Source: Clavaria fumosa
Lineage: Eukaryota > Basidiomycota > Agaricomycetes > Agaricales > Clavariaceae
Direction: 5' to 3'
Assembly (NCBI GenBank): GCA_951802425.1
Contig: OX637794.1
Span: 2,914,001-2,978,000 of the forward strand
DNA length: 64,000 nt
Every line of letters starts with the position of its first letter. Position 1 is the first letter of the stretch. The position numbers were made by a program, and so were the translations under genes. Under the pieces are notes generated by a model. The model had not been told where the DNA came from. It saw nothing but the letters and a program-made list of their open reading frames with translations, and made no database searches. This document shows positions 1 through 64,000 of this stretch, one piece after another.

Positions 1-1130
1 AGCTTTCATTCTAGCTAAAAACCACAAGGGCAACCACATGGTCTACACAGATCACCTCAACACAGTCCGACTCATCGATGACAGTAAATCCGGCATATGC
101 CAAGAATCACAAATTCGCAAACAAAACGGCCGCTCATACCACCAATGGCTACTTGAACTGCTTAAAGAGGGCAGATGCAAAGCAAAATATACCAAAGGAC
201 ACACAGGCGGCGGATCTCTAGAGAGTGACCTAAACGAAGAAGCTGACCACTATGCAACACAAGCCCAATGACACTACTCAGACATCCCTCATGCTCCATC
301 ATCATCATTCATGATGGATGCCTACACCCTGCACCAGGAAGGCATGGGCTGGATTGAATCAAATATACACACTCACATTGAATTATCACTAATACACGCC
401 TCTCAACAGAAACTCGCAATCGGACATGGTCACCATATGGCCACATGGCTATATGACAAAATGACACCTCCAGAATACCCATACCAACGAGCCTGTTCAG
501 CTTACTCTGCACTAGTTCAACTCTACGATCAGGCCAACTTGCAACAGCAAATACCATCGTAATGCGAGACCCACAGTCCAACCAAACAGACCAATGTCGA
601 CTTGGCTGTGACACAGTCGAAAACCCCCACCACCTCTTCATCGAATGCTCAGCGCAGGGAGTGGTTAGAACAGAAGCGATGGACAGGATTAGAGCAAGAA
701 CAACTGAGACCATATCCCAAAATGATGGATGCCTCACCCCATCTCAAAAACAGTCAATACTGCATGCCACCCATCACCTCTTCACTGACTCAGCAGAGGT
801 CTGGCCGCTTGGAAGATCTCAATACTACCTTGGACATGTCCTGCCACTTGAACGCATAATGGACACCCCATACGATGAGCGCTCGCTCGGCCTCTCGCGC
901 ACACTGGCCCAGATATCAAGGGAGTGGCATATGGCATCCATATACCTCACAAGCAGAATATACAGGGCACTACAGACAAAGGTGGCGAAGGCGAGATTCA
1001 CCCCTCAACGCACACAGACACCCAGCGAACCAAACTGACACATACAATACAATACATACATACAGTACCACACATATCCTAGGTCCGCCAAGGCAGTAAA
1101 GCCTGAGTCCCTGAGACGGAGGCGGATATC
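1..1130 (+). mobile_element. 3' end of a LINE-like retrotransposon (RNase H tail and zinc-finger tail), broken
   Basis: The window opens inside a degenerate coding region. Residues encoded at 38-271 end with KGHTGGGS...NEEADHYA, the pattern of the last RNase H helix (the second catalytic Asp/His region) in non-LTR and related retroelements. The frame continues past a TGA at 269-271 to 560, then shifts by one base near 555. From 562 it carries a C-x3-C...HH-x4-C cluster (CRLGC, then ENPHHLFIEC), the zinc-binding tail seen after reverse transcriptases of fungal LINEs. No poly(A) tail is clear; the similarity stops near 1130, before the next element's LTR at 1194. What I see is one nonsense and one frameshift, so it is a dead copy cut by the window edge. 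Family assignment is inference from the RNase H plus zinc-tail order. Confidence 0.6.
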
Positions 1131-1193
1131 GTATTGTAAACAATTGTAAACAATGCCTACTACAATCTGGTGCTCAACTTCCACCTCTGGTAG

Positions 1194-1535
1194 TGTTAGG
1201 ATCGCTTACATAAGCCATCCTTGTCAGAAGGTCACATGACCTGTGGCTGGGTCGGATTATGTAATCATGTAAGATCACATGACCTAGGGCCTGGGCACAT
1301 CATGTGATCTGAGGGTCCGAGCGTGGGAAAGTTGGCAAGTGCCGGGGCTCTCACTATAAGTACTTTGTCGTTTCCTTTTTTGTACTCTTTTCCCCTTATC
1401 TTAGTATTGTCATCATGACCTTACACTTAAGTTGTGTGAGACCCAGTCTGATATAATACTAAGATCTGCCTGTCTGCCCTAGCCCCATGTCCTAACCCAG
1501 CTAGCCTGGACCCTTAATTTCAAACTGTGACACAT
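1194..1535 (+). repeat. 5' LTR of a Ty3/gypsy chromovirus
   Basis: The stretch starting TGTTAGGATC at 1194 is repeated at 6331, downstream of a gag-pol frame. The two copies align up to 1453/6621 with scattered base changes. The downstream copy has about 37 bp (6359-6395) missing from this one. A TATA-like CTATAAGTACTT lies at about 1354, followed by a T-rich stretch. The right end is not fixed because the 3' copy is cut at 6621; I placed it near 1535, where an ...TGTGACA edge occurs. No clear tRNA primer-binding site was found after it. Confidence 0.65.
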
Positions 1536-2029
1536 TGTCACAGCTCAGCCCCTATCATCCTCTTCTCCTTTACCCTGCCTGTGGTGTGTAACAGAACCGC
1601 GCAAAATTTTTACTGTGTGTAGATACACGTGACCAGACCAGGAGGAAGTCAACTGTGACCCTCCCCAAGTGATACCGAGTGCCCAAGGCCTGGAACTTTG
1701 TTTTACAGCTACATACCAGTGAATCATGTAGTGTACAGGGCAAGGAAAGGCCCTCTACATAGTCTTTCTGTAGTTTCCTGGTCCAGTGGAGAGGGCCCTT
1801 GCTCTGTGACCATTGTCAGAAGGGCGCACGGGCAACTCATTAGGAGTTGTGGAGCGACCACCTGGGACACCATTTGGGCCCCATGTTAACAAAAGTTTCA
1901 TAGAATAAGAGTTCTATAGGTACATAAGTACACAGAAGAGCAGCCTAAGAGGACAGGACTGTTAAGAGATCAAAGAAATCCTGAGTGCCCAAGGCCCGGA
2001 ACTTTATTTACAGCGTCCAGGGCCTGTGA
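1536..2029. other. Leader between 5' LTR and gag; one short direct repeat
   Basis: No gene is seen here. A roughly 32-bp segment starting GAGTGCCCAAGGCC at 1677 recurs at 1982 with a few changes, so part of the leader is duplicated. The rest is probably the untranslated leader of the chromovirus. Confidence 0.4.
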
Positions 2030-5000
2030 TGGCAGACCATGTTGCCCTACCTGTAGCCCAACCTATGAGGCTTGACCTATCTGTTGCCCCCTTTGATGGG
2101 CAGAAAAGGAACTTCTGTACATTCCTCTGATCACTTCGCCTCTTGTTTATGGTGAACCCAACTACCTATGCTACAGACCTGGTGAAGGTCCTCTTTGCTT
2201 TGAGCAAAATTACTGGAGATGGATTTGCTGCTGAATGGGCAAATATGAAAGCAGAAGAGATCCTGGGTAGTGGTGGAGTTGAGTGCAGAAAAGGACTCAG
2301 GAATCCTGGTCCATTGGCTGGAGTTGAACCTGAGTAGGAGGTTGGTGGAGAGAATCTATGGTGTCTCCCTGATGCCAGAGACATATGGAGAATGGAAGGT
2401 GCTGGCTGAGAGGCTTGATGCCCAGCAAAGGCAACTGGATGGGATACTCACAGAACAGACACCGCAACCCACCACGACCCCCGTGCGACCTACTGCAACC
2501 CTACCACGACCTGCCATGACCACTTCGCGACCTCTTGTGACCCCTCTGCTGTGTACTCCAGATGTGGCCATGGCCCGAGGATGGGCCCCTGCTGATGAGA
2601 GATGTTGTTTCTGATGCCACCAGACTGGCCATGCTGTCCATTTCTGCCCCCTGCCTGATATGTGTCTGCAGGTCCCAAGGGCCCAAACCTGGGCAGCACC
2701 ATGTGCCCCCCAAATGGCAGAGGGATATGAGAAAGAGATTGCATGGCTCTGAGCCTGCATAGAGCTGTATGAGAGAGAGAGGAGGACTCCTGCTGGTGAG
2801 AAGAAGTGTGCCAGCCCCCTTTCCGTCCCTGTGCCTGCTGCAAGTATACCCTGATATACTATCTTGCAGCAGAGACATACCTGAATTGGGGCTGAGGTGA
2901 AGGAGGAAGTGAGACTGGCAGAGCGCCTAACCAGAGTGTGGCCAGAAGTGCGGAAACATGTGCCACGAGAGCTAGCCATCCAGGTGCACTTGGAGGCTCT
3001 CAGCACTGGCAAAAGGACCACAATGAAGGCCCTTGTCAACTCAGGGTGCACCAACTGCTTCATGGATTTGGAGTGGGCAAAAGGAGTGGGACTGGAGCCA
3101 TCTCTCCTGCTGAACCCAATCACCATGTATAATGTGGATGGGATGCAGAACAGGAATGGAAAGGTCCGGTATGGGATAGAGGTGCTGGTGAGAGTTGGTG
3201 ACCACCAGGAGCGGATCCACTTTCTGCTGGGAAAGACCCAGTCCCACAAGGTCATCCTTGGGCATGACTGGCTCAAGTGGCATAACCCGGATATCAACTG
3301 GCAGAAGGCAGAGCTGAGCCTTACCCGCTGCCCCCCACAGTGTTCCCCATCCCCTCGAGCCCCTGCACCCCTGAAAATGAGTACCCTCGCATCCACAAGT
3401 ATTCTGGACACCTGATTTCCCAACTCTGGCCCTACCCCCGATTGGCCCAACTGCTACCCTCTGGTTTTTAGTGAAGCGAAGTGGGATGAGCTTCCCTGCT
3501 CCTGACTGGACTTTGATATTAAGATTGAGTTCAAAAAGGACCCTGAGCACCTCTCCTCCAAGCTATACTCACTGACACGGGAGGAGATGGTGGAGATGAA
3601 CCGTTGGGTGGATGAGCAGCTTGCTTCTGGATGAATCCGGCCCTTGAAATCCCCATATGCTAGCCCCTTCTTCTTCAAACATGAGAAGGACAAGCTGCGG
3701 CTGATTATCAAGTACTCGAGACTGAATGTGCACCTGATCAAGGACAAGTACCCCCTCCCCCACATCTGAGACACAGTGGATGTGCTTAAAGGAGCATCAA
3801 TCTACTCTAAGATTGATGCAAAGGGAGGTTTCCCATCTATGCAGGTCTGGCCCGAGCACCAGCACCGCTGTGCCTTCCTGACACCCCATGGACTCTTCGA
3901 ACCAGCTGTCATGTGGTTTGGACTGCAGAATGCCCCTGCTACCTTCCAATGCTTCATGAATCACGTGTTGAGGGAGGAGATTGCAGGAGGACATGTGAGG
4001 GCCTATGTGGATGATGTCATTGTGTTTGCAGAGGACTTGGCTACACACCGGTACTGGACAGATCGGGTCTTGAGGAAGTTTGGAGAGAATGGGTTGTGTC
4101 TCAAACTCAGTAAATGCAAGTTTGAGAAGAGTGAGATCATCTTCCTGGGGATGAAGATCTCCCACAACAGACTAGAGCATGATCCGGCCAAGGGTGCAGC
4201 AGTCTGAGATTGGCCACATCCTAAGAATGTGAAGGATGTCCAGAGGTTCAATGGGATGCTGAACTACCTCCACCGGCACATCCCGAATCTTTCTGCCCAG
4301 GCAAAGCCACTCTTCCAGCTGACTGGGAATGTTCCATGGAAATGGGAGGAGGAGGAGGAAGCAGCCTTCTGAGATCTCCGCCAGGCACTCGTATCGGCCC
4401 CAGTCTTGGCTCTGCCTCAGGACAAAGGGAGATGGAAGGTAGAGACAGATGCAAGTAACCTGGCAACTGGTGGAGTGCTCTCGCAGCAGCAGATGGATGG
4501 AACCTGGAGAGTTGTTGACTATATCTCCAAGGCCCTCACTGCAGCTGAGAAGAACTACGATGTGTACGACAAGGAGTTCTTGGCTGTGATTTGGGCTCTT
4601 CGTGAATGGCAGGCATACCTCATTGGAGCAGATGAAACGGTTGAGATCTGGACAGACCATGCGAACCTCCAGTACTTCCGGAAGCCCCAGAAGTTGAAAC
4701 CGAGGCAGGTCCATTGGGTTGGAGAGCTCCAGTGCTTTGACTTTGAGATAAAGTATCGCACTGGCAAGTCGAATACAAAGGCAGATGCACTCTCCCGGAG
4801 ACCAGACTATGGAGAGATGGTAGAGGAGGATGCACCAGTGCAGGTTTTCCCGGAAACGGAAGTCCGTGTGTCATTCACATCGGAAATGGAGACACTACTC
4901 CAGAAAAATAGTGCAGTACACATACAGAAGCCAGAGGAGCTTGATGACAAGTGGACGCAAGATTGTGCTGGACTCTGGCAAAAGGGGATAGTCACTTGGG

Positions 5001-6319
5001 TCCCCCTAGTAGCTCGTGAGGCCATCCTCAAGTTTGAGCATGACCTCCCTGCTGCTGGACACCCTGGGCCCCGGAAGTTGAGAGCAGCACTGGTGAAGGG
5101 TTATTGGTGGCCGGACATGGTGAAAGATGCAGATTGGTATGCCCAGGGGTGTGAGACATGCCAGCAGACGAAGCCTGACCATACCAAGCATGCTGCCCCA
5201 CTGCACCCCCATCCGGTTCCTGATGGTCCCTGGTTGGTGATCTCATGGGACATAGTCAGTCCCCTCCCCCTCTCCCGTGGACATAACGCCATCCTTGTCA
5301 TTGTTGACAAGTTCACAAAACGGACACTGCTCAAAGCGATCGGGCTCGACCTCACAGGACTTGGAGCAGTGCGTCTCCTCCAGGATTGAGTGTTTCATGA
5401 CCATGGAGTCCCTCACAAGGTTGTGAGTGACTGGGGGTCCCAGTTCGTGCCCCGCTTCATGAAGGAGTTCTACTCCATGATCTGGGTAAAGGCAAATCCA
5501 AGTACTGCCTTTCATCTGCAGACTGATGGACAGACGGAACAGGTGAACCAGGAGATGGAGATCTATCTCCAGGCTTACATGGACCATCTCCAGGATGACT
5601 GGGCTGAATGGTTGTTGACTGCTGAGTTTGCTCTTAACAATCGTGAGCACTCCGCAACAGGACAGACGCCTTTTTTCCTTGACTATGGCCAGCACCCATG
5701 GAATGGGGGACTCTGCCCACCTTCTGAGGTGAACCTGGCAGCGGATGAGTGGATGGCTAAGCTCACAGAGTCCCGAAGAGCAGCCAAGGAGGCGATGGAG
5801 AAAGTGGCAGCAGCAATGAAGAAGAGCTACAATAAAGGGAAACACCCAAGTCGGGAGTACTCTGAGGGAGATCTGGTCTGGCTGGACACTAGAAACTTGA
5901 AGATGGACCAGCCCTCTAAAAAGCTTGACAACAAGAGAGCAGGCCCCTTTGCAGTTGAGGAGAAGGTGGGACCTGCTGGGTATCGCCTCAAGCTCCCTTG
6001 GGCCTGGCACGTCCATCGGGTCTTCAACGAGTTGCTGTTGATGCCATACCATCCCCCTTCCTTCCCTTCACAGAACCTGCCTCCCCCTCCACCCCCTACG
6101 ATTGATGATGACCACCTGGAGTATGATGTGGAGGCGATCCTTGATGTTAAGAAGGTGGGGCATGGGGTGAAGTACTTGGTGAAGTGGTTGGGATACCCAG
6201 TGGAAGAAAACACTTGGGAGCCCCATAGGAACCTCACTAACATAATGTTGCTTCTCCGGGACTTCTTCCTCTCCCACCCTGACAAGGCCAAGCTAGCTGG
6301 TCAGGATGCCCAGCCTTAA
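2030..6319 (+). pseudogene. Chromovirus gag-pol (Ty3/gypsy), inactivated
   Basis: Order of domains matches a Ty3/gypsy chromovirus: gag core (about 2030-2450), a CCHC zinc knuckle (2603-2650, C-x2-C-x4-H-x4-C), retropepsin-like region (about 2970-3300, with VNSGCTNCFMD in place of the usual DSGA motif), reverse transcriptase (about 3590-4170, with YVDDVIVF), RNase H (4430-4790, VETDAS and DALSRR), integrase (4950-5800, with an HH-CC finger ending CETCQQ, then D, D and E segments) and a chromodomain (6118-6270, EYDVEAILD...YLVKWLGYP...TWEP). One frame runs from about 2270 to the TAA at 6317, interrupted by TGA codons only (2612, 2750, 2852, 2882, 3413, 3503, 3632, 3767, 4205, 4370, 5387). A frameshift separates the first part of gag near 2265. 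The retropepsin region has Asn where Asp is expected. It is inactive as read. Confidence 0.88.
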
Positions 6320-6621
6320 GAGGGGGGTGATGTTAGGATCACTTACATAAGCCATCCCAAAGAGGAGTTATGGAGAAACTGAGGAGGGTTGTTAGAAGGT
6401 CACATGACCTGTGGCTGGGTCGGATTATGTAATCACATAAGATCACATGACCTAGGGCCTGGGCGCATCACGTGATCCGAGGGTCCGAGCGTGGGAAAGT
6501 CGGCAAGTGCCAGGGCTCTTGCTATAAGTACTTCGTTGTTTCCTTTTTTGTACTCTTTTCCCCTTATCTTAGTATTGTCATCATGACCTTACACTTAAGT
6601 TGTGTGAGACCCAGTCTGATA
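6318..6621 (+). repeat. Polypurine tract and 3' LTR of the chromovirus, right end truncated
   Basis: AAGAGGGGGGTGA (6318-6330) is a polypurine tract immediately before TGTTAGGATC at 6331, the same start as the 5' copy. Similarity to the 5' LTR ends at 6621, whereas the 5' copy continues for roughly 80 bp more. The sequence then changes to an unrelated gag fragment, so the end was lost by deletion or by a later insertion. Confidence 0.75.
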
Positions 6622-7464
6622 GGTAGCCAACAACATTGATGCCCCAGAACTGGCCAACAATACTCCAACTCCAAGTGTGTCTGGACCCCTGGACCACAAT
6701 GAAGAGTCAGAGCCCTCAGTTACTGACAATGACAACAAGCTAAACAAACCTCCAACACCTTGAGCCGAGCACAAGCTAACTCTGGCACATCTCCTTTGGG
6801 AGATCATTAGCACTAACAAGCACCCAGAGATGGCTAAACCACACAACCCCAACACCTTTGATGGCTCAGACACTAAGAAGTTGAAAAGCTTCTTGGTCCA
6901 ATGCCATTTGAACTTCCTTGATTGCCCAAGGGTGTTCAAGTCTGACTCTCACAAGGTCCATTATGTTCTTTCCTTTCTCTAGGGCTTTGCCCTGGAATGG
7001 TTCAAGCCAATGGTCCTGGATGGCAAAGGCCATCCAGTCCTTTCAAACTATAAAATGTTTGTTCCCAGCTTACAGAAAATTTCAGTCTGTATGATGTGAT
7101 CCATGAGGTGGAGTTTGAATTCAAACAACTCTGGATGCACAAGGACCAGAAGTTGACAAAGTATACCATTTCATTCAACAGATTCATGTCCATTGTCCAT
7201 TGGGATGAGTATGTGTTGCAGCAGCAGTTCTACAAGGGACTTGCGAGCCACATCAAGGATGAACTGGCCCATTGTTAAGATCTGATTCTTTGCTCCAAGA
7301 GGGGTAGTGTAGAGGAGACAAAAAAGGGGCAAAGGCAAAGCCAGAGTGGAGCAGAGTCCAGTTGGAGTCCAGATCAGAATTGTGCAAGGACTTCTCCTCT
7401 ACACAAAAGGAAAGAGCTAGAAGGGGTCAAAGGGTGGGACTGTGGCCTCAACTTATGGGTTGTG
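6622..7464 (+). pseudogene. Gag fragment of a second Ty3/gypsy family
   Basis: Reading across stops and shifts gives a typical gag core: NPNTFDGSD-KKLKSFLVQC near 6847-6910, then HYVLSFL...ALEWF (about 6960-7000), and YDVIHEVEFEFKQLW... to ...YKGLASHIKDELA (about 7090-7270). It is interrupted by a TAG at about 6980, a TAA near 7050 and frame changes. This gag is not the one in the 2030-6319 element. The tail (7280-7460) is purine-rich and carries no recognisable domain. The 2.1 kb LTR element beginning at 7465 is inserted into this debris, so the two flanks (to 7464 and from 9547) were once joined. Confidence 0.6.
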
Positions 7465-7700
7465 TGTAAAGACTTCTATCCCTCAAAAGAACCAGACTCA
7501 ACAATATATTGAGTGTAGTAGTTCTATATAGAGGGATCTACCCTCTGTGTACAGTCGCAACACAGTATATATAGGCAAGCGGCCCTCCAGAGGGCCACTG
7601 ACGTAAGCTTAGCCTAAGCATAGACTAATATGGTATATAGATTATGTAATATAAGAACAGAAAAGGCCTAATAAGAACAGAAAAGGCCTATAGCCTTACA
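7465..7700 (-). repeat. LTR (3' LTR of a minus-strand element)
   Basis: TGTAAAGACTTC...TAGCCTTACA is repeated at 9316-9541 with few differences. This copy has an extra tandem AAGAACAGAAAAGGCCTAAT unit at about 7660-7690. On the minus strand a GGTGGGGGAGGG polypurine tract (plus 7701-7712) abuts it, which sets the element's direction and makes this the 3' LTR. Confidence 0.85.
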
Positions 7701-8049
7701 CCCTCCCCCACCAGAGAGGCCCCCAACCAGAGATGATGCGTGGGCAGTGCAGGATGATGAGCAGGATCATGTAATAATTTAAAAGGGACACATCCCCTTG
7801 GGCAGGGTTACTGCCATGTCACTGGGCACAATCCCCTCCTGGGGCCTTTGCCTAGTGCTGACAGGTCCTACCCAGTGGTCTGCGCGACCTGCCCCCAGTT
7901 GGACAGTGTGTCACGAGCGGCACACCCTGGTGGGGGGTGCCCCAAGTGCTGCTGTCTTGTCCTTTGAGGTAGGCATCGTCTATCTTTACAGAGGTGTTAG
8001 CCTCTCCCCCCTTCCAGGGCTCACCCTTATCCCAGGGGCCCGAGTGTAG

Positions 8050-9289
8050 TCAGCTCTTTTGAGCTTCCTTCCTCGGTGTGTTCTTAGCCAATATACAGAG
8101 GCGTAACGCTTCCATCTCCTCACTGGGCAACATCACCTGAAGGGTCTTCCCCTTTCCTTCGCCAATCCGGATTGCACATTGGTGCACATCCAGTATCACA
8201 CAGCAGTCATACATGAATGCCATTCCGACTATGATATCATAGCAGTCGATGTTCGCTATATCAAAATACTGGTCTTCCACCAGTATTCCTCCCAAATCCA
8301 CCACTACACAGCATCGTCGATCGGCTGCTGATACAGCTGAGTTGAATAGGAACTGGATTATCCAGTTGGAAGGTTGGTACCTTCACCACTCCTTCTGGGG
8401 CAGTTCCATCCATCCGAATGAGCCCATTCAGCCCATTGGCTCCTGCTGACCCAGCTGTGGGTAGCGCAGCATAGGCTGCGATTCCGGTCCTGCTGTTTCT
8501 TGAGGGCCACTGCCCTCCACTCCTGGTTCGCCAGGGGTTCGAGAACCATCCGCGCGGTTCTCTCTTCGCCACCCTTCCTTGCGGTTGGCTTGCGCTGACC
8601 ATCTGGCCTCCGGGGCTACCCCCAAGAGTGCCTGACTCGGCAGGGCAAGCCCCACCTCAGGTCAATGATTCACGGCATTGCCACTGTAAGGGAGCCACTA
8701 GCGCAGTTTCCTGCTTGTCTAGCGAGTCCAATACCCTCCTAACATGGGTAGCTTCCTTGCTTAGCTTTTGCCAAATCATGGCTTGGCAATTTTTCATCAC
8801 CCTTACAAGAGCCTCAAACTCTTTGTCCTGGCAGGAGAGTTCAACCTGAATATCCGAGAGTCTCTCGGCTACAGCATTAGCTCGCACTATCACTGTTTGC
8901 TCATCTCCAATATTGGAGGGATCCCGCGAGCTTGACCACTCTCACGGCCTCCTCTCATGGGTTTCTAAGGGCTCTCTGCCCTTTCCTTTTGAAGGCCCGG
9001 CCTTCTCTACCAATGGTGCCCCACCAATGACTTGGCATGTTGTGATGCCCTCCTTGTGGCGATTGCCATGTGTCGACGGCGTTTTGGACCTAACACTGTC
9101 ATCAGGGGCCAGTGACGTCATGTCAGCCCTTAGCAGTGGTTCACCACTGGGCTTGACAGAGGGTCCTATTCCCTCTGGCTGCGCGATGCCTGTGTTGCAC
9201 AGAGGTCCTACCAAGGGAGGAGTTTCTCCTCCCTTCCTGTTGTACTTTTTTTGTGCAGCTGTATGGGCATTGCCCATTGTTAACCACAC
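8050..9289 (-). pseudogene. Gag/retropepsin-like polyprotein of the compact LTR element, with frame breaks
   Basis: Minus-strand coding runs in pieces: 9289-8942 (basic and Pro/Gly-rich, MWLTMGNAHTAAQKK... ), 8893-8657 (helical, MIVRANAVAERLSDIQVEL...), 8602-8261 (linker) and 8304-8050. The last piece holds YFDIANIDCYDIIVGMAFMY followed by an ILDVHQCAIRI strand, matching the second half of retropepsin-like domains of fungal Ty3 elements (flap-side strand, then an 'ILG-PF' type motif with VG in place of LG). Frame changes between pieces mean either programmed shifts or decay; decay is likelier. The N-terminal catalytic Asp-Ser/Thr-Gly triplet was not located. Confidence 0.5.
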
Positions 9290-9315
9290 TCATAGTGTTA
9301 AAGGTTCAAAAAAGT

Positions 9316-9541
9316 TGTAAAGACTTCTATCCCTCAAAAGAACCAGACTCAACAATATATTGAGTGTAGTAGTTCTATATAGAGGGATCTACCCTCTGTG
9401 TACAGTTGCGACACAGTATATATAGGCGAGCGGCCCTCCAGAGGGCCACTGACATAAGCATAGCCTAAGTGGCTATGCTAGTAGACTAATATGGTATATA
9501 GATTATGTAATATAAGAACAGAAAAGGCCTATAGCCTTACA
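9316..9541 (-). repeat. LTR (5' LTR of the minus-strand element)
   Basis: Copy of the 7465-7700 LTR. Reading on the minus strand it starts TGTAAGGCTATAGGCC and contains a CCTATATATACTG TATA-like box (plus about 9413-9426), consistent with a promoter firing toward lower coordinates into the gag-like interior. Confidence 0.85.
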
Positions 9542-9546
9542 TTGTG

Positions 9547-10141
9547 CCACCACATGTGTCCCAATTTAACCTTGCTGGTACTTTGCTTTCCAGGACAAGG
9601 AAGGACGAAGTCCAAAGGGAAATTGCCCAGAGTCTGTTGGAGTCTGCCAGAGTTTTGCAGAACTCATTGGGACTGTTGAGAACAGTGAGGACAAAGTCCC
9701 TTAATGCATGGACCAGGTGGCAAGGACCAGAAATAATGTTAATATTCAAACTGAGGATCATGGAGATACATGGGGGCTCATATGCTACTAGGGTAGGGCA
9801 TAGGGCAGACTGTGAAACATGAGTATATCAAATATCTACAGTAATTTCACCTGAGGAGTGGGAAGGCATAGATGATACATGTAAGGCAAAGAATAAGTTC
9901 CCATGGGTAGTGGGCACTGTCCCATAGGTTGCTAACCATGGACTAGTGCCAGGGAACATGCTAGAAGTAAATTCCATGCAGTCCGAAGGACCAATATCAA
10001 AGTCCAATGAAAGTCCGGACCAGACTTTTGGAGTTGGAGCAGACCCAGAGTGGAGTTGGATCAGAGATCTTGGAGTTGGAGTGGAGATGCATCAGAGGTG
10101 CATCAGAGGTATTTCAAAGGTGATTAGGTGACTGGATAGGG
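9547..10141. other. Degenerate repeat DNA, continuation of the interrupted gag fragment
   Basis: Once the compact LTR element is removed, this stretch joins 7464 directly. It holds no intact coding region and few CG dinucleotides. Short GTTGGAG-type repeats begin near 10030. No domain was recognised. Confidence 0.4.
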
Positions 10142-10200
10142 CTGTGACAGTATCCCCCTCTTAGGGTTGAGCCCTCAAGACCCTTAGGTCACTGTATTTC
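10142..10200 (-). repeat. Possible LTR edge plus polypurine tract of another minus-strand element
   Basis: On the minus strand the sequence reads AAGAGGGGGATAC followed by TGTCACAGCCC: a polypurine tract joined to a TG-starting edge, as at the 3' end of an LTR retrotransposon. The partner LTR and the rest of the element were not identified, so this is a weak call. Confidence 0.3.
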
Positions 10201-10680
10201 ACTTTGTGGGTTGGAGAGAGTTGGAGTTGGAGGTGGGGTTGGAGTTGGAGTTGGAGTCAGAGATGGTGCAGATGGGTCATGAGGGTGTTGGAGATGTGAA
10301 GCAGAGGTGCAGAGCTGAGAGAATCGGAGTTTTGGAGGTTCGGAGTTTTGGAGGTTCAGAATGGAGGTGTGGAGGTGAGGGGAGTTTGGGAATTGGAGTT
10401 TTTGGAGGTTCAGAGTGGAGGTTTGGGAATTGGAGTTTTTGGAGGTTCAGAGTGGAGGTTTGGGAATTGGAGTTTTAGGTTTTGGAGCAGAGGTGTGGAG
10501 GTGTGGAGGTGCAAAATCGGAGTAGGAGCAGAGGAGTGGAGGAGTGGAGGTAGTGGAGTCAGAGTCAGAGGAGCAGAGGTAGCAGAGTTGGAGTCAGAGC
10601 AGCAGAGTGGAGGGGTAGAGGTAGTGGTGTGTGGAGGGGGGGCCAGAAAAGGTTGGACAATTCAGTGGGTTAGGTTTTCA
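10200..10680 (+). repeat. Purine-rich minisatellite (37-bp unit)
   Basis: About 480 bp consist almost only of A, G and T on the plus strand, built from GGAG/GTTGGAG words. A 37-bp unit starting TTTGGGAATTGGAG repeats at 10385, 10422 and 10459 (the last only partly). This produces an artificial open frame rich in Trp-Glu-Leu/Gly, which I do not consider a gene. Confidence 0.75.
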
Positions 10681-10689
10681 GAAATATGC

Positions 10690-11740
10690 AAAGTTGTAGT
10701 CTGTGTGAATCTCAAGGGCTGGCTGATGGAATCATGCTGCCACTGTGTGAGGGACTTGATGACTGCAAGCATCCCCAAATTGTAAATATCCAGCTTCTTG
10801 GACATGCAGTCTATTTCCCTGCTGCTGGTATAAAATTCCTGCTATCATGGCCTCACTGGCATCCATCTCTATCTTCCAGTGCATTCCATCTACCAGAATT
10901 GCAACTTGGGTCAAGTTCTCAAGGGCATACAATATTTGTTCTGCTGGAACAAAGTTTCAGGTCCTCATCCCTTGCTGCTTGGTCAATGGAGAGGAGCTGT
11001 GTTACATTCAGGCAAGGTGTATCAGCAAAACAGCTCAACTAAGTGTAGGTATAGACAGGTATGGACTAATATGTAACCCCAAGTTGTCTTGGGGTCCACA
11101 CTTGTCTATACCCACAATGAGCCAAGCTGTTTTGCTGATGTGGAGGCAAGAACATTAAGTGGCAAGTGGTGGGCAATTGCTTGTTTAACCACAGAGCTAC
11201 CATACTATGTACACACCTACTTATATGCATAGAGTTATATGCATCTGCTTGGTTGTCCACAGTTGGGCAGCTAGCTGTATTTCTTGGGGGCTGCTGCCTG
11301 CAGAATGCTATTCCCATCAGTGGCACACTACAAAAGGGGCTGGTAGTCATCTCCTCATCATGACATGGTGATGGTGGTACCTGCAGGGATGCAATAGAGT
11401 TTGCCAATGTTCTAACTGGCTCTGGTGTCAGTTTTCATATGGTCTGGTCATTTCCTTCCTGGTCCCATGAATGCATAGGGTTTCTGTGTAAGAAATCCTT
11501 ACAATCTGCCCACCTCCTCCAAGGGCTCATCCTCAAGACATGAACACTTTATTGCCTCCTCCACATGTTTTAAGTTGTTCTCCAGTTCCCAAGTGTCTTC
11601 TTCTGGAGTATCCCTTCCAATGCACTAGAAACTTCAGATAAGCTACAGCCACCATATCTACTGACCAGAGTGGTGATCTGTGAGATATCTGATTGCCTTG
11701 CCTTGGATGTTGAAAAGGTTACACCTACCCAAGTAGCTTA
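10690..11740 (-). pseudogene. Minus-strand chromovirus debris (RNase H and chromodomain pieces)
   Basis: On the minus strand, 10932-10732 encodes an RNase H start (KIEMDASEAMIAGILYQQQ), preceded by frame-shifted reverse transcriptase-like sequence. Farther up, 11690-11500 reads in shifting frames as a chromodomain (VHWKGYS...EDTWELENNLKHVEEAIK), followed by a purine-rich tract and TGTAAGGATTTC at about 11499, which may be the edge of an LTR. The order (chromodomain upstream of RNase H on the minus strand) is scrambled compared with an intact element, so at least two fragments or a rearrangement are involved. A hairpin MITE (11021-11139) sits inside. Confidence 0.55.
11021..11139. mobile_element. 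Hairpin MITE, imperfect palindrome
   Basis: ATCAGCAAAACAGCT at 11021 is matched in reverse complement by AGCTGTTTTGCTGAT ending at 11139. The pairing continues inward through GGTATAGACA / TGTCTATACC and CCCCAAG / CTTGGGG, so nearly all 119 bp fold into one stem. There is no coding capacity. The termini match those of the element at 61645-61773. No target duplication could be fixed because the flanking bases extend the palindrome. Confidence 0.7.
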
Positions 11741-11882
11741 TGCATTTTGCTGATAAACAGAGAATTGCATTTTCCATAGGTACGATGCAAAGCATTGTGC
11801 CTGCTGGCATTTGCTGTGCATGGAAATCCGGCAGTGCTTTTTTTTTGTGAGCCACACTCCGCTGATATGCAAAGCCATCGTG

Positions 11883-13062
11883 ATGGAAGCCCTTGCGGAC
11901 CAGCGTATCTCTTCCAGGTGCCCAACACTCATTGACTTTATCCAAAGCATTCCTCAAAATCTACTCTCGCCCTACGGTGATGCACGATATTATGACGCCC
12001 CCCACCTTGGTTGTTCGTTCGAAACGTCGTTCCACGAAACGGGAAATCTGGTCAACATGGTCTTCATCGGCCCAAGGCGCGAAACTGTGGAGAAGAATGG
12101 ACATTCCTTATTACCCGAGGTTCACATCTCTATCTTGAAGGACATTTGGCTTCGTGGCGGGCAGACGAACATCTCCGCGGAAGATATCCGTCGAATAGCG
12201 ATTGGCCTTGCTAAAGATTGGGACTATTATCCGTCTTCTCTCTTCCTCCGAGCCCACCAAACCAAATTCCAACCAGCCAGAAAGTCGGCTTCTCGCGGTT
12301 ACTGTTAGTCGGTTGCATTTTCTGATGAACGTCAATCTTATTCTCTGCTCCAGCTTCTGTGCGTAGTGGGACGAGCAAGTCCAGGTGCCCAACGTTGATC
12401 TCGTTCGTGAGACGGCTGCCTCGCAGCCTCATCATCCCTTACGAGGGAGGTGATAAAAACGATACCTCATGCGACAGGGGCAATGTCATTCGCTTTTATG
12501 AAGACGGCAGCGGCTGTTCTTTCAGAATGGAGTCGCTTCCTACCAACAAAAGCGTCACAATGATATTCGAAGGCCCTGCCATGGAGGCAGTCGTGCGGAG
12601 CGGACAGACGTTTATTCCTCAGGTGCAGATCGCAATATCAAAGGATGTTTGGAGTCTCCCAGGCCCTCAGCAAAAACTCAAGGCGGATGATATCCGTGAC
12701 CTTGCGGTCGCGTTGGCTTCCGAATGGGAACATGCACCATCTACGTTGGAAATTACTCCATTGTGGGACCCAGAAGCGTTTTTCGGCAATGCTGGCACGT
12801 ACCAGACTGGTCGTGGTATGATACATCCCTGTTTGTTTTCCATTGCGCCGTCTGACGCATTGTATCAGGTAGGCGTTCCAAAGGAGGTAGCTTCAACACA
12901 ACAGAAGACCCCGAGGAATCTAGTAAGCTTGTCTCCTGGTGTATTCACTGTTTCTTACTTTTACTCCAGTTGGATCGATACAAGAAGAAGATATATCCGA
13001 CTCTAGCTTCTAATCAAATGGTCATCAGGCTGGTGGGAGTCTTATGCTGGTTCGTACACTAG
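11883..13062 (+). CDS. Unrecognised protein with two tandem copies of one ~110-residue domain
   Basis: I do not recognise the family. The ATG at 11883 (MEALADQRISSRCPTL) is chosen because it enters the first domain copy directly. Exon 1 runs to 12304; an intron 12305-12352 (GTTAGT...CTCCAG) joins a second exon in frame, and a further intron 12920-12968 (GTAAGC...CTCCAG) leads to a stop at 13060-13062. Copy 1 (about 11910-12240) and copy 2 (about 12390-12745) share SRCPTLI-F...P..L..PY, a GCSF segment, V-M-F-GP..E.V, P-V-I-I-KD-W, and DIR..A..LA..W...PS. No signal peptide or membrane segment is seen. The gene lies about 120 bp right of the repeat block and is convergent with RPN7. The last exon is short and less certain. 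Confidence 0.55.
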
Positions 13063-13233
13063 ACATTTCGTTCACCGATATACGAGACATTGCCCCATCA
13101 TCAATTAGGAGAAGATTCGTCCTTGTACACAACGCCTACTATCATGTCGCCAAACATCACGAAGAGATTGACGATGCTGGAAATATGCTCTTGTGATGAT
13201 ACGGCAGTAATGACCTGAAATGTCCACACGCTA

Positions 13234-14732
13234 TTACCACAATACCTTCCCCAATCTTTGTACACTACCTAGAAGAACGTCGCCTTTTCTCACAACGCTG
13301 TCGCATTGATCATGTTTGAGGCTTGGCCGTGTGGTTTCAACAATTCCGTGCACCGCATCGATCGTGGCATGAAGTCGTGAAGAAGCGATATACTGTGAGA
13401 GTTCGCTACCACGATATATCAATACCAGCAGGTTGGAGCAGGAGTGACTGTGCCTCACTTGTCGACAAATTGTTGGCTGACGCCGAACGCTCTGCTTAGG
13501 CTGTCGAGTGTCAGGCTGCGGTAACTTTCCAGGAGTTGGCTATACGCGAGAATTCGCATCTCACGGACGTAGTAACGCGCGTGAGGGGCAAGAAGACGTG
13601 ACGGCAAGAGATATGTCTGCTCGAGTATGGCTAAAAGGGCTTAGAAGTGAGCGGCGACGACACAGGAGGAATGCGAAAATATGGAAAATGGAGATTACTG
13701 AGAACTCACACAACGCAGTGAAAAAATTGTCATATCGACATTTATACAGGTTGTGAACCAGGTCCCTTAATACAGGAAGTTCTGGGAGAGCTGCATTGAC
13801 TTCCGGGGCATCGATGATCTTTGTCTGGCTGAGCGGAGGCATCGACATGAGTAAAGCCAGGAAGAAACATCACCTTCTTCTTCAGATCGACACGCCCGAG
13901 ACTGACAGCGCCACTAATCAAGCATAGACCAACGAATTCTTCATATGAGACGAGTTCTGTTGCAACAAATGTCGAGAGCGCATCGATAAACAATTCCGAC
14001 GCTATGTGGTAAAAATAATTCAACATAGGCATCAGAGACGATGAAATACAGAGATTGCCTGCTTTAAATTGTCGAATAGACACAAGATGGAGACCGCGAT
14101 AAACCTTCAATCTATTTCGACGATCCCAGTCGCCGCCTTTGCCGATGAGCCTGCCACGTTATGCAGCGCAAAAAGAAACGCATAGAGGCGAAAGAACGTA
14201 CTCATCCGCTTTGCTGAGATACTCTCTGATTACATGGTGGTCGCCGAAGAAGAATCCAATCCGGATGAGTGTAAGCACAATGTCAATGCGCGAGCCAAGG
14301 CCTGGCGTCTTCTCAAAAGCAAGGAGTTGGGCTTCAACCGCTTGATCCTGGAACCAAGTTAATGCATCTTTCGCACCAGGGCAAGGGCGAAGGTACCTTG
14401 TGCCCAATCCGCGTCAAGTAATTTGCTCGTGCTTTCAATGCATCGCTGATTTCACTTTCACCCTCGGTCTTTTCAGCCTCTGCCAGACGTTGATCAAGCT
14501 TGTTCAACTCTGCCTCATTAATTCTTGTCATCTCGTCTAAGAGCTGTTCGTCAACTGGTAGCGCAGAAGGAGCGACAAGCCTATAATACGGCGCCATGTT
14601 GTCCGCTTTGATCCCGTCGAATAGAGCCTTCCGAGCCGCGGCATGAAGGTGAGCGAGACTAGGTTTTGTGAGAGTGAAGTAATGCTGAGGAAGAGTCAAG
14701 TTCGGGATTGGAGCTACGACCTCTTCCGACAT
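13234..14732 (-). CDS. RPN7: 26S proteasome regulatory subunit RPN7 (PSMD6)
   Basis: Encodes a PCI-domain subunit of the 19S lid, which helps hold Rpn11 and the other lid subunits in place for ubiquitin-dependent proteolysis in cytosol and nucleus. Exons on the minus strand: 14732-14397, 14347-14202, 14150-14059, 14001-13874, 13818-13710, 13630-13459 and 13405-13234. Hallmarks in order: [92 protein letters not shown], and the PCI/C-terminal segment [10 protein letters not shown]...[21 protein letters not shown]...[16 protein letters not shown]. Intron 3 (14002-14058) best fits a GC-AG border (AG|GCAATC); a GT donor a few bases on would add four residues in frame. Divergent partner is RPN6, 115 bp away. 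Confidence 0.95.
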
Positions 14733-14847
14733 GGTGGACGTAAGACAGCAGAACGACGCGTCACTGCAGTCATGTGCTGCCCGCTTTGATTGTGCTCGAC
14801 GCGCATACGCTTACACTACCTGCCTCGCCCTCATTCGTGCTGGAAAA
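14733..14847. promoter_or_regulatory. Shared 115-bp intergenic promoter of RPN7 and RPN6
   Basis: Only 115 bp separate the start codons of two divergently transcribed proteasome lid genes. The motif CGACGCG occurs twice (about 14754-14760 and 14798-14804). No TATA box is evident. That this segment drives both genes is inferred from layout. Confidence 0.6.
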
Positions 14848-16473
14848 ATGGCCAAGCCTTCTGAACTTCTTGCACAGGCGGACCAAGAAACCGCACTCAT
14901 CAGACTGGGCGAACGTTATCGTGATGAGAAGAATGCGGAAGGCGTCGCAGAAGTCCTCACTTTTTCCCGCTCGTTCATGAGCAGCGTCGCGAAGGCTAAA
15001 ACGGCTAAACTGAGTGAGTTCGTGAAGGCCGTGATGATATATTTCCTGACCACCCGGAGTCGTCTAGTTAGGACGCTCCTGGACTTCTTCATTCACATAC
15101 CCGACAGCCAACAGACCCAGATTTCCGTCCTGGTGGACAACATCAGCTGGGCTAAACGCGAGAAGAGGATATTTCTTAAGCACAGTCTCGAGACGAGATT
15201 AGTCGCGCTGTTCGTATATGAATTGAACATTGATAACGCCTTCTGACGTCCTTGCACAGGCAACTCGAGATGCACAAATACAAAGAAGCTGTGGCGTTGA
15301 TAGATAGTCTTCTGACTGAACTCAAACGGCTAGACGACAAGATGATGCTCACTGAGGTGCATCTGTTGGAGTCGAGAGTATACAGGGGTATTGGAAACCT
15401 GGCGAAAGCCAAGGCAAGCCTCTGATTTGGCCCGCTTGTTATCTCTCCTGAATTTTATGAGGCAGGCATCACTTACATCTGCCCGCACTGCAGCGAACTC
15501 AATCTACTGTCCACCTCTGCTACAGTCTGCTCTTGATCTCCAATCGGGCATCCTGCATGCTGAAGACAAAGACTATACTACCGCTTATTCGTACTTTTTC
15601 GAAGCATTTGAAGGAATGAGTAATCAAGACAGCAGAGAGGCCGGCATCGGAAGTGTCACGACTGGGCCCAGCACAAACGCCCTGGGTGCTTTGAAGTACA
15701 TGCTACTTTGCAAAATCATGCTCAATTTGGTGTGTTGTGAAATCCGTGCGACACAATTCTATCTGACGTAGGTATTAGCCAGAAGATGTGACGTCTTTGC
15801 TTTCGATAAGACTTGTGCTCAAATATGCGCAGCTCCGAGAGGTGGAATCCATGCGTGCCATTGCGCGAGCTCATCAAGAACGAAATCTCGCAGATTTTGA
15901 GAAAGCATTGCGCGACTACAAGGATGGTACGGTCACCTCGCTTCAGTGCCTATTGACTAAGCTGAGACAGCAATTTAGAATTATCAACCGATCCTACAAT
16001 ACGGTCTCATCTCGCTGCTTTATACGACACGCTTCTCGAACAAAATTTGCTGCGCATCGTCGAGCCTTACAGCGTCGTAGAGATAGACTATGTTGCGCAA
16101 CAAGTTGGGCAGGGTCGTCAGCAAGTCGAAACGAAGTACGCGACCCAGATTCTTGGAAACTGTATTTATCCTTATTCTATACGACTTCGTAGGCTTTCGC
16201 AAATGATTCTGGACAAAGTCTTCCATGGTGTTCTTGATCAGGGTCGAGGATGCTTACTTGTTTTCGATGAAACCCAGGCTGATGTGAGTATTGGTCCAAT
16301 TTCTAAATGAACATCTTCCACTGAAATTTACAGAGTGGATACGGTGCGGCCATCGAGATGCTAGAACAGGTTGGAAAAGTGGTTGACTCACTTTATGCAA
16401 AGGTAGCCATGCTTATCTATATTATAGGGCAATCTGCTAACATTCTATTGATCAGACGGTCGCCATTGCATAG
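14848..16473 (+). CDS. RPN6: 26S proteasome regulatory subunit RPN6 (PSMD11)
   Basis: PCI-domain lid subunit that clamps the 19S lid to the 20S core. Nine exons: 14848-15013, 15068-15213, about 15260-15414, 15467-15729, 15779-15926, 15979-16135, 16193-16283, 16334-16402 and 16456-16473. Family marks: [168 protein letters not shown] and a VVDSLYAK tail. Intron 3 is GC-AG (AAG|GCAAGC). The acceptor of intron 2 is ambiguous by frame. The N-terminus before [10 protein letters not shown] is only 13 residues with this start, shorter than usual (about 35-45). Confidence 0.93.
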
Positions 16474-16653
16474 CTTAGCTACAACTGTTCTGTCATAATG
16501 CATTACCGGAGTTGGAGGTGGCGAGGTCCCCAAGGCTAATGTTGATTTCATTCACATCTGATATGGTTCCCCAACTTGAAGGCTGTTGTTGATGACACAA
16601 AACAGCCGCTGATGTAAGCATCACGCGGTTCGCGGCGTTGGCGGATTCCGTCC

Positions 16654-18301
16654 ATGTCGCATTCCCCTACTCTCTCATTACCCCCATCCCCTTTGCTTTC
16701 TCTCTCGTCATTCGCCAATACATCGGTGTCTCGACTTCAATCGTTGTATTCCAACTTTTCGCGGCAGAAGCAGTCGAATCCTGATACATACCATGCCAAT
16801 GTCAGCTGGTGGCACATCGCCCTTCAAGAGTTCGTCTGGTCTGGTCTGCAGGCCACGAGTGGGCAGAGCAAACCCAACAGACTTATTCTCACTGCCGGGA
16901 GAGATCTCCTCGATGCCCTCAAGTTGCGCGGTGTGGGTAAACCACTGGGTGTCGGCAATGTGATCGTACGTGAACGTCTCTGGATTCTGTATAACATGTA
17001 AAGCTGATCTATCCCTGTCAGGCCGAGTTGGGCGTCAGGAAATCTTTCATACGTATAGATTACTTCCTCTCTTCAAAGCAGTTGATATACGATCCGGGAT
17101 GGCTAAGCGTGCGTGTCTTCGAATACGTAATTGGTAAACCTCTCTGGTGGGCGCTCGAGTCACTTGGAGTCGTGGCCGAAAACGAGGACAATCTGAAAGA
17201 AGACGACCGTCGGTGGTGGGGCAATTACGTCGTACTGCATTTGGTGGAGCGGGCGGCAGACGCCATAGAGACCAGGCAAAGGGCTAATGGCGTATCAGGG
17301 CCAAGCGGTTCACTATACACTTTTGACGGATTTCGGCGCGAGTTTCATAACGCTTTTGCACCTTGCGCAGAACTGATGACCGAACTGGACGCGAAAGTCC
17401 TCATCCGCTATCTCGAACGAGATCGAGGAGTCATAACCGTGAAGCATGACGTTCGGTCAAATTTCATGTTCTTATTCTTTGCTTTGACAAATGCTCTAGG
17501 TCATAAAATTCCTCGATGATTCAACCGGTGCAAATAAGGCAATATCCGTTGTCGATCAAGGACTACTGGAGCTCAAGTCAGCTGTTCAGGCTACTCGCTC
17601 TCAAATCAATACCATCCAGCTCAAAATGGACGAGTACGTATCAAGATCTACTCCTTGGTTCCAGTTTTCTGTTCCCATACACATCTCCCCAGACAGACAC
17701 AAGAGGCTTTACTTGCCCTTCGAGCGAGCCGAAGAACTGTCGCCTTAAGCCATTTGAGAATGAAAAAGCAGCTTGAAAACATTCTGTCGAAAAGACTCAA
17801 ATCGTTAGATACCCTTGAGGGGACTCTACTCCAAACCGAAGCCGCTGCAGGCGACATTGCCGTACGTCGAGTTGCTCGCTAGACGCGTTATCGGCTTAGT
17901 TTCAGAGGCAGATCATGAAGTCCTATGAATCCTCTACGGTGACGCTTCGAATGATACTCTCTCACCCATCACTGCAACAGGACAAAATAGACGAAACTAT
18001 GACCGCCCTAGCCCAGGCCTCGCAGGACGCTTGGGAAATAGATGAAGCAATTCGAGGATCTGTTGTGCCTGTACCTGATCTCGCGGATTTAGAGATAGGA
18101 GAAGAGCTGTCAAGCCTTGTCAGGCTCAAAGAGGACGAAAGGAGGGACCAAGAAGAGCAAGAGACCGAGATCATCATGGAACGATTAAAGGGACTAAACT
18201 ATCCGCCAGAAGGGGTAAACCAACCGCCCGATCGCGAAAAAGTGCTCGTGTCCCCCACGTGGAATGTAGCAGCTACGCGTGATTTGGTTAATGTGGACTA
18301 G
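16654..18301 (+). CDS. CHM7: CHMP7/Chm7-like ESCRT-III protein (Snf7 family)
   Basis: Likely the adaptor that recruits ESCRT-III to the nuclear envelope for resealing and pore surveillance. Exons: 16654-16965, 17022-17450, 17500-17633, 17693-17861 and 17912-18301, all joined by in-frame GT-AG introns. The N-terminal half has a winged-helix-like region (LQEFVWSGLQ, PLWWALESLGVV, RRWWGNYVVLHLVERAAD, FRREF), then DRGVITVKHD-VIKFLDD leads into a Snf7 domain with the long basic first helices (GLLELKSAVQATRSQINTIQLKMDETQEALLAL, split by an intron at the Asp-Glu) and helices LHS-type KKQLENILSKRLKSLDTLEGTLLQ. The C-terminal part is acidic (DLEIGEELSSLVRL, RRDQEEQETEIIMERLKGL), compatible with an MIM1-like helix. 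Assignment is from overall architecture; Chm7 is favoured over other Snf7 proteins by the extra N-terminal half. Confidence 0.8.
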
Positions 18302-18542
18302 TGCGTTCTCTGCATGGCTAGCAGTCCTTGCGGCACCTTTTTAATCGGAGTGTTAATTACGTAGGGGTCTTTGTCTTTACATAATTCCTGCAGCAAACGT
18401 CGCACGTGAATCAATGTGGTTCCCGGCGATACAGGAGCCTCGCTTATCAGGCGCTGATGTAGTGCGTGAACATTTGGATGCCAAGGATCATAATGCAAAT
18501 ATATAATCAAACACTCCACTTCAGGTCTCTGAGTCTTCCAGT
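18302..18542. other. Intergenic, CHM7 3' end to P450 start
   Basis: No supported gene. A 73-codon open frame on the minus strand overlaps the CHM7 stop codon and has no recognisable features. Confidence 0.4.
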
Positions 18543-20904
18543 ATGTCCTCTCTGCATAGCAACTTGATGATAGCGGTTCTCGCTATCGCCGCGTTGTTTG
18601 TGCTCAGAATTTCCTTCGCAGTCCAAAACGCATTGCGAACTCTATCGTTCGTCCCCGTCTATCATGGGTAATCTCATTGTCGGCTTCGAACTCGGATGCT
18701 TTCTAGGGATATTCCAGGTCGCCAGATCATTTGGCTCTACCCCAACCGCGCTCTCGCCGCGTTTCTCGCCTCCTTCTACCCAGGTCCAGGTAGGTTGGGG
18801 CATCTCCACTCCAGATTTGACCGTCAGTGGTGCTTCACTGGCTTGCGGGACCCGCTTTAAACATATAAATCAGTGTACAAGCAGTACGGGTCCACGATCC
18901 TGTCGTCGGTGGTCTTGTGGCAAGCTATACCCGTATTTTGGATCGCAGATGCAGACGCGATTCAGATCATGAATGCCAACAGGCACGCTTTTGGCAAGGA
19001 CACTGAGGGGGTGCGTTTTTCAACGACCTTGAAAGGATGGGGTGGCTTGGATTCACCGCACCTTGTTCACAGCTCGAAATGGTTAATTTATTTGGCCCAA
19101 ACGTGCTTAGCGCGGACGGGCCTCTTTGGAGGCACTATCGTAATGTTGCGAAACCTTCATTCTCGGAAGTTCGTCATATCTTTGGGCCGTCTTGCTTCGT
19201 TGGGACTGGCTCACCTTCTGGACAGTCAAACTTGGCACTCGTGTGGTCGAAGAGTGTACGTATTGTCGCTGAATGGTTCGCCTACCTCCAAAAGCTACAG
19301 AAACCCGGCGACGACAGCGTCACACTGGAACTTTCACCTGAATTTGACCGGGTTCGTGCTGCTGCCGCGTGTACAAACCGCACCGTGACGTCGAAGAAAC
19401 CTGATTGTTCCTGCTAGTTGGTTGTCTCAGTATTCCTCTCCGCCGCTTACGGCGTTGACGTCAATTCGATTAATTTCCCGAGCACGCGTGAAGCCGCCTA
19501 TTCACACCATGCCTCAAGGCTTACTATGCTGCTTCGTCAAGCAACCGAATCCCTTTTTCTCTATGCCTTTTGTCCTACTGCTCTTGCTACTTTTTCCTCC
19601 TATGTGCCTATTCCATTCATGTCAAGGTTCATTCGTGAGACGAACGATATTCGCGCCCAACTAAAACGTGACTTGTTGAACCTAATCAACGAGGCAAGGA
19701 ATACAGCCGCGGTCGTGGATTTAAATCTCAGGCGCAACGCTTCCCTGCTGCATACCCTTGTGTTGGCAAACATGCATGAAGACAAGCAGTTGACCGATGA
19801 GGAACTGTTGTCAAACGTCTTCGTACGTCGCACGTCCTCGATTTGGGTGGATAATCTAACACGACTTCCGTGAGGTTTTTTACCTTGGGGGTTACGGTGC
19901 GACCTTCCGTCTCTTTTTCATCGTGCTATTATTGAACTCTGTATATTCCAGACACTCTCTCCCCTACCTTGTCTCTGGCGGTTGTCATGCTTGCATTCTA
20001 TCCTGACATTCAACGTAAACTTTACGAGGAGGTCCGGTCTGTATGGCCAAATGGTTCTCCAGCAATGGGCGCGCCATCCGTACGTTGATTGATTGTAACT
20101 GAACTTGCACCTCATCTTACCCAATGAATCAAACCGCAGAGTTACAAAGAGGATTTCAACAAGCTAGTGCGTGCCGCATTACCCCTCCGTCACACGACGT
20201 CCTCACAATGGAGCCACCCTTTAGACCTACACACAAGCCGTATGCCGAGAAACGTTGCGCCTAAACCCTGTTGTCGTCATCATGGACCGCCCGGCTCTCC
20301 AAGATTATACCTTACCTGCCAAGCGATTCGTGCCGAATTCGTCTCCAACTAGCGGTGGCCAGAAGATGTTTGAGGAGATTGAAGTTCATATCCCAAAAGG
20401 CTCGCCCATCATCATAGAATTTGAAGCGGTTCACAACAACCGTGAGTGCTTTCTTTCCTTCTGATTTTCCAGTTCTGTTCATCGAGCGGTCTGTAGCGAT
20501 TCACTGGGGCGAAGATGCAGCGGAATTCAAGCCGGAACGGTTCATCGACACAGAGAATTATCGATGGCCGAGGAATGCATGTGCGCCCTTCCATTCTTAC
20601 TCCATTTGTGACCGCGAATCGTTTCATTTACTTGATCCCCCAAAAAGTCTTGGCATTCTCCTCAGGGCCGCGCCAATGCCCCGGGATGCGCTTCGGGCTC
20701 ATCGAAGCCGTCACGTTGCTCGCGAACATCGCCTACAGCTACGAGGTCGCGCTGGTGCCCGAGTACGAAAAGGAGCTCAAGAACATGGAGGCGCGCGGCG
20801 TCGGGGTGGTGGAGCGGATGCAGTGGCTGTGCGATTTCTCGCACACTCTCACGCGCAGACCTCGTCGCACCAGGGTGCGCATGCGGAGGAGGGCAGAATG
20901 TTGA
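18543..20904 (+). CDS. Cytochrome P450 monooxygenase
   Basis: Haem-thiolate monooxygenase, probably ER-anchored. The ATG at 18543 opens a hydrophobic anchor (NLMIAVLAIAALFVLRISFAV). About ten introns interrupt it. Family landmarks appear in order: KQYGSTIL and WIADADAIQIM (18870-18990), an alternative of the C-helix W..HR (GPLWRHYRNVAKPSFSE, about 19115-19165), EDKQLTDEELLSN (about 19780), an I-helix GGYDT joined across an intron (about 19880 to 19950, the usual [AG]Gx[DE]T), VMLAFYPDIQRKLYEEV, the K-helix ETLRL (ExxR, about 20250), FKPERFID (PERF, about 20530) and the haem loop FSSGPRQCPGMRFG (about 20660-20700). Convergent with an MFS transporter, suggesting but not proving a shared detoxification or secondary-metabolite role. 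Exon borders in the first kilobase are approximate. Confidence 0.88.
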
Positions 20905-21636
20905 GACCGGGGACGCTCTCTCTGAGTCTCCTGCGGTTCGCAGACCATTTCGGCGTCTTTCGCACCCCGCCCCGACTCCCTTGGATCGATTGTCTCGATG
21001 CTTGTACTCTTACGCCTGCTTCTGATCCCCTTTCTCACACGCCCATGACGCCTAGCCCTAGCGTCCATGCCGTCTAACGATTTAGTAGCTCCCTCGACAT
21101 GTTCTTCCTTCTCTCTTGATGAAGTCGTTTGAGAATCTTGCTATATGAGCCACCATCACTGTAACCGATGTATATACATGCAACAAACGAACTACTGCGT
21201 ACCCCTGCTAAGAAGAAAGCCCGAGTTTCCTTGGGTGCCTTCTGTGGGTAGCATGTCGAATATCATAAATAGGGGCGGCTTCAATTTGGGAGGAATTGCA
21301 GTCAGGGTCAACAACGAAGAGTCCTTACCGACACTAAGGTGACTTCATTTCTAGAACGCCACCAAGAAATCCAATATCAAAGCAGTGACTAACATTCAGC
21401 CCGGGTTTGGGGGGTAAATAATACTGTACAGGCAAAGGGTGTATCGAAGCGTAAATGGCGTGCAGGTTTTGGCCCTGTGATTTTTGCTCGTGAGCCGCGT
21501 ATGGTCTGGATACTTGTGGTGAAATCGTCGGTCTGTGGTTTGCTTGATGCCAAGTCGTGAACAATCTCTAGTACAAAAATTTCCTTGTCGATGGCTCTAT
21601 TCCTTCTCTTCTTTTCCTGGTTCCGTCGCCTCTGCT
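20905..21636. other. Convergent intergenic region between P450 and MFS
   Basis: 730 bp with no supported gene. Only short unrelated open frames are present; probably the two 3' untranslated regions. Confidence 0.5.
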
Positions 21637-24449
21637 TTACGCCAGGCCCTTCTCATCGACAGGGCTCTTCTCATCGACAGGGCTCTTCTCATCGACAGGG
21701 CTCTTCTCTTCAACAGGGCTCTTCTCTTCGACACTAGCGGCGCCGCTCACGCGCGACCCGCCCTCCCCGCTCCCTTCCGCAACTGGTCCCGGCTTCCCTT
21801 CCGCACTCGCAGAAAGGCTCTTCTCCAGGTCCTCGCCATGCACAGCGGTGCGTTTCAAACTGTACTCCCGTAGCAGCAGCACTTTTTTGCGACCAGTCAG
21901 CCCACATTCCCCGCCGCTGAAAAAGAAGCTTACCTAGCAGAACACACACCCCCGAGATGGGCGTATTGACGATCCAGATGGTGCTAATGGATCTGGAGAA
22001 GACGTGCATGATCGCCGCGCGCAACCGAGTATCCTGGCAAATGATGGGCCAAACGATGACATTTAATCAAAAACTATTGCATGACGGATTGAGGAACGCA
22101 CGGGGATATTCTTGATGCCTCTCACGATCTGGCTCAGGCCCGCAGGAGAGACATCAAGGCCGTTGTTCGCTATTGTGGATATCCTACGGCGCAACTCCTA
22201 GAGCAGGACGATAACAACTGAATCAGACCTCAAATCGAAAGTGATGGGAGAGACGCTGTACGCTAGTGAATATGGCCTGTCCGACGGAAATGCCCACGGT
22301 ACCACCGAGCGTACTAAAATTTTAACCATCAACCAGGTTCTCGGGTAGCTCAAGCATAGAAACGGCATTACCGGATGAGAGTGAACGTCGCAGTACTCGT
22401 TGCCACATCCTTAATCGGCATTGCAGCTTGCAAAGCAATAAGCGGAACCTAGGCAATGCGAGTTAACGAAACAAACAGGCCGGATAGAAGTCGTTGGAGA
22501 CCAACCTGGAAAAGGATTCCGAACCCGAGGGCCGCCACGAGCGGGTACAGCAGTTTCTCCGCCCTTCACATTAACGATAAGAAAATAAAGCAAGCGTAGG
22601 CTAGCCATCACGGTGAAGAACGTACAAATTGGATGTGTTGTCCAACCGGGTCATCAACCCATATCCTACAGTGGAGATAGCCCACGCGAACCACATCACA
22701 GGACGATACCTGCCAGTGGCACTCATGATTGCACCACCGACAGCTGCCATAAAGGCGCCTCCGACGGAGAAAGGAATCATTCTGGAGTAGTATGAGAGCT
22801 ATAGAGTCAAACAAAGAAGGCTTCACCTGATACCAGCCCCTGTCGCACTAGATCCCAGCACCTGGAAATACAGAGGTAGGTAGAATGCAGCTATTGGTCA
22901 ATGGGTTTAGCCGAGCGTTGCTTGCTAGATCAAACATCTGGACTCTTACCAGCAAAGAATGCGTAGGCGTGCAAGAATGAAGTGATAAGGAGGATAGCAG
23001 TCGTTCGTGTCTATTTATTTCAGCGTTCAATATGCAGTTCATTAAGGAGCGAGAACGGTTGAAATGCACCTTGAAAAGTCGCGGGGGCACGACGGGCGAG
23101 CGTGTCGTCACCATCTCATTGATAGAGCCGAGAATGAGGAGTACGAATCCAGCTACGAGTAGCGCGATCGTTTTGGCCGACTTCCCTGATTTACAATAGC
23201 CCATCAAGAGCCATTCTTCCCTGACCATGATGGAGGGTACGTACAGGTGGTTTCGCTGTTATTGAAGCCTAACAAGACACACACCACGCCTCCAATGATG
23301 AGCGTAAGGCCGAGGAAGTCGAAATCATTAATGTGTTCACGGAATGTGCGCCCTTTGTGAGGGTTGAGGTTGAGAGAGAAGAAAAGAACGAGGGCCGCCA
23401 GCCCGCCAGTTGGCAGATTGAAGAAGAAAATCCTATATAGGGATGAGTCATGTCATGCAGAATACAGACAAAAATTCGCATTCACCAGCGCCAAGTGACG
23501 TGGTCGGTGAAAAGCTGAGAGGACGAGTATTAGTTTTGTGGGACTTGAAAACTGGTAGAAGAGAAGATGTACTCCGCCGAGTAATGGCCCCACGACTCTA
23601 AATATTCAAATTAGTGAGGATCTGATGGAACGAAAGGAGTAACATACGAAGCAATACCCCATGTCGCACCGATGACGCCACCGAACAAGCCTCGCCTAGT
23701 AAGACAAGGTCAGTATAAGGTACAAGTGATTTGGCTGCGGGACAAAGCGTACTGTTTCAATTCTACGATATCCGCTACGATGATCATTACGAGCTGAATG
23801 ATACCTCCGCCACCTATACCTTGCACTGCGCGTGATACGATGAGCCAAGTCAATGATTGAGCCGCTCCGCATAGGGCTGAACCAACCTGAGGTGGGAAAG
23901 TTAGCATTTTGACGCGACCAAAACGGCGCAACGAACAAGAAATATGCAGATGCAGCCGTACAAGATAGGTTTACGACCTATATGCGCGATATGAGTGCCT
24001 ATATGCGTGCTGAATGGGGATAAACGTACCGGTTAGATCGGACAATTTGCCGTATAGGGGAGAAAGAGCCGCGGCAGCGAGAAGGTAGGCACTAATTACA
24101 AGACGGTTCAATTCGTCGGTGGGTCAGATTGGGGAAGGGTGAGACGGACCTGCCAACCCAACTGTAATTCGCCCCGCCCCCAAGCTTACCAACGATGGTA
24201 GGTAGAGCAGTGGCAACGATTGTCTACACCGAAGAAGAGGCGGTAAATAAATAAAGATGCGGAATTCGTTGGGATGTGGTATAAAAGTACCTGATCTATA
24301 GCGGCCAAGAATATGCATAGGGATAGGCCAAAGAAGACGAGGTAGAGGTTGTTCTTGGGCACAACATGAGTTTCTTGCGTTGCCCAAGATGCTCCGGGAG
24401 CAGCCTTAACGTGTGGCACGCTCGTTTCCTCTGAGGTCGAGTGAGCCAT
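21637..24449 (-). CDS. MFS transporter, DHA2 drug:H+ antiporter type (14 TM)
   Basis: Predicted plasma-membrane or vacuolar exporter driven by proton antiport. The ATG at 24449 begins a polar N-terminus, then TM1 NLYLVFFGLSLCIFLAAIDQ joined over an intron to TIVATALPTI, the DHA2 signature. SWVGSAYLLAAAALSPLYGKLSDLTG (about 24145-24030, split) is motif A region; VGSALCGAAQSLTWLIVSRAVQGIGGGGI (about 23885-23800) is TM4-5 with motif C-like Gly runs; then GVIGATWGIAS, GPLLGG, TWRWCFFFNLPTGGLAALVLFF (about 23500-23360), FLGLTLIIGGVV, IALLVAGFVLLILGSI, and SFLHAYAFFAAAFYLPLYFQVL (about 22990-22860). Ten or more short introns. The cytosolic tail ends in five Glu/Asp-Glu-Lys-Ser-Pro-Val repeats encoded by an 18-bp tandem repeat. 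Substrate unknown. Confidence 0.85.
21651..21732. repeat. 18-bp tandem repeat in MFS C-terminal tail
   Basis: TCTCATCGACAGGGCTCT repeats about 4.5 times in direct array; the last copies vary at one or two bases. On the minus strand it encodes six-residue E/D-EKSPV units. Because 18 is a multiple of three, copy-number change would keep the frame. Confidence 0.9.
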
Positions 24450-24780
24450 GGGAGAGATGATGATGGCAAGGATGAGAAAAGAGAAGCTTTATAACGGGCG
24501 CCGGAGCTCAAACTGAGAAGGCGGGAAAACGTCATGCTGTCGGCCAATGTGGTCCGAGCCATTCGCGGGGGGTATATTGAATTCCCTGGCTGGTCATTTG
24601 GGGATAGGTCAGCTAGGAAAGGGGGAGGGAAAGGCTGAGTCAGTTGGGCGTGCCTGTGACTTCGCTAATGACGTATGACGTAAACATGCCGACCTCCTCG
24701 GAAAGCTTTGTCAATATAAATTGGTCATGTGATGCTATATCGGTGTTGGTTCCTCTCTCATTGCGGCTACTGTATCAGCG

Positions 24781-26174
24781 ATGGCACCTGTCAGACTACG
24801 ACATCCAAACGGTGTCGCCACTATCCAGGTTCCTCTCGACGATGATACATACACAGTACAAGATCTTCAACAGCAAATATACACAGCAACCCAAATATTA
24901 CCTTCTCTCCAAGACCGTCAGTCCAATCTCATTTCGTCTTGGTCTCATCGTTTCTTGCTAAACATACATCCAGTGAAAGCAGGTTATCCCCCTTATTCTC
25001 TCGCGGTCTTTCCACAACTTCCAGTCTCCAGTCTCGGTCTTAAGCAGGGAGAGCAGATCATCGTCAGCCAACGCATAGATGATGTCACCACCCAGTCGGT
25101 GCAGACATCTGCACCCATTCCTACTCAGGCGCAATCGAATTCTCCGCCAACCGTCCCTCTAGCGACCAAACCATCTAGCTCTTCAACAGGCCCAGACTGC
25201 GTCAGCGTAGGCGACAGCTATCTCATACACCACGTACGCGCGTCTTGGGTCATTTCGAGCCATCATCGTTCAACTCATTTACAACAGATAGTCCCCGATG
25301 ACAACTCCTGTCTCTTCTCCTCTATAGCCCTCATCTTCAAACAAGATATCAACAAGGCATCCGATATACGCAAGAGTAAGTCGATCGAGCTTGCATGACC
25401 TATTGCTCACTGCGTCATTCGTGTCTAGTTGCAACAGAGGGTATCAGAAACGACCCAGAGACATATTCCGAAGCCATCCTGGGGTGCAACCTTCTCTTCT
25501 ACCCAAAAATATCCCGTAACTTGATCGGTCCCTCCCGACAGTCTGCCACCACCACAGTACATCTCCAAAATGCTCTCTCCGCAAACATGGGGTGGCGCGA
25601 TCGAACTGGCCGCCCTCGCTAATCACTTCAACACCGAGATCGCTAGCGTCGACGTTGAGACAGGTCGTATTGACCGGTTTGAACCCAGTGCCAACGCCCA
25701 TCCCTCAGGGAACCGGTAGGCAATCAGTCTACATATCTTATCTTCGTGCTATGGCTGACGGTGCGCCTCCCAAGATGCATCGTTATCTACTCGGGTATTC
25801 ACTACGATGCAGCAACATTGTCTCCGACCGAGGATGCACCCCAGGAATGGCATCAAGCCGTCTTTCCCATAGTACAACCTTCCCCCACGTCACTGTCCCT
25901 CAATTCATTTATCTCTCGAGCAGACGTCCTCCGATCCGTCCACGGATCCCATACTCACCGCCGCACAGGCCCTCGCCACGAAGCTGCGAGCGAAGAAGGC
26001 GTACACGAACACGGCGACGTTTGACCTCAAATGCGAGGTACGTGCCTGATCTTACGTCGTTCATTGTCACCATTCACGTGGTTTCCAGGTCTGTGGGACC
26101 GGCTTAAAGGGCGAGGCGGAGGCACGCAAGCACGCGGAAGCCACGGGGCACGTGAGGTTCGGAGAGTATGCGTA
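24781..26174 (+). CDS. OTU1: Ubiquitin thioesterase OTU1 (YOD1)
   Basis: OTU-family deubiquitinase that works with Cdc48/p97 in ER-associated degradation. The ATG at 24781 starts a UBX-like domain (VRLRHPNGVATIQVPLDDD, to about 25060). A Ser/Thr/Pro linker follows. The OTU domain begins after an intron: VPDDNSCLFSSIALIF (about 25290-25335) holds the catalytic Asp and Cys in the DNSC motif; IRNDPETYSEAILG follows; the catalytic His lies in SGIHYDAATLSPTED (about 25790-25840). The C-terminus has a C2H2 finger (C-x2-C, then H-x5-H: AEARKHAEATGHVRFGEYA) ending at the TAA 26172-26174. Domain order and motifs match YOD1/Otu1 throughout. Several introns of about 50 nt; exact borders around 25620-25760 were not all fixed. 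Confidence 0.92.
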
Positions 26175-26307
26175 AATCTGTTGGTGTCTGGGCGCGTGCA
26201 CGAGGGTTTATGTCGATAAGAAGCATGTACGAAGGAGAGTAGAAGAATGATCATGCCAAACTTCTGCTTCACAATTGGGCAAGAGTAGAACCCTCTACTT
26301 GATTTCC

Positions 26308-27855
26308 TCATTGTGGCCCTGGTGCTGTCTCCTTTACCTCGGTTTCCTCCTCCACTTCCGCATCCAACTCCAACTCTTCTTCATCTTCATGTTGGTCGTC
26401 CACCACCTCTTCCTCCCTCCCCTCCCCTCCCTCGTAGTTTTCCTCCGGCTCAGCCTCGGGCACGAAAACGATTCTCGGCACGACCCCGCTCGTCCACACG
26501 AACCATCCCACAGCCCCAATCATCACCGCGAAGAAGCCCCAGCGCATCCGATCAAATCTCACGTCGTCGGGTGATTTCTTCCTGGGGCCCCGCGGCCGGC
26601 CCGTCGCTCCCTGGGGCTGCGGCTGCGGCTGCGACTGTGACTGCGACTGCGACTGGGGCTGCGACTGCGACTGGGCGGACGAGTCGCGCAGCTGCGGGAG
26701 CAGCGAGCGCAGCGTGTACCCCGTCGCCGCCGCCACTTTCGGTATGGCCGCGGGCACGGAGTCCGCCGCGTCGGGGAACGCGCGCCCGTACACGCGCCAC
26801 GCGTGCACGACGAGCGGCGCGTGCTCGTCCGCCAGTACGCCGCTCACGAGTGTGTCCGGCAGCGGGGGCTTGACGAGGAGGAGCACGTGTGCCGCGAACA
26901 GAACGTCGAGCGGTGTTGGGCTGGATGACGGATGACGAGCCCGCTCCCGTGTGGATAGAACGCAGAGACTCACCGGTCGTGGTAAAAGAACTCTTTGTCC
27001 GATAGCAGACGAGTGTATAATTTGAACAGGGACCGCGCCTTTTCGAGAACCTGGACGCACATGTCAAGTGGCCAACCTGTGATTTCCCTCACATGGGGAT
27101 GCAAAGTATACGTACCCTCCGCCGCGCAAAAGCCCGTTTACCCATAACCTTCGTGTCTATCTCTGGCTCTCTCCTAAGACCAAATGCAAACATCCGTTTT
27201 CTTGGGAAGTTCTCGTCCTCATGTTCCTCATCCGCGTACACTTCCCCCAAACCGGCAGCCTGAAGTCTTGCACGGTAGGACGCGCGCAAACGGCTTGGGA
27301 CGTAGTAGCATTGCGGTCTCGGGAGGAAAGAAACGATCGTGGGGTGAATGACCTGTGCGTAGTTGTCACGCAGCGAGTAGGTCGAATATGCCTGTGTGCG
27401 ACGCGTGGAGATGTCAATTTCTTGCCCCGTGGATGGATGGAGCGTACGCACGAGCAGGTCTCCCAAATTGGCCTCGACATGGGCATACCAAGCCCTCCGT
27501 GTGGCCTTCTCTACACTGCTGAGCGGGGCGTCTAGATCCACGCTCCCTTTCGGCGCGGACCCGATGCCGGCAATGTACTTGATGATCGAGGACAGCGGAG
27601 ATACGAGACGGTAGTCGTGCGTTAAGAATGGCAGCCGCCCTGTTTCCTTTTTGTCAGACGAACCGACACGCACATCTGCTCGACCCACGACTCACCATCG
27701 GGAGACAGGTCCGGGTTGTTGCACTCCGCAATCGCAAAGCGGCCGGGGATGGTCAGCTGCAGATGCAGCAGCGCGGCCAGGCAGGATGAGTCTATGGATG
27801 GGAGGCCCCATTTACCTGGCCAGATGTGCAGCACGAACTCGGGAAGGCTGCTCAT
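26308..27855 (-). CDS. Metaxin/Sam37-like mitochondrial outer-membrane protein
   Basis: Probable subunit of the SAM/TOB complex for beta-barrel insertion. The ATG at 27855 is used because the leucine-type codon six bases upstream is not a standard start. N-terminal thioredoxin-like segment: FVLHIWPGKWGLPSID-SCLAALLHLQ, then AECNNPDLSPDG, an intron, and RLPFLTHDYRLVSPLSSIIKYI. A GST-C-like middle region follows (RRAWYAHVEANLGDLLVRTL, 27490-27430), then a helical region with LFKLYTRLLSDKEFFY and PTPLDVLFAAHVLLLVKPPLPDT (about 26920-26870). A Gln/Ser/Pro-rich repeat (about 26690-26620) precedes one membrane segment (GFFAVMIGAVGWFVWTSGVV, about 26545-26485) and a strongly acidic tail. A tail-anchored outer-membrane topology is inferred. 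Confidence 0.82.
26620..26695. repeat. Gln/Ser-encoding hexamer repeat in the Sam37-like gene
   Basis: Repeats of GGCTGC/GACTGC hexamers on the plus strand, read on the minus strand as an alternating Gln-Ser/Gln-Pro tract. Confidence 0.7.
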
Positions 27856-28324
27856 TGCCAATTGCGGCGAAGGGTGGGCTTTCTAAGGCTAAGGCAAGGT
27901 GTTGACACATAACAAGCGTAAAGCGTGGCTTCGTGTCACTTCGCGCAACAGTGACGAGACAAGCGATTCGCGATGCTTCACTGGGTTTACAACATTTATA
28001 CGCTGAGCGCTGATCGTCGACACGCTGTGGATTTTCTCGTATGCACCGCGCCAACTTGAAGGCTCTGCGTGTTCCGTCGGAATGTTTGTGTGTGCCTTGC
28101 TCACGGCGCTCAGTGGGCTGGTTTCAGCCTGCATGACCTTGTTCACGCCCTCTAGGAATTGACCCCTCTCTGCGCACCGAGGTGGGTCAACGCAAACCAT
28201 ATTTCTCCCTCATGCTTCCAGTCAATACAAATAAAAGCCGATGTATTCCAAGAATCGCGACAAAGACAACGACAGCAGCAAGATACACGGTATAATGTAC
28301 AACTAATTTCAACTTGATAATTCT
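27856..28324. other. Intergenic between Sam37-like and DUF7918-like genes
   Basis: Upstream of the Sam37-like start there is a 103-codon minus-strand open frame (28200-27889). It has no recognisable domain and lies where a promoter or 5' leader is expected, so I do not call it a gene. Confidence 0.4.
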
Positions 28325-29453
28325 CTAGACCCCAACGCTCTGGTAGAAGGAACTGCCTGGATCGCCAGAGGGATATGGGTGTTTTGGCGTAGGAGTAGTA
28401 GCGCCGCCGCGATATTCTCCGGCCTCGAATGCTCCAGGCATGCCGAAATCAGGAATGGACCCATGGACGGAGTACGTCGCCGGCGTTGGGCTCAACAGCT
28501 TCGTCTGGGAACTTATTTGCCCCGGTTGTCCGTGAGTAACGGGTCTCTCTACATTAGTCTGGTTCGATATGCGACGTCTCGTGCGTTTCCCGGAGGTCTT
28601 GGGTTGAAACATGTACAAGCCAGCATCAGCTGCTGGCATGATACCTTGACTGACCAGGAACGCTTGATTGACCATTGTGAGTAGCACATTTCTTTCAAAT
28701 CCTTCAAAAACACTGACCTTTTGAACGGTAGCGGAACGTAAAGCTGACGTAGGTGCTTGGTTTATCGCACAAATATACCTGCCATGTGCTCGGGAACTGG
28801 TGATACGCTTCAGACTCAACACCGAAACTACGGAAATCATTTGAGCATTCTGCGATGGATCCACGAATGAATGCGTACCCGACGCACACATCGCCCGACC
28901 GAAGTCCCCTTGAGGGCGGGATGCACTGCATTTCATTTGCTGGTCTGCTGCCCACCCTCTCGACGCGCTTGATTCGCAGCGTTATCATGCCGATATCTCT
29001 GCCACCGAGTAGCGAGGTGCCTTCCGTGTCTGACGCGTAATTCAACAATGGAAAAATACGCCGTGCGTGGCTATGACTCCTCACCAGCTTCCTCTACCGT
29101 TGCAAACACAAATCCCCGCTCTGAAGCAGGTCCCGTCCGCACGCTACTTCGACTAGCCGTGCCCGTCCCAAACAGAAAACGGCCTGGTACGACAAACCCA
29201 TCTAGTGTGATAAATGAGCATGTGTCTGATCCACTGCCGTTATCACTCCAGTTAATTGAGAAGCTGTAGAAATTGTGCGAAGGAATCGGCACTGTTGTTA
29301 AGGACGAATAGTGGGAGTGGCGCACGATTTTCCTTCGTCGCATGGAATCCAGCATTGCACACTATGCATGTTGTCATCTGTGGCGACTAGATACTCATTG
29401 ACTGTTTCCCCTTCGCACGTAATCCATGCCGAGAATCCACGGTGAGTCAACAT
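28325..29453 (-). CDS. DUF7918-like agaricomycete protein
   Basis: Function unknown. The start at 29453 gives MLTHRGFSAWITCEGETVNEYLV, the usual opening of this basidiomycete family, followed by a VQCWIPCDEGK strand (to about 29330), an intron, and FSINWSDNGSGSDTCSFITLDGFVVPGRFLFG (about 29270-29160), IGMITLRIKRVER (about 29000), and a later FTFRYRS segment (about 28730). These beta-rich blocks in this order are the basis for the call. The C-terminal third is low-complexity and basic (GKRTRRR, then Pro/Gly/Tyr-rich), ending in YQSVGV before the TAG. About four introns. I recall the family as expanded and lineage-specific in Agaricomycetes; that is from memory, not tested here. Confidence 0.55.
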
Positions 29454-29759
29454 GGCCGTCGGAGGATTGAGCGCTCTGGGGAGGCGCGGGTTATTGTTCG
29501 CCTGTGGCAACCTGACATTAACTTTGTTGTTAGAGGTGCAAAAGAGACTGACTACGTCGAAACGGCGGTAACGGACAAAAGAGCCGCCGCCTTGGGTAGA
29601 GAAGCGGGAGAAAGGCAACGAGCCACACCACCGCGTTGACGCGAGAGCCTACACTCTCAAACAGGCGCCTACAACCCATTTTAGGTAGTTCAATAATCAT
29701 GTGATCGTGAGCAACTGTTTCTTCATTTGGGATCAATTTCAATTTTTGGGTAATCATGT
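29454..29759. other. Intergenic with a short direct repeat
   Basis: No gene seen. TAATCATGTGATCGTGA near 29692 is nearly repeated as TAATCATGTGACCGTGA at 29751, the second copy including the target of the MITE that follows. Confidence 0.5.
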
Positions 29760-29767
29760 GACCGTGA

Positions 29768-29976
29768 TAGTGTTGCCACGGTTCGGTTAATTTCGGTTAA
29801 CCGAACTCAAACCGATGCTTTTAAAACTTCAATAAATTCTGTAAAATTATGGAAATATTTCTGGAGATTTCTACACATATTTTAAACCTACTCTAATTTT
29901 TCTGCGATTTTACAGATTTTATTTGAGATCGGTTTGAGTTCGGTTAACCGAAATTAACCGAACCGTGGCAACACTA
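29768..29976. mobile_element. hAT-type MITE with 49-bp perfect TIRs and 8-bp target duplication
   Basis: The 209-bp element begins TAGTGTTGCCACGG and ends with its reverse complement; the first and last 49 bp pair perfectly. It is flanked on both sides by GACCGTGA (29760-29767 and 29977-29984), an 8-bp target duplication. TIRs starting TAGTG with an 8-bp duplication are the mark of the hAT superfamily. The AT-rich middle has no coding capacity. It inserted about 50 bp upstream of the AP endonuclease start. Confidence 0.93.
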
Positions 29977-30028
29977 GACCGTGAAAGACTATCTCCTCAT
30001 TTGGGAGCTCGCTTAATTCCCCCGCGCC

Positions 30029-31486
30029 ATGCTAAAACGCGTTCGCTTCAGCTCGACGCGTTGCTTGTACACCAGATTCATTACCATGTCGCGTGTCGAC
30101 GCCTCTGCGAAGCGCAAGTTCTCGCCTCTGGTCGACGAAGACGCGCAAAGCAAAAAGGCAAAGGCAATCTCCGACACGTCGCACGCGGACCGCGAATCAT
30201 CATTTTTGGTCGACGATGTCGCGGACGCTAAGGCAAGTGATCCCTGATTCATCGTAACTATTACCCATTTGACGCCCTCACGAAGCACCAAACCATACCC
30301 TTAGTCGATGAAGTCGCCAAAAACGGCAACGTTATCACAAAAGCGGCCAATGGTCAGCCAACCAACAAAGTCTTGCCTGTGAACATCCGTTTCCTTCCGC
30401 GGGTGAATGGCGCAAATAGACTAGTGGCCTGGAACGTCTGCAGCTTAGCATCCAGTCAGAAAAAGGTGCGCATGCAGAGCGTGTAACCTGAGAATTCTAA
30501 CATGGCTGCCATAGGGGTTCCAACATTACGTGGAGGCGGAAAATCCGGACATCCTCGTGTTGACAGAGACGAAGGTAACGTCGTTTCCTTATACTGACAT
30601 CGCTTTGCTGAATATCCTTCAGGTCAATAACATTCCCGCAGATCCATTTTTGACAAATCGTTTCCCTCATCGCTACTGGTCGATCTCTGAGAAAAAGGGA
30701 TATGGTAGGTCGATCTGTTCTATTTATGCGCCCCTGATCACCTCATTTATTCTCTCCCCAGCTGGCACCGCGATTCTATCCAAAATAAAACCGCTGTCTG
30801 TTACCCGCGAGCTTCCGGGTTATACAGACCCGAAACTTGTCAAGGGTCGCATCATCACTTTGGAATTTCCCTCGTGTTTTCTCGTCGGAACCTACGTCAT
30901 CAACGCGGGTGAAAAGCTCAAAACGTTAGATGCGAAGAATGAATGGCATATGTGCTTTGATAAATACATCCACGAGCTAGACAAGAAGAAACCTGTCATC
31001 TGGGCGGGTGACCTGAATGTAGCGCCAACAGCCATGGGTGGGCAAACTTCCATTCTCGTGCTATGATAAACGGCGTCCTCTCTGATGATTTTAACAACAG
31101 ACTTGGCTAACGCCAAGAGGCACTGGAACAAATCAGCTGGGTACACTGAAGCAGAGACCTCCGCTTTCAAAAGAATTCTCAATCCCCCGAATTCAAACCC
31201 TGATGACAACAAGCTCGTAGACGTCTGGAGGGAACTACATCCGGAACTCGAACACTATTCGTATTTCTCCTTTCGCTCCAACTGCCGGGGCAAGGGTCTT
31301 GGGTGGCGGCTGGACATGTGTAAGTGGCGTCTCCACGAAGCACGGCAATTCTGATTTCCCTAACCCAACGCAGTCGTGCTGAGTGAGAGCCTTATTCGTC
31401 GTGTGAGAATGTGCGAAATTAGGAGCGAGATTTGGGGGGCTTCGGATCACTGTCCGGTGGTGCTCGATATAGAAGGCGAACTGTGA
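30029..31486 (+). CDS. Apurinic/apyrimidinic endonuclease, exonuclease III family (APEX1-like)
   Basis: Class II AP endonuclease of base excision repair. Catalytic-fold marks in order: RLVAWNVCSLAS (metal-site Asn, about 30425), NPDILVLTETKV (metal Glu, about 30540-30580), YAGTAILSK (about 30705 joined to 30770), VVGTYV-type strand FLVGTYVINAG, PVIWAGDLNVAPT (catalytic Asp and Asn, about 30995-31030), YSYFSFRSNCRGKGLGWRLD (about 31255-31315), VLSESL, and the terminal ASDHCPVVLDI with catalytic Asp-His (about 31445). The stop is at 31484-31486. Intron 1 is GC-AG (AAG|GCAAGT). Two possible starts: 30029 gives an Arg-rich, acid-free leader (MLKRVRFSSTRCLYTRF) resembling a mitochondrial presequence; 30086 gives a Lys-rich nuclear-type N-terminus. 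Confidence 0.9.
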
Positions 31487-31673
31487 ATGAGCTTGGGCGG
31501 CGGTAGCATCGCCGCGCATGCAGGATCGCTTGTTCGTGCGAATGACCTCCTGGAGAGTCGATTGCGCGTACGACATGCCGGAGCAATCGGGCTTAGCAAG
31601 GGATTTGATGCCATCTCTGAAGCAAACGTGTCGCCTCGAGGGGTCTTTACAGTGATCCCTACATATTGTTTTT

Positions 31674-34059
31674 CTAAAGTAACAAGGACACGATGCCACC
31701 CTGCAGAGCTAGCGGGCCGTATACTATGCACACAAATGGAGCAAACCAATCACCCATGACATCCCAGTACCAGATTGCCTCACGGGCCTCTTCGCGCCTG
31801 ACGATCAACCAGCCAAATCCGAGGAAAGCGTATAACGCATACTTGAACATGCGAAAACCTTGTCGGTGGGGCGAGCACGCAAGCGACAACGGCAGTCCTA
31901 GGAGGATGGCCATGGTGGCTGCGAGGGAGAAGTTGAGGACTGTGGTGACAGAGATGATGGTAGATGCGAAACAGAGGGTAAGAGCATTCAATAGAAGCGA
32001 AGGAGGCGCGCATCCCGATGTCGTCGACGGAAGAGTAGCCAGGATAGTCAGCGGCAAAGCAGTGACGGTAGCAAAGAGTGTGGGGAAGACAATCTGGGCA
32101 AGACGTCAGACGCGGAATTATGAGAAAACCGACGCTCTACCCAGCGATTGTCCATGCACCAGGACAAGTTCACGACAAAGAACAACGCGAGGCCTAATGC
32201 ATGTGTGAATGCGATGATGGTAAGCACAGGGAGAACTGGTCTTTGTCTTCTTTGCCATGTCGATGAATCTGATGAATGCGAGAGACGTTTCTGACCGCTT
32301 GGATCACAAGCAACCCGGATCCAAGCCGCATCGACCCAAAGTCCTAATCCACCGCACATCATCGCTACACTGACAAGCACCACGCTGGGCAAGAAGTTCC
32401 CGATCTTAAGAAATGTGTTCGAACTCGCCATGAGATAGAAGAAGAAAGAGGCGTGCAGACGTTCTAGCAGGTTATTCGTAGTTCGAAGAGTGGACTCGAT
32501 AATCCTGAGTGACGTAAGAAATTGTCGCCGCAGGTCACCGAAGAACTCACCTGCCAATAGCATGAAAGCCATGTGGGCCCTCGGCTGGTATTGCGTAAAT
32601 TGTAAAGGCGTCTATTCGAAACCTGGATCCTTCAAAACAAGGTTTCTGACGGTAGACAAGAGGGCCTACTGGTGGAAGAGTCCATGCACGCCACTGGGTC
32701 TCCCACGGGCTTGAAAATTGACGTGCCGAAGAATGTTTTTCGCTCTAAATAAGTAGGTCTTGACAACACGGATGTTGATGATCCAAGCGGGTAGATGACT
32801 ATACAGCCCCTTTGGCGGGGAATCCGAATTGAGATGATCGTAGAGTACGACTGGTACACCCCCCGTATATCGAGCAACTTGAAAAAAAGAGTTGAGTAAA
32901 TCTTGATTTGGAAGACGGCCATTTAGACCCTCTGTTGTGTTCGACATTAATTCGCTTCTGGCACATTTAGCACAATGCTCACCAAAGAACATTCCCAGAT
33001 GAGAGAATGAATGCCCAGGGTAGTCGATATTCAGAGCTGTCCATATTACACCAGAGGATAAAGCGAGGGGCTCCGCATCTAAGTCTAGATCTAGCTTTAA
33101 GGGATAATCTTAGACTTGCATTATAGGGGAGGACGCACTCGATTGCTTTGAACCATGATATTCGCTGAGGAAAGCATGCATCCCGTCCAGGTGCCCATCG
33201 CTGATCACGAAGACAAAGTCTCTTGCCCATAAAGAATAGCCTGCAAATAGATGCACATTTGCTGCTGTATGATAGCCGAAAGCGCGTACGTTTCAAGAAT
33301 GACGCCAATGCAAGAACGGTCGAACATCCGCGTAAATTGAGCACACGCTGCTCATCATCGGACTTGCTCAACCAAGACGCACTAACGACCATTGCTTCTG
33401 TCCCAGAAGTTCTCGGGGATGAGAAGATGGCGTAGACGTTGGTGCCGTCGACTACCTGAAACACCATGTCAGAATATGATCAAATACAGAACACGATCTC
33501 TGACGCCATCTGCCGTACGAAAGGTATATTGCTGTGTGGCAGCAGGAATTCCCAACTTCTTGAATTCGAGCTTCATGAAATTTGCGCGTCTAGTACAAGT
33601 ATTATTGAACCGCGTTCATATGAGTGAGTGGCACCTTACTGCTGGCTTGTGAAATTGGCGTCCCGTAAGTGCTCTAGCTGCTGAAGGTACTGGTCAGCAA
33701 GATGGACATCTGCCCAATTCCAATACGTGTTGACCTAGGCTTCCTGGCGTGAAATTCTGGAGCACCAAAATGAATCGATGGACCTACTTGGCCTGGTTGA
33801 AGCGCATTCTCAGACACGAAGGTATCTTGACCGAGCAACGGCAAGGGAATGGCTGCCATCCATATATATCCAACCAAGAAAAGTAAACACCTAGGACGAA
33901 TGTCATGCTGAGATGAGGCCTGGTCTGAGATGATGTGGGTGCGAACTTTATGCGCGACAGCTGGCGATATACCAGAGACACTAACGCCTTTCGGCGACGA
34001 ATCCTAGTCGCGGTGGCATCCGGGCCAGACTGCCAAAAGAACGCCTTAAACCTGTCCAT
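31674..34059 (-). CDS. GAA1: GPI transamidase subunit Gaa1
   Basis: ER membrane subunit of the GPI transamidase, related to M28 peptidases and thought to form the peptide bond with GPI. Start at 34059 (MDRFKAFFWQS), followed by a basic stretch RIRRRKALVSLVYR and, after an intron, TM1 FLVGYIWMAAIPLPLLG and ENALQPGQV (about 33870-33770). Lumenal M28-like region: DGTNVYAIFSSPRTSGTEAMVVSASW (about 33445-33370), LAAFLKR-type helix and acidic motifs (33300-33100), then NIDYPGHSFSHLGMFFG (about 33020), GLNGRLPNQDLLN, GVPVVLYDH. RAHMAFMLLAGEFFGDLRRQ (about 32570) starts the conserved C-terminal part; several TM segments follow (LPSVVLVSVAMMCGGLGLWVDAAW; LPLTILATLPS; MAILLGLPLSLA; FAPFVCIVYGPLALQGGIVSLLL). 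Many short introns. Divergent from the USP48-like gene with 102 bp between start codons. Confidence 0.88.
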
Positions 34060-34161
34060 TCCAGCAACGTCGGCAACAAGGACGGGTGCAAACGAGATTA
34101 CGTAGCGGCCGTGGCTGTGCAGTAAGCTAAACAACCCCTGTGTTGGCCCTTCGACGCAGCA

Positions 34162-37100
34162 ATGGCCCCAAAGCGCAAGCAGCCTCAATCTCAAGGGCTA
34201 CCTCCTGGAGCACGGCTCAAACGGGATCGTCTACCAGGCCCGTTGGCTTCTGCATGGGCTTGGGTCGGAACCGAAGTCCTAGACCCGTCGGACATTACGC
34301 AAGACCATCTTTGGACTGCCTGCGGTTTTTCTGGGCGCAACGGTCATAGATTCTGTGCCAACAAATACAGCCCCGCTTTAGCGCTAGACAAGCGAAAATT
34401 TTACGATGTGTCCGAGGCCATGGAAGACCATGCAATCATCATTTCTGACGAAGAAGTTCCTATGTGTAGTGAAAAGATGTGCAAGAGTAATCCTAACTGC
34501 CTAAACTATGTGGGGCAAACTGCTTGGGAAGATGATGGTAAATTCTAATTGCCTTGCATGCACCGCTTTCTAACGGTTTGTTCACTTCTTAGATAACTGC
34601 GCGAAGTCCTTCATTAAAGAATGGAAACTCGGCGACAATCCAGTACTGGACACGCGAGATCCAAACCGTCCCGTAGGATTGAAGGTGCGTGCCAATGTCT
34701 TTTCTAACCTGAGGGTGATTGAGGCGCTTTTTACGCAGAACCTTGGGGCTACCTGCTACGCCAACGCTTTTCTTCAGGCTGGTCGCATCGCACATACCAG
34801 CATTTCCTGCATGACTGAAATTAGCGCAGGTGTGGTTCCAGGATCTTGCTTTTCGGAACGGTGTATATCGTTGTCAACCATCCAACGATGTGAGTCACAA
34901 ATCCGACTCATATTTCGAACATGTCGACGGGCTCAGCACCTTGAACATCGAACATAGGAGTCTCCAATATTTCAACTGCAAGTTACATTTACTGCCCTGC
35001 AAGAGAGTACGCAGAGCGTTTTCAACCCTTCTAAACTTGTGGAAAGCCTCAAGCTTCGCGTTACTGAGCAGCAGGATGCACAAGAGTCGCAATCTTCTTA
35101 CGTTTATTTTTATCTCTACTGACCCTCTCCTTAGGTTTTCTAAGTTATTCATGTCTCACTTAGACTTGGAGTTCCAGAAACAGACTGCCCCTTTGTTGAG
35201 GTCGTTGGTCGCGGATCAGGTAGGTCAAGTGATAGCATGACCTTCCTACGCTCATCTCTCCAAGTTTCAAGGCAAGCAGATTTATGGTACCATATGCAGT
35301 GCATGTAATCATCGCTCCGAGCAAATTTCGGACTTCCTCGAGATTGAGATCAGCTTTGAGGCACGTTATTCCGACACCGTTTTGTGTGCAACTAATCCCT
35401 GTTTTCAGAATGATTCTAATCTCGAGGATTGCATCTCAGCGCTCCTTCAACCGGAGAATCTCTCTGAGGATAATAGGTACTGTCGTCTTGCTATACTGTT
35501 CTTTGCTATATGCTCAGACCATCCGCTCAAAGATACTTATGTGGACAATGCAATGCCCTGCGAGATGCCACCCGCTATACTGAGCTACAACGACTTCCTC
35601 CAGTGCTTCATTTCTCGTTGCTTCGCTTTGTGTATGACATCGCATCGATGGAGCGTAAGAAGTCGAAGCATTCCATCTCTTTCCCAACCTCCATGGATAT
35701 GGGCCAGTTCGTAGGCAGAATACGAGCTGCACCGAAGGTTCAAGACATCTACGAACTTCGCGGTGTTCTCTTGCATAAAGGTGTCTGCGTTCTGCACAAA
35801 TGATAATATTAGTTAACATTATTCAGGTGCCAGCGCATATCATGGCCACTACGAGGCTCAAGTGTACGATGTCATGTATGCTACTTTCACTTATCTCACT
35901 GCACCGCCTTCATCTTTTCACAGGAGACGGGCTTGGTTCCAATTTGATGACGAGACTGTGACGAAGACAGCGGTCCATTTCTTGGGAAACGAAAAGAACA
36001 GCAAACAAACCGTGAAGTCTGATGATCGTGCACAGGACGAAAAGAAGTAAGAACAATACAACTGTCATATTGAGGAGCCAGCCTTGATGTACATTGGCTA
36101 GGTTCCAGCGTGGGATCGAAACACCAAATCTCAACGGCAAAAAAGCCTGCAGCACATCAGAGAACGGCGTTGACGATGCAGTTTGGTGAGTCATTCATAC
36201 AAGTACAGTTCCGTTCGTTCTTTTTTATTCCCAGCACAGTCGCGTATCTTCCAAGAACGCTTACATGCTCGTCTACGCCCGGAAGGATTCGATTCGATCC
36301 CAGCCTGTTACCCAATCACGAGAGGTCCAGCCTTCGACCCAATCACGAGGGGTCCAGGACGTGCCTACTCCTCCTCTACGCGCACTGGATGTGATAAGGA
36401 AGCTCAACGCTACGCACGGCGAAGCATGTGAAGCGTTCGACGAGAAACTGGCACAGATGACATCATGCTACGAGGACACTCGACGCACAGTGAGGGAAAT
36501 ATATAGTTCTTGGAACCTATTTTCCAATAGCGAGGTCTGTATTCAATAGGCCAAGCGCGTAAATGCAACTCAAACCTACTCAGGAATCCTTCGTTGTCAG
36601 CCGGGAAGCTCTTGAAAACTGGCTTTCTATCCCCACTATTGTAGGCTCTTTGAGGCGCTCAATGGGCAAGGTTGATTCGGCGCACAAAGATTCGAGCACA
36701 ATCTCCGATGGCAACGACGCCAGTGATTTTCACTTTTCGACTATTCCTTCCAACGTTTCTTGTCGGCACGGATGCATCGATCCCAACAAGGCTGCCGGTC
36801 TTAAGCGAATCACTAAGGTTGTGTGGTGCTATTATAATTGTTCTCTCCTTCAAACTCAGACCTTTATCCAGGCGGCCTTCCAGAATATTGAAACTAATAC
36901 TGGATGCCTCTTCTCTCCAATTTTCACACCTGATGACGTTTGCAGACGTTGTGTGGCAGAATGCTTCGTTGGTACATTCAGTATTTGGCAACCTCCTTCC
37001 ACGGAATTAACTTAGTTTACTCAGAGAAACTATATCAAATTCAACATCCTCAGTTAGTGCGTGAATTTGATGATTCATGCGACATCGATGTGCTCGATGG

Positions 37101-38641
37101 TTTTTGGATATCCAAACTGTGGTTGAAAGACTGGAGACTTGTGAAACCGAAGATGCATATTCCGTCTCACGGAGATCCGGCCCCTGATAGTGAAAATTTC
37201 AGTCGACATGTTCTATGTGAGCACGGGAATCTAGCTTTGACGCTCACAGCTCGTCGACGGATCCCAATACCGGTAAATCTATCCGTATGTCATGATCAGC
37301 GATCTCGTTGATAGTCTTGACAGGCGGCGGAAGTCCTTAAAAGGATTTTTCCTTCTTGGATGCCCTTATCAACAGACGCCGAGCCTTGCGCTATATGTAG
37401 CTGCTTGATCCACATGTCAAAAAGCGAGAAACTCGAGATTCGCAGAAGAGCAGAAGATGAGAAGGTGCTGTTACCCCTGATCCATTCCTAACTTCCCGTC
37501 AACTGATGGCCCTCCAGGCCAAGTTCAAGTATATGCATGACCATGCTTTCACCAGAGGTATTGTGCCTCTTCAACATGCATCTTATGCCGTCGTCCCCGC
37601 TTCGTTTGTGCGACTGTGGACGCAATGGTTAATACGGCCAACCGATGTCACGAGGCCCGATACTTTGGACAATTCTGGCTTCTTTTGTGAACATGGAATG
37701 CTCAACTTCGACCCCAATATCCCCGTGGACATTGATTCTTCTATAGTAATAATCAAGAAGAGTGAATGGGAAAACCTTGAACAACTGTGTGCATTATTTT
37801 CACCGATAGATTTCATCTGACGTGGGACTTTTGTAGCTACCCATGTGGTCCACTCATCGCGCTAGAGAATTGCCGTGATGCAGACGCAGATTGTGACAGG
37901 TTCATTCACGACGTTCCCGTATGTGCCAATTGCCGCTACAAAAGGTTTGCAGTGCACACGTTTTTAAGACTTTTGATATCTCACCCAATAGACAGGAAAT
38001 CAGAGTATGAGATCGCCGAGATCGTCGTTCGACTTATGCCCTCCACTTTGGCGACGGTGTTTGCGCGGAGGCCCATGACTGTGAAGATGGAACACTCGAA
38101 CTTAATTGCGGTGCGACATTCAAGGCGTCTACGGCAGGTCAGGAAACATGAAGGTAGGAGAAGATTAACTATTACGAGGTCCACTACAGTCAAAGACATC
38201 AAAATCGTTGTACGTGCTATCTCGCCAGGTTTAACACTCATGCTTATATGACTCTCAGTTACAAGAGGAGTTCCGTATACCGACTTGGTGTCAGAGACTA
38301 TTTCGGCAAGGCGTCGAACTAGATGACAATTTTGCCAGTATGCGCTCGTTAGGCATCCTGGCGAACGATCATCTGGAACTAATAGAGGAGAGCGAGGATG
38401 AGGAAATCCTAGATTCCGATAACGCTAATTTAACAAGGACGCAGAAGGTGGAGAATGCTGGTTTCGGTGGGACTTTATTGGGAGGATCTTCATCTGCGAT
38501 TGAACCGAACGCTACATCGAGTACGACGACGGTGTATAGTTCCAGCCTCCCGGACACAGATCGCAAGGCTTGTGATGCATGCACTTATCACAACTCCAGC
38601 CACGCCGAGAGTTGTGAAATGTGTCAGACACCTTTACAATG
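34162..38641 (+). CDS. USP48-like ubiquitin-specific protease with C-terminal UBL and NZF-type zinc finger
   Basis: Cysteine protease removing ubiquitin. MAPKRKQPQ starts at 34162. The Cys box NLGATCYANAFLQ is a 39-nt exon (34739-34777). LVESLKLRVTEQQDAQEFSKLF (about 35040-35150), a C-x2-C zinc pair (ICSACNHRSEQ, about 35297) with its mate LCGQCNALRDATRYTE (about 35530-35580), LPPVLHFSLLRFVYD, and the His box in GASAYHGHYEAQV (about 35830-35865) complete the fold. After it come YMLVYARK (about 36265), a DUSP-like region (SREALENWL at 36600; KVVWCYYNC at 36820; GIALVYSEKLYQ-type segments near 37010-37050), more DUSP-like Cys-rich segments to 37960, a ubiquitin-like fold (STTVKDIKI...IPTWCQRLFRQGVELDD, 38185-38335) and a terminal C4 finger CDACTYHNSSHAESCEMC (38570-38627). 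About 20 short introns. Confidence 0.85.
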
Positions 38642-38730
38642 ACAATGTCCTCGGGACCACTCTTCCTTCAAGTCTCACCACTCTTTGAGTAATTCAACGT
38701 ATCATCACTGCATGTCTGTTCCCGCTGAAT

Positions 38731-40423
38731 TCATGGCACATTGAATTGGCCTCCATCTCCTCCGCCAATTTCACCCTCGCCTTCACCCTCGCCTTCCCTG
38801 GCCTCAGCGTCTGCATCGTTGTCGACATCTTCACCGACCAGACCTTCCTTCTTCATTCGTTGTTTCTCCTGCATCTCATCCCTCTGAGCCAATTTCATTT
38901 CGAGGTCTGCTGTCAATTTCTTGAGTGCATCCTCAAATCGTTTCTACGCAGAGTCAGAATGAACCTAAGGGAAAAGAAAGTGAGGACTCCACCTTTATCA
39001 ATGGATTGAAAGAGCTGGCAATCTCGTTGCTCTTCTTCGCTACTGCGGCCTCCAAGTCTCTGATTTCTTCGTTCAGGAGTTTCCTAGCTTGAGAGGTCTC
39101 ATCGTCCTCTTCATCGTCTTCATCGCTGTCTTCCTCTTCATCGTCCTCATCCTCATCGCCCTCCTCGCCTTCCTCTTCAAGTGCCAAATTCAGTTCAGCG
39201 GCAAGTTCCTCGTCGATGTCCGCGTTGATGTCCTCCTCGTTGATGTCGCCCTCAGCTACAGTTTCTTCCTCATCATCATCCTCACCGGCATCGCCAGGCT
39301 CTGCAGGAGTAGGAGCATCGGGTTGGTCGTCACGCTCGACAAATTCCGAATCCGAAAGATCGGGATTAATATTATCAAATACGTCTAAATTGCACGATGT
39401 TAAGGGTTCAAAGATCGAGTCGAAAGTGGAATAGCCTACCGTATTGAACCTGAGTCGCCGCAGCGTCTTCATCAAGCAGTCTTTCTACTTCCTGTTCGAC
39501 GCTTTCTATAGTCTGATTATACGTGCAACTAATCGTCACCGTGTAGCTCGGAGGATTAGTATTTAACATCCTGGCGCACCCTTCTATTCACCCTTTTTCT
39601 GAATCTTCGTTTGCGGGCGCAATGGAGTGGAGGCGTTATCCCGTGGGGCCAGATGAATTCCTCGATGTTGAAAGTTTTTTGGGTAGTCAGGCCCTCATCA
39701 TCTTCGATATGATTTTCTACGACTAGCATCTACGAGCACAAACATGAGCCGGAATAATGTATCACAGGATAGGACACAACCTGACAGATATCCGCGACCT
39801 TGAACATATGCTTGTTGTCCAGAGTCTTTTGAGACTCCGCTATGCAAGGTAAATCCACCAGTTTCGATGAGTATGAAGTGTTGCCGATGTGGAAGGTTGC
39901 GCGTCGCGAGTCTCCAAAAATGTCGTCAGCATTCAGAGAGATACATAAAATCTGTAACACGAGCACCTTTGAACTTGAACCAGACGTCGTTCGGAATATC
40001 TCGGGACACAACCATCCTTCTCAATTTCTCGCAATCCTCGCCGGGAGGCATCCTCAGTATGAATTGTTCTTCAAATGCAATATCTTCATCGTCGGAGTCC
40101 AGTTCCCGATCGTAGGCGCCTAGAAAGCTCATCCCAGGGGCCTGAGCCGCCGCCTTTTCGCTCAGCTTCAACTTGAGCTTTGGCTGAGACTTTACTTTGG
40201 CCGTAGCGGATCGCATATTACGGTCTGAAGCTTTTGGCGGGCGAGAGCCTTGAAGCTGGGTGAACGGGGAATTACCACGAGTAGCGACTCTCGAGATCTC
40301 CGCATGAGATGATGAGCCGACAAATGAGGAAACATCAACACTGTTAGAAGATCCGTAAGGTTGTGTCTGCTCCGTTTCTGCTTGCACGTCGTCGACGATG
40401 ATGAGGTCCTCGGCAGCCTTCAT
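38731..40423 (-). CDS. TAF7: TFIID subunit TAF7
   Basis: General transcription factor subunit that binds and restrains TAF1 in TFIID. Start 40423 (MKAAEDLIIVDDVQ). The N-terminal half is Ser-rich and basic, then DEDIAFEEQFILRMPPGEDCEKLRRMV (about 40095-40015), the TAF7 family signature, followed by WFKFKG and, after introns, RRATFHIGNTSYSSKLVDLPCIAESQKTLDNKHMFKVADICQ (39935-39790), MLVVENHIED and the GITPPLHCARKRRFRKR motif (about 39640-39590). A very acidic stretch (39300-39080) and a C-terminal coiled coil (LNEEIRDLEAAVAKKSNEIA; TADLEMKLAQRDEMQEKQRMKKEG) end before Gly/Glu repeats at 38731. All motifs are in order, so the call is firm. Confidence 0.92.
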
Positions 40424-40625
40424 GTGCGTGTCAAACCAAACATGTTAGGGGCTATTTGTCACAACGTTGTACTGCATTGTTTGGTGAGTGATATTTAATT
40501 TATCTACAGTTAAAAGGCTCTAATGTGAAGGAGAGCAATCATTGTGTCCTTGATCACACCCAGAAAGAAAGAAAAAAACCCCTTAGATACACAAAGATTG
40601 AGCCTCGGAGTGGAGATGTGTCGTA

Positions 40626-43600
40626 TCAACGAGTCGCCGTATCGATGGCGGCCTCGGTAGAGTCGGTTTGCCATTGTAGAAGGGCGCCAGCGGTCATCAG
40701 AACTTGCACCTCAGTGGACAATGGTCCAGTAATCTCCACAGCCTTCGCAACGGCGCTCTGCGTTGCGGCAGATACTTCGTCCACAGTAATACGTTGCGCT
40801 GCTAGCGCAGACTGTGGCGACGGTGCAATCCCAACGGCAGCCTGGGCAGCCGAATGGTCTGCTACGACTTGGCGAGCCGCCGACAGTACAACGTGCTGAG
40901 CAGCGACTGCTAATGAGATATTTGATGCGGTGCCAGAATCGCTCTGAAGTTCGCCTGCAAGCCCCCCTCGGTCAACGGCTTGAGCAGTGACGGTCAAGAC
41001 GTGCTGTTGTTTCGCGAGACTCTGTAATTGATGGCCTGGCGGCTCGCTGGCGGGTGAAGCAATGACTTGCGACTGGGCAACTTGTGCGACACGCTGGGCT
41101 GCGCTTGTTAACACCTGTAACACCTGCGCTTCTTGATTGGTCTGAGGAGTTGGCCGCCAGGGAGACCTGTTCACCAATTAACGTAGATCATATCAATAGA
41201 CCTAATGACGCATACCGGGCATTTGCAACTACAGATAGCGAAGGATCACTTGCAACTCGCCGGGGCTGGTTCATCTCACCGTGCAGCGAAGGTCGCCGGG
41301 AAGAGGAGGTAGAAAACGATGATTCCAATGAACAAGGCGCGATAGTGATATGTATCGTCTGCCTGAGCGTCTCCTCGTGACCATCTTGCGCCAACTAAAG
41401 ATAATATAAGAGTCTGTCAGTAAATACGGTACTGTACGAACCTTCGCTTCAACGACGACGTCGCAACTCTCGGCCCCAGGAGCCGGGACACCGCAAAGTA
41501 TGTCGCCTGTCCATGACAACCACGAGGGCAGAGAAGGCGAACTGTATTGGACCGTAACGTTAGAATCTTTCCCTGATGGATGACCTTGCGGATGCCAAAT
41601 ACGTGGCGACCATGACCAATGCAGTCCGACATAGCCCACAGCAGGAGTTGGGCCAGAAAGTTGACGGTGAAACTCTCGAAATCGCCATGTCCCGTCAGGC
41701 ATTCTCTTAGCTTCCATGTTCCAAGTATGATTTCCTTTAGATTTGACCTTTTTCCCCTCGCCATTATAGCGGACTATATGTGGCTGAGACCACAAATAGT
41801 TTCGAACCTGAGAATATCAAGTAAATACGCGTTATTGAGCCTGCCTTGATCAATCACCTTCTTCATGGGTATCTTGTCTTCTGGGTATCCATGGCGAGCC
41901 AACTTATGGATAATACAAATCAGAGAGCACAACGATTCTGCTCGCGTGATAGGATAGTACCTCTTCCAAGAAGCCATGCGTAAATGCAGCAATCCTAAAC
42001 TTGAACGGGCGAAAGTCCGGCGATTCGTCCAGTCGTTGCATCTTTTTGGCCATAAGCGTCTGATGGATACGTTCCCCTTTGGCGTCTGTAGCCTCAACTG
42101 TAAGTCGAAGGAACAACGTTAGCGAAGAAGAAGGTGGAGAGCCGCTCACGTACGGTCAGAGCATATCTTATTCAAATACTCAAAGAAAATCCGGTCAACA
42201 TCTGCCCTAACCTCTTGAGGAATATCGTTGTTATGATTCGAAGTGGGCACAGTGTCAGACGAACCGCCGTGACTCGTTTGCGGCCGGCTCTGAGCGCCAG
42301 CTTTCTTGGTCATCAGCACGTAGTCACAGTCAGAGTCACCGTCATCAGATTCGTCTTTCTCCGCGAACACAGTAGGGAGTCGTAATTGTGATTGAGACTC
42401 CATGGGTTGGTCAGGAAATGTGTTAGGGAAGGTGTTTGAATGAGACAGGGAATTGGCACGAGAAACGCGACCAATGGGAGCACCCATTGACGAACCTGGG
42501 ACGGGTCCCGTGTGTTGGGGTGCGGAAAGTGGATCATAAACGTCGACGGAAGGCGGATAAGAGACCGGCGCTGCCGGTGGCGTGGCCAAAGGTAACGCCA
42601 GAGAACCAGCAGAGTAAGAGTGCTGCAGTTGACGTTGAGGTCTAGACACGGGATTCTCAGACCAGGATGAGCGGTTCCCGGGTCTTGATGGGAATGATGG
42701 AGGGGGGGCGGCGACAGGGGGCAGCTCAATAGAAGGCGCGGGAAGCGAGACCATATGTGTAAATGAACTAGGCTGATGCAAACTCGAAGGTTGTGGGACC
42801 TGGAAGCTCTGGATCGCAGCCAGCGCGGTAGGACTGGGCGGGGTTGAAGGAGCCTGAGGGGGAACAAATGAAAAGGAAGTGGGCTGTTGTGAAGCCAACA
42901 TTGTAGTTGGGGATAATGGAACTACAGGATACAGAGCTGGAGGTAGTCCCGGATCGGGAATAACAGGAGGTATGAGAGGAGCAAGACTTATGGGAAGTTC
43001 GTCTTGAGGCTCTCTTTTCAATGCCTTGTTTACCCTGTCATCTCCGATGGACAGTGAGGAAGCGCAACGTTTGCGAGAGCCCTGTACGTCCAGTAAATTT
43101 AGGCCTCCGACCTCCGTGGCTGACGGAGGCGCGAGATAAGATGTTCCATTGGCAGTCACGGGCTCCATCGTGATGGCGGATGGCGATGTATTGAGTGTTC
43201 TTGCAGAATCAAAAGGAGGCTCGTCGTGGGGCGGCGATCTGTCCGATAATGATGGCGCTGGAGGGTCGAGAACGAGCGAACCGGTGATCATCATGAGTTG
43301 CATAAGCTGAGTAATTTTAGGGATGGCTTCACTCGAATCGCCTTTTGCGCAGGAATCAAGAGCAGATTGGCTGATTTTATTCATCCTGTGAGGAGATGAG
43401 CGGAAGAGAATCCCAGAAGCATCAGAAACTACCTTTGGAAGAGGTCTTGAACGACAACGTGGTGTGGAGATGGAATATCGGGAGCCTCGGGTGAGCCTTT
43501 ATCGCCGTCACTCCCAGAAGGAACACCAAATCCCGCACCCTCCTGGGAAACTTTGCCGCTAATTGAGGACAAGGTGTGTTCTGAAGTTGGACTGGAGAGC

Positions 43601-44130
43601 CCATTCGACAAGACAGTGCGAGGCGAATCCATACTCATTCTCATTACATCAACAGCAGTCTGGAGGGATGAAGGGGCTACGCCGTAAGATGGTGGTATCG
43701 GATACCTTGCAGAAGAAGGTAGATGCGGCTGAATATGAGTAGTAGAAGGGATCGTTGTGAGGGCCGGAACCGGGACATGACTATCATCCATTCCTGGTAC
43801 AGAAAAAGCTTCGCCTATAGAGAACTGAGGTAGGAGTTCCGGAGCAGCTGGACAAACCGAAGGTGTGCCATCAAGCATGCTCAGGGACGGCACATTGGCG
43901 GGCACGCTGACATCGGGCATGGGCACGTGCAGGGAAGCAGGCATCAATGTAGCCTCGGACTTAATCGGAAACATTGCTGGAACGGCATGCGTGATTTGAA
44001 GCGTGGCTCGTTCATCGAGATGAGATGGGCCGAAAAATTCGTGTCCAGCGGCAGTCCTATGTGATGGACCAGAGTCGGTGTTCATAGGAGTGATGACGGA
44101 ATGTAGCAGTCCATCCACTGTGGTAGACAT
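40626..44130 (-). CDS. Unrecognised conserved-looking protein: Pro/Ser-rich N-terminus, DNA-binding-like core, C-terminal membrane segment
   Basis: I cannot name the family, though the core looks like one I associate with Agaricomycetes. Start 44130 (MSTTVDGLLHSV). The first 600 or so residues (to about 42200) are Pro/Ser-rich and disordered, with a nuclear-localisation-like SRKRCAS...ALKRE patch (about 43075-43010). A folded core follows across introns: VRADVDRIFFEYLNKICSD, EATDAKGERIHQTLMAKKMQRLDESPDFRPFKFRIAAFT, HGYPEDKIPMKKV, LWSQPHIVRYNGEGKKVKSKGNHTWN and YVGLHWSWSPRIWHPQG (about 42090-41580). After AKV an intron leads to HYRALFIGIIVFYLLFPATFAAR (about 41340-41278), a hydrophobic membrane-like segment, then a Gln/Ala-rich tail reached through an intron of about 100 nt, ending at 40626. 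The last junction is inferred from frame; otherwise the protein would stop at about 41276. Confidence 0.55.
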
Positions 44131-45201
44131 GACAGGTTAAATGGGTCGCAGGGTTGAAAAGAGGTATAGATGGGTAGAGATTGGGCAAGACGGAGTTCCG
44201 GTGGTATCTTTGTGAAAACGCGCCACGAAAGGGTGCGTGAAGACCTCGATCGGGAGGAACGAGAGGAGAGCAGCACGGATCACTATATATGAGTAGCTCT
44301 GCAACGTCGACGACGGCGGCGCGGCAGCGCTCGACACCTTTGAGAAAATCGTGCGAATTGAATGGTATCTCGCTGGGGAATGTGTAATGGCAAACGTGAT
44401 GTTGGTTGGGTCCGGCCACGACAAGAAAGAGAGCAAGACTAGCAATAGATGCAGATAACTCGAGAGCAACCAAGGACGTTTGGAGCTGAACGGCAGGTAT
44501 AGCAAGAGAGGTTAACTACGCCAATACGGAGGAGACCCGGTTAGGATGAGACTTGCGGTCACGGTAAGTCACCCAGAGAGGCAACTTATATTTGTCCGTA
44601 ATTGGCTAAAAATTTATCTGTATTTCTGTCACAATTTTAGACAAATATAGAAACGGCAACTACGGCACTTGTACACTTTCGTACAGATCCGTGACTAATT
44701 CCATGCAGTTTTCATTTTATTTTATCTCCTATAAGGCTGGGCCAGTGTCAGTGGATGGACCTGCCTGGGCAGGTACTTGCGCCGCTGCCACTCTGCAGCA
44801 CCGCGGTCAAAAATGGGCTACCTCCTCAAATCGCCTCGTGTTTGGCCGAAATGTGCCCGACAGCTGTTGCCAAAAAATCACTGGCGTCGCAACCATACGC
44901 GTACCATTTCATGTCTGGTGATCGTGCATGTGGCGAATTAGATCAGGACAAAGGGAATGAATGGTAAGTGCGAAGCCTAATCAGACTTCGTTTGTACTCG
45001 CAGGAGGATCGTAGAAACGCTCATCGCCTCATAACCACGAAACAAGTCTGACTCTCTAAATCGACATCTGAGGATCACGAGGGCTGTTAACAGCACAACA
45101 CATCGCAATTGCTGACATGCGCTGACAGGCGAAACAAGATCCGATCCTGACCGATAACACTCATCGATGCTCATCACCCGGAAGGGGAAAGCAATAGGGA
45201 T
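44131..45201. other. Intergenic, about 1.1 kb
   Basis: Contains minus-strand and plus-strand open frames of up to 138 codons but none with recognisable domains or a convincing start context. It probably holds the long 5' leader/promoter of the upstream gene and the LUC7 3' region. Confidence 0.45.
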
Positions 45202-46501
45202 TCAGTATTTTCTCCTTCCCGGTGAACGTGAACGTTCCCTCCCCCGTCGATCGCTACACGAGTAGCACAGGAAGTCAGCGATGATGCCCCGAAGATCACA
45301 CAACTTACTATTCATAGCGGGATGAATATCTATCCCGGTCACGATCACGATCGCGGTGGCTATAGTCGTCACGAAGGCGGTAGTCCCTATCACCACTTGG
45401 GCGAGGCGGCGCGGCGGAAGACGGGCCTGTTGGTCCTGAGGCGCCACCCGGAGGCGGCGGAGGGGCCATCTTGCGCTTTTCACGCTCTTCTCGAAACTTG
45501 GTTAACATATTTCGTAGTTCGTGATAGCCAAGGTGCATCTGCCACATGATCAATGTTAAGTTCAATGACGCCGTTCCCGAGAACACTGACTTTGCCACCG
45601 AAGTGATCAGCCAGGCGCCGATCAGAATCAAGAACAGACAGATATGCGCCACAGACATCACAAACGCGGAGCTTCTGATGACCAGAGGCGCCAGATGTAT
45701 CGGTCAGCTGTTGCAGTTCCCGCTGTAAACGAGTCAATACAAGGGAGGGTAGGCGAAAACCGGTCAATGAACTTGCCTCTTTTTCCGCTTTTTCAGTCTT
45801 GAGAGCTTCAATGGCAGCCATTTCACGCATGGACTCTTCAACTTTTCCATGTTCCCCTAAAGAGAAATGAGTTTAGTAAATGAAGTTGAGATGTCGTCCA
45901 CACCAAAAGCCTCAATTTTCTCCGTTCCTCCTTGAATAGCCAATTCGATTTCGGCAATTTCTCTCATCTGACAAAGCCCGTCTGATTCCATTCCTTGTTC
46001 AAACGGAATGACCGTACCAAGTTCGTTGTTTTCGCATTCTCTTCCGGCGTTTTTTCTAATCGTCGATGCGCGGCCCTAATCCTCCGATCGCACTCGTCCA
46101 CGAAAGCAAAAATATTTGACTCGTATTCCATTTGAAATCGGTTGAATATAGGGTCGTTCGGATTTGCTTCTTTGGCTGAGATGAATTCAGTCTTGAGGCG
46201 CTCGGTGTGCGACTTCGGGCAAGCGCCCAAATCCATTTTCTAGTGCAAAGATGTAAGTTTTTATCCCACTTAGCTGCGTGTGCTCAGCAACTCACGGTAT
46301 TAGTGAAAAGGGCATGTGGGCACGTCCCACATAAAAAGTTTCGGCACACTTTGTCGTCGGACCAAACCAAGTTTGCGTTCGCAAATCCCATGGCCTCCGG
46401 GCCCATCATTTGCTGACGAAAACATGTCAGAAGGCCTCCTGAGATATATACAATACTCGTACCTCCAAAAGCTTTCGTTGCATCTCCGCGAGTCGCCCCA
46501 T
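45202..46501 (-). CDS. LUC7: LUC7-like U1 snRNP component
   Basis: Splicing factor of the U1 snRNP that helps select 5' splice sites. The start at 46501 gives MGRLAEMQRKLLE, an intron, then QMMGPEAMGFAN and SDDKVCRNFLCGTCPHALF, the first CCCH finger (C...C...C, closing in DLGACPKSH after another intron, about 46390-46205). A helical linker (LKTEFISAKEANPNDPIFNRFQMEYESNIFAFVDECDRRI) leads to the second finger, LRVCDVCGAYLSVLDSDRRLADHFGGKMHLGY (about 45675-45540), C2H2 type. The C-terminus is Arg/Asp/Ser-rich (RDRDRDRDRYSSRYE and RSRSPGRRK), like other LUC7 proteins. Introns are short; a long intron-like segment splits DHFGGK from MHLGYHE. Confidence 0.93.
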
Positions 46502-47946
46502 GTTGCTCGCTCTTGCTCGTTCTTAGGTTGTAGAGTACAACGGTGAGTGTGAGACGAGCAAGGCCCACCAAACACGCGTGACGGTTATGGGCTGCAATGT
46601 CACCACAAACCCCGCAGGCAAGCAACCTCTGCCAGCTACCGCGCTTCACGCGCTTCAGCGAGGTCCCCCTCAACCCGTTCACGCCGCACTGGCCGCGGAG
46701 CACTACGTTCGTGTTCTGGCATTTTTTTCTCTATGTGCGTTGGGTGATTTCTTTGCTTTGGCGGCACCAGCTCGTGGCAGGGCTGAATAGCACCAACAGC
46801 AGCAGCCAGGGCACGGCGGCAGTCCGAGCCCGTCGTCATGATGGTGATGGCGCAGAAGGGCTTGAAGGAGGTGCGCGTCGTCGTTGTCGTCCTTCCTTAT
46901 GCGATATTAATTTCGCTTTTTGGGTGACAGCTACCGACGACGAGGGGCTCGTCATCGCATGCTTCAGTCAGTGGTCCGACTCAGATAACGCCCGCAGGCT
47001 TCGCAATGCTCCAGTCGCCGTATAGCGCACATTAGACCATTGTCGGTCCCTTGGGTAAGTTCGCCTCTGAATTCACCCGCCAAATCGCACTCTCGTGGCT
47101 TCTGTCCCCGTCCTCCGCTATTGTGTTAAATTTGATTTCCGTTCCAGTATAAAAGTCACTCGTCCGTCTTGTGACTTTTTGCCCCTCGCTCTCTACCTTC
47201 AAGATAACACACAATGTCTTCCGAAACAGTCATTGTCGACGATATGGACCCTCACGTCATACACACTGGCCACTGGGTCGAGGGACGTCTCAGGAACAAT
47301 GTTCAACACGACCACGCCCGATAAGCGCTCACTCACATCTCACTCGCCGGCAATGTTGAAGCGAGGCAGGCGACTTCTTGACCTCCTTGACCGGTTTACT
47401 GACGGCGGTGGTTGGCATGATCGATGACACCTCTAGTGGCGTGACGTCTACATATGCCCTTGACAAGGCACTCCTGAGCAAGTCGTGACCGAAGCGGGGC
47501 AATCTGACGCGTACAGACAGCTCTTGCGAGTCCTGCCTTTACTTCCTTGCCTCGCTCGCAGTGGTCGCTCAGTACCTTCTGGCAGCTGAAGGTCTGGACA
47601 CCTCGTGAGAAATGAGTTTTCTTAGGAAAGTTTTCTCATCTTGAATGTCTTCGCACCCGTCTATGCGTGCTCTGCTGCACCTGGCCTGCGAAGGCAAGAC
47701 CACTGTGTGGCATCACCACCACCTTGACTCTCACCGCTCGTCTGCTGCACAGGCCTGCACGCCGGGACCAGTGTACAGTAAATACGGTTTTCTGTGATTT
47801 TGTACAGCGAGGCAATGACAATACTTGTCTTTCCTGTCAAGTCGTCCCTTTGCATCCCAATCAGTCAGCCTTACAACTTCAATATCGAACAATGGCTTCC
47901 GTCCCTACAAATGCCTAGATTGGATGCGTGCTTGTCTGTTTCAGGC
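46502..47946. other. 1.4-kb intergenic region, mostly empty
   Basis: Apart from the fragment at 47214-47495 no gene is supported. Several open frames of 60-142 codons on both strands have no homology that I recognise. Confidence 0.4.
47214..47495 (+). pseudogene. Fragment resembling agaricomycete 'DDxDP-x-I-x-Y/H-x-G-x-W' surface-type proteins
   Basis: An ATG at 47214 follows a pyrimidine-rich, AACACACA leader typical of real starts, and opens MSSETVIVDDMDPHVIHTGHW. That opening resembles a common agaricomycete family of single-pass membrane proteins whose N-terminal domain starts with a VDD-DP-I-Y-G-W motif. The frame is soon lost (stop after about 40 codons), although frame-shifted pieces such as SGTMFNTTTP follow. 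I read it as a relic. Weak call. Confidence 0.3.
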
Positions 47947-49025
47947 TCAAGGTTCCCTCAGACGTTCCACAACTTCAGTCCTCTTGGCCTCGAGCGCTTC
48001 GAGCTTCTCCTCCTTTGTTGCGTCATAACTGATCGCCGTTTGGTTGAATCTGAAACAGATGGCACGTTGCAGCCGGGACGCCATACATATAGAAAGAGCG
48101 TGTGCGGATCAGTAAAAGTGCGCGATGTGTGGATGACCAAGAAATCTTACGGATTTTCTGGTGATTTCTGGAAGCGCTTGAAGAGTAATTCCTGTCCGAA
48201 TTACAAGTCATTCATCTTTTAAGTATGCAACTCGGGAGAAGGCGCGCTTGCCTTGTATTGTTGTAAGCGCAGACCGGGGCGCTTTGAGATCCAACAGATA
48301 GTGAGTGATCGAGAAGTGGATGCATACAATAATAGCGAGTACCCACTTCAATCTTGAGTTGCGGTAATTCGCGCTCAACATAAGCATTGAAGATTGCCTG
48401 GCAGGCACGTTGCTCAATGGGGGCGATGGGAGGTCAGAGCAAAAGAGGGAAATACCTTGATTCGACGCTACGATTTCACGTGAGATATCGTCATGGAGTC
48501 ATATAATGCAAGTTAGAAATACGTGCCTCCGGATGTTTCTCGAGTGCGGCAGCCTGTTGTCCTAAACTGGCATTGTCCATCTTTGCTGTGAGGGCGTTGA
48601 GCAAATCCAACGCGTCATCGATGCCGGTCGCGGCAAAGCTCTCGACTTCCTCGACACCCTCTGTCTCCTGCTTTTCTGATGGAGATGCAGGACGGTTAGA
48701 ACTTTTCTTAGAAGGGGTCTTCTTGGGCTTCGCGAGTTCGGCCTCCTCCTGCTGCAAGAGAGCCGCGGCTGCGGCCTTCTTCTCGAGCGCCTGCCTGCGC
48801 TTCTTTTCCTTCTCTTGCTGCGCAGACACACCTCTGGCGCCAACTTCCCATTGCTCTTCCTCCTTCCGCGCCTGACGATGGCAAGGTCAACTCTCGGATT
48901 GAAGCGGAGAACGCAAAATATAAAACCTTATCTGCATTTTCTTTTGCTAATTTAGCCGCTTCATTTTGAGCTTTCTTCGCTCGGCCAATCTCGCTCTTGG
49001 ATGATGAGCCTTTTGGAGGACCCAT
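47947..49025 (-). CDS. CCDC124/Lso2 homologue (ribosome-associated coiled-coil protein)
   Basis: Small basic protein of the CCDC124/Lso2 type, which binds 80S ribosomes around dormancy and recovery. The start at 49025 gives MGPPKGSSSKSEIGRAKKAQNEAAKLAKENADK; an intron leads to KEKKRRQALEKKAAAAALLQQEEAEL, a long charged helix (48840-48720), then a Lys/Ser/Pro linker, ATGIDDALDLLNALTAKMDNA (about 48650-48590) and EKHPE. Further short exons encode AIFNAYVERELPQLKIE (about 48395-48350), GLRLQQYK, ELLFKRFQKSPENP (about 48190-48150) and FNQTAISYDATKEEKLEALEAKRTEVVERLRE to the TGA at 47949-47947. These C-terminal blocks match the family's YK-LLFKKFQKSPENPFNQ region well. Divergent from the BCS1-like gene by 130 bp. 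Confidence 0.85.
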
Positions 49026-49155
49026 GGCGCTATGATAATCGACTTCGCGAGAAAGGTCAGGGACAGTGACTCGATGATGTCGTTGAAGCAAGTGGCTGTG
49101 TAACTAGATCCCGTGACTTCAAGCTTCACCATCGCGAGTTGCGATACATAGCGCT

Positions 49156-50830
49156 ATGAACACGATGAGTGTAGGCACGGGCGTACTCCAATCCCCAGCT
49201 CACTCGCCGTCGATGCCTCTGGCAGGGGAACAGTTTTCAGGGGCAACCCAGAACGCAGGAATATTGGAGTCATCTCTTCAGGCCATCATGGGTAACAAGT
49301 ATGTTCATCACGATCTGCTTTTCTTCATTCTTGCCCAACTACCAACTAGCCCGTACTTTCAGGCTGGGTTCGGTCTAATGGTGAACGCGTTTGCGTTGTT
49401 CTGCATATCATAACTAATGATCACTTTAGGGCGTAGGCGTCGTCCTGGGCGGTCTTGGGAAGGGTCTTAAACTAGGAGCCTTCGCTCTCAGGCGCCGTCT
49501 GCTCGTGACCTTGGAGCTGCACAATAGAGATCGCGCCTTTGACTGGTTTCTCTTATGGATGGCTCATAATTCGCGGAACCTCGCACCAAATCGAACACAG
49601 CGGTGGCTCCGAAGTCACCAATTGAGCCTCGTGACCGCCCCACGGAATGAGAGCGGCGGCACTCCAAAGGTTACTTTCGATCTTGTCGCCGGACTAGGTA
49701 CCCATTGGTTTAAGTACAGGGGAGCGTGGATGCAGGTTCGTTCTCACATTTAAAGTTCTGTGTTCGTCATTCAGTCGAACGTGACAGAAAATCACAGATG
49801 ACGCGAGAGAGAGAGACGCGCTCTACTTTAGCAAGCATGCCTTGGGAAACTGTTGTCCTCACAACGCTCTCTAGGGATCGAAAGCTCTTTGTGAATCTGA
49901 TGTGCGAGGCACGAGACTTGGCTATGCAAGACCAAGAGGGAAAACTTGTGATTTACACAGCGTGGGGCACCGAATGGAGATATTTCGGGAAACCCAGAGT
50001 CAAGCGACTGCTGCAAAGCGTCATCCTGGATGAAGATGTGGCAGAAAGGATACAGGAAGATATGTCCAAGTTCCTGAAGAGACGCAAGTGGTATACAGAT
50101 CGAGGTGATTCATCTATTCCAACTTATTTCTCATTTACTACTAATCTAGCAATAGGAATCCCCTATCGCCGAGGGTACTTGCTCCATGGTCCACCAGGTT
50201 CCGGGAAGACGTCGTTTATACAAGCCTTAGCTGGGTCTCTTGGATATGATATCTGCCTACTGAACATGTCCCAGAGGGGACTGGCAGATGACAAACTCAA
50301 TACTCTGTTTTCTAATATCCCAGATCAGACAATCATCCTTATCGAGGATATTGATGCTGCTTTCAATAAACGGGTTCAAACTACTGCAGATGGGCAAGTC
50401 TACCCAACCTCTCAAGTTGAGTTGGAAGTAGGCTCAGACCAACAACAGGTATCAATCCGGGGTGACTTTCTCCGGATTTTTAAATGCTCTCGATGGCGTT
50501 GCATCAAGCGAAGGGCGCATCGTCTTTATGACGACTAACCACGTCGACCAGCTCGATCCGGCCCTCATCCGTCCCGGGCGCGTTGACGTGTCCGAACTAA
50601 TAGATGATGCGAGTCCTGCTCAAGCAAAAAAGCTATTCACCCGCTTTTATGGTGTCGATACCTCTATGGATGACCTGGAAATGTTGGGCAAGACTCTAGA
50701 AAATATCGTGCTCGAGGAAGTAAAATTAGGAAAGCGAGTGAGCATGGCGGCATTACAGGGCTTGTTCATTCAGAGCGGGGCGCAAGAAGCCTTGGAGAAA
50801 TGTAGGGGTCTTTTCGTACAGCGGACATAA
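49156..50830 (+). CDS. BCS1: BCS1-like AAA ATPase
   Basis: Mitochondrial-type AAA ATPase of the Bcs1 family, which in its best-known member moves the Rieske protein across the inner membrane during complex III assembly. Start 49156; N-terminus to 49300, then a hydrophobic segment across an intron ([24 protein letters not shown], about 49360-49470). BCS1 N-domain: [39 protein letters not shown], then [34 protein letters not shown] module: [18 protein letters not shown] (Walker A, about 50170-50220), [13 protein letters not shown] (Walker B, about 50328-50368), [22 protein letters not shown] (sensor 1, about 50470-50545) and [11 protein letters not shown] (arginine fingers). Agaricomycetes carry several BCS1 paralogues, so this may not be the housekeeping copy. 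Confidence 0.92.
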
Positions 50831-50881
50831 CCACAGTCGTGATCAATAAGATCAAAGACTTCACTTGGACTAACAACACCG

Positions 50882-52018
50882 TTAGAATACAACCCTGCGC
50901 CGGCGACCAGTGTATTTCGAGTCCTGTGGAACGTCGTCTTTTCCGCGCTGACGGTACAGCTGCAAGAATCGAGAGTTCAGCAAACGCACAACGGTGGATT
51001 TTGTAGACTTGCCTCTTTCTTTTTCAGAATCCAATCCCTGTCCTTGACGTTCTTCCGTTTCCCACTCTTTTCTTTCCTCTTTGCCCTCTCTCGCCTGCGC
51101 TCAAACTTGATTCTATTTTCCTCCGCCTCGCCTCCGTCCCCTTCCAGCCCCATCGGGACTTGCTGCCGCCCCCCACCCTCTCCAACAAACAAGCACAGGA
51201 AAATCTTTTTCGCTTTTTTTGAGTTTGGATAATCTACAATGATTCCGCCTCCAAAACCCGCTCTCTGTGCTATTGCGGTGATAAGTTGTATTTGGTCATC
51301 TGAGGACGGATAGAACTGGAAGACTGCGCGAGAAGGATTGCGCAGCGCCGAATAGAGGGTAGTGAAAAAGCGGTTGAGGCGTCGTGGTGGGGAAGAAGTC
51401 GGGTGACTGGTATCCGCGTTGAGGAGCCATTGTAGGACAGATATACTACAGCGGGAATTTGAGGGTAACTGACATACGAAATGAGGCTAAAAAATATGTA
51501 GAACGTACCTTATTGCACCATCAAAACTGCCAGGTCGAAAGCCGAAACCTTGCCCTATGTCCTGCAGGAAGAGATCTCCCTCAACTTCACGCCCCAGTGC
51601 AACCTCTATTCAGAGAAATGCTGTGAGACATACTGGCTCGTTGTATGACACGACGACGACCCACCGAGCATACTTGGCGCGATATCAACACCCGCCCAGA
51701 CATAACCTTCCTGCTGTAGTATTTCGCCAGACAAGCCAGATCCACAACCGATGTCCAAGAGGAACGCGGGCTCCCCTGGAGGTAAGTTGAGTAACTCCAA
51801 AGCTCTGTATGTCATTTCTGACTGGATCCGTTGGTTTCGAGTGCTAGAACATCATAAGTCCATAGCAGGAGGAAGCAGAACACGTAAATTTACTTTGTTG
51901 TATATTTCTTCGCCTCAGCATCGCCATAGTACTGTTGCATCAATTCAAGAATCGCTCTATCACAGTACCATGAATAACGAACGATTTCTGGAGGAGCTTG
52001 CAGCTCAGGTCGCGACAT
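50882..52018 (-). CDS. BUD23: 18S rRNA (guanine-N7) methyltransferase BUD23
   Basis: SAM-dependent methyltransferase modifying 18S rRNA during 40S maturation. The start at 52018 gives [12 protein letters not shown], an intron, [13 protein letters not shown], another intron, then [33 protein letters not shown] (motif I DIGCGSG, about 51815-51720), [15 protein letters not shown], an intron, [26 protein letters not shown] (about 51600-51515), SVLQWLLN (about 51440) and [43 protein letters not shown] (about 51270-51190). The C-terminal part is basic ([16 protein letters not shown], then W-I-KKK...GRRRRVVF), the nuclear-localising tail typical of the family. Stop at 50882. It converges on BCS1, leaving 51 bp. 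Confidence 0.93.
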
Positions 52019-52447
52019 CTGCGGTTTTGTGAACACCAGGGGGTCACGGGAAAACTTTCTTATGAGCGTGAAAGGTTGGGAGCGTAAAAGGCAAGTCTGA
52101 TTGTCTGCCAAACCACCCACCAGCTTCAGCACTACAGCACTTTCGTGAATCATTCAACTTCAACGAAATCCCTAATGTTGCCAGTCTCACCAACCTGGCA
52201 GATATTTCTAAGCCCATTCCAATTCCGTAATAAGAGTTACACTATTTGCTCTATTTGCTAGGTAATTGACAAGTGATTCTAGTTACATGTAAACTTGATT
52301 GAGGAGACTACAGTACTTGGATGATAGTCTGTGTCATAAGTGTCCTTTGACGTAGGGTATGATAGAGTATGGGCCGTAGGGGGAGGACAAATACGAATGC
52401 GCGTAGTGGCTGGTGAGCTTTGCCTGACCTCGTGACCTCGCTCACCA

Positions 52448-53266
52448 ATGGCCTCGACGACGAGCAAACAGTACAAGTCTATCGGAGAAGATTTATGGAA
52501 AAGCCGCACAGATAAAGTTGTATGTTTCTCTATTCCCTTAGCGTGCTTCGTTATTAAGACAGCCAGCTTCTGACCATTCAGAACAGAATGCGGAGCTTTT
52601 TGCTCTTACTTATGGTGCACTCGTGGTTCAGCTGATACAAGATTACGAGGACTACGAGGAAGTCAATAAGCAGCTGGACAAAATGGGCTACAACATCGGT
52701 ACGAGGCTGATTGAGGACTTCATGGCGAAGAGCCCCATCGGAAGGTGTACCGATTTTAGAGATGTTGGAGAAGTTATTGCCAAGGTAGACAAGTCTGTCG
52801 GACGTTCACCGTTGGCATTGGCAAAATGCATGATCTGTACACAGGTTGGCTTCAAGTCATTCCTTAATGTAACCCCGACCGTCACGCACTCGACACCGCT
52901 TCCGCTTCCCACTCCCAATCGCCAAAGTACTGCACCGCAAGCTCTCAACAATGCCAGCGCAGCCGGAGCATATTTCACGCTTACGCTTGAGGAGAACCCT
53001 TTGGCTGAATTTGCAGAGCTTCCTGAAGAGGCTATTGAAGGAGGGTTACTATTTAGTAACGTTTTATGTGGAGTGATCAGAGGCGCGCTCGAAATGGTAC
53101 GCGTCAACACGTTGTACACGGCAATCTTGGATCTCATCTTGACCAGGTCCAGATGCAAGTCCAGGCGGATTTCATATCTGACACGCTACGAGGCGACGAA
53201 GCCACAGAGATACGCGTAAAATTGGTGAAGTTTACCGACGAAGAAGTCCCTTTGGGAGACGACTGA
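52448..53266 (+). CDS. BET3: TRAPP complex subunit Bet3 (TRAPPC3)
   Basis: Core subunit of the TRAPP tethering complexes for ER-Golgi transport. The start at 52448 gives [24 protein letters not shown]; after an intron comes [22 protein letters not shown] (about 52590-52655), [38 protein letters not shown] (the family's acylated-Cys region is GRCTDF), an intron, [13 protein letters not shown], then a Pro/Ser/Thr-rich insertion of about 30 residues (52890-52970) not usual for Bet3, followed by [36 protein letters not shown] and [26 protein letters not shown] to the TGA at 53264-53266. The insertion may be a retained short intron or a lineage loop. Confidence 0.93.
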
Positions 53267-53347
53267 TCCTCCACCACAACCATGTATCACTCATAGTTTC
53301 GCAAGTAGACAGCAATACACTTTTCATTAACAGGCTGACCACCTCTA

Positions 53348-53926
53348 TCAAAGCCTCCTTTCAACCCTGTTCAGTGCTTTTGCAGTTTGTGCATTGGTTT
53401 GGGTGTTCTGGCCTCGGACTGGTAGACCCATCGCGTGCCTCCGACCAACGTAGCTCCCGATCATGCGCTGGTGGGCGATGTTCTCACGAATTTCTCTCTT
53501 CAGCTCAGACTCGATCTTCAAGCTGGAGAGTGGGTCTACATTCCACTTGTTGAGTTTTCTGCCTGCAGTCGTGTCTTTCGGGTCAGGTATTCGAGGTTGT
53601 TGCAGCTGAGAAACTGGGGTGCCGGGCGGAGGCGGCACGAAGGACGAGGAGGCGAGAAGAAGCCGGGGTAACGGCGGCGACGTGGAGGGCGACTGGAGGA
53701 ACGAGGCGAGGGCCGTTATCTGGGCTGGTGTGAGGTGCCGGATGCGACTTCGGTCGTGAATCGAAAGGCGAGCACACAAGCGGTGTGCCAGCTTTGGGCC
53801 AATGCCGAATATCCTGGTGAATGCAAACTGAGAACTGCATTCAGCAGCAGCCTAATCTTAGTGCATGCATTCACGCACCCTGGCGGGGTAGCTATCGGGT
53901 AGATTGATCCCCAGGACGTGGACCAT
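53348..53926 (-). CDS. Mitochondrial small-subunit ribosomal protein uS13m (S13)
   Basis: Start 53926 (MVHVLGINLPDSYPAR), one intron, FAFTRIFGIGPKLAHRLCARLSIHDRSRIRHLTPAQITALASFL (about 53830-53690), a Pro-rich insertion, then LKREIRENIAHQRMIGSYVGRRHAMGLPVRGQNTQTNAQTAKALNR (53500-53370), the strongly conserved S13 C-terminal motif. The sequence fits the mitochondrial form (Sws2 in yeast) rather than cytosolic uS13. Only 59 bp separate its start from the divergent FAM50-like gene. Confidence 0.92.
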
Positions 53927-53985
53927 GGCACTGTCGGGCGAAAGAAGGGTATTATGTAATTTCTCGACGTTGTCCCAGAACTGGA
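53927..53985. promoter_or_regulatory. 59-bp divergent promoter gap, uS13m and FAM50-like
   Basis: The two start codons face away from each other across 59 bp, so the promoters must overlap or lie in each other's leader. No TATA box seen. Confidence 0.5.
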
Positions 53986-55162
53986 ATGGCCACCAGCAAA
54001 GCTGAAGGTCTGCGGCAAGATGCTCTCGTCAAACAGCGCCTTCAAATGCGCAATGAATTCGAGCGTCAAAAACAATCTCTCATCAACGAGACCGAGAAAG
54101 CCCGGCCGTCTGCCCACCGCTTCGTCGGCACGAACGACTACGTTGAGGATTCACTCAAGGAACAGACCATTGGACTCCGAAAGCTAACCGAATTCCAAGA
54201 CGCAAAAAGACAAATTGAGGAGGCGAAGGCTCGGGAAGCTGCTAAGACTAATGAATTAAAAGCCATCGAGTCCAAGAAGGCGAATAAAAGAAAGATGGTA
54301 GCGAAAGCCACATTGTCTTTCGCTCTGGATGAAGAGGAAGATCCATCATCGTCGAATGTTGCCTCTGCGGAGGACAACGACGAGCAGCCCACGAAACGTG
54401 GGAGGTTCCGCAAAAATCCAGACGTGGATACGTCTTTCCTGCCCGACCGAGAGCGCGAAGAAGAGGAGCGCAGGGAGAGGGAGAGATTGCGCCAGGAATG
54501 GCTGCGTAAGCAGGAGGAGATCAAACAGGAGGATATTGAAGTCACATATTCTTATTGGGATGGAAGTGGGCATCGGAAGAGCGTAATGGTCGGTTCACAA
54601 TTTCGCAAAGGCAGACGGGAACTAATAATGACCTTTCCAGTGTAAGAAAGGCGATTCAATCAGTTCTTTCCTAGAGAAATGCCGCCAGCAGTTTCCTGCA
54701 TTGCGCGGGGTGTCCGTTGACAATCTTATGTATGTCAAGGTACGACTTACTCACTTTCAGGCCGCCGTTAAACGTGACGACCCGTCAATTTATAGGAGGA
54801 CCTCATAATACCACATGTACTGTGATTTATGAATGCTTCATTTGAGATACTGCTGACATATTATCGCAGCACTATACCTTTTATGATTTCATCGTCAACA
54901 AGGCTCGCGGCAAGTCTGGGCCGCTCTTTAACTTTGACGTTCATGACGACGTGCGTCTTCTCATTGACGCGACCAAGGAGAAAGACGAGTCTCATGCGGG
55001 TAAAGTCGTCGAACGAAGTTATTATCAACGGAACAAGCATATATTTCCGGCTTCTCGGTGGGAGGTGAGTCTAGCCGCCAAAACGGCAACTTTCGGATGA
55101 TAATCCATTCTCTGTAGGTGTTCGACCCCGCGAAGAATTACGGGAAATATACGATTGCTTGA
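53986..55162 (+). CDS. FAM50/XAP5 family nuclear protein
   Basis: Nuclear protein of the FAM50A/XAP5 family, linked to spliceosome C complexes in animals and to light/clock responses in plants. Start 53986 ([18 protein letters not shown]). Basic coiled-coil N-terminus ([17 protein letters not shown]), [40 protein letters not shown], a basic patch, [57 protein letters not shown] (about 54415-54590). Past an intron: [66 protein letters not shown] (two more introns), [29 protein letters not shown] and [12 protein letters not shown]. These are the XAP5 domain. Length near 340 residues, as usual. Confidence 0.94.
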
Positions 55163-55268
55163 CCGTGTCCATACCTTGTACATTATTATAATTGTACTAG
55201 AGAGCTCACGTGACCCATCGATCACTTCCCAGAACTTGAGCGGTCTGGTCTGTGGCACATAGCTGACC

Positions 55269-56186
55269 ATGGCAGGAACTGGGCCCCGCGAAAATATCTT
55301 TGCAACGCGCATGGCGCTCACGAACACAAAGTTACGTCTTAAGGGTGCCCAGACCGGACATTCTCTGCTTGCGAAGAAGCGAGACGCGCTTACGACTCGG
55401 TTCCGAATTATCCTGAAGAAGGTCGACGAGGTGCTGGCGTCCTCTTGGTTCTTCGTCTTTGGGGTCTCTGACGTTGAATCAGGCCAAGAGAAAGATGGGC
55501 CGCGTCATGCAATTGGCGTCTTTCTCCATGGCCGAAGTCACTTATGCGACCGGGGACATCTCGTATCTGGTACAAGAGCAAGCCAAATTGGCTAGTTTCA
55601 GAGTCAGGGCGAAGCAGGAGAACGTATCTGGCGTCATTTTACCCGTCTTTGAGGTCGATCGTGTGTCCGGCTCAGGTGTGTGGTCGTCGTAGCCATGAAA
55701 CTTGAACTCATCCGATCTCCGTCCGCCAGATTTCAATCTGACCGGTCTAGGCCGTGGCGGGCAACAAGTCTTGAAAGCCAAAGAGGTTTACGCGAAGGCG
55801 ATTGAAACCCTAGTTGAACTCGCGTCACTGCAAACTGCTTTCATGATATTAGACGATGTGATACGAGCTACGAACCGTCGCGTCAACGCTATCGAACACG
55901 TCATCATTCCGCGTTTAGATAATACCATCAAGTACATCATCAGTGAACTCGACGAGATGGACCGAGAAGAATTTTTTAGGTGAGCGTTGGGTTATCCCGC
56001 CACGGCCTACTTATCCAAACCGTTCATAGACTGAAGAAGGTACAAGGTAAGAAGAAACGCGATCGTGCAGCGGCAGAGAAGGACGAAGCAGCGGTCGCGA
56101 TTGAAGTAGAGCAACTTTCGGTGACGGACGTGCACGAGCCGTCAAATAATATGATCAGTAGTAAGGATGAGGACGTTATCTTCTGA
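55269..56186 (+). CDS. VMA8: V-type proton ATPase subunit D (Vma8)
   Basis: Central-stalk subunit linking the V1 catalytic head to the V0 rotor. Start 55269 ([46 protein letters not shown], the family opening). Introns follow at about 55434 and 55670; next [39 protein letters not shown], an intron, [38 protein letters not shown] (about 55735-55840), [45 protein letters not shown] with the last intron within EFFR. The tail after [13 protein letters not shown] is longer than in yeast. All the helices expected of the long two-helix bundle are present. Confidence 0.96.
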
Positions 56187-56701
56187 TGTCGTACAACATG
56201 AATAGGGTTCATCCAATTACCTGTACCTATAGTATGATAGGTTGACAACCAACTGCAGCATGTCACGCAGTCCGTACCAGATCACGACCGCTTATGATTG
56301 GTAATGAGGAGTCTTTATCTCTTCACAGACCACCTTCTATGAGACGGGACACAATAGAGACTCTCCGTGACACCGAAGACAATGCACGCGAAATCTAACA
56401 GAAACGATCGCTGGTGCCACAGTCATGAGTCTTGATTTTATCGGGACCGTCAGCGGGTAGACTTGCCTCTTCAATTTTGAGCGACGGTCCAAGAGGGCCT
56501 CTGCCAGCCGACCCTCTTTTCGAGCACGCTTGAGCTAGGGTAGAGCAAACTTTAGTGTGGGAAAGTGGGCGGTAGATATAGTGGGGACTCGCCTCCTTCT
56601 TGTCCTCCGCAGATACAACAGACCGTCCTGCCCCCCAGGTTTGGTATATTCGACTACGAGGGGCATCAAAATAGAAAAGGAACTGAGAGCAAATTGAAAG
56701 C
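56187..56701. other. Convergent intergenic region VMA8-FRG1
   Basis: No gene supported; long open frames here are reverse-strand shadows extending from FRG1. Confidence 0.45.
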
Positions 56702-57433
56702 CTACTTCGTCGTGCTTTCGTCAATCTTTGGGGCATCAGCCATCCCTTCTTTCTTCTTCTCCTCGTCTGTCGCTTCCTTCTTGTATTTACTCTGTATCTT
56801 GACCCAAAATCGCTCCCCGAAACCCACTTCTTCACTGTCTCCTCTCAGCTGTAGCGAACCCCCAGCTACTTCATCAACACTGAGGTACTTCTCGTAAACG
56901 TTCATGAACGCAACCATCCCGTCGGGCAGAACAACAGGGGTCCACTCTTCCTGTGGGCCTCTAGCTTCTCGGTCTGCGGTAACTATTCCATGTGTATCGC
57001 ATGATAGGAATTTACCCTCTCCTGTCCCTGTGCGCAGATTGATGGTTGGTGAGCCCGCTACGCGGGTTGTAACCCAAACTTGCGCAGTGTCATTGGGTGT
57101 GCGGTCGATCAGGTTAACGGGTGAAGATCCGGCGACTGCCATCTCCTTGTCCAGAGCATGAAAGACGATTCGATTCCTAGTTGAGTCGAAATTCACAGAG
57201 ACTGGAGATGGGCTCGACGGGTGAAATATGAAGGTTGGTCCACGTATTTCGTACGAGTTGTCTGGCAGCACCCATGTCTCGGGATCCTTTTCTTCTTCCT
57301 CCTTGCGGCGGCGATAGCTACCAGATGCAGGGTCATCGCCATCGCCCTCGCCCTCGCCCTCGCGCTTGCGCTTCTTCTTTGTTTTGTCGCCTTTAAATTT
57401 GAGCTTCGTTGAGCGCACCTGTTCTGTAGCCAT
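56702..57433 (-). CDS. FRG1: FRG1-like protein
   Basis: Nuclear/nucleolar RNA-associated protein with a beta-trefoil (fascin-like) fold, found with spliceosomes. Single exon, 243 codons; start at 57433 chosen because MATEQVRSTKLKFKGDKTKKKRKR matches the family N-terminus and nuclear signal, while upstream codons have no family similarity. Then PETWVLPDN, GPTFIFHP, NRIVFHALDKEMAVAG, AQVWVTTRV, INLRTGTGEGKFLSCDTHGIVTADREARGPQEEWTPV (the typical YGKYLG..SDGLV-R--A-GP-E-WEPV block, about 57040-56935), GMVAFMNVYEKYLSVDE and GFGERFWVKIQSKYKKE. A Glu/Gly repeat (EGEGEGDGD) is expanded near residue 30. Confidence 0.92.
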   Translation of the reverse strand: MATEQVRSTKLKFKGDKTKKKRKREGEGEGDGDDPASGSYRRRKEEEEKDPETWVLPDNSYEIRGPTFIFHPSSPSPVSVNFDSTRNRIVFHALDKEMAVAGSSPVNLIDRTPNDTAQVWVTTRVAGSPTINLRTGTGEGKFLSCDTHGIVTADREARGPQEEWTPVVLPDGMVAFMNVYEKYLSVDEVAGGSLQLRGDSEEVGFGERFWVKIQSKYKKEATDEEKKKEGMADAPKIDESTTK

Positions 57434-57569
57434 TCTGTTACTGTACCGCACGCGACGCGGCTCCCTTAGCTGGATAACCAAATATGGCAATGGATTCACA
57501 CACCTCGATGGTGGAAGCACACTAAACGTACTCCTCGACGTTCAGCTCGACATCGACGACAGCCTCAAG

Positions 57570-58261
57570 ATGAAGTTCAACCCTGGTATGTATCGTTTAC
57601 TTGTTCAAGTGCACTATGTCTCGGCCTATTCGTCTGTGGTGTTGGACGTCATTCATCACTTTTGAGATGGATGGGCAGGGCCAATTTTCGATGAAGCACA
57701 AGCAACGCGTTAACTGGCCCCACACCTCAGATGTATCCTCCTCGCGGCGCAAGTCCCGCAAGGCCCACTTTACCGCGCCTTCATCCGTTCGGCGAAAGAT
57801 CATGTCTTCCGCCTTAGCAAAAGACCTGCGAGCAAAATACAACGTTGTGTTCACTCTCTTCTCTCTGGACTTTGTGCATTGATGACAAGTATAGACTCGC
57901 TCATTACCCATCCGAAAAGACGACGAGGTCAGGATTGTGCGAGGGAAATTCAGGGGCCGCGAGGGCAAAGTGACCCAGGTGTACCGCAAAAAGTGGATTA
58001 TTCATGTCGACCGCGTGCAACGCGACAAGGCGAATGGCACCTCCGCACCTATCGGCATACACCCCAGCAATGTGATCATAACGACCATCAAGTTGGACAA
58101 AGACAGGTACGTTCGGACTCGCCCTATCACGGAATGCCTCGCCTGAGATCCTACCTCGTAGGCGGGCAATTCTTGAGCGGAAGGACAGAAAAAAGAACGT
58201 CAGCTCGAGGGGCATGGCTATGGACGTAGAGACGGTCGATGTGCGTTCTTTGCACTTCTAG
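57570..58261 (+). CDS. RPL26: 60S ribosomal protein L26 (uL24)
   Basis: Start 57570 (MKFNP, one tiny exon), an intron of about 150 nt, then [38 protein letters not shown] (57728-57843), another intron whose acceptor TATAG precedes [63 protein letters not shown] (57896-58085), then an intron and [25 protein letters not shown]. The KOW motif lies in [17 protein letters not shown]. The stop is placed at 58259-58261 by reading on; a final GT-AG intron after the last Asp (GTGCGT...TTCTAG) could trim a few residues. Divergent from FRG1 by 136 bp. Confidence 0.94.
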
Positions 58262-58554
58262 AATTGTCTTTAATTTGATTCATGTTCCCAGTGAATTATT
58301 TATACCGTCTCACCTCAATCCCATGTACATACAGCAGCCCTGATGAGCTATGCATACACGCATGCAACTACCATTAATGTTTACGTGACCAGGTCGACCT
58401 TTGTCGTGCCCGGCAGCAGTATGTCCTCTGTTTCAACCGATGTGTCCTGATATGTGAAGATCAACGATCGCATATCGGATCATCATCAACACCCCATTTA
58501 TTTACTTCGCGCCAAGTTCATATGCCTCTCATACTTCGCACTTGACCAACCCCC

Positions 58555-59608
58555 ATGAATTCGACCCTCGTCACGAGGCACGATGGGGGCGCTTGCCCGA
58601 GCGACGGCAATGGCGCAGGTGGTGGAGATGCCCCAGTGGGACTTCCTCAGTTTGTGCCGCGTCCCTCAAACCTCCTCGCAATCGTGCGCGGGACGCAACG
58701 TGATCTGGAAAACGCCATGCAGATGGGCGTCGTGCTCGGGATCTCCGTTGACGAGGCGCGCGGAAAGCTTTTAGAATTTATCGTTAGCATTGCAATCCTT
58801 CCCTTTCCGTGCGGCTCACTCGGTGAACGTTGCATTCCTAGCGAACAACTCGTCAGGAAGTTCGTCAACACCTCGATGTCACCAAGCCGTGGCCTCACCA
58901 AAGTCAGCGAGCGCGCAAGCGCGTTGAGAAAGCGGTACGCGTTTGCTTCCGACATAGATCCTACCCGCCGAACCTTCGCCTAGATTCTTATGCGTCTTCC
59001 TGAGCTCAATGTATATGAGGGAGCGTGGCCAGTGGCAGTCTACATCAATAAGTTCTTGCGTGCCATTCACAGACACTGTCGTGTAAATGCAAACCCGAAC
59101 GTGAAGGTCGATGGTATTTTCAAACCTGATGTCGGGATTGCCTCTGTCTCTGTGAGTCCAGCCTCCACGTCTGGCTCCGTCTCTGTAACCTGAGGACTCT
59201 TGCAGGAGTCGGGCAAGATCGCCAGGCCAATCCCTAAGGTCTGAGCTTTAAACTCGATCGGTAATGCATGGCACTCAGGGAACACCATAGAGACTCAGAA
59301 TCACGATGGATCATGTTGCGGTGCCTTCGATTCCAGATCAAGTGTCCAGGGGCTCCACCCGGCGTATGACGGAGCCAGGCCCAACGCTCACGAAAGAAGC
59401 CCAATTCTTTCTGGAATTGCGCCAATTGGAGGTCCTCCCATACGAGATTTACAAGATTTGTACTCAGAACGATTTTCTCTGCTTTCTTAAACGAGACACC
59501 CTCAGTCGCAGAAGGTTTTTCCAGACTTTCGTAGTGGGCATAGAGGGGCAGATGACATTGGCGCAATTCGAGGCACTCATGGAATTGTACACGCGCTACA
59601 GCTATTAG
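58555..59608 (+). CDS. Hypothetical protein, unrecognised
   Basis: No family recognised. The first open part (58555-58983) includes QFVPRPSNLLAIVRGTQRDLENAMQMGVVLGISVDEARGKLLEF; SEQLVRKFV follows. After a plausible intron comes LPELNVYEGAWPVAVYINKFLRAIHRHCR (about 58993-59080), and a last part from 59306 reads LTKEAQFFLELRQLEVLPYEIYKIC...FFQTFVVGIEGQMTLAQFEALMELYTRYSY, a helical run ending at 59608. Whether these form one gene rests on frame and spacing only; splice borders are not fixed. It converges with Ran. Confidence 0.4.
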
Positions 59609-59853
59609 CGCGCAGCACCTTCAGCACTGTATTTGTAGTAAAGATTTTTATGATTCTGTGCACTTGAGCAACGAAACCTTCTAAAGTATTCCAATCGAGC
59701 CGGGAGTTGACGCTTACGATACATTTGCGCTTCGGAAAAGATGACTTCGCTCGAGGTACATTCCTGAATCCACATCAGGTCAAGAGGACTGAAAGATTTA
59801 TGGAGGGAAACTAATGATTTCACATGGAGATCATGCTAAAGAAAACCAGAAGA

Positions 59854-60988
59854 TTAAAGGTCGTCATCCTCTTCAGGAAGGGGTAACTTTTCGGCCTGCA
59901 AGATCGCCCGTGAGCAATGAACAAGGAAGGACTTGGCTTGAATCTTACCATTTCCAGTTCCTTGGCATACTGTTCCATCAACTCTGCATCCAGCGGAGCG
60001 GATGCAGGTTCGAGTGCGGGGGCAGCGACAAACTCAAGGGTGTTGTTTCTTTGTGTCACAGGCTCAGGGAAAGCACCAATTAGTTGCGGATCAGACTCCT
60101 CACCCAATCAGTTTCCTGGCCAACCAAAGGAAAGGCTTCTCAAAGTTGTAGTTGGACTTGGCGGATATCTCATAATACTGGAGGTTCTTCTTTCGGTGAA
60201 AAGTAACCGCGCCCGTCTTGACTTTCCGCTCCTAAGAACAGAGCCAGTCAACGCACACACGCAAAGGGCAAAATGATCAGAACGCACTTTAACGTCAACT
60301 TTGTTTCCGCACAGGACAACCGGGATGTTTTCGCACACGCGTTCGAGGTCGCGGTGCCAATTTGGGACGTTTTTGTACGTGATTCTCGATGTCACGTCGA
60401 ACATGATGATCCCGCACTGGCCCTGAATATAGTAGCCATCGCGCAAGCCACCAAACTTTTCTTGGCCGGCAGTGTCCCACACGTTGAAACAAATGGTGCC
60501 GAAGTTGGTGGAGAAGGTAAGCGGGTGAACTTCGACACCAAGGGTGGCTAAAAAGGCAAGAATGAGTCATCGCAATTATTTTATGCCCAGAGATGAATTA
60601 GAAAGAACTGATGAGTTTCAGACGCGATTCCTAAGTGGAAAGCGCACCGATATATTTCTTTTCAAACTCTCCGGTCAAATGACGCTGGGACATCACGAGG
60701 ATCAGTATGTGATCGCGGATACCTGATTGTCGAGGATCTGGCTGACCTTGACGAACGTGGTTTTACCCGTCCCACCATCACCAACTAGAGATCATCGAGC
60801 CCACGTACGACCGCACGCGATAGGGAACCAGAGCCACACGCGGCGAACGAGTATCGTTGTAGGAAGACAGTTGGGCAAGAAGCAATGAGATGTGGATTCG
60901 AGAGTGATAAGGTTGAACACGAACCTAAGACAAGCTTGAATGAGGGAATTTGCTGCGCCTGTAGCGCTTGGGCTTGTGGGTCTGCCAT
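59854..60988 (-). CDS. RAN: Ran GTPase
   Basis: Small GTPase controlling nuclear transport and spindle assembly. Start 60988 ([21 protein letters not shown]). The next exons give the P-loop [12 protein letters not shown] (about 60795-60740, split by introns), [12 protein letters not shown], an intron, [45 protein letters not shown] (switch I/II, DTAGQE, 60545-60425), [33 protein letters not shown] (NKxD, about 60300), an intron, [43 protein letters not shown] (SAK, about 60230-60110), NPQLIG, and the acidic Ran tail LPEEDDDL ending at 59854. Nearly complete identity to Ran motifs makes the call firm. Confidence 0.97.
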
Positions 60989-61019
60989 AGCTTGTTCACT
61001 GAACGATACGACAAAGAGG

Positions 61020-61640
61020 ACGACGGAGGGAGAATGCGGTCAAACTTGGCACAGTTGACGGCTCGGAAATTTAAAACCACCGTCACGCGTCACACTCTCC
61101 AAAAAGTCAAGTGATCATGAGAAAAAGTGATTATGAAACTGAAACAATGATGACAATGCATGCCCAGAGAGGACCAAGTCCAGATTCTTGTGACTCAACC
61201 AGATATATCCCCACATGTCCTACAGTACCAATGTGACCATTGTTACAGTATTGAGACTTGAGATTAGGTTATGGTGGGTGCTAATCAAGGGTGGGATGTC
61301 AAAGTCTGATCAGAAACAAGGTCAAAGTCAGGCAGAATGGAGATAGGATTAGAGTCCAGTCAGAGTCTGGTCTTGGAGAAACAATACAAGTACTACTGGA
61401 TGTAAATGAAACAGAATGGGGCTGCAGCCTCAATGTACAGTATGTGTTGTGCCACCACTTTAAAGGCACACTGGGCCATCTTTACCTTTGATTGTGTCTT
61501 GGTCACAGCTGCACCTAGAGGTTCATGCAAGTAAGATGGAAAGCATGTGCATATCAAAGTAGTAGTACTGACTTAGAGGTTCATTCAAGTAAGACAGAAA
61601 GCATGAACCTCCAGGAACAGAGTTGACTATACTGTATAAA
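61020..61640. other. CpG-poor repeat DNA with a ~33-bp direct repeat
   Basis: No gene. A segment starting TAGAGGTTCATGCAAGTAAG at about 61516 recurs near 61576 with a few changes. Almost no CG dinucleotides occur from about 61130 on, unlike the genes to the left. Confidence 0.5.
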
Positions 61641-61644
61641 CAAG

Positions 61645-61773
61645 TCATCAGCAAAACAGATTGGACAGGGGCTAGGTATGTACTGGTATATACTTCTCTA
61701 TACTCCTATAGGTGTTATAAACCACTTAAAACCAGTACATACCTAGCCCCTGTCCAATCTGTTTTGCTGATGA
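61645..61773. mobile_element. Hairpin MITE with perfect 43-bp stem
   Basis: TCATCAGCAAAACAGATTGG opens a 43-bp arm whose exact reverse complement ends at 61773; the loop is 43 bp. There is no coding capacity. The termini (ATCAGCAAAACAG) match the hairpin at 11021-11139 while the interiors differ, so both are probably mobilised by the same unseen transposase. A target duplication could not be decided. Confidence 0.8.
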
Positions 61774-61970
61774 ATATGGGCAGAGCAGAGCAAGAAGGAG
61801 AGCAAGTAAGCTGAGCAAGATCCACAAGAGAAGAAATGAAGAAGTGGAGGGATCCACACAGTGTTGTTGATCATCACTCCCACTTGGCAGGACACCTTGC
61901 AGTTGAGAGAGCATGTCCTGGTAATGTTGCTTAGGTAAACAAACCATGCCACAGTACATAATGACACATA

Positions 61971-63567
61971 CAGTGACTCACAAAACTGTTTGAATGTTTT
62001 GCACTTTTGAAATGATTCACTTATACCTTTCCAGGTAAAATAGCTAAAGTTCTGAGGATATTTTTGAGGATAGCCATGCCTCTTGGCTACAACTTTACTC
62101 TATATTGTAAAGCACAATTCCCATTTTTGGTAATGTTATGACATCATTTTCTTTGTCATGTCATTCAAACAGTTTTGTTGCTGACAATTTTATCAGTCAA
62201 ATGTGTAAGTATTAGTGTTCAATATGGCCTCTTTTTGCCTTCAGCACACCCCCAATCCTTCTAGGCATGCTTTCAATCAATCCCTGACAAATAGAAGCAG
62301 GTATCTTGTTCCACTCCTCTTCCACCCTTCCCACAACTGTAACACTCCTCCTGGTGCCTTTCCATAGTCTCCAAGCCTCCTCCTAAGATGACTCCACAGA
62401 TGCTCAATGGGATTGAGGTCTGCAGATTGAGTAGGTTATATGAGGGCCTTAAAATCATGGTCCTTTAGCCAATCTTTGGCCTGGTGGCTCTGGTGCTTGA
62501 GCTCCCCATCATGTTGCAATTTGTTTGATCAGCTCTGGCAAGGCAGAAAATATTGTGCAGATTGCCAGGACCCTTAGTAGTATTACTAACCAGCCTATTT
62601 CTGCACACACTGTTAGAAGGTGTCTAAGGACTGTAAGTCCAAAGGCTGTAACTAAGAAGAAATTGCCCTTACTTAGTAGTAGACATAAGAAGGAGGGGAT
62701 GGACTTTGCTATGGCACATAAAGATTGGACTGTAGAGGACTGGAAGAGGGTTGTCTGGTCAGATGAGACTAAGATCAATAGGCTGGGATCCAATGGGAAG
62801 AAATGGGTGAGGCAGAAGCAGGGTGAAAATATGGTGGTGACAGGTTGGTGGAGGGAACAAGAACATTTGGAGGTGGTTCTGTGATAGTATGGGGATGTAT
62901 GATATTGGAGGGGGTGGGATATGCCTGCAAGATTGATGGGAGGATGGATAAGCACCTTTACACTGCCAAACTTTAGGCCAGCCTCCAATAGTATGACAAG
63001 ATCCCTGAAGACATCATATTGCAACATGATGGGGACCTCAAGCACCAGAGCCACCAGGCCAAAGATTGGCTAAAGGACCATGATTTTAAGGCCCTCATAT
63101 AACCTACTCAATCTGCAGACCTCAATCCCATTGAGCATCTGTGGAGTCATCTTAGGAGGAGGCTTGGAGACTATGAAAAGGCACCAGGAGGAGTGTTACA
63201 GTTGTGGGAAGGGTGGAAGAGGAGTGGAACAAGATACCTGCTTCTATTTGTCAGGGATTGATTGAAAGCATGCCTAGAAGGATTGGGGGTGTGCTGAAGG
63301 CAAAAAGAGGCCATATTGAACACCAATACTTACACATTTGACTGATAAAATTGTCAGCAACAAAACTGTTTGAATGACATGACAAAGAAAATGATGTCAT
63401 AACATTACCAAAAATGGGAATTGTGCTTTACAATATAGAGCAAAGTTGTAGCCAAGAGGCATGGCTATCCTCACAAATATCCTCAGAACTTTAGCTATTT
63501 TACCTGGAAAGGTATAAGTGAATCATTTCAAAAGTGCAAAACATTCAAACAGTTTTGTGAGTCACTG
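61971..63567 (+). mobile_element. Tc1/mariner element converted into a 550-bp-arm palindrome
   Basis: The element starts CAGTGACTCACAAAACTG and ends with its reverse complement; TA flanks both sides (61969-61970 and 63568-63569), the Tc1/mariner target duplication. The first 550 bp (61971-62520) and last 550 bp (63018-63567) are reverse complements with 5 mismatches counted by eye. The right arm carries the natural 3' half of a Tc1 transposase; the left arm is an inverted copy of it in place of the original 5' end. The 497-bp middle holds the remaining transposase sequence. Within each arm a second TIR-like copy (CATTCAAACAGTTTTG) lies about 195 bp from the end. Confidence 0.93.
62525..63265 (+). 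pseudogene. Tc1-type DDE transposase, truncated and frameshifted
   Basis: From 62525 one frame gives SAHTVRRCLRT (second helix-turn-helix), ...KDWTVEDWKRVVWSDETKINRLGSNGKKWVR (first catalytic Asp, about 62740-62810). After TGA at 62882-62884 and a frame change, GSVIVWGCM, IILQHDGDLKHQSHQAKDWL (second Asp, about 63015-63070) and, past a stop, ADLNPIEHLWSHLRRRLGDY (Glu, about 63118-63175) follow. Spacing between the last two catalytic residues is 34, as in Tc1 (DD34E). The N-terminal DNA-binding part is missing because the inverted arm replaced it. No functional enzyme can be made from this copy. Confidence 0.85.
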
Positions 63568-63569
63568 TA

Positions 63570-64000
63570 CATATGGCATGCCCCTCAGCTCATATACCAA
63601 TGTAGCTGAGGGTGCTGTTGCAGTGACATCATGTGACCCACCAAGGGTCACAGTCACATGACCAGTAAGTCATGGGAACTCACATGACTACTACTGACAG
63701 CACAGCCCATTTGTGTGATGGCACATCAAGTGGGATGCCATCACCCTGTCAACCCTGTGACAGCTGTCGCTTCTTCATCAAATGACCATCTCCATCCCTA
63801 CCTTATATTCCCTGGTTCCCTGCATTACCATTATCCCATCCCCTTGGCACTCTAGTCCCCTTCCCACAATGGCTTCATGTCCCCTTGTCAACCCCTTGTA
63901 CCCCACTGATGTCATGGTACCCCCATGATCATTACTCAGATACCTTTGTTTCTTCCCAAATGTCATTCCTGCTGACCATTGTTCTGTCGCAACTTTGTAC
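63570..64000. other. Repeat-like DNA, right window edge
   Basis: No gene recognised. Several CACATGAC/GTCATGTG words occur at 63630-63690, similar to those in the chromovirus LTR at 1228-1310, but no longer match was seen. Confidence 0.3.

Follow-up and report, generated by a model that had tools for sequence, protein, structure and literature searches.

How does a transposon come to carry the same half of its gene twice, in mirror image, and can such a structure move and persist? The question is raised by a Tc1/mariner element in Clavaria fumosa, found in a 64,000-nucleotide stretch of contig OX637794.1 (the window). The element ends in TACAGTGACTC...GAGTCACTGTA and its parts are listed in the table below. 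An inverted-repeat search and alignment gave two arms of 555 nt each, identical at 549 of 555 positions and differing at 6, that lie 491 nt apart. Each arm of this copy combines a 218-bp TIR with the 3' part of a transposase gene of Tc1 type. The arms make up 1110 of the 1601 bp, and inverted repeats of such length recall foldback-like elements. Chance is excluded as their source, since the next longest inverted repeats in the window (45 nt or longer, within 3 kb) have arms of only 58 and 49 nt, and since the genome holds 21 further full-length copies. An earlier note on this DNA had described near-perfect inverted arms of about 550 bp with 99% identity, which stands; its spacer of 497 bp has to be corrected to 491 bp, and its limits, 61971-63567, omit both TA dinucleotides. 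The spacer has a match to HTH_Tnp_Tc3_2 (PF01498), with a frameshift further on, and in our reading starts at the acceptor of an intron in the parent element described below.

Table. Parts of the palindromic element, in window positions; "parent" refers to the ordinary element L031.
Feature	Position	Strand	Remarks
Whole palindromic Tc1/mariner element	61969..63569	+	TA to TA, 1601 bp
Left arm, inverted copy of the element's 3' part (parent 1657-1111)	61969..62523	- for C-terminal transposase part	
Spacer, middle of the transposase gene (parent about 605-1110)	62524..63014	+	491 bp
Right arm, the element's 3' part (parent 1111-1657): interrupted DDE coding sequence and 3' TIR	63015..63569	+	
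Left 218-bp TIR	61969..62186	+	two opposed copies of CAAAACTGTTTGAATG (element positions 13, 194)
Right 218-bp TIR	63352..63569	-	same two opposed CAAAACTGTTTGAATG copies (element positions 1393, 1574)
Palindrome birth junction, parent about 604	62518..62531	+	

From what was the palindrome made? An ordinary element of 1657 bp with 218-bp TIRs, L031, represents the parent form; we read its gene as two exons parted by a short intron, the second exon having a single in-frame stop. By alignment, the window element is the reverse complement of L031 1111-1657 joined to L031 604-1657, at 87-89% identity, so that the original 5' end has indeed been replaced by the inverted 3' half, as the earlier note had supposed. 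The palindrome has thereby lost the first exon and start codon of L031, together with its TATATA motifs and 5' TIR. The 218-bp TIR is shared with this relative at 84-86% identity in the four palindrome copies tested. Only two ordinary members of the palindrome's own family came to light, L031 and the truncated L042.

All 22 copies of the palindrome, referred to here as family 1, have the junction at an identical position, at the acceptor end of the L031 intron. The sequence ATGCTTGAT stands at the junction in 18 of them, with an ATG common to both sides; the window copy has a changed base there. Relative to L031, every copy also has the same three deletions, of 1 bp at parent position 919, 12 bp at 1053 and 1 bp at 1306. 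The common junction and deletions indicate a single non-coding master that was amplified in trans, and on them a repeated origin of family 1 was rejected. Mobility in trans had been suggested in the earlier note, and the presence of the three deletions of the old gene in all 22 dispersed copies bears this out.

Has the palindrome moved as a unit? The search covered 48.8 Mb in 17 contigs, and the copy counts are lower bounds, the best 40 of 81 candidates having been scored. At least 22 full-length or nearly full-length copies were found at 93-100% identity, the window copy included, together with partial copies; L030-L046 were dropped as partial before counting. Both TA ends, as expected of a TA target-site duplication, are kept in 21 of the 22, L011 being without its left end. 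When 300-bp flanks were compared all against all, five partial similarities appeared and no pair of copies matched on both sides. Near-identical pairs, with 1, 1, 2 and 4 differences, lie at different places. When the flanks of L024 were joined over a single TA, at least 40 repeat sites (40 of 1,390 candidates scored) matched nearly the whole query at 91-95%, and one further match, at 77%, brings the matches to 41. The only one of the 40 read at sequence level, window 6364-6578, is an unbroken single-TA empty site for L024. TA-ended copies with different flanks, near-identical dispersed pairs and single-TA empty sites for L024 together indicate movement of the palindrome as a unit. The earlier note's proposal of insertion as a unit at TA is thus upheld, and its alternative of a genome with only this one copy falls, 21 copies with other flanks existing besides that in the window. 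Family 1 is very probably a non-autonomous Tc1/mariner family that was born once as a palindrome, inserted as a unit and has arms alike beyond descent. Compared with MITEs, the palindromes are non-coding and derived, yet they measure 1.6 kb and number some tens of copies.

The empty site at window 6364-6578 itself belongs to a repeat that recurs many times in the genome, a first look having given 1,390 candidates, and the left flank of L024 resembles, in our reading, a retroelement integrase. Two loci, L035 and L037, are shorter palindromes whose spacer has seemingly been deleted, with arms of 588/595 and about 547/446 bp, respectively.

Are the two arms alike only because they share an origin? 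Given the one junction and the one set of deletions in all copies, the divergence of the two arms dates from the palindrome's birth and is older than that of the copies; if arms never exchanged sequence, those of one copy should be no closer to each other than left arms, or right arms, are between copies. Over the 22 copies, left and right arms differ by a mean of 0.9% within a copy (0.78% without the inner edge), against 5.0% for left arms and 5.1% for right arms between copies, with the spacer at 4.6%. When arm partners were permuted, none of 20,000 permutations reached the observed value, the lowest being 3.2%. The greater closeness of own arms, a foldback-like trait, holds on average but not in every copy: 13 of the 22 left arms have their own right arm as nearest, or joint nearest, match, and the other 9 stand nearer to an arm in a related copy. 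In the arm tree, a copy's own two arms are sisters in 10 of 22 cases, five with starred support. The arms are non-identical in 20 copies, and L018 and L019 have four identical arms. Homogenisation is not obligatory, since L022 and L023 have 8 unhomogenised arm differences in common and L024-L027 share 2 or 3.

Some copies may record exchange between arms and a turning of the spacer. At arm sites 58 and 71, respectively, L024 and L025 have C/A and A/G in left/right order, L026 and L027 have A/C and G/A, and L028 and L029 have A/A and G/G; L013 and L015 have C/C and A/A. A spacer flip and an arm conversion are both probable in the history of the L024-L029 subfamily, in an order of events that we infer. 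Parallel decay of CpG was considered as the main cause of the likeness of arms and was rejected: a minority base alike in both arms lies outside CpG context at 307 of 326 copy-sites, as do 102 of the 111 copy-sites at which the arms differ. This tally counts copies and not events, and takes context from the present consensus, by which old CpGs may be missed.

A second palindrome family was found in a separate Tc1 family. Its 690-bp arms are mirrored 5' halves, and a 220-bp TIR-like stretch lies in its centre. There are at least 10 full-length copies, of which 8 were analysed (L061, L063-L066 and L078-L080, leaving out the rearranged L062 and two further full-length copies), and all 8 have both TA ends. 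Arms differ by 0.67% within a copy, against 4.4% and 4.1% between copies, and the spacer by 4.2%. In L063, the one copy examined for this, TATATAAG and an ATG are present in each arm, pointing inward. A normal relative of family 2, L077, is about 78% alike. L061 (with L081 and L082; C1 about 802992-807032) is centred in a larger perfect palindrome, its flanks being inverted copies over 500 plus 721 bp with zero mismatches, either through a young duplication or through an assembly fold-back.

Ordinary elements provide a comparison. In the six sisters L055-L060, an element's own 5' and 3' TIRs are 10-13% apart (22-28 of 216 positions), against 5.5% for 5' TIRs and 4.0% for 3' TIRs between copies. 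In this comparison, homogenisation goes with the palindrome form. Single ordinary elements with closer TIRs are L031 (4.8%, 10/209) and L077 (3.2%, 7/220), values that stand without a between-copy comparison and leave room for TIR homogenisation or youth in some ordinary elements. The census of sisters is a lower bound, the best 119 of 222 candidates having been scored.

Could the palindrome be an error of assembly, or does it survive because it encodes something useful? Perfect palindromes are a known problem for assembly, and one copy of family 2, L061, does sit within an additional perfect flanking palindrome. A fold-back chimera, however, would have to account for 22 loci with different flanks, a constant spacer, empty sites and, in 20 copies, arms that are not identical; it is exceedingly improbable. 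On the separate loci, flanks and empty sites, both a lone copy and an assembly artefact were rejected. A useful protein, for example a shortened transposase with a repressor or helper function, might be read from the dN/dS ratio of 0.81 among the palindromes (10 representatives of 22) and of 0.68 against L031 (spacer 0.54, arm 0.99), a comparison that takes in the history of the parent itself. Five of the six ordinary sisters, however, also give 0.68; the N-terminal exon is missing; and two of the shared deletions, of 1 bp each, break the frame in all 22 copies, 20 of which have stops in the aligned frame. Constraint on the coding sequence would thus be weak at most and partly inherited from the ordinary-element past. 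A protein function of this kind is very improbable, and the shared frame-breaking deletions and the stops led us to reject a coding role of the palindrome.

Which protein, then, could mobilise the palindromes? Tc1 relatives of the kind that the earlier note had pointed to are present in the genome: besides L031 with its in-frame stop there is L060, an ordinary element of 1619 bp whose open 338-aa frame matches HTH_Tnp_Tc3_2 (PF01498) and DDE_3 (PF13358). The HTH and DDE parts of a Tc1 transposase are thus found through the window spacer (PF01498) and L060, the gene being broken in the palindrome itself. The 22-bp family end recurs on L055-L060 with 0-1 mismatches per end; on L060 one end is exact and the other has 1 mismatch. 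A protein search with L060 returned 7,148 relatives, the best among the matches listed having 81% identity. L060 is a possible helper, but at only about 72% likeness to L031 over the aligned part it is no more than a candidate for the mobilising transposase.

The anatomy of family 1 suggests how it may have been born. A gap left by excision would have been refilled from both sides; the left side may have copied the 3' end rather than the 5' end for about 550 bp, a wrong choice made possible by the likeness of the 218-bp TIRs, and the two strands would then have been joined at the ATG microhomology. Aborted or template-switched gap repair is a standard explanation for defective cut-and-paste copies in the available text of PMC4168063. 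With two good TIRs and no usable gene, the product could be mobilised by a related Tc1 transposase, and repair templated by a TIR or arm, or crossover and conversion, would copy one arm onto the other and sometimes flip the spacer. Any effect on RNA silencing would be a by-product. Gap-repair birth, trans-mobilisation and upkeep by conversion are all inferred, the origin from anatomy alone. A swap of TIRs during gap repair would explain both the two 3' ends of family 1 and the two 5' ends of family 2. The same outer ends, two 3' TIRs in one family and two 5' TIRs in the other, would also result if adjacent inverted elements had been trimmed by deletion and mobilised together through their outer TIRs; trimmed inverted neighbours would give a similar anatomy, and family 2 retains a third, internal TIR-like stretch. 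Such a composite origin, however, requires an inverted neighbour insertion plus trimming in each case, and in family 1 the halves meet directly within the element, no foreign sequence lying between them. We regard it as unlikely, though worth keeping in view; for family 2, trimmed inverted neighbours explain the structure about as well as gap repair does.

Parts of this picture are known from other systems. Mu killer, of the maize Mutator/MuDR system, is internally deleted and partly duplicated, has both TIRs from the same end, and contains incomplete transposase copies that end in an inverted duplication (PMC3440606, as far as the accessible text goes). Its plan is repeated here, by family 2 with the 5' (promoter) end and by family 1 with the 3' end; both families have an inverted duplication of the transposase gene and both TIRs from one end. 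Mu killer, however, is a single locus of another superfamily for which silencing has been shown, whereas here two multi-copy Tc1 families with arm homogenisation are known from sequence alone. Galileo, a Foldback-like element of the P superfamily in Drosophila, has long TIRs like the palindromes. According to the part of PMC2775673 consulted, TIRs within a copy of GalileoN-1 and GalileoN-2 differ by 0.0018 and 0.0071, against 0.067-0.069 between the two copies, and GalileoN-4 and -5, at inversion breakpoints, are described without this pattern. Galileo differs in its superfamily; the palindromes have a TA target, their arms are a duplicated coding half and their parent is still present. LIR-type Bari elements, which are Tc1-like, have a similar basic size, TIRs of about 250 bp and a TA target, with identical TIRs in some (PMC4877112, in the available text); unlike the palindrome arms, these TIRs do not contain half of the transposase gene. 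A counterpart to the spacer flip is the flip of the interior of bacterial insertion sequences by recombination between their inverted ends; the TIR-TIR inversions in the available text of PMC3004938 concern Wolbachia insertion sequences and not palindromised elements.

In the literature searched, which comprised titles and the starts of abstracts and had most subscription journals outside it, no palindromic Tc1 families like families 1 and 2 were named. The combination of the Mu killer plan, Galileo-like likeness of arms and a TIR-TIR flip in two Tc1 families with ordinary relatives present may be new, its parts being known. With the parent form, its palindromic product and the dispersed copies all present in a single genome, the change of an ordinary cut-and-paste element into one of foldback type can be followed. 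The mirror arms, moreover, evolve together, in contrast to the TIRs of six ordinary sisters. Both points make the origin and upkeep of foldbacks testable.

Do the palindromes seed RNA silencing, as the earlier note had thought possible? Their transcripts would fold into dsRNA of roughly 550 bp, which Dicer would cut into siRNAs that repress Tc1 families, and the structure would be kept for this purpose. The genome has domain matches to Piwi at four loci, to RdRP at five and to the Dicer dimerisation domain at two, some of them with stops that introns or decay may explain. A long hairpin is predicted for RNA of the inner 1,001 nt (-652 kcal/mol, a value without shuffle control), Mu killer has the same plan (PMC3440606, available text), and hairpins of Tc1-Mariner TIRs have been proposed to feed siRNAs (available text of PMC4188875). 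The examined Tc1 elements are nearly free of CpG, as if once heavily methylated. Yet a motif check, which is not a promoter assay, found TATATA in none of the 22 copies, and the two in L031 lie in the lost 5' part. Target matching cuts both ways. With 2 mismatches allowed, 251 of the 309 21-mers of the 3' coding part of L031 match an arm, but the exact 21-mers in common with the arms of all 22 copies are 87 of 309 in this part, 0 of 872 between the 5' TIR and the 3' coding part, and 3-6 of 1,584-1,599 in each of the six ordinary sisters (53-60 with 2 mismatches). The palindromes were, furthermore, amplified, hence unsilenced at that time, and conversion without selection explains the identity of the arms. 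A structure maintained as a silencing seed is improbable; arm-derived siRNAs, if made, would at present find their targets mainly in L031 and in the palindromes themselves.

Family 2 would be the better silencing candidate. Silencing-linked antisense transcripts of Mu killer begin within the element and not in its flank (available text of PMC3440606), and starts of this kind favour family 2 as the first candidate. With promoter-like starts in family 2 and none in family 1, the two are natural candidates with built-in controls for asking whether inverted transposon copies can start silencing. A wider proposal, that TIR-swapping gap repair recurrently makes self-homogenising palindromes, and that these act as mobile dsRNA seeds bringing about silencing and CpG methylation within the superfamily to which they belong, is in our estimate quite improbable. 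If it were true, the Mu killer plan would be something that transposon families regularly pass through, and not an accident of maize.

CpG observed/expected is 0-0.10 in the examined Tc1 elements (window 61969-63569, L009-L029, L031, L055-L060, L063-L066 and L077-L080) against 0.85 in the whole window, and the window copy has zero CpG in its 1601 bp. The near-absence of CpG suggests either long CpG methylation followed by deamination or selection for CpG-free movers.

The window has other features of note. Two short hairpin elements, at 61645-61773 and 11021-11139, have arms of 58 and 46 nt and the same ends, ATCAGCAAAACAG...CTGTTTTGCTGAT, and are possibly members of a small palindromic MITE family. 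A perfect 49-nt inverted repeat, 111 nt apart, lies at 29768-29976. On the minus strand, an open frame at 60108-60566 matches Ras-family small GTPases (PF00071), and its 5' side faces the palindromic element about 1.4 kb away.
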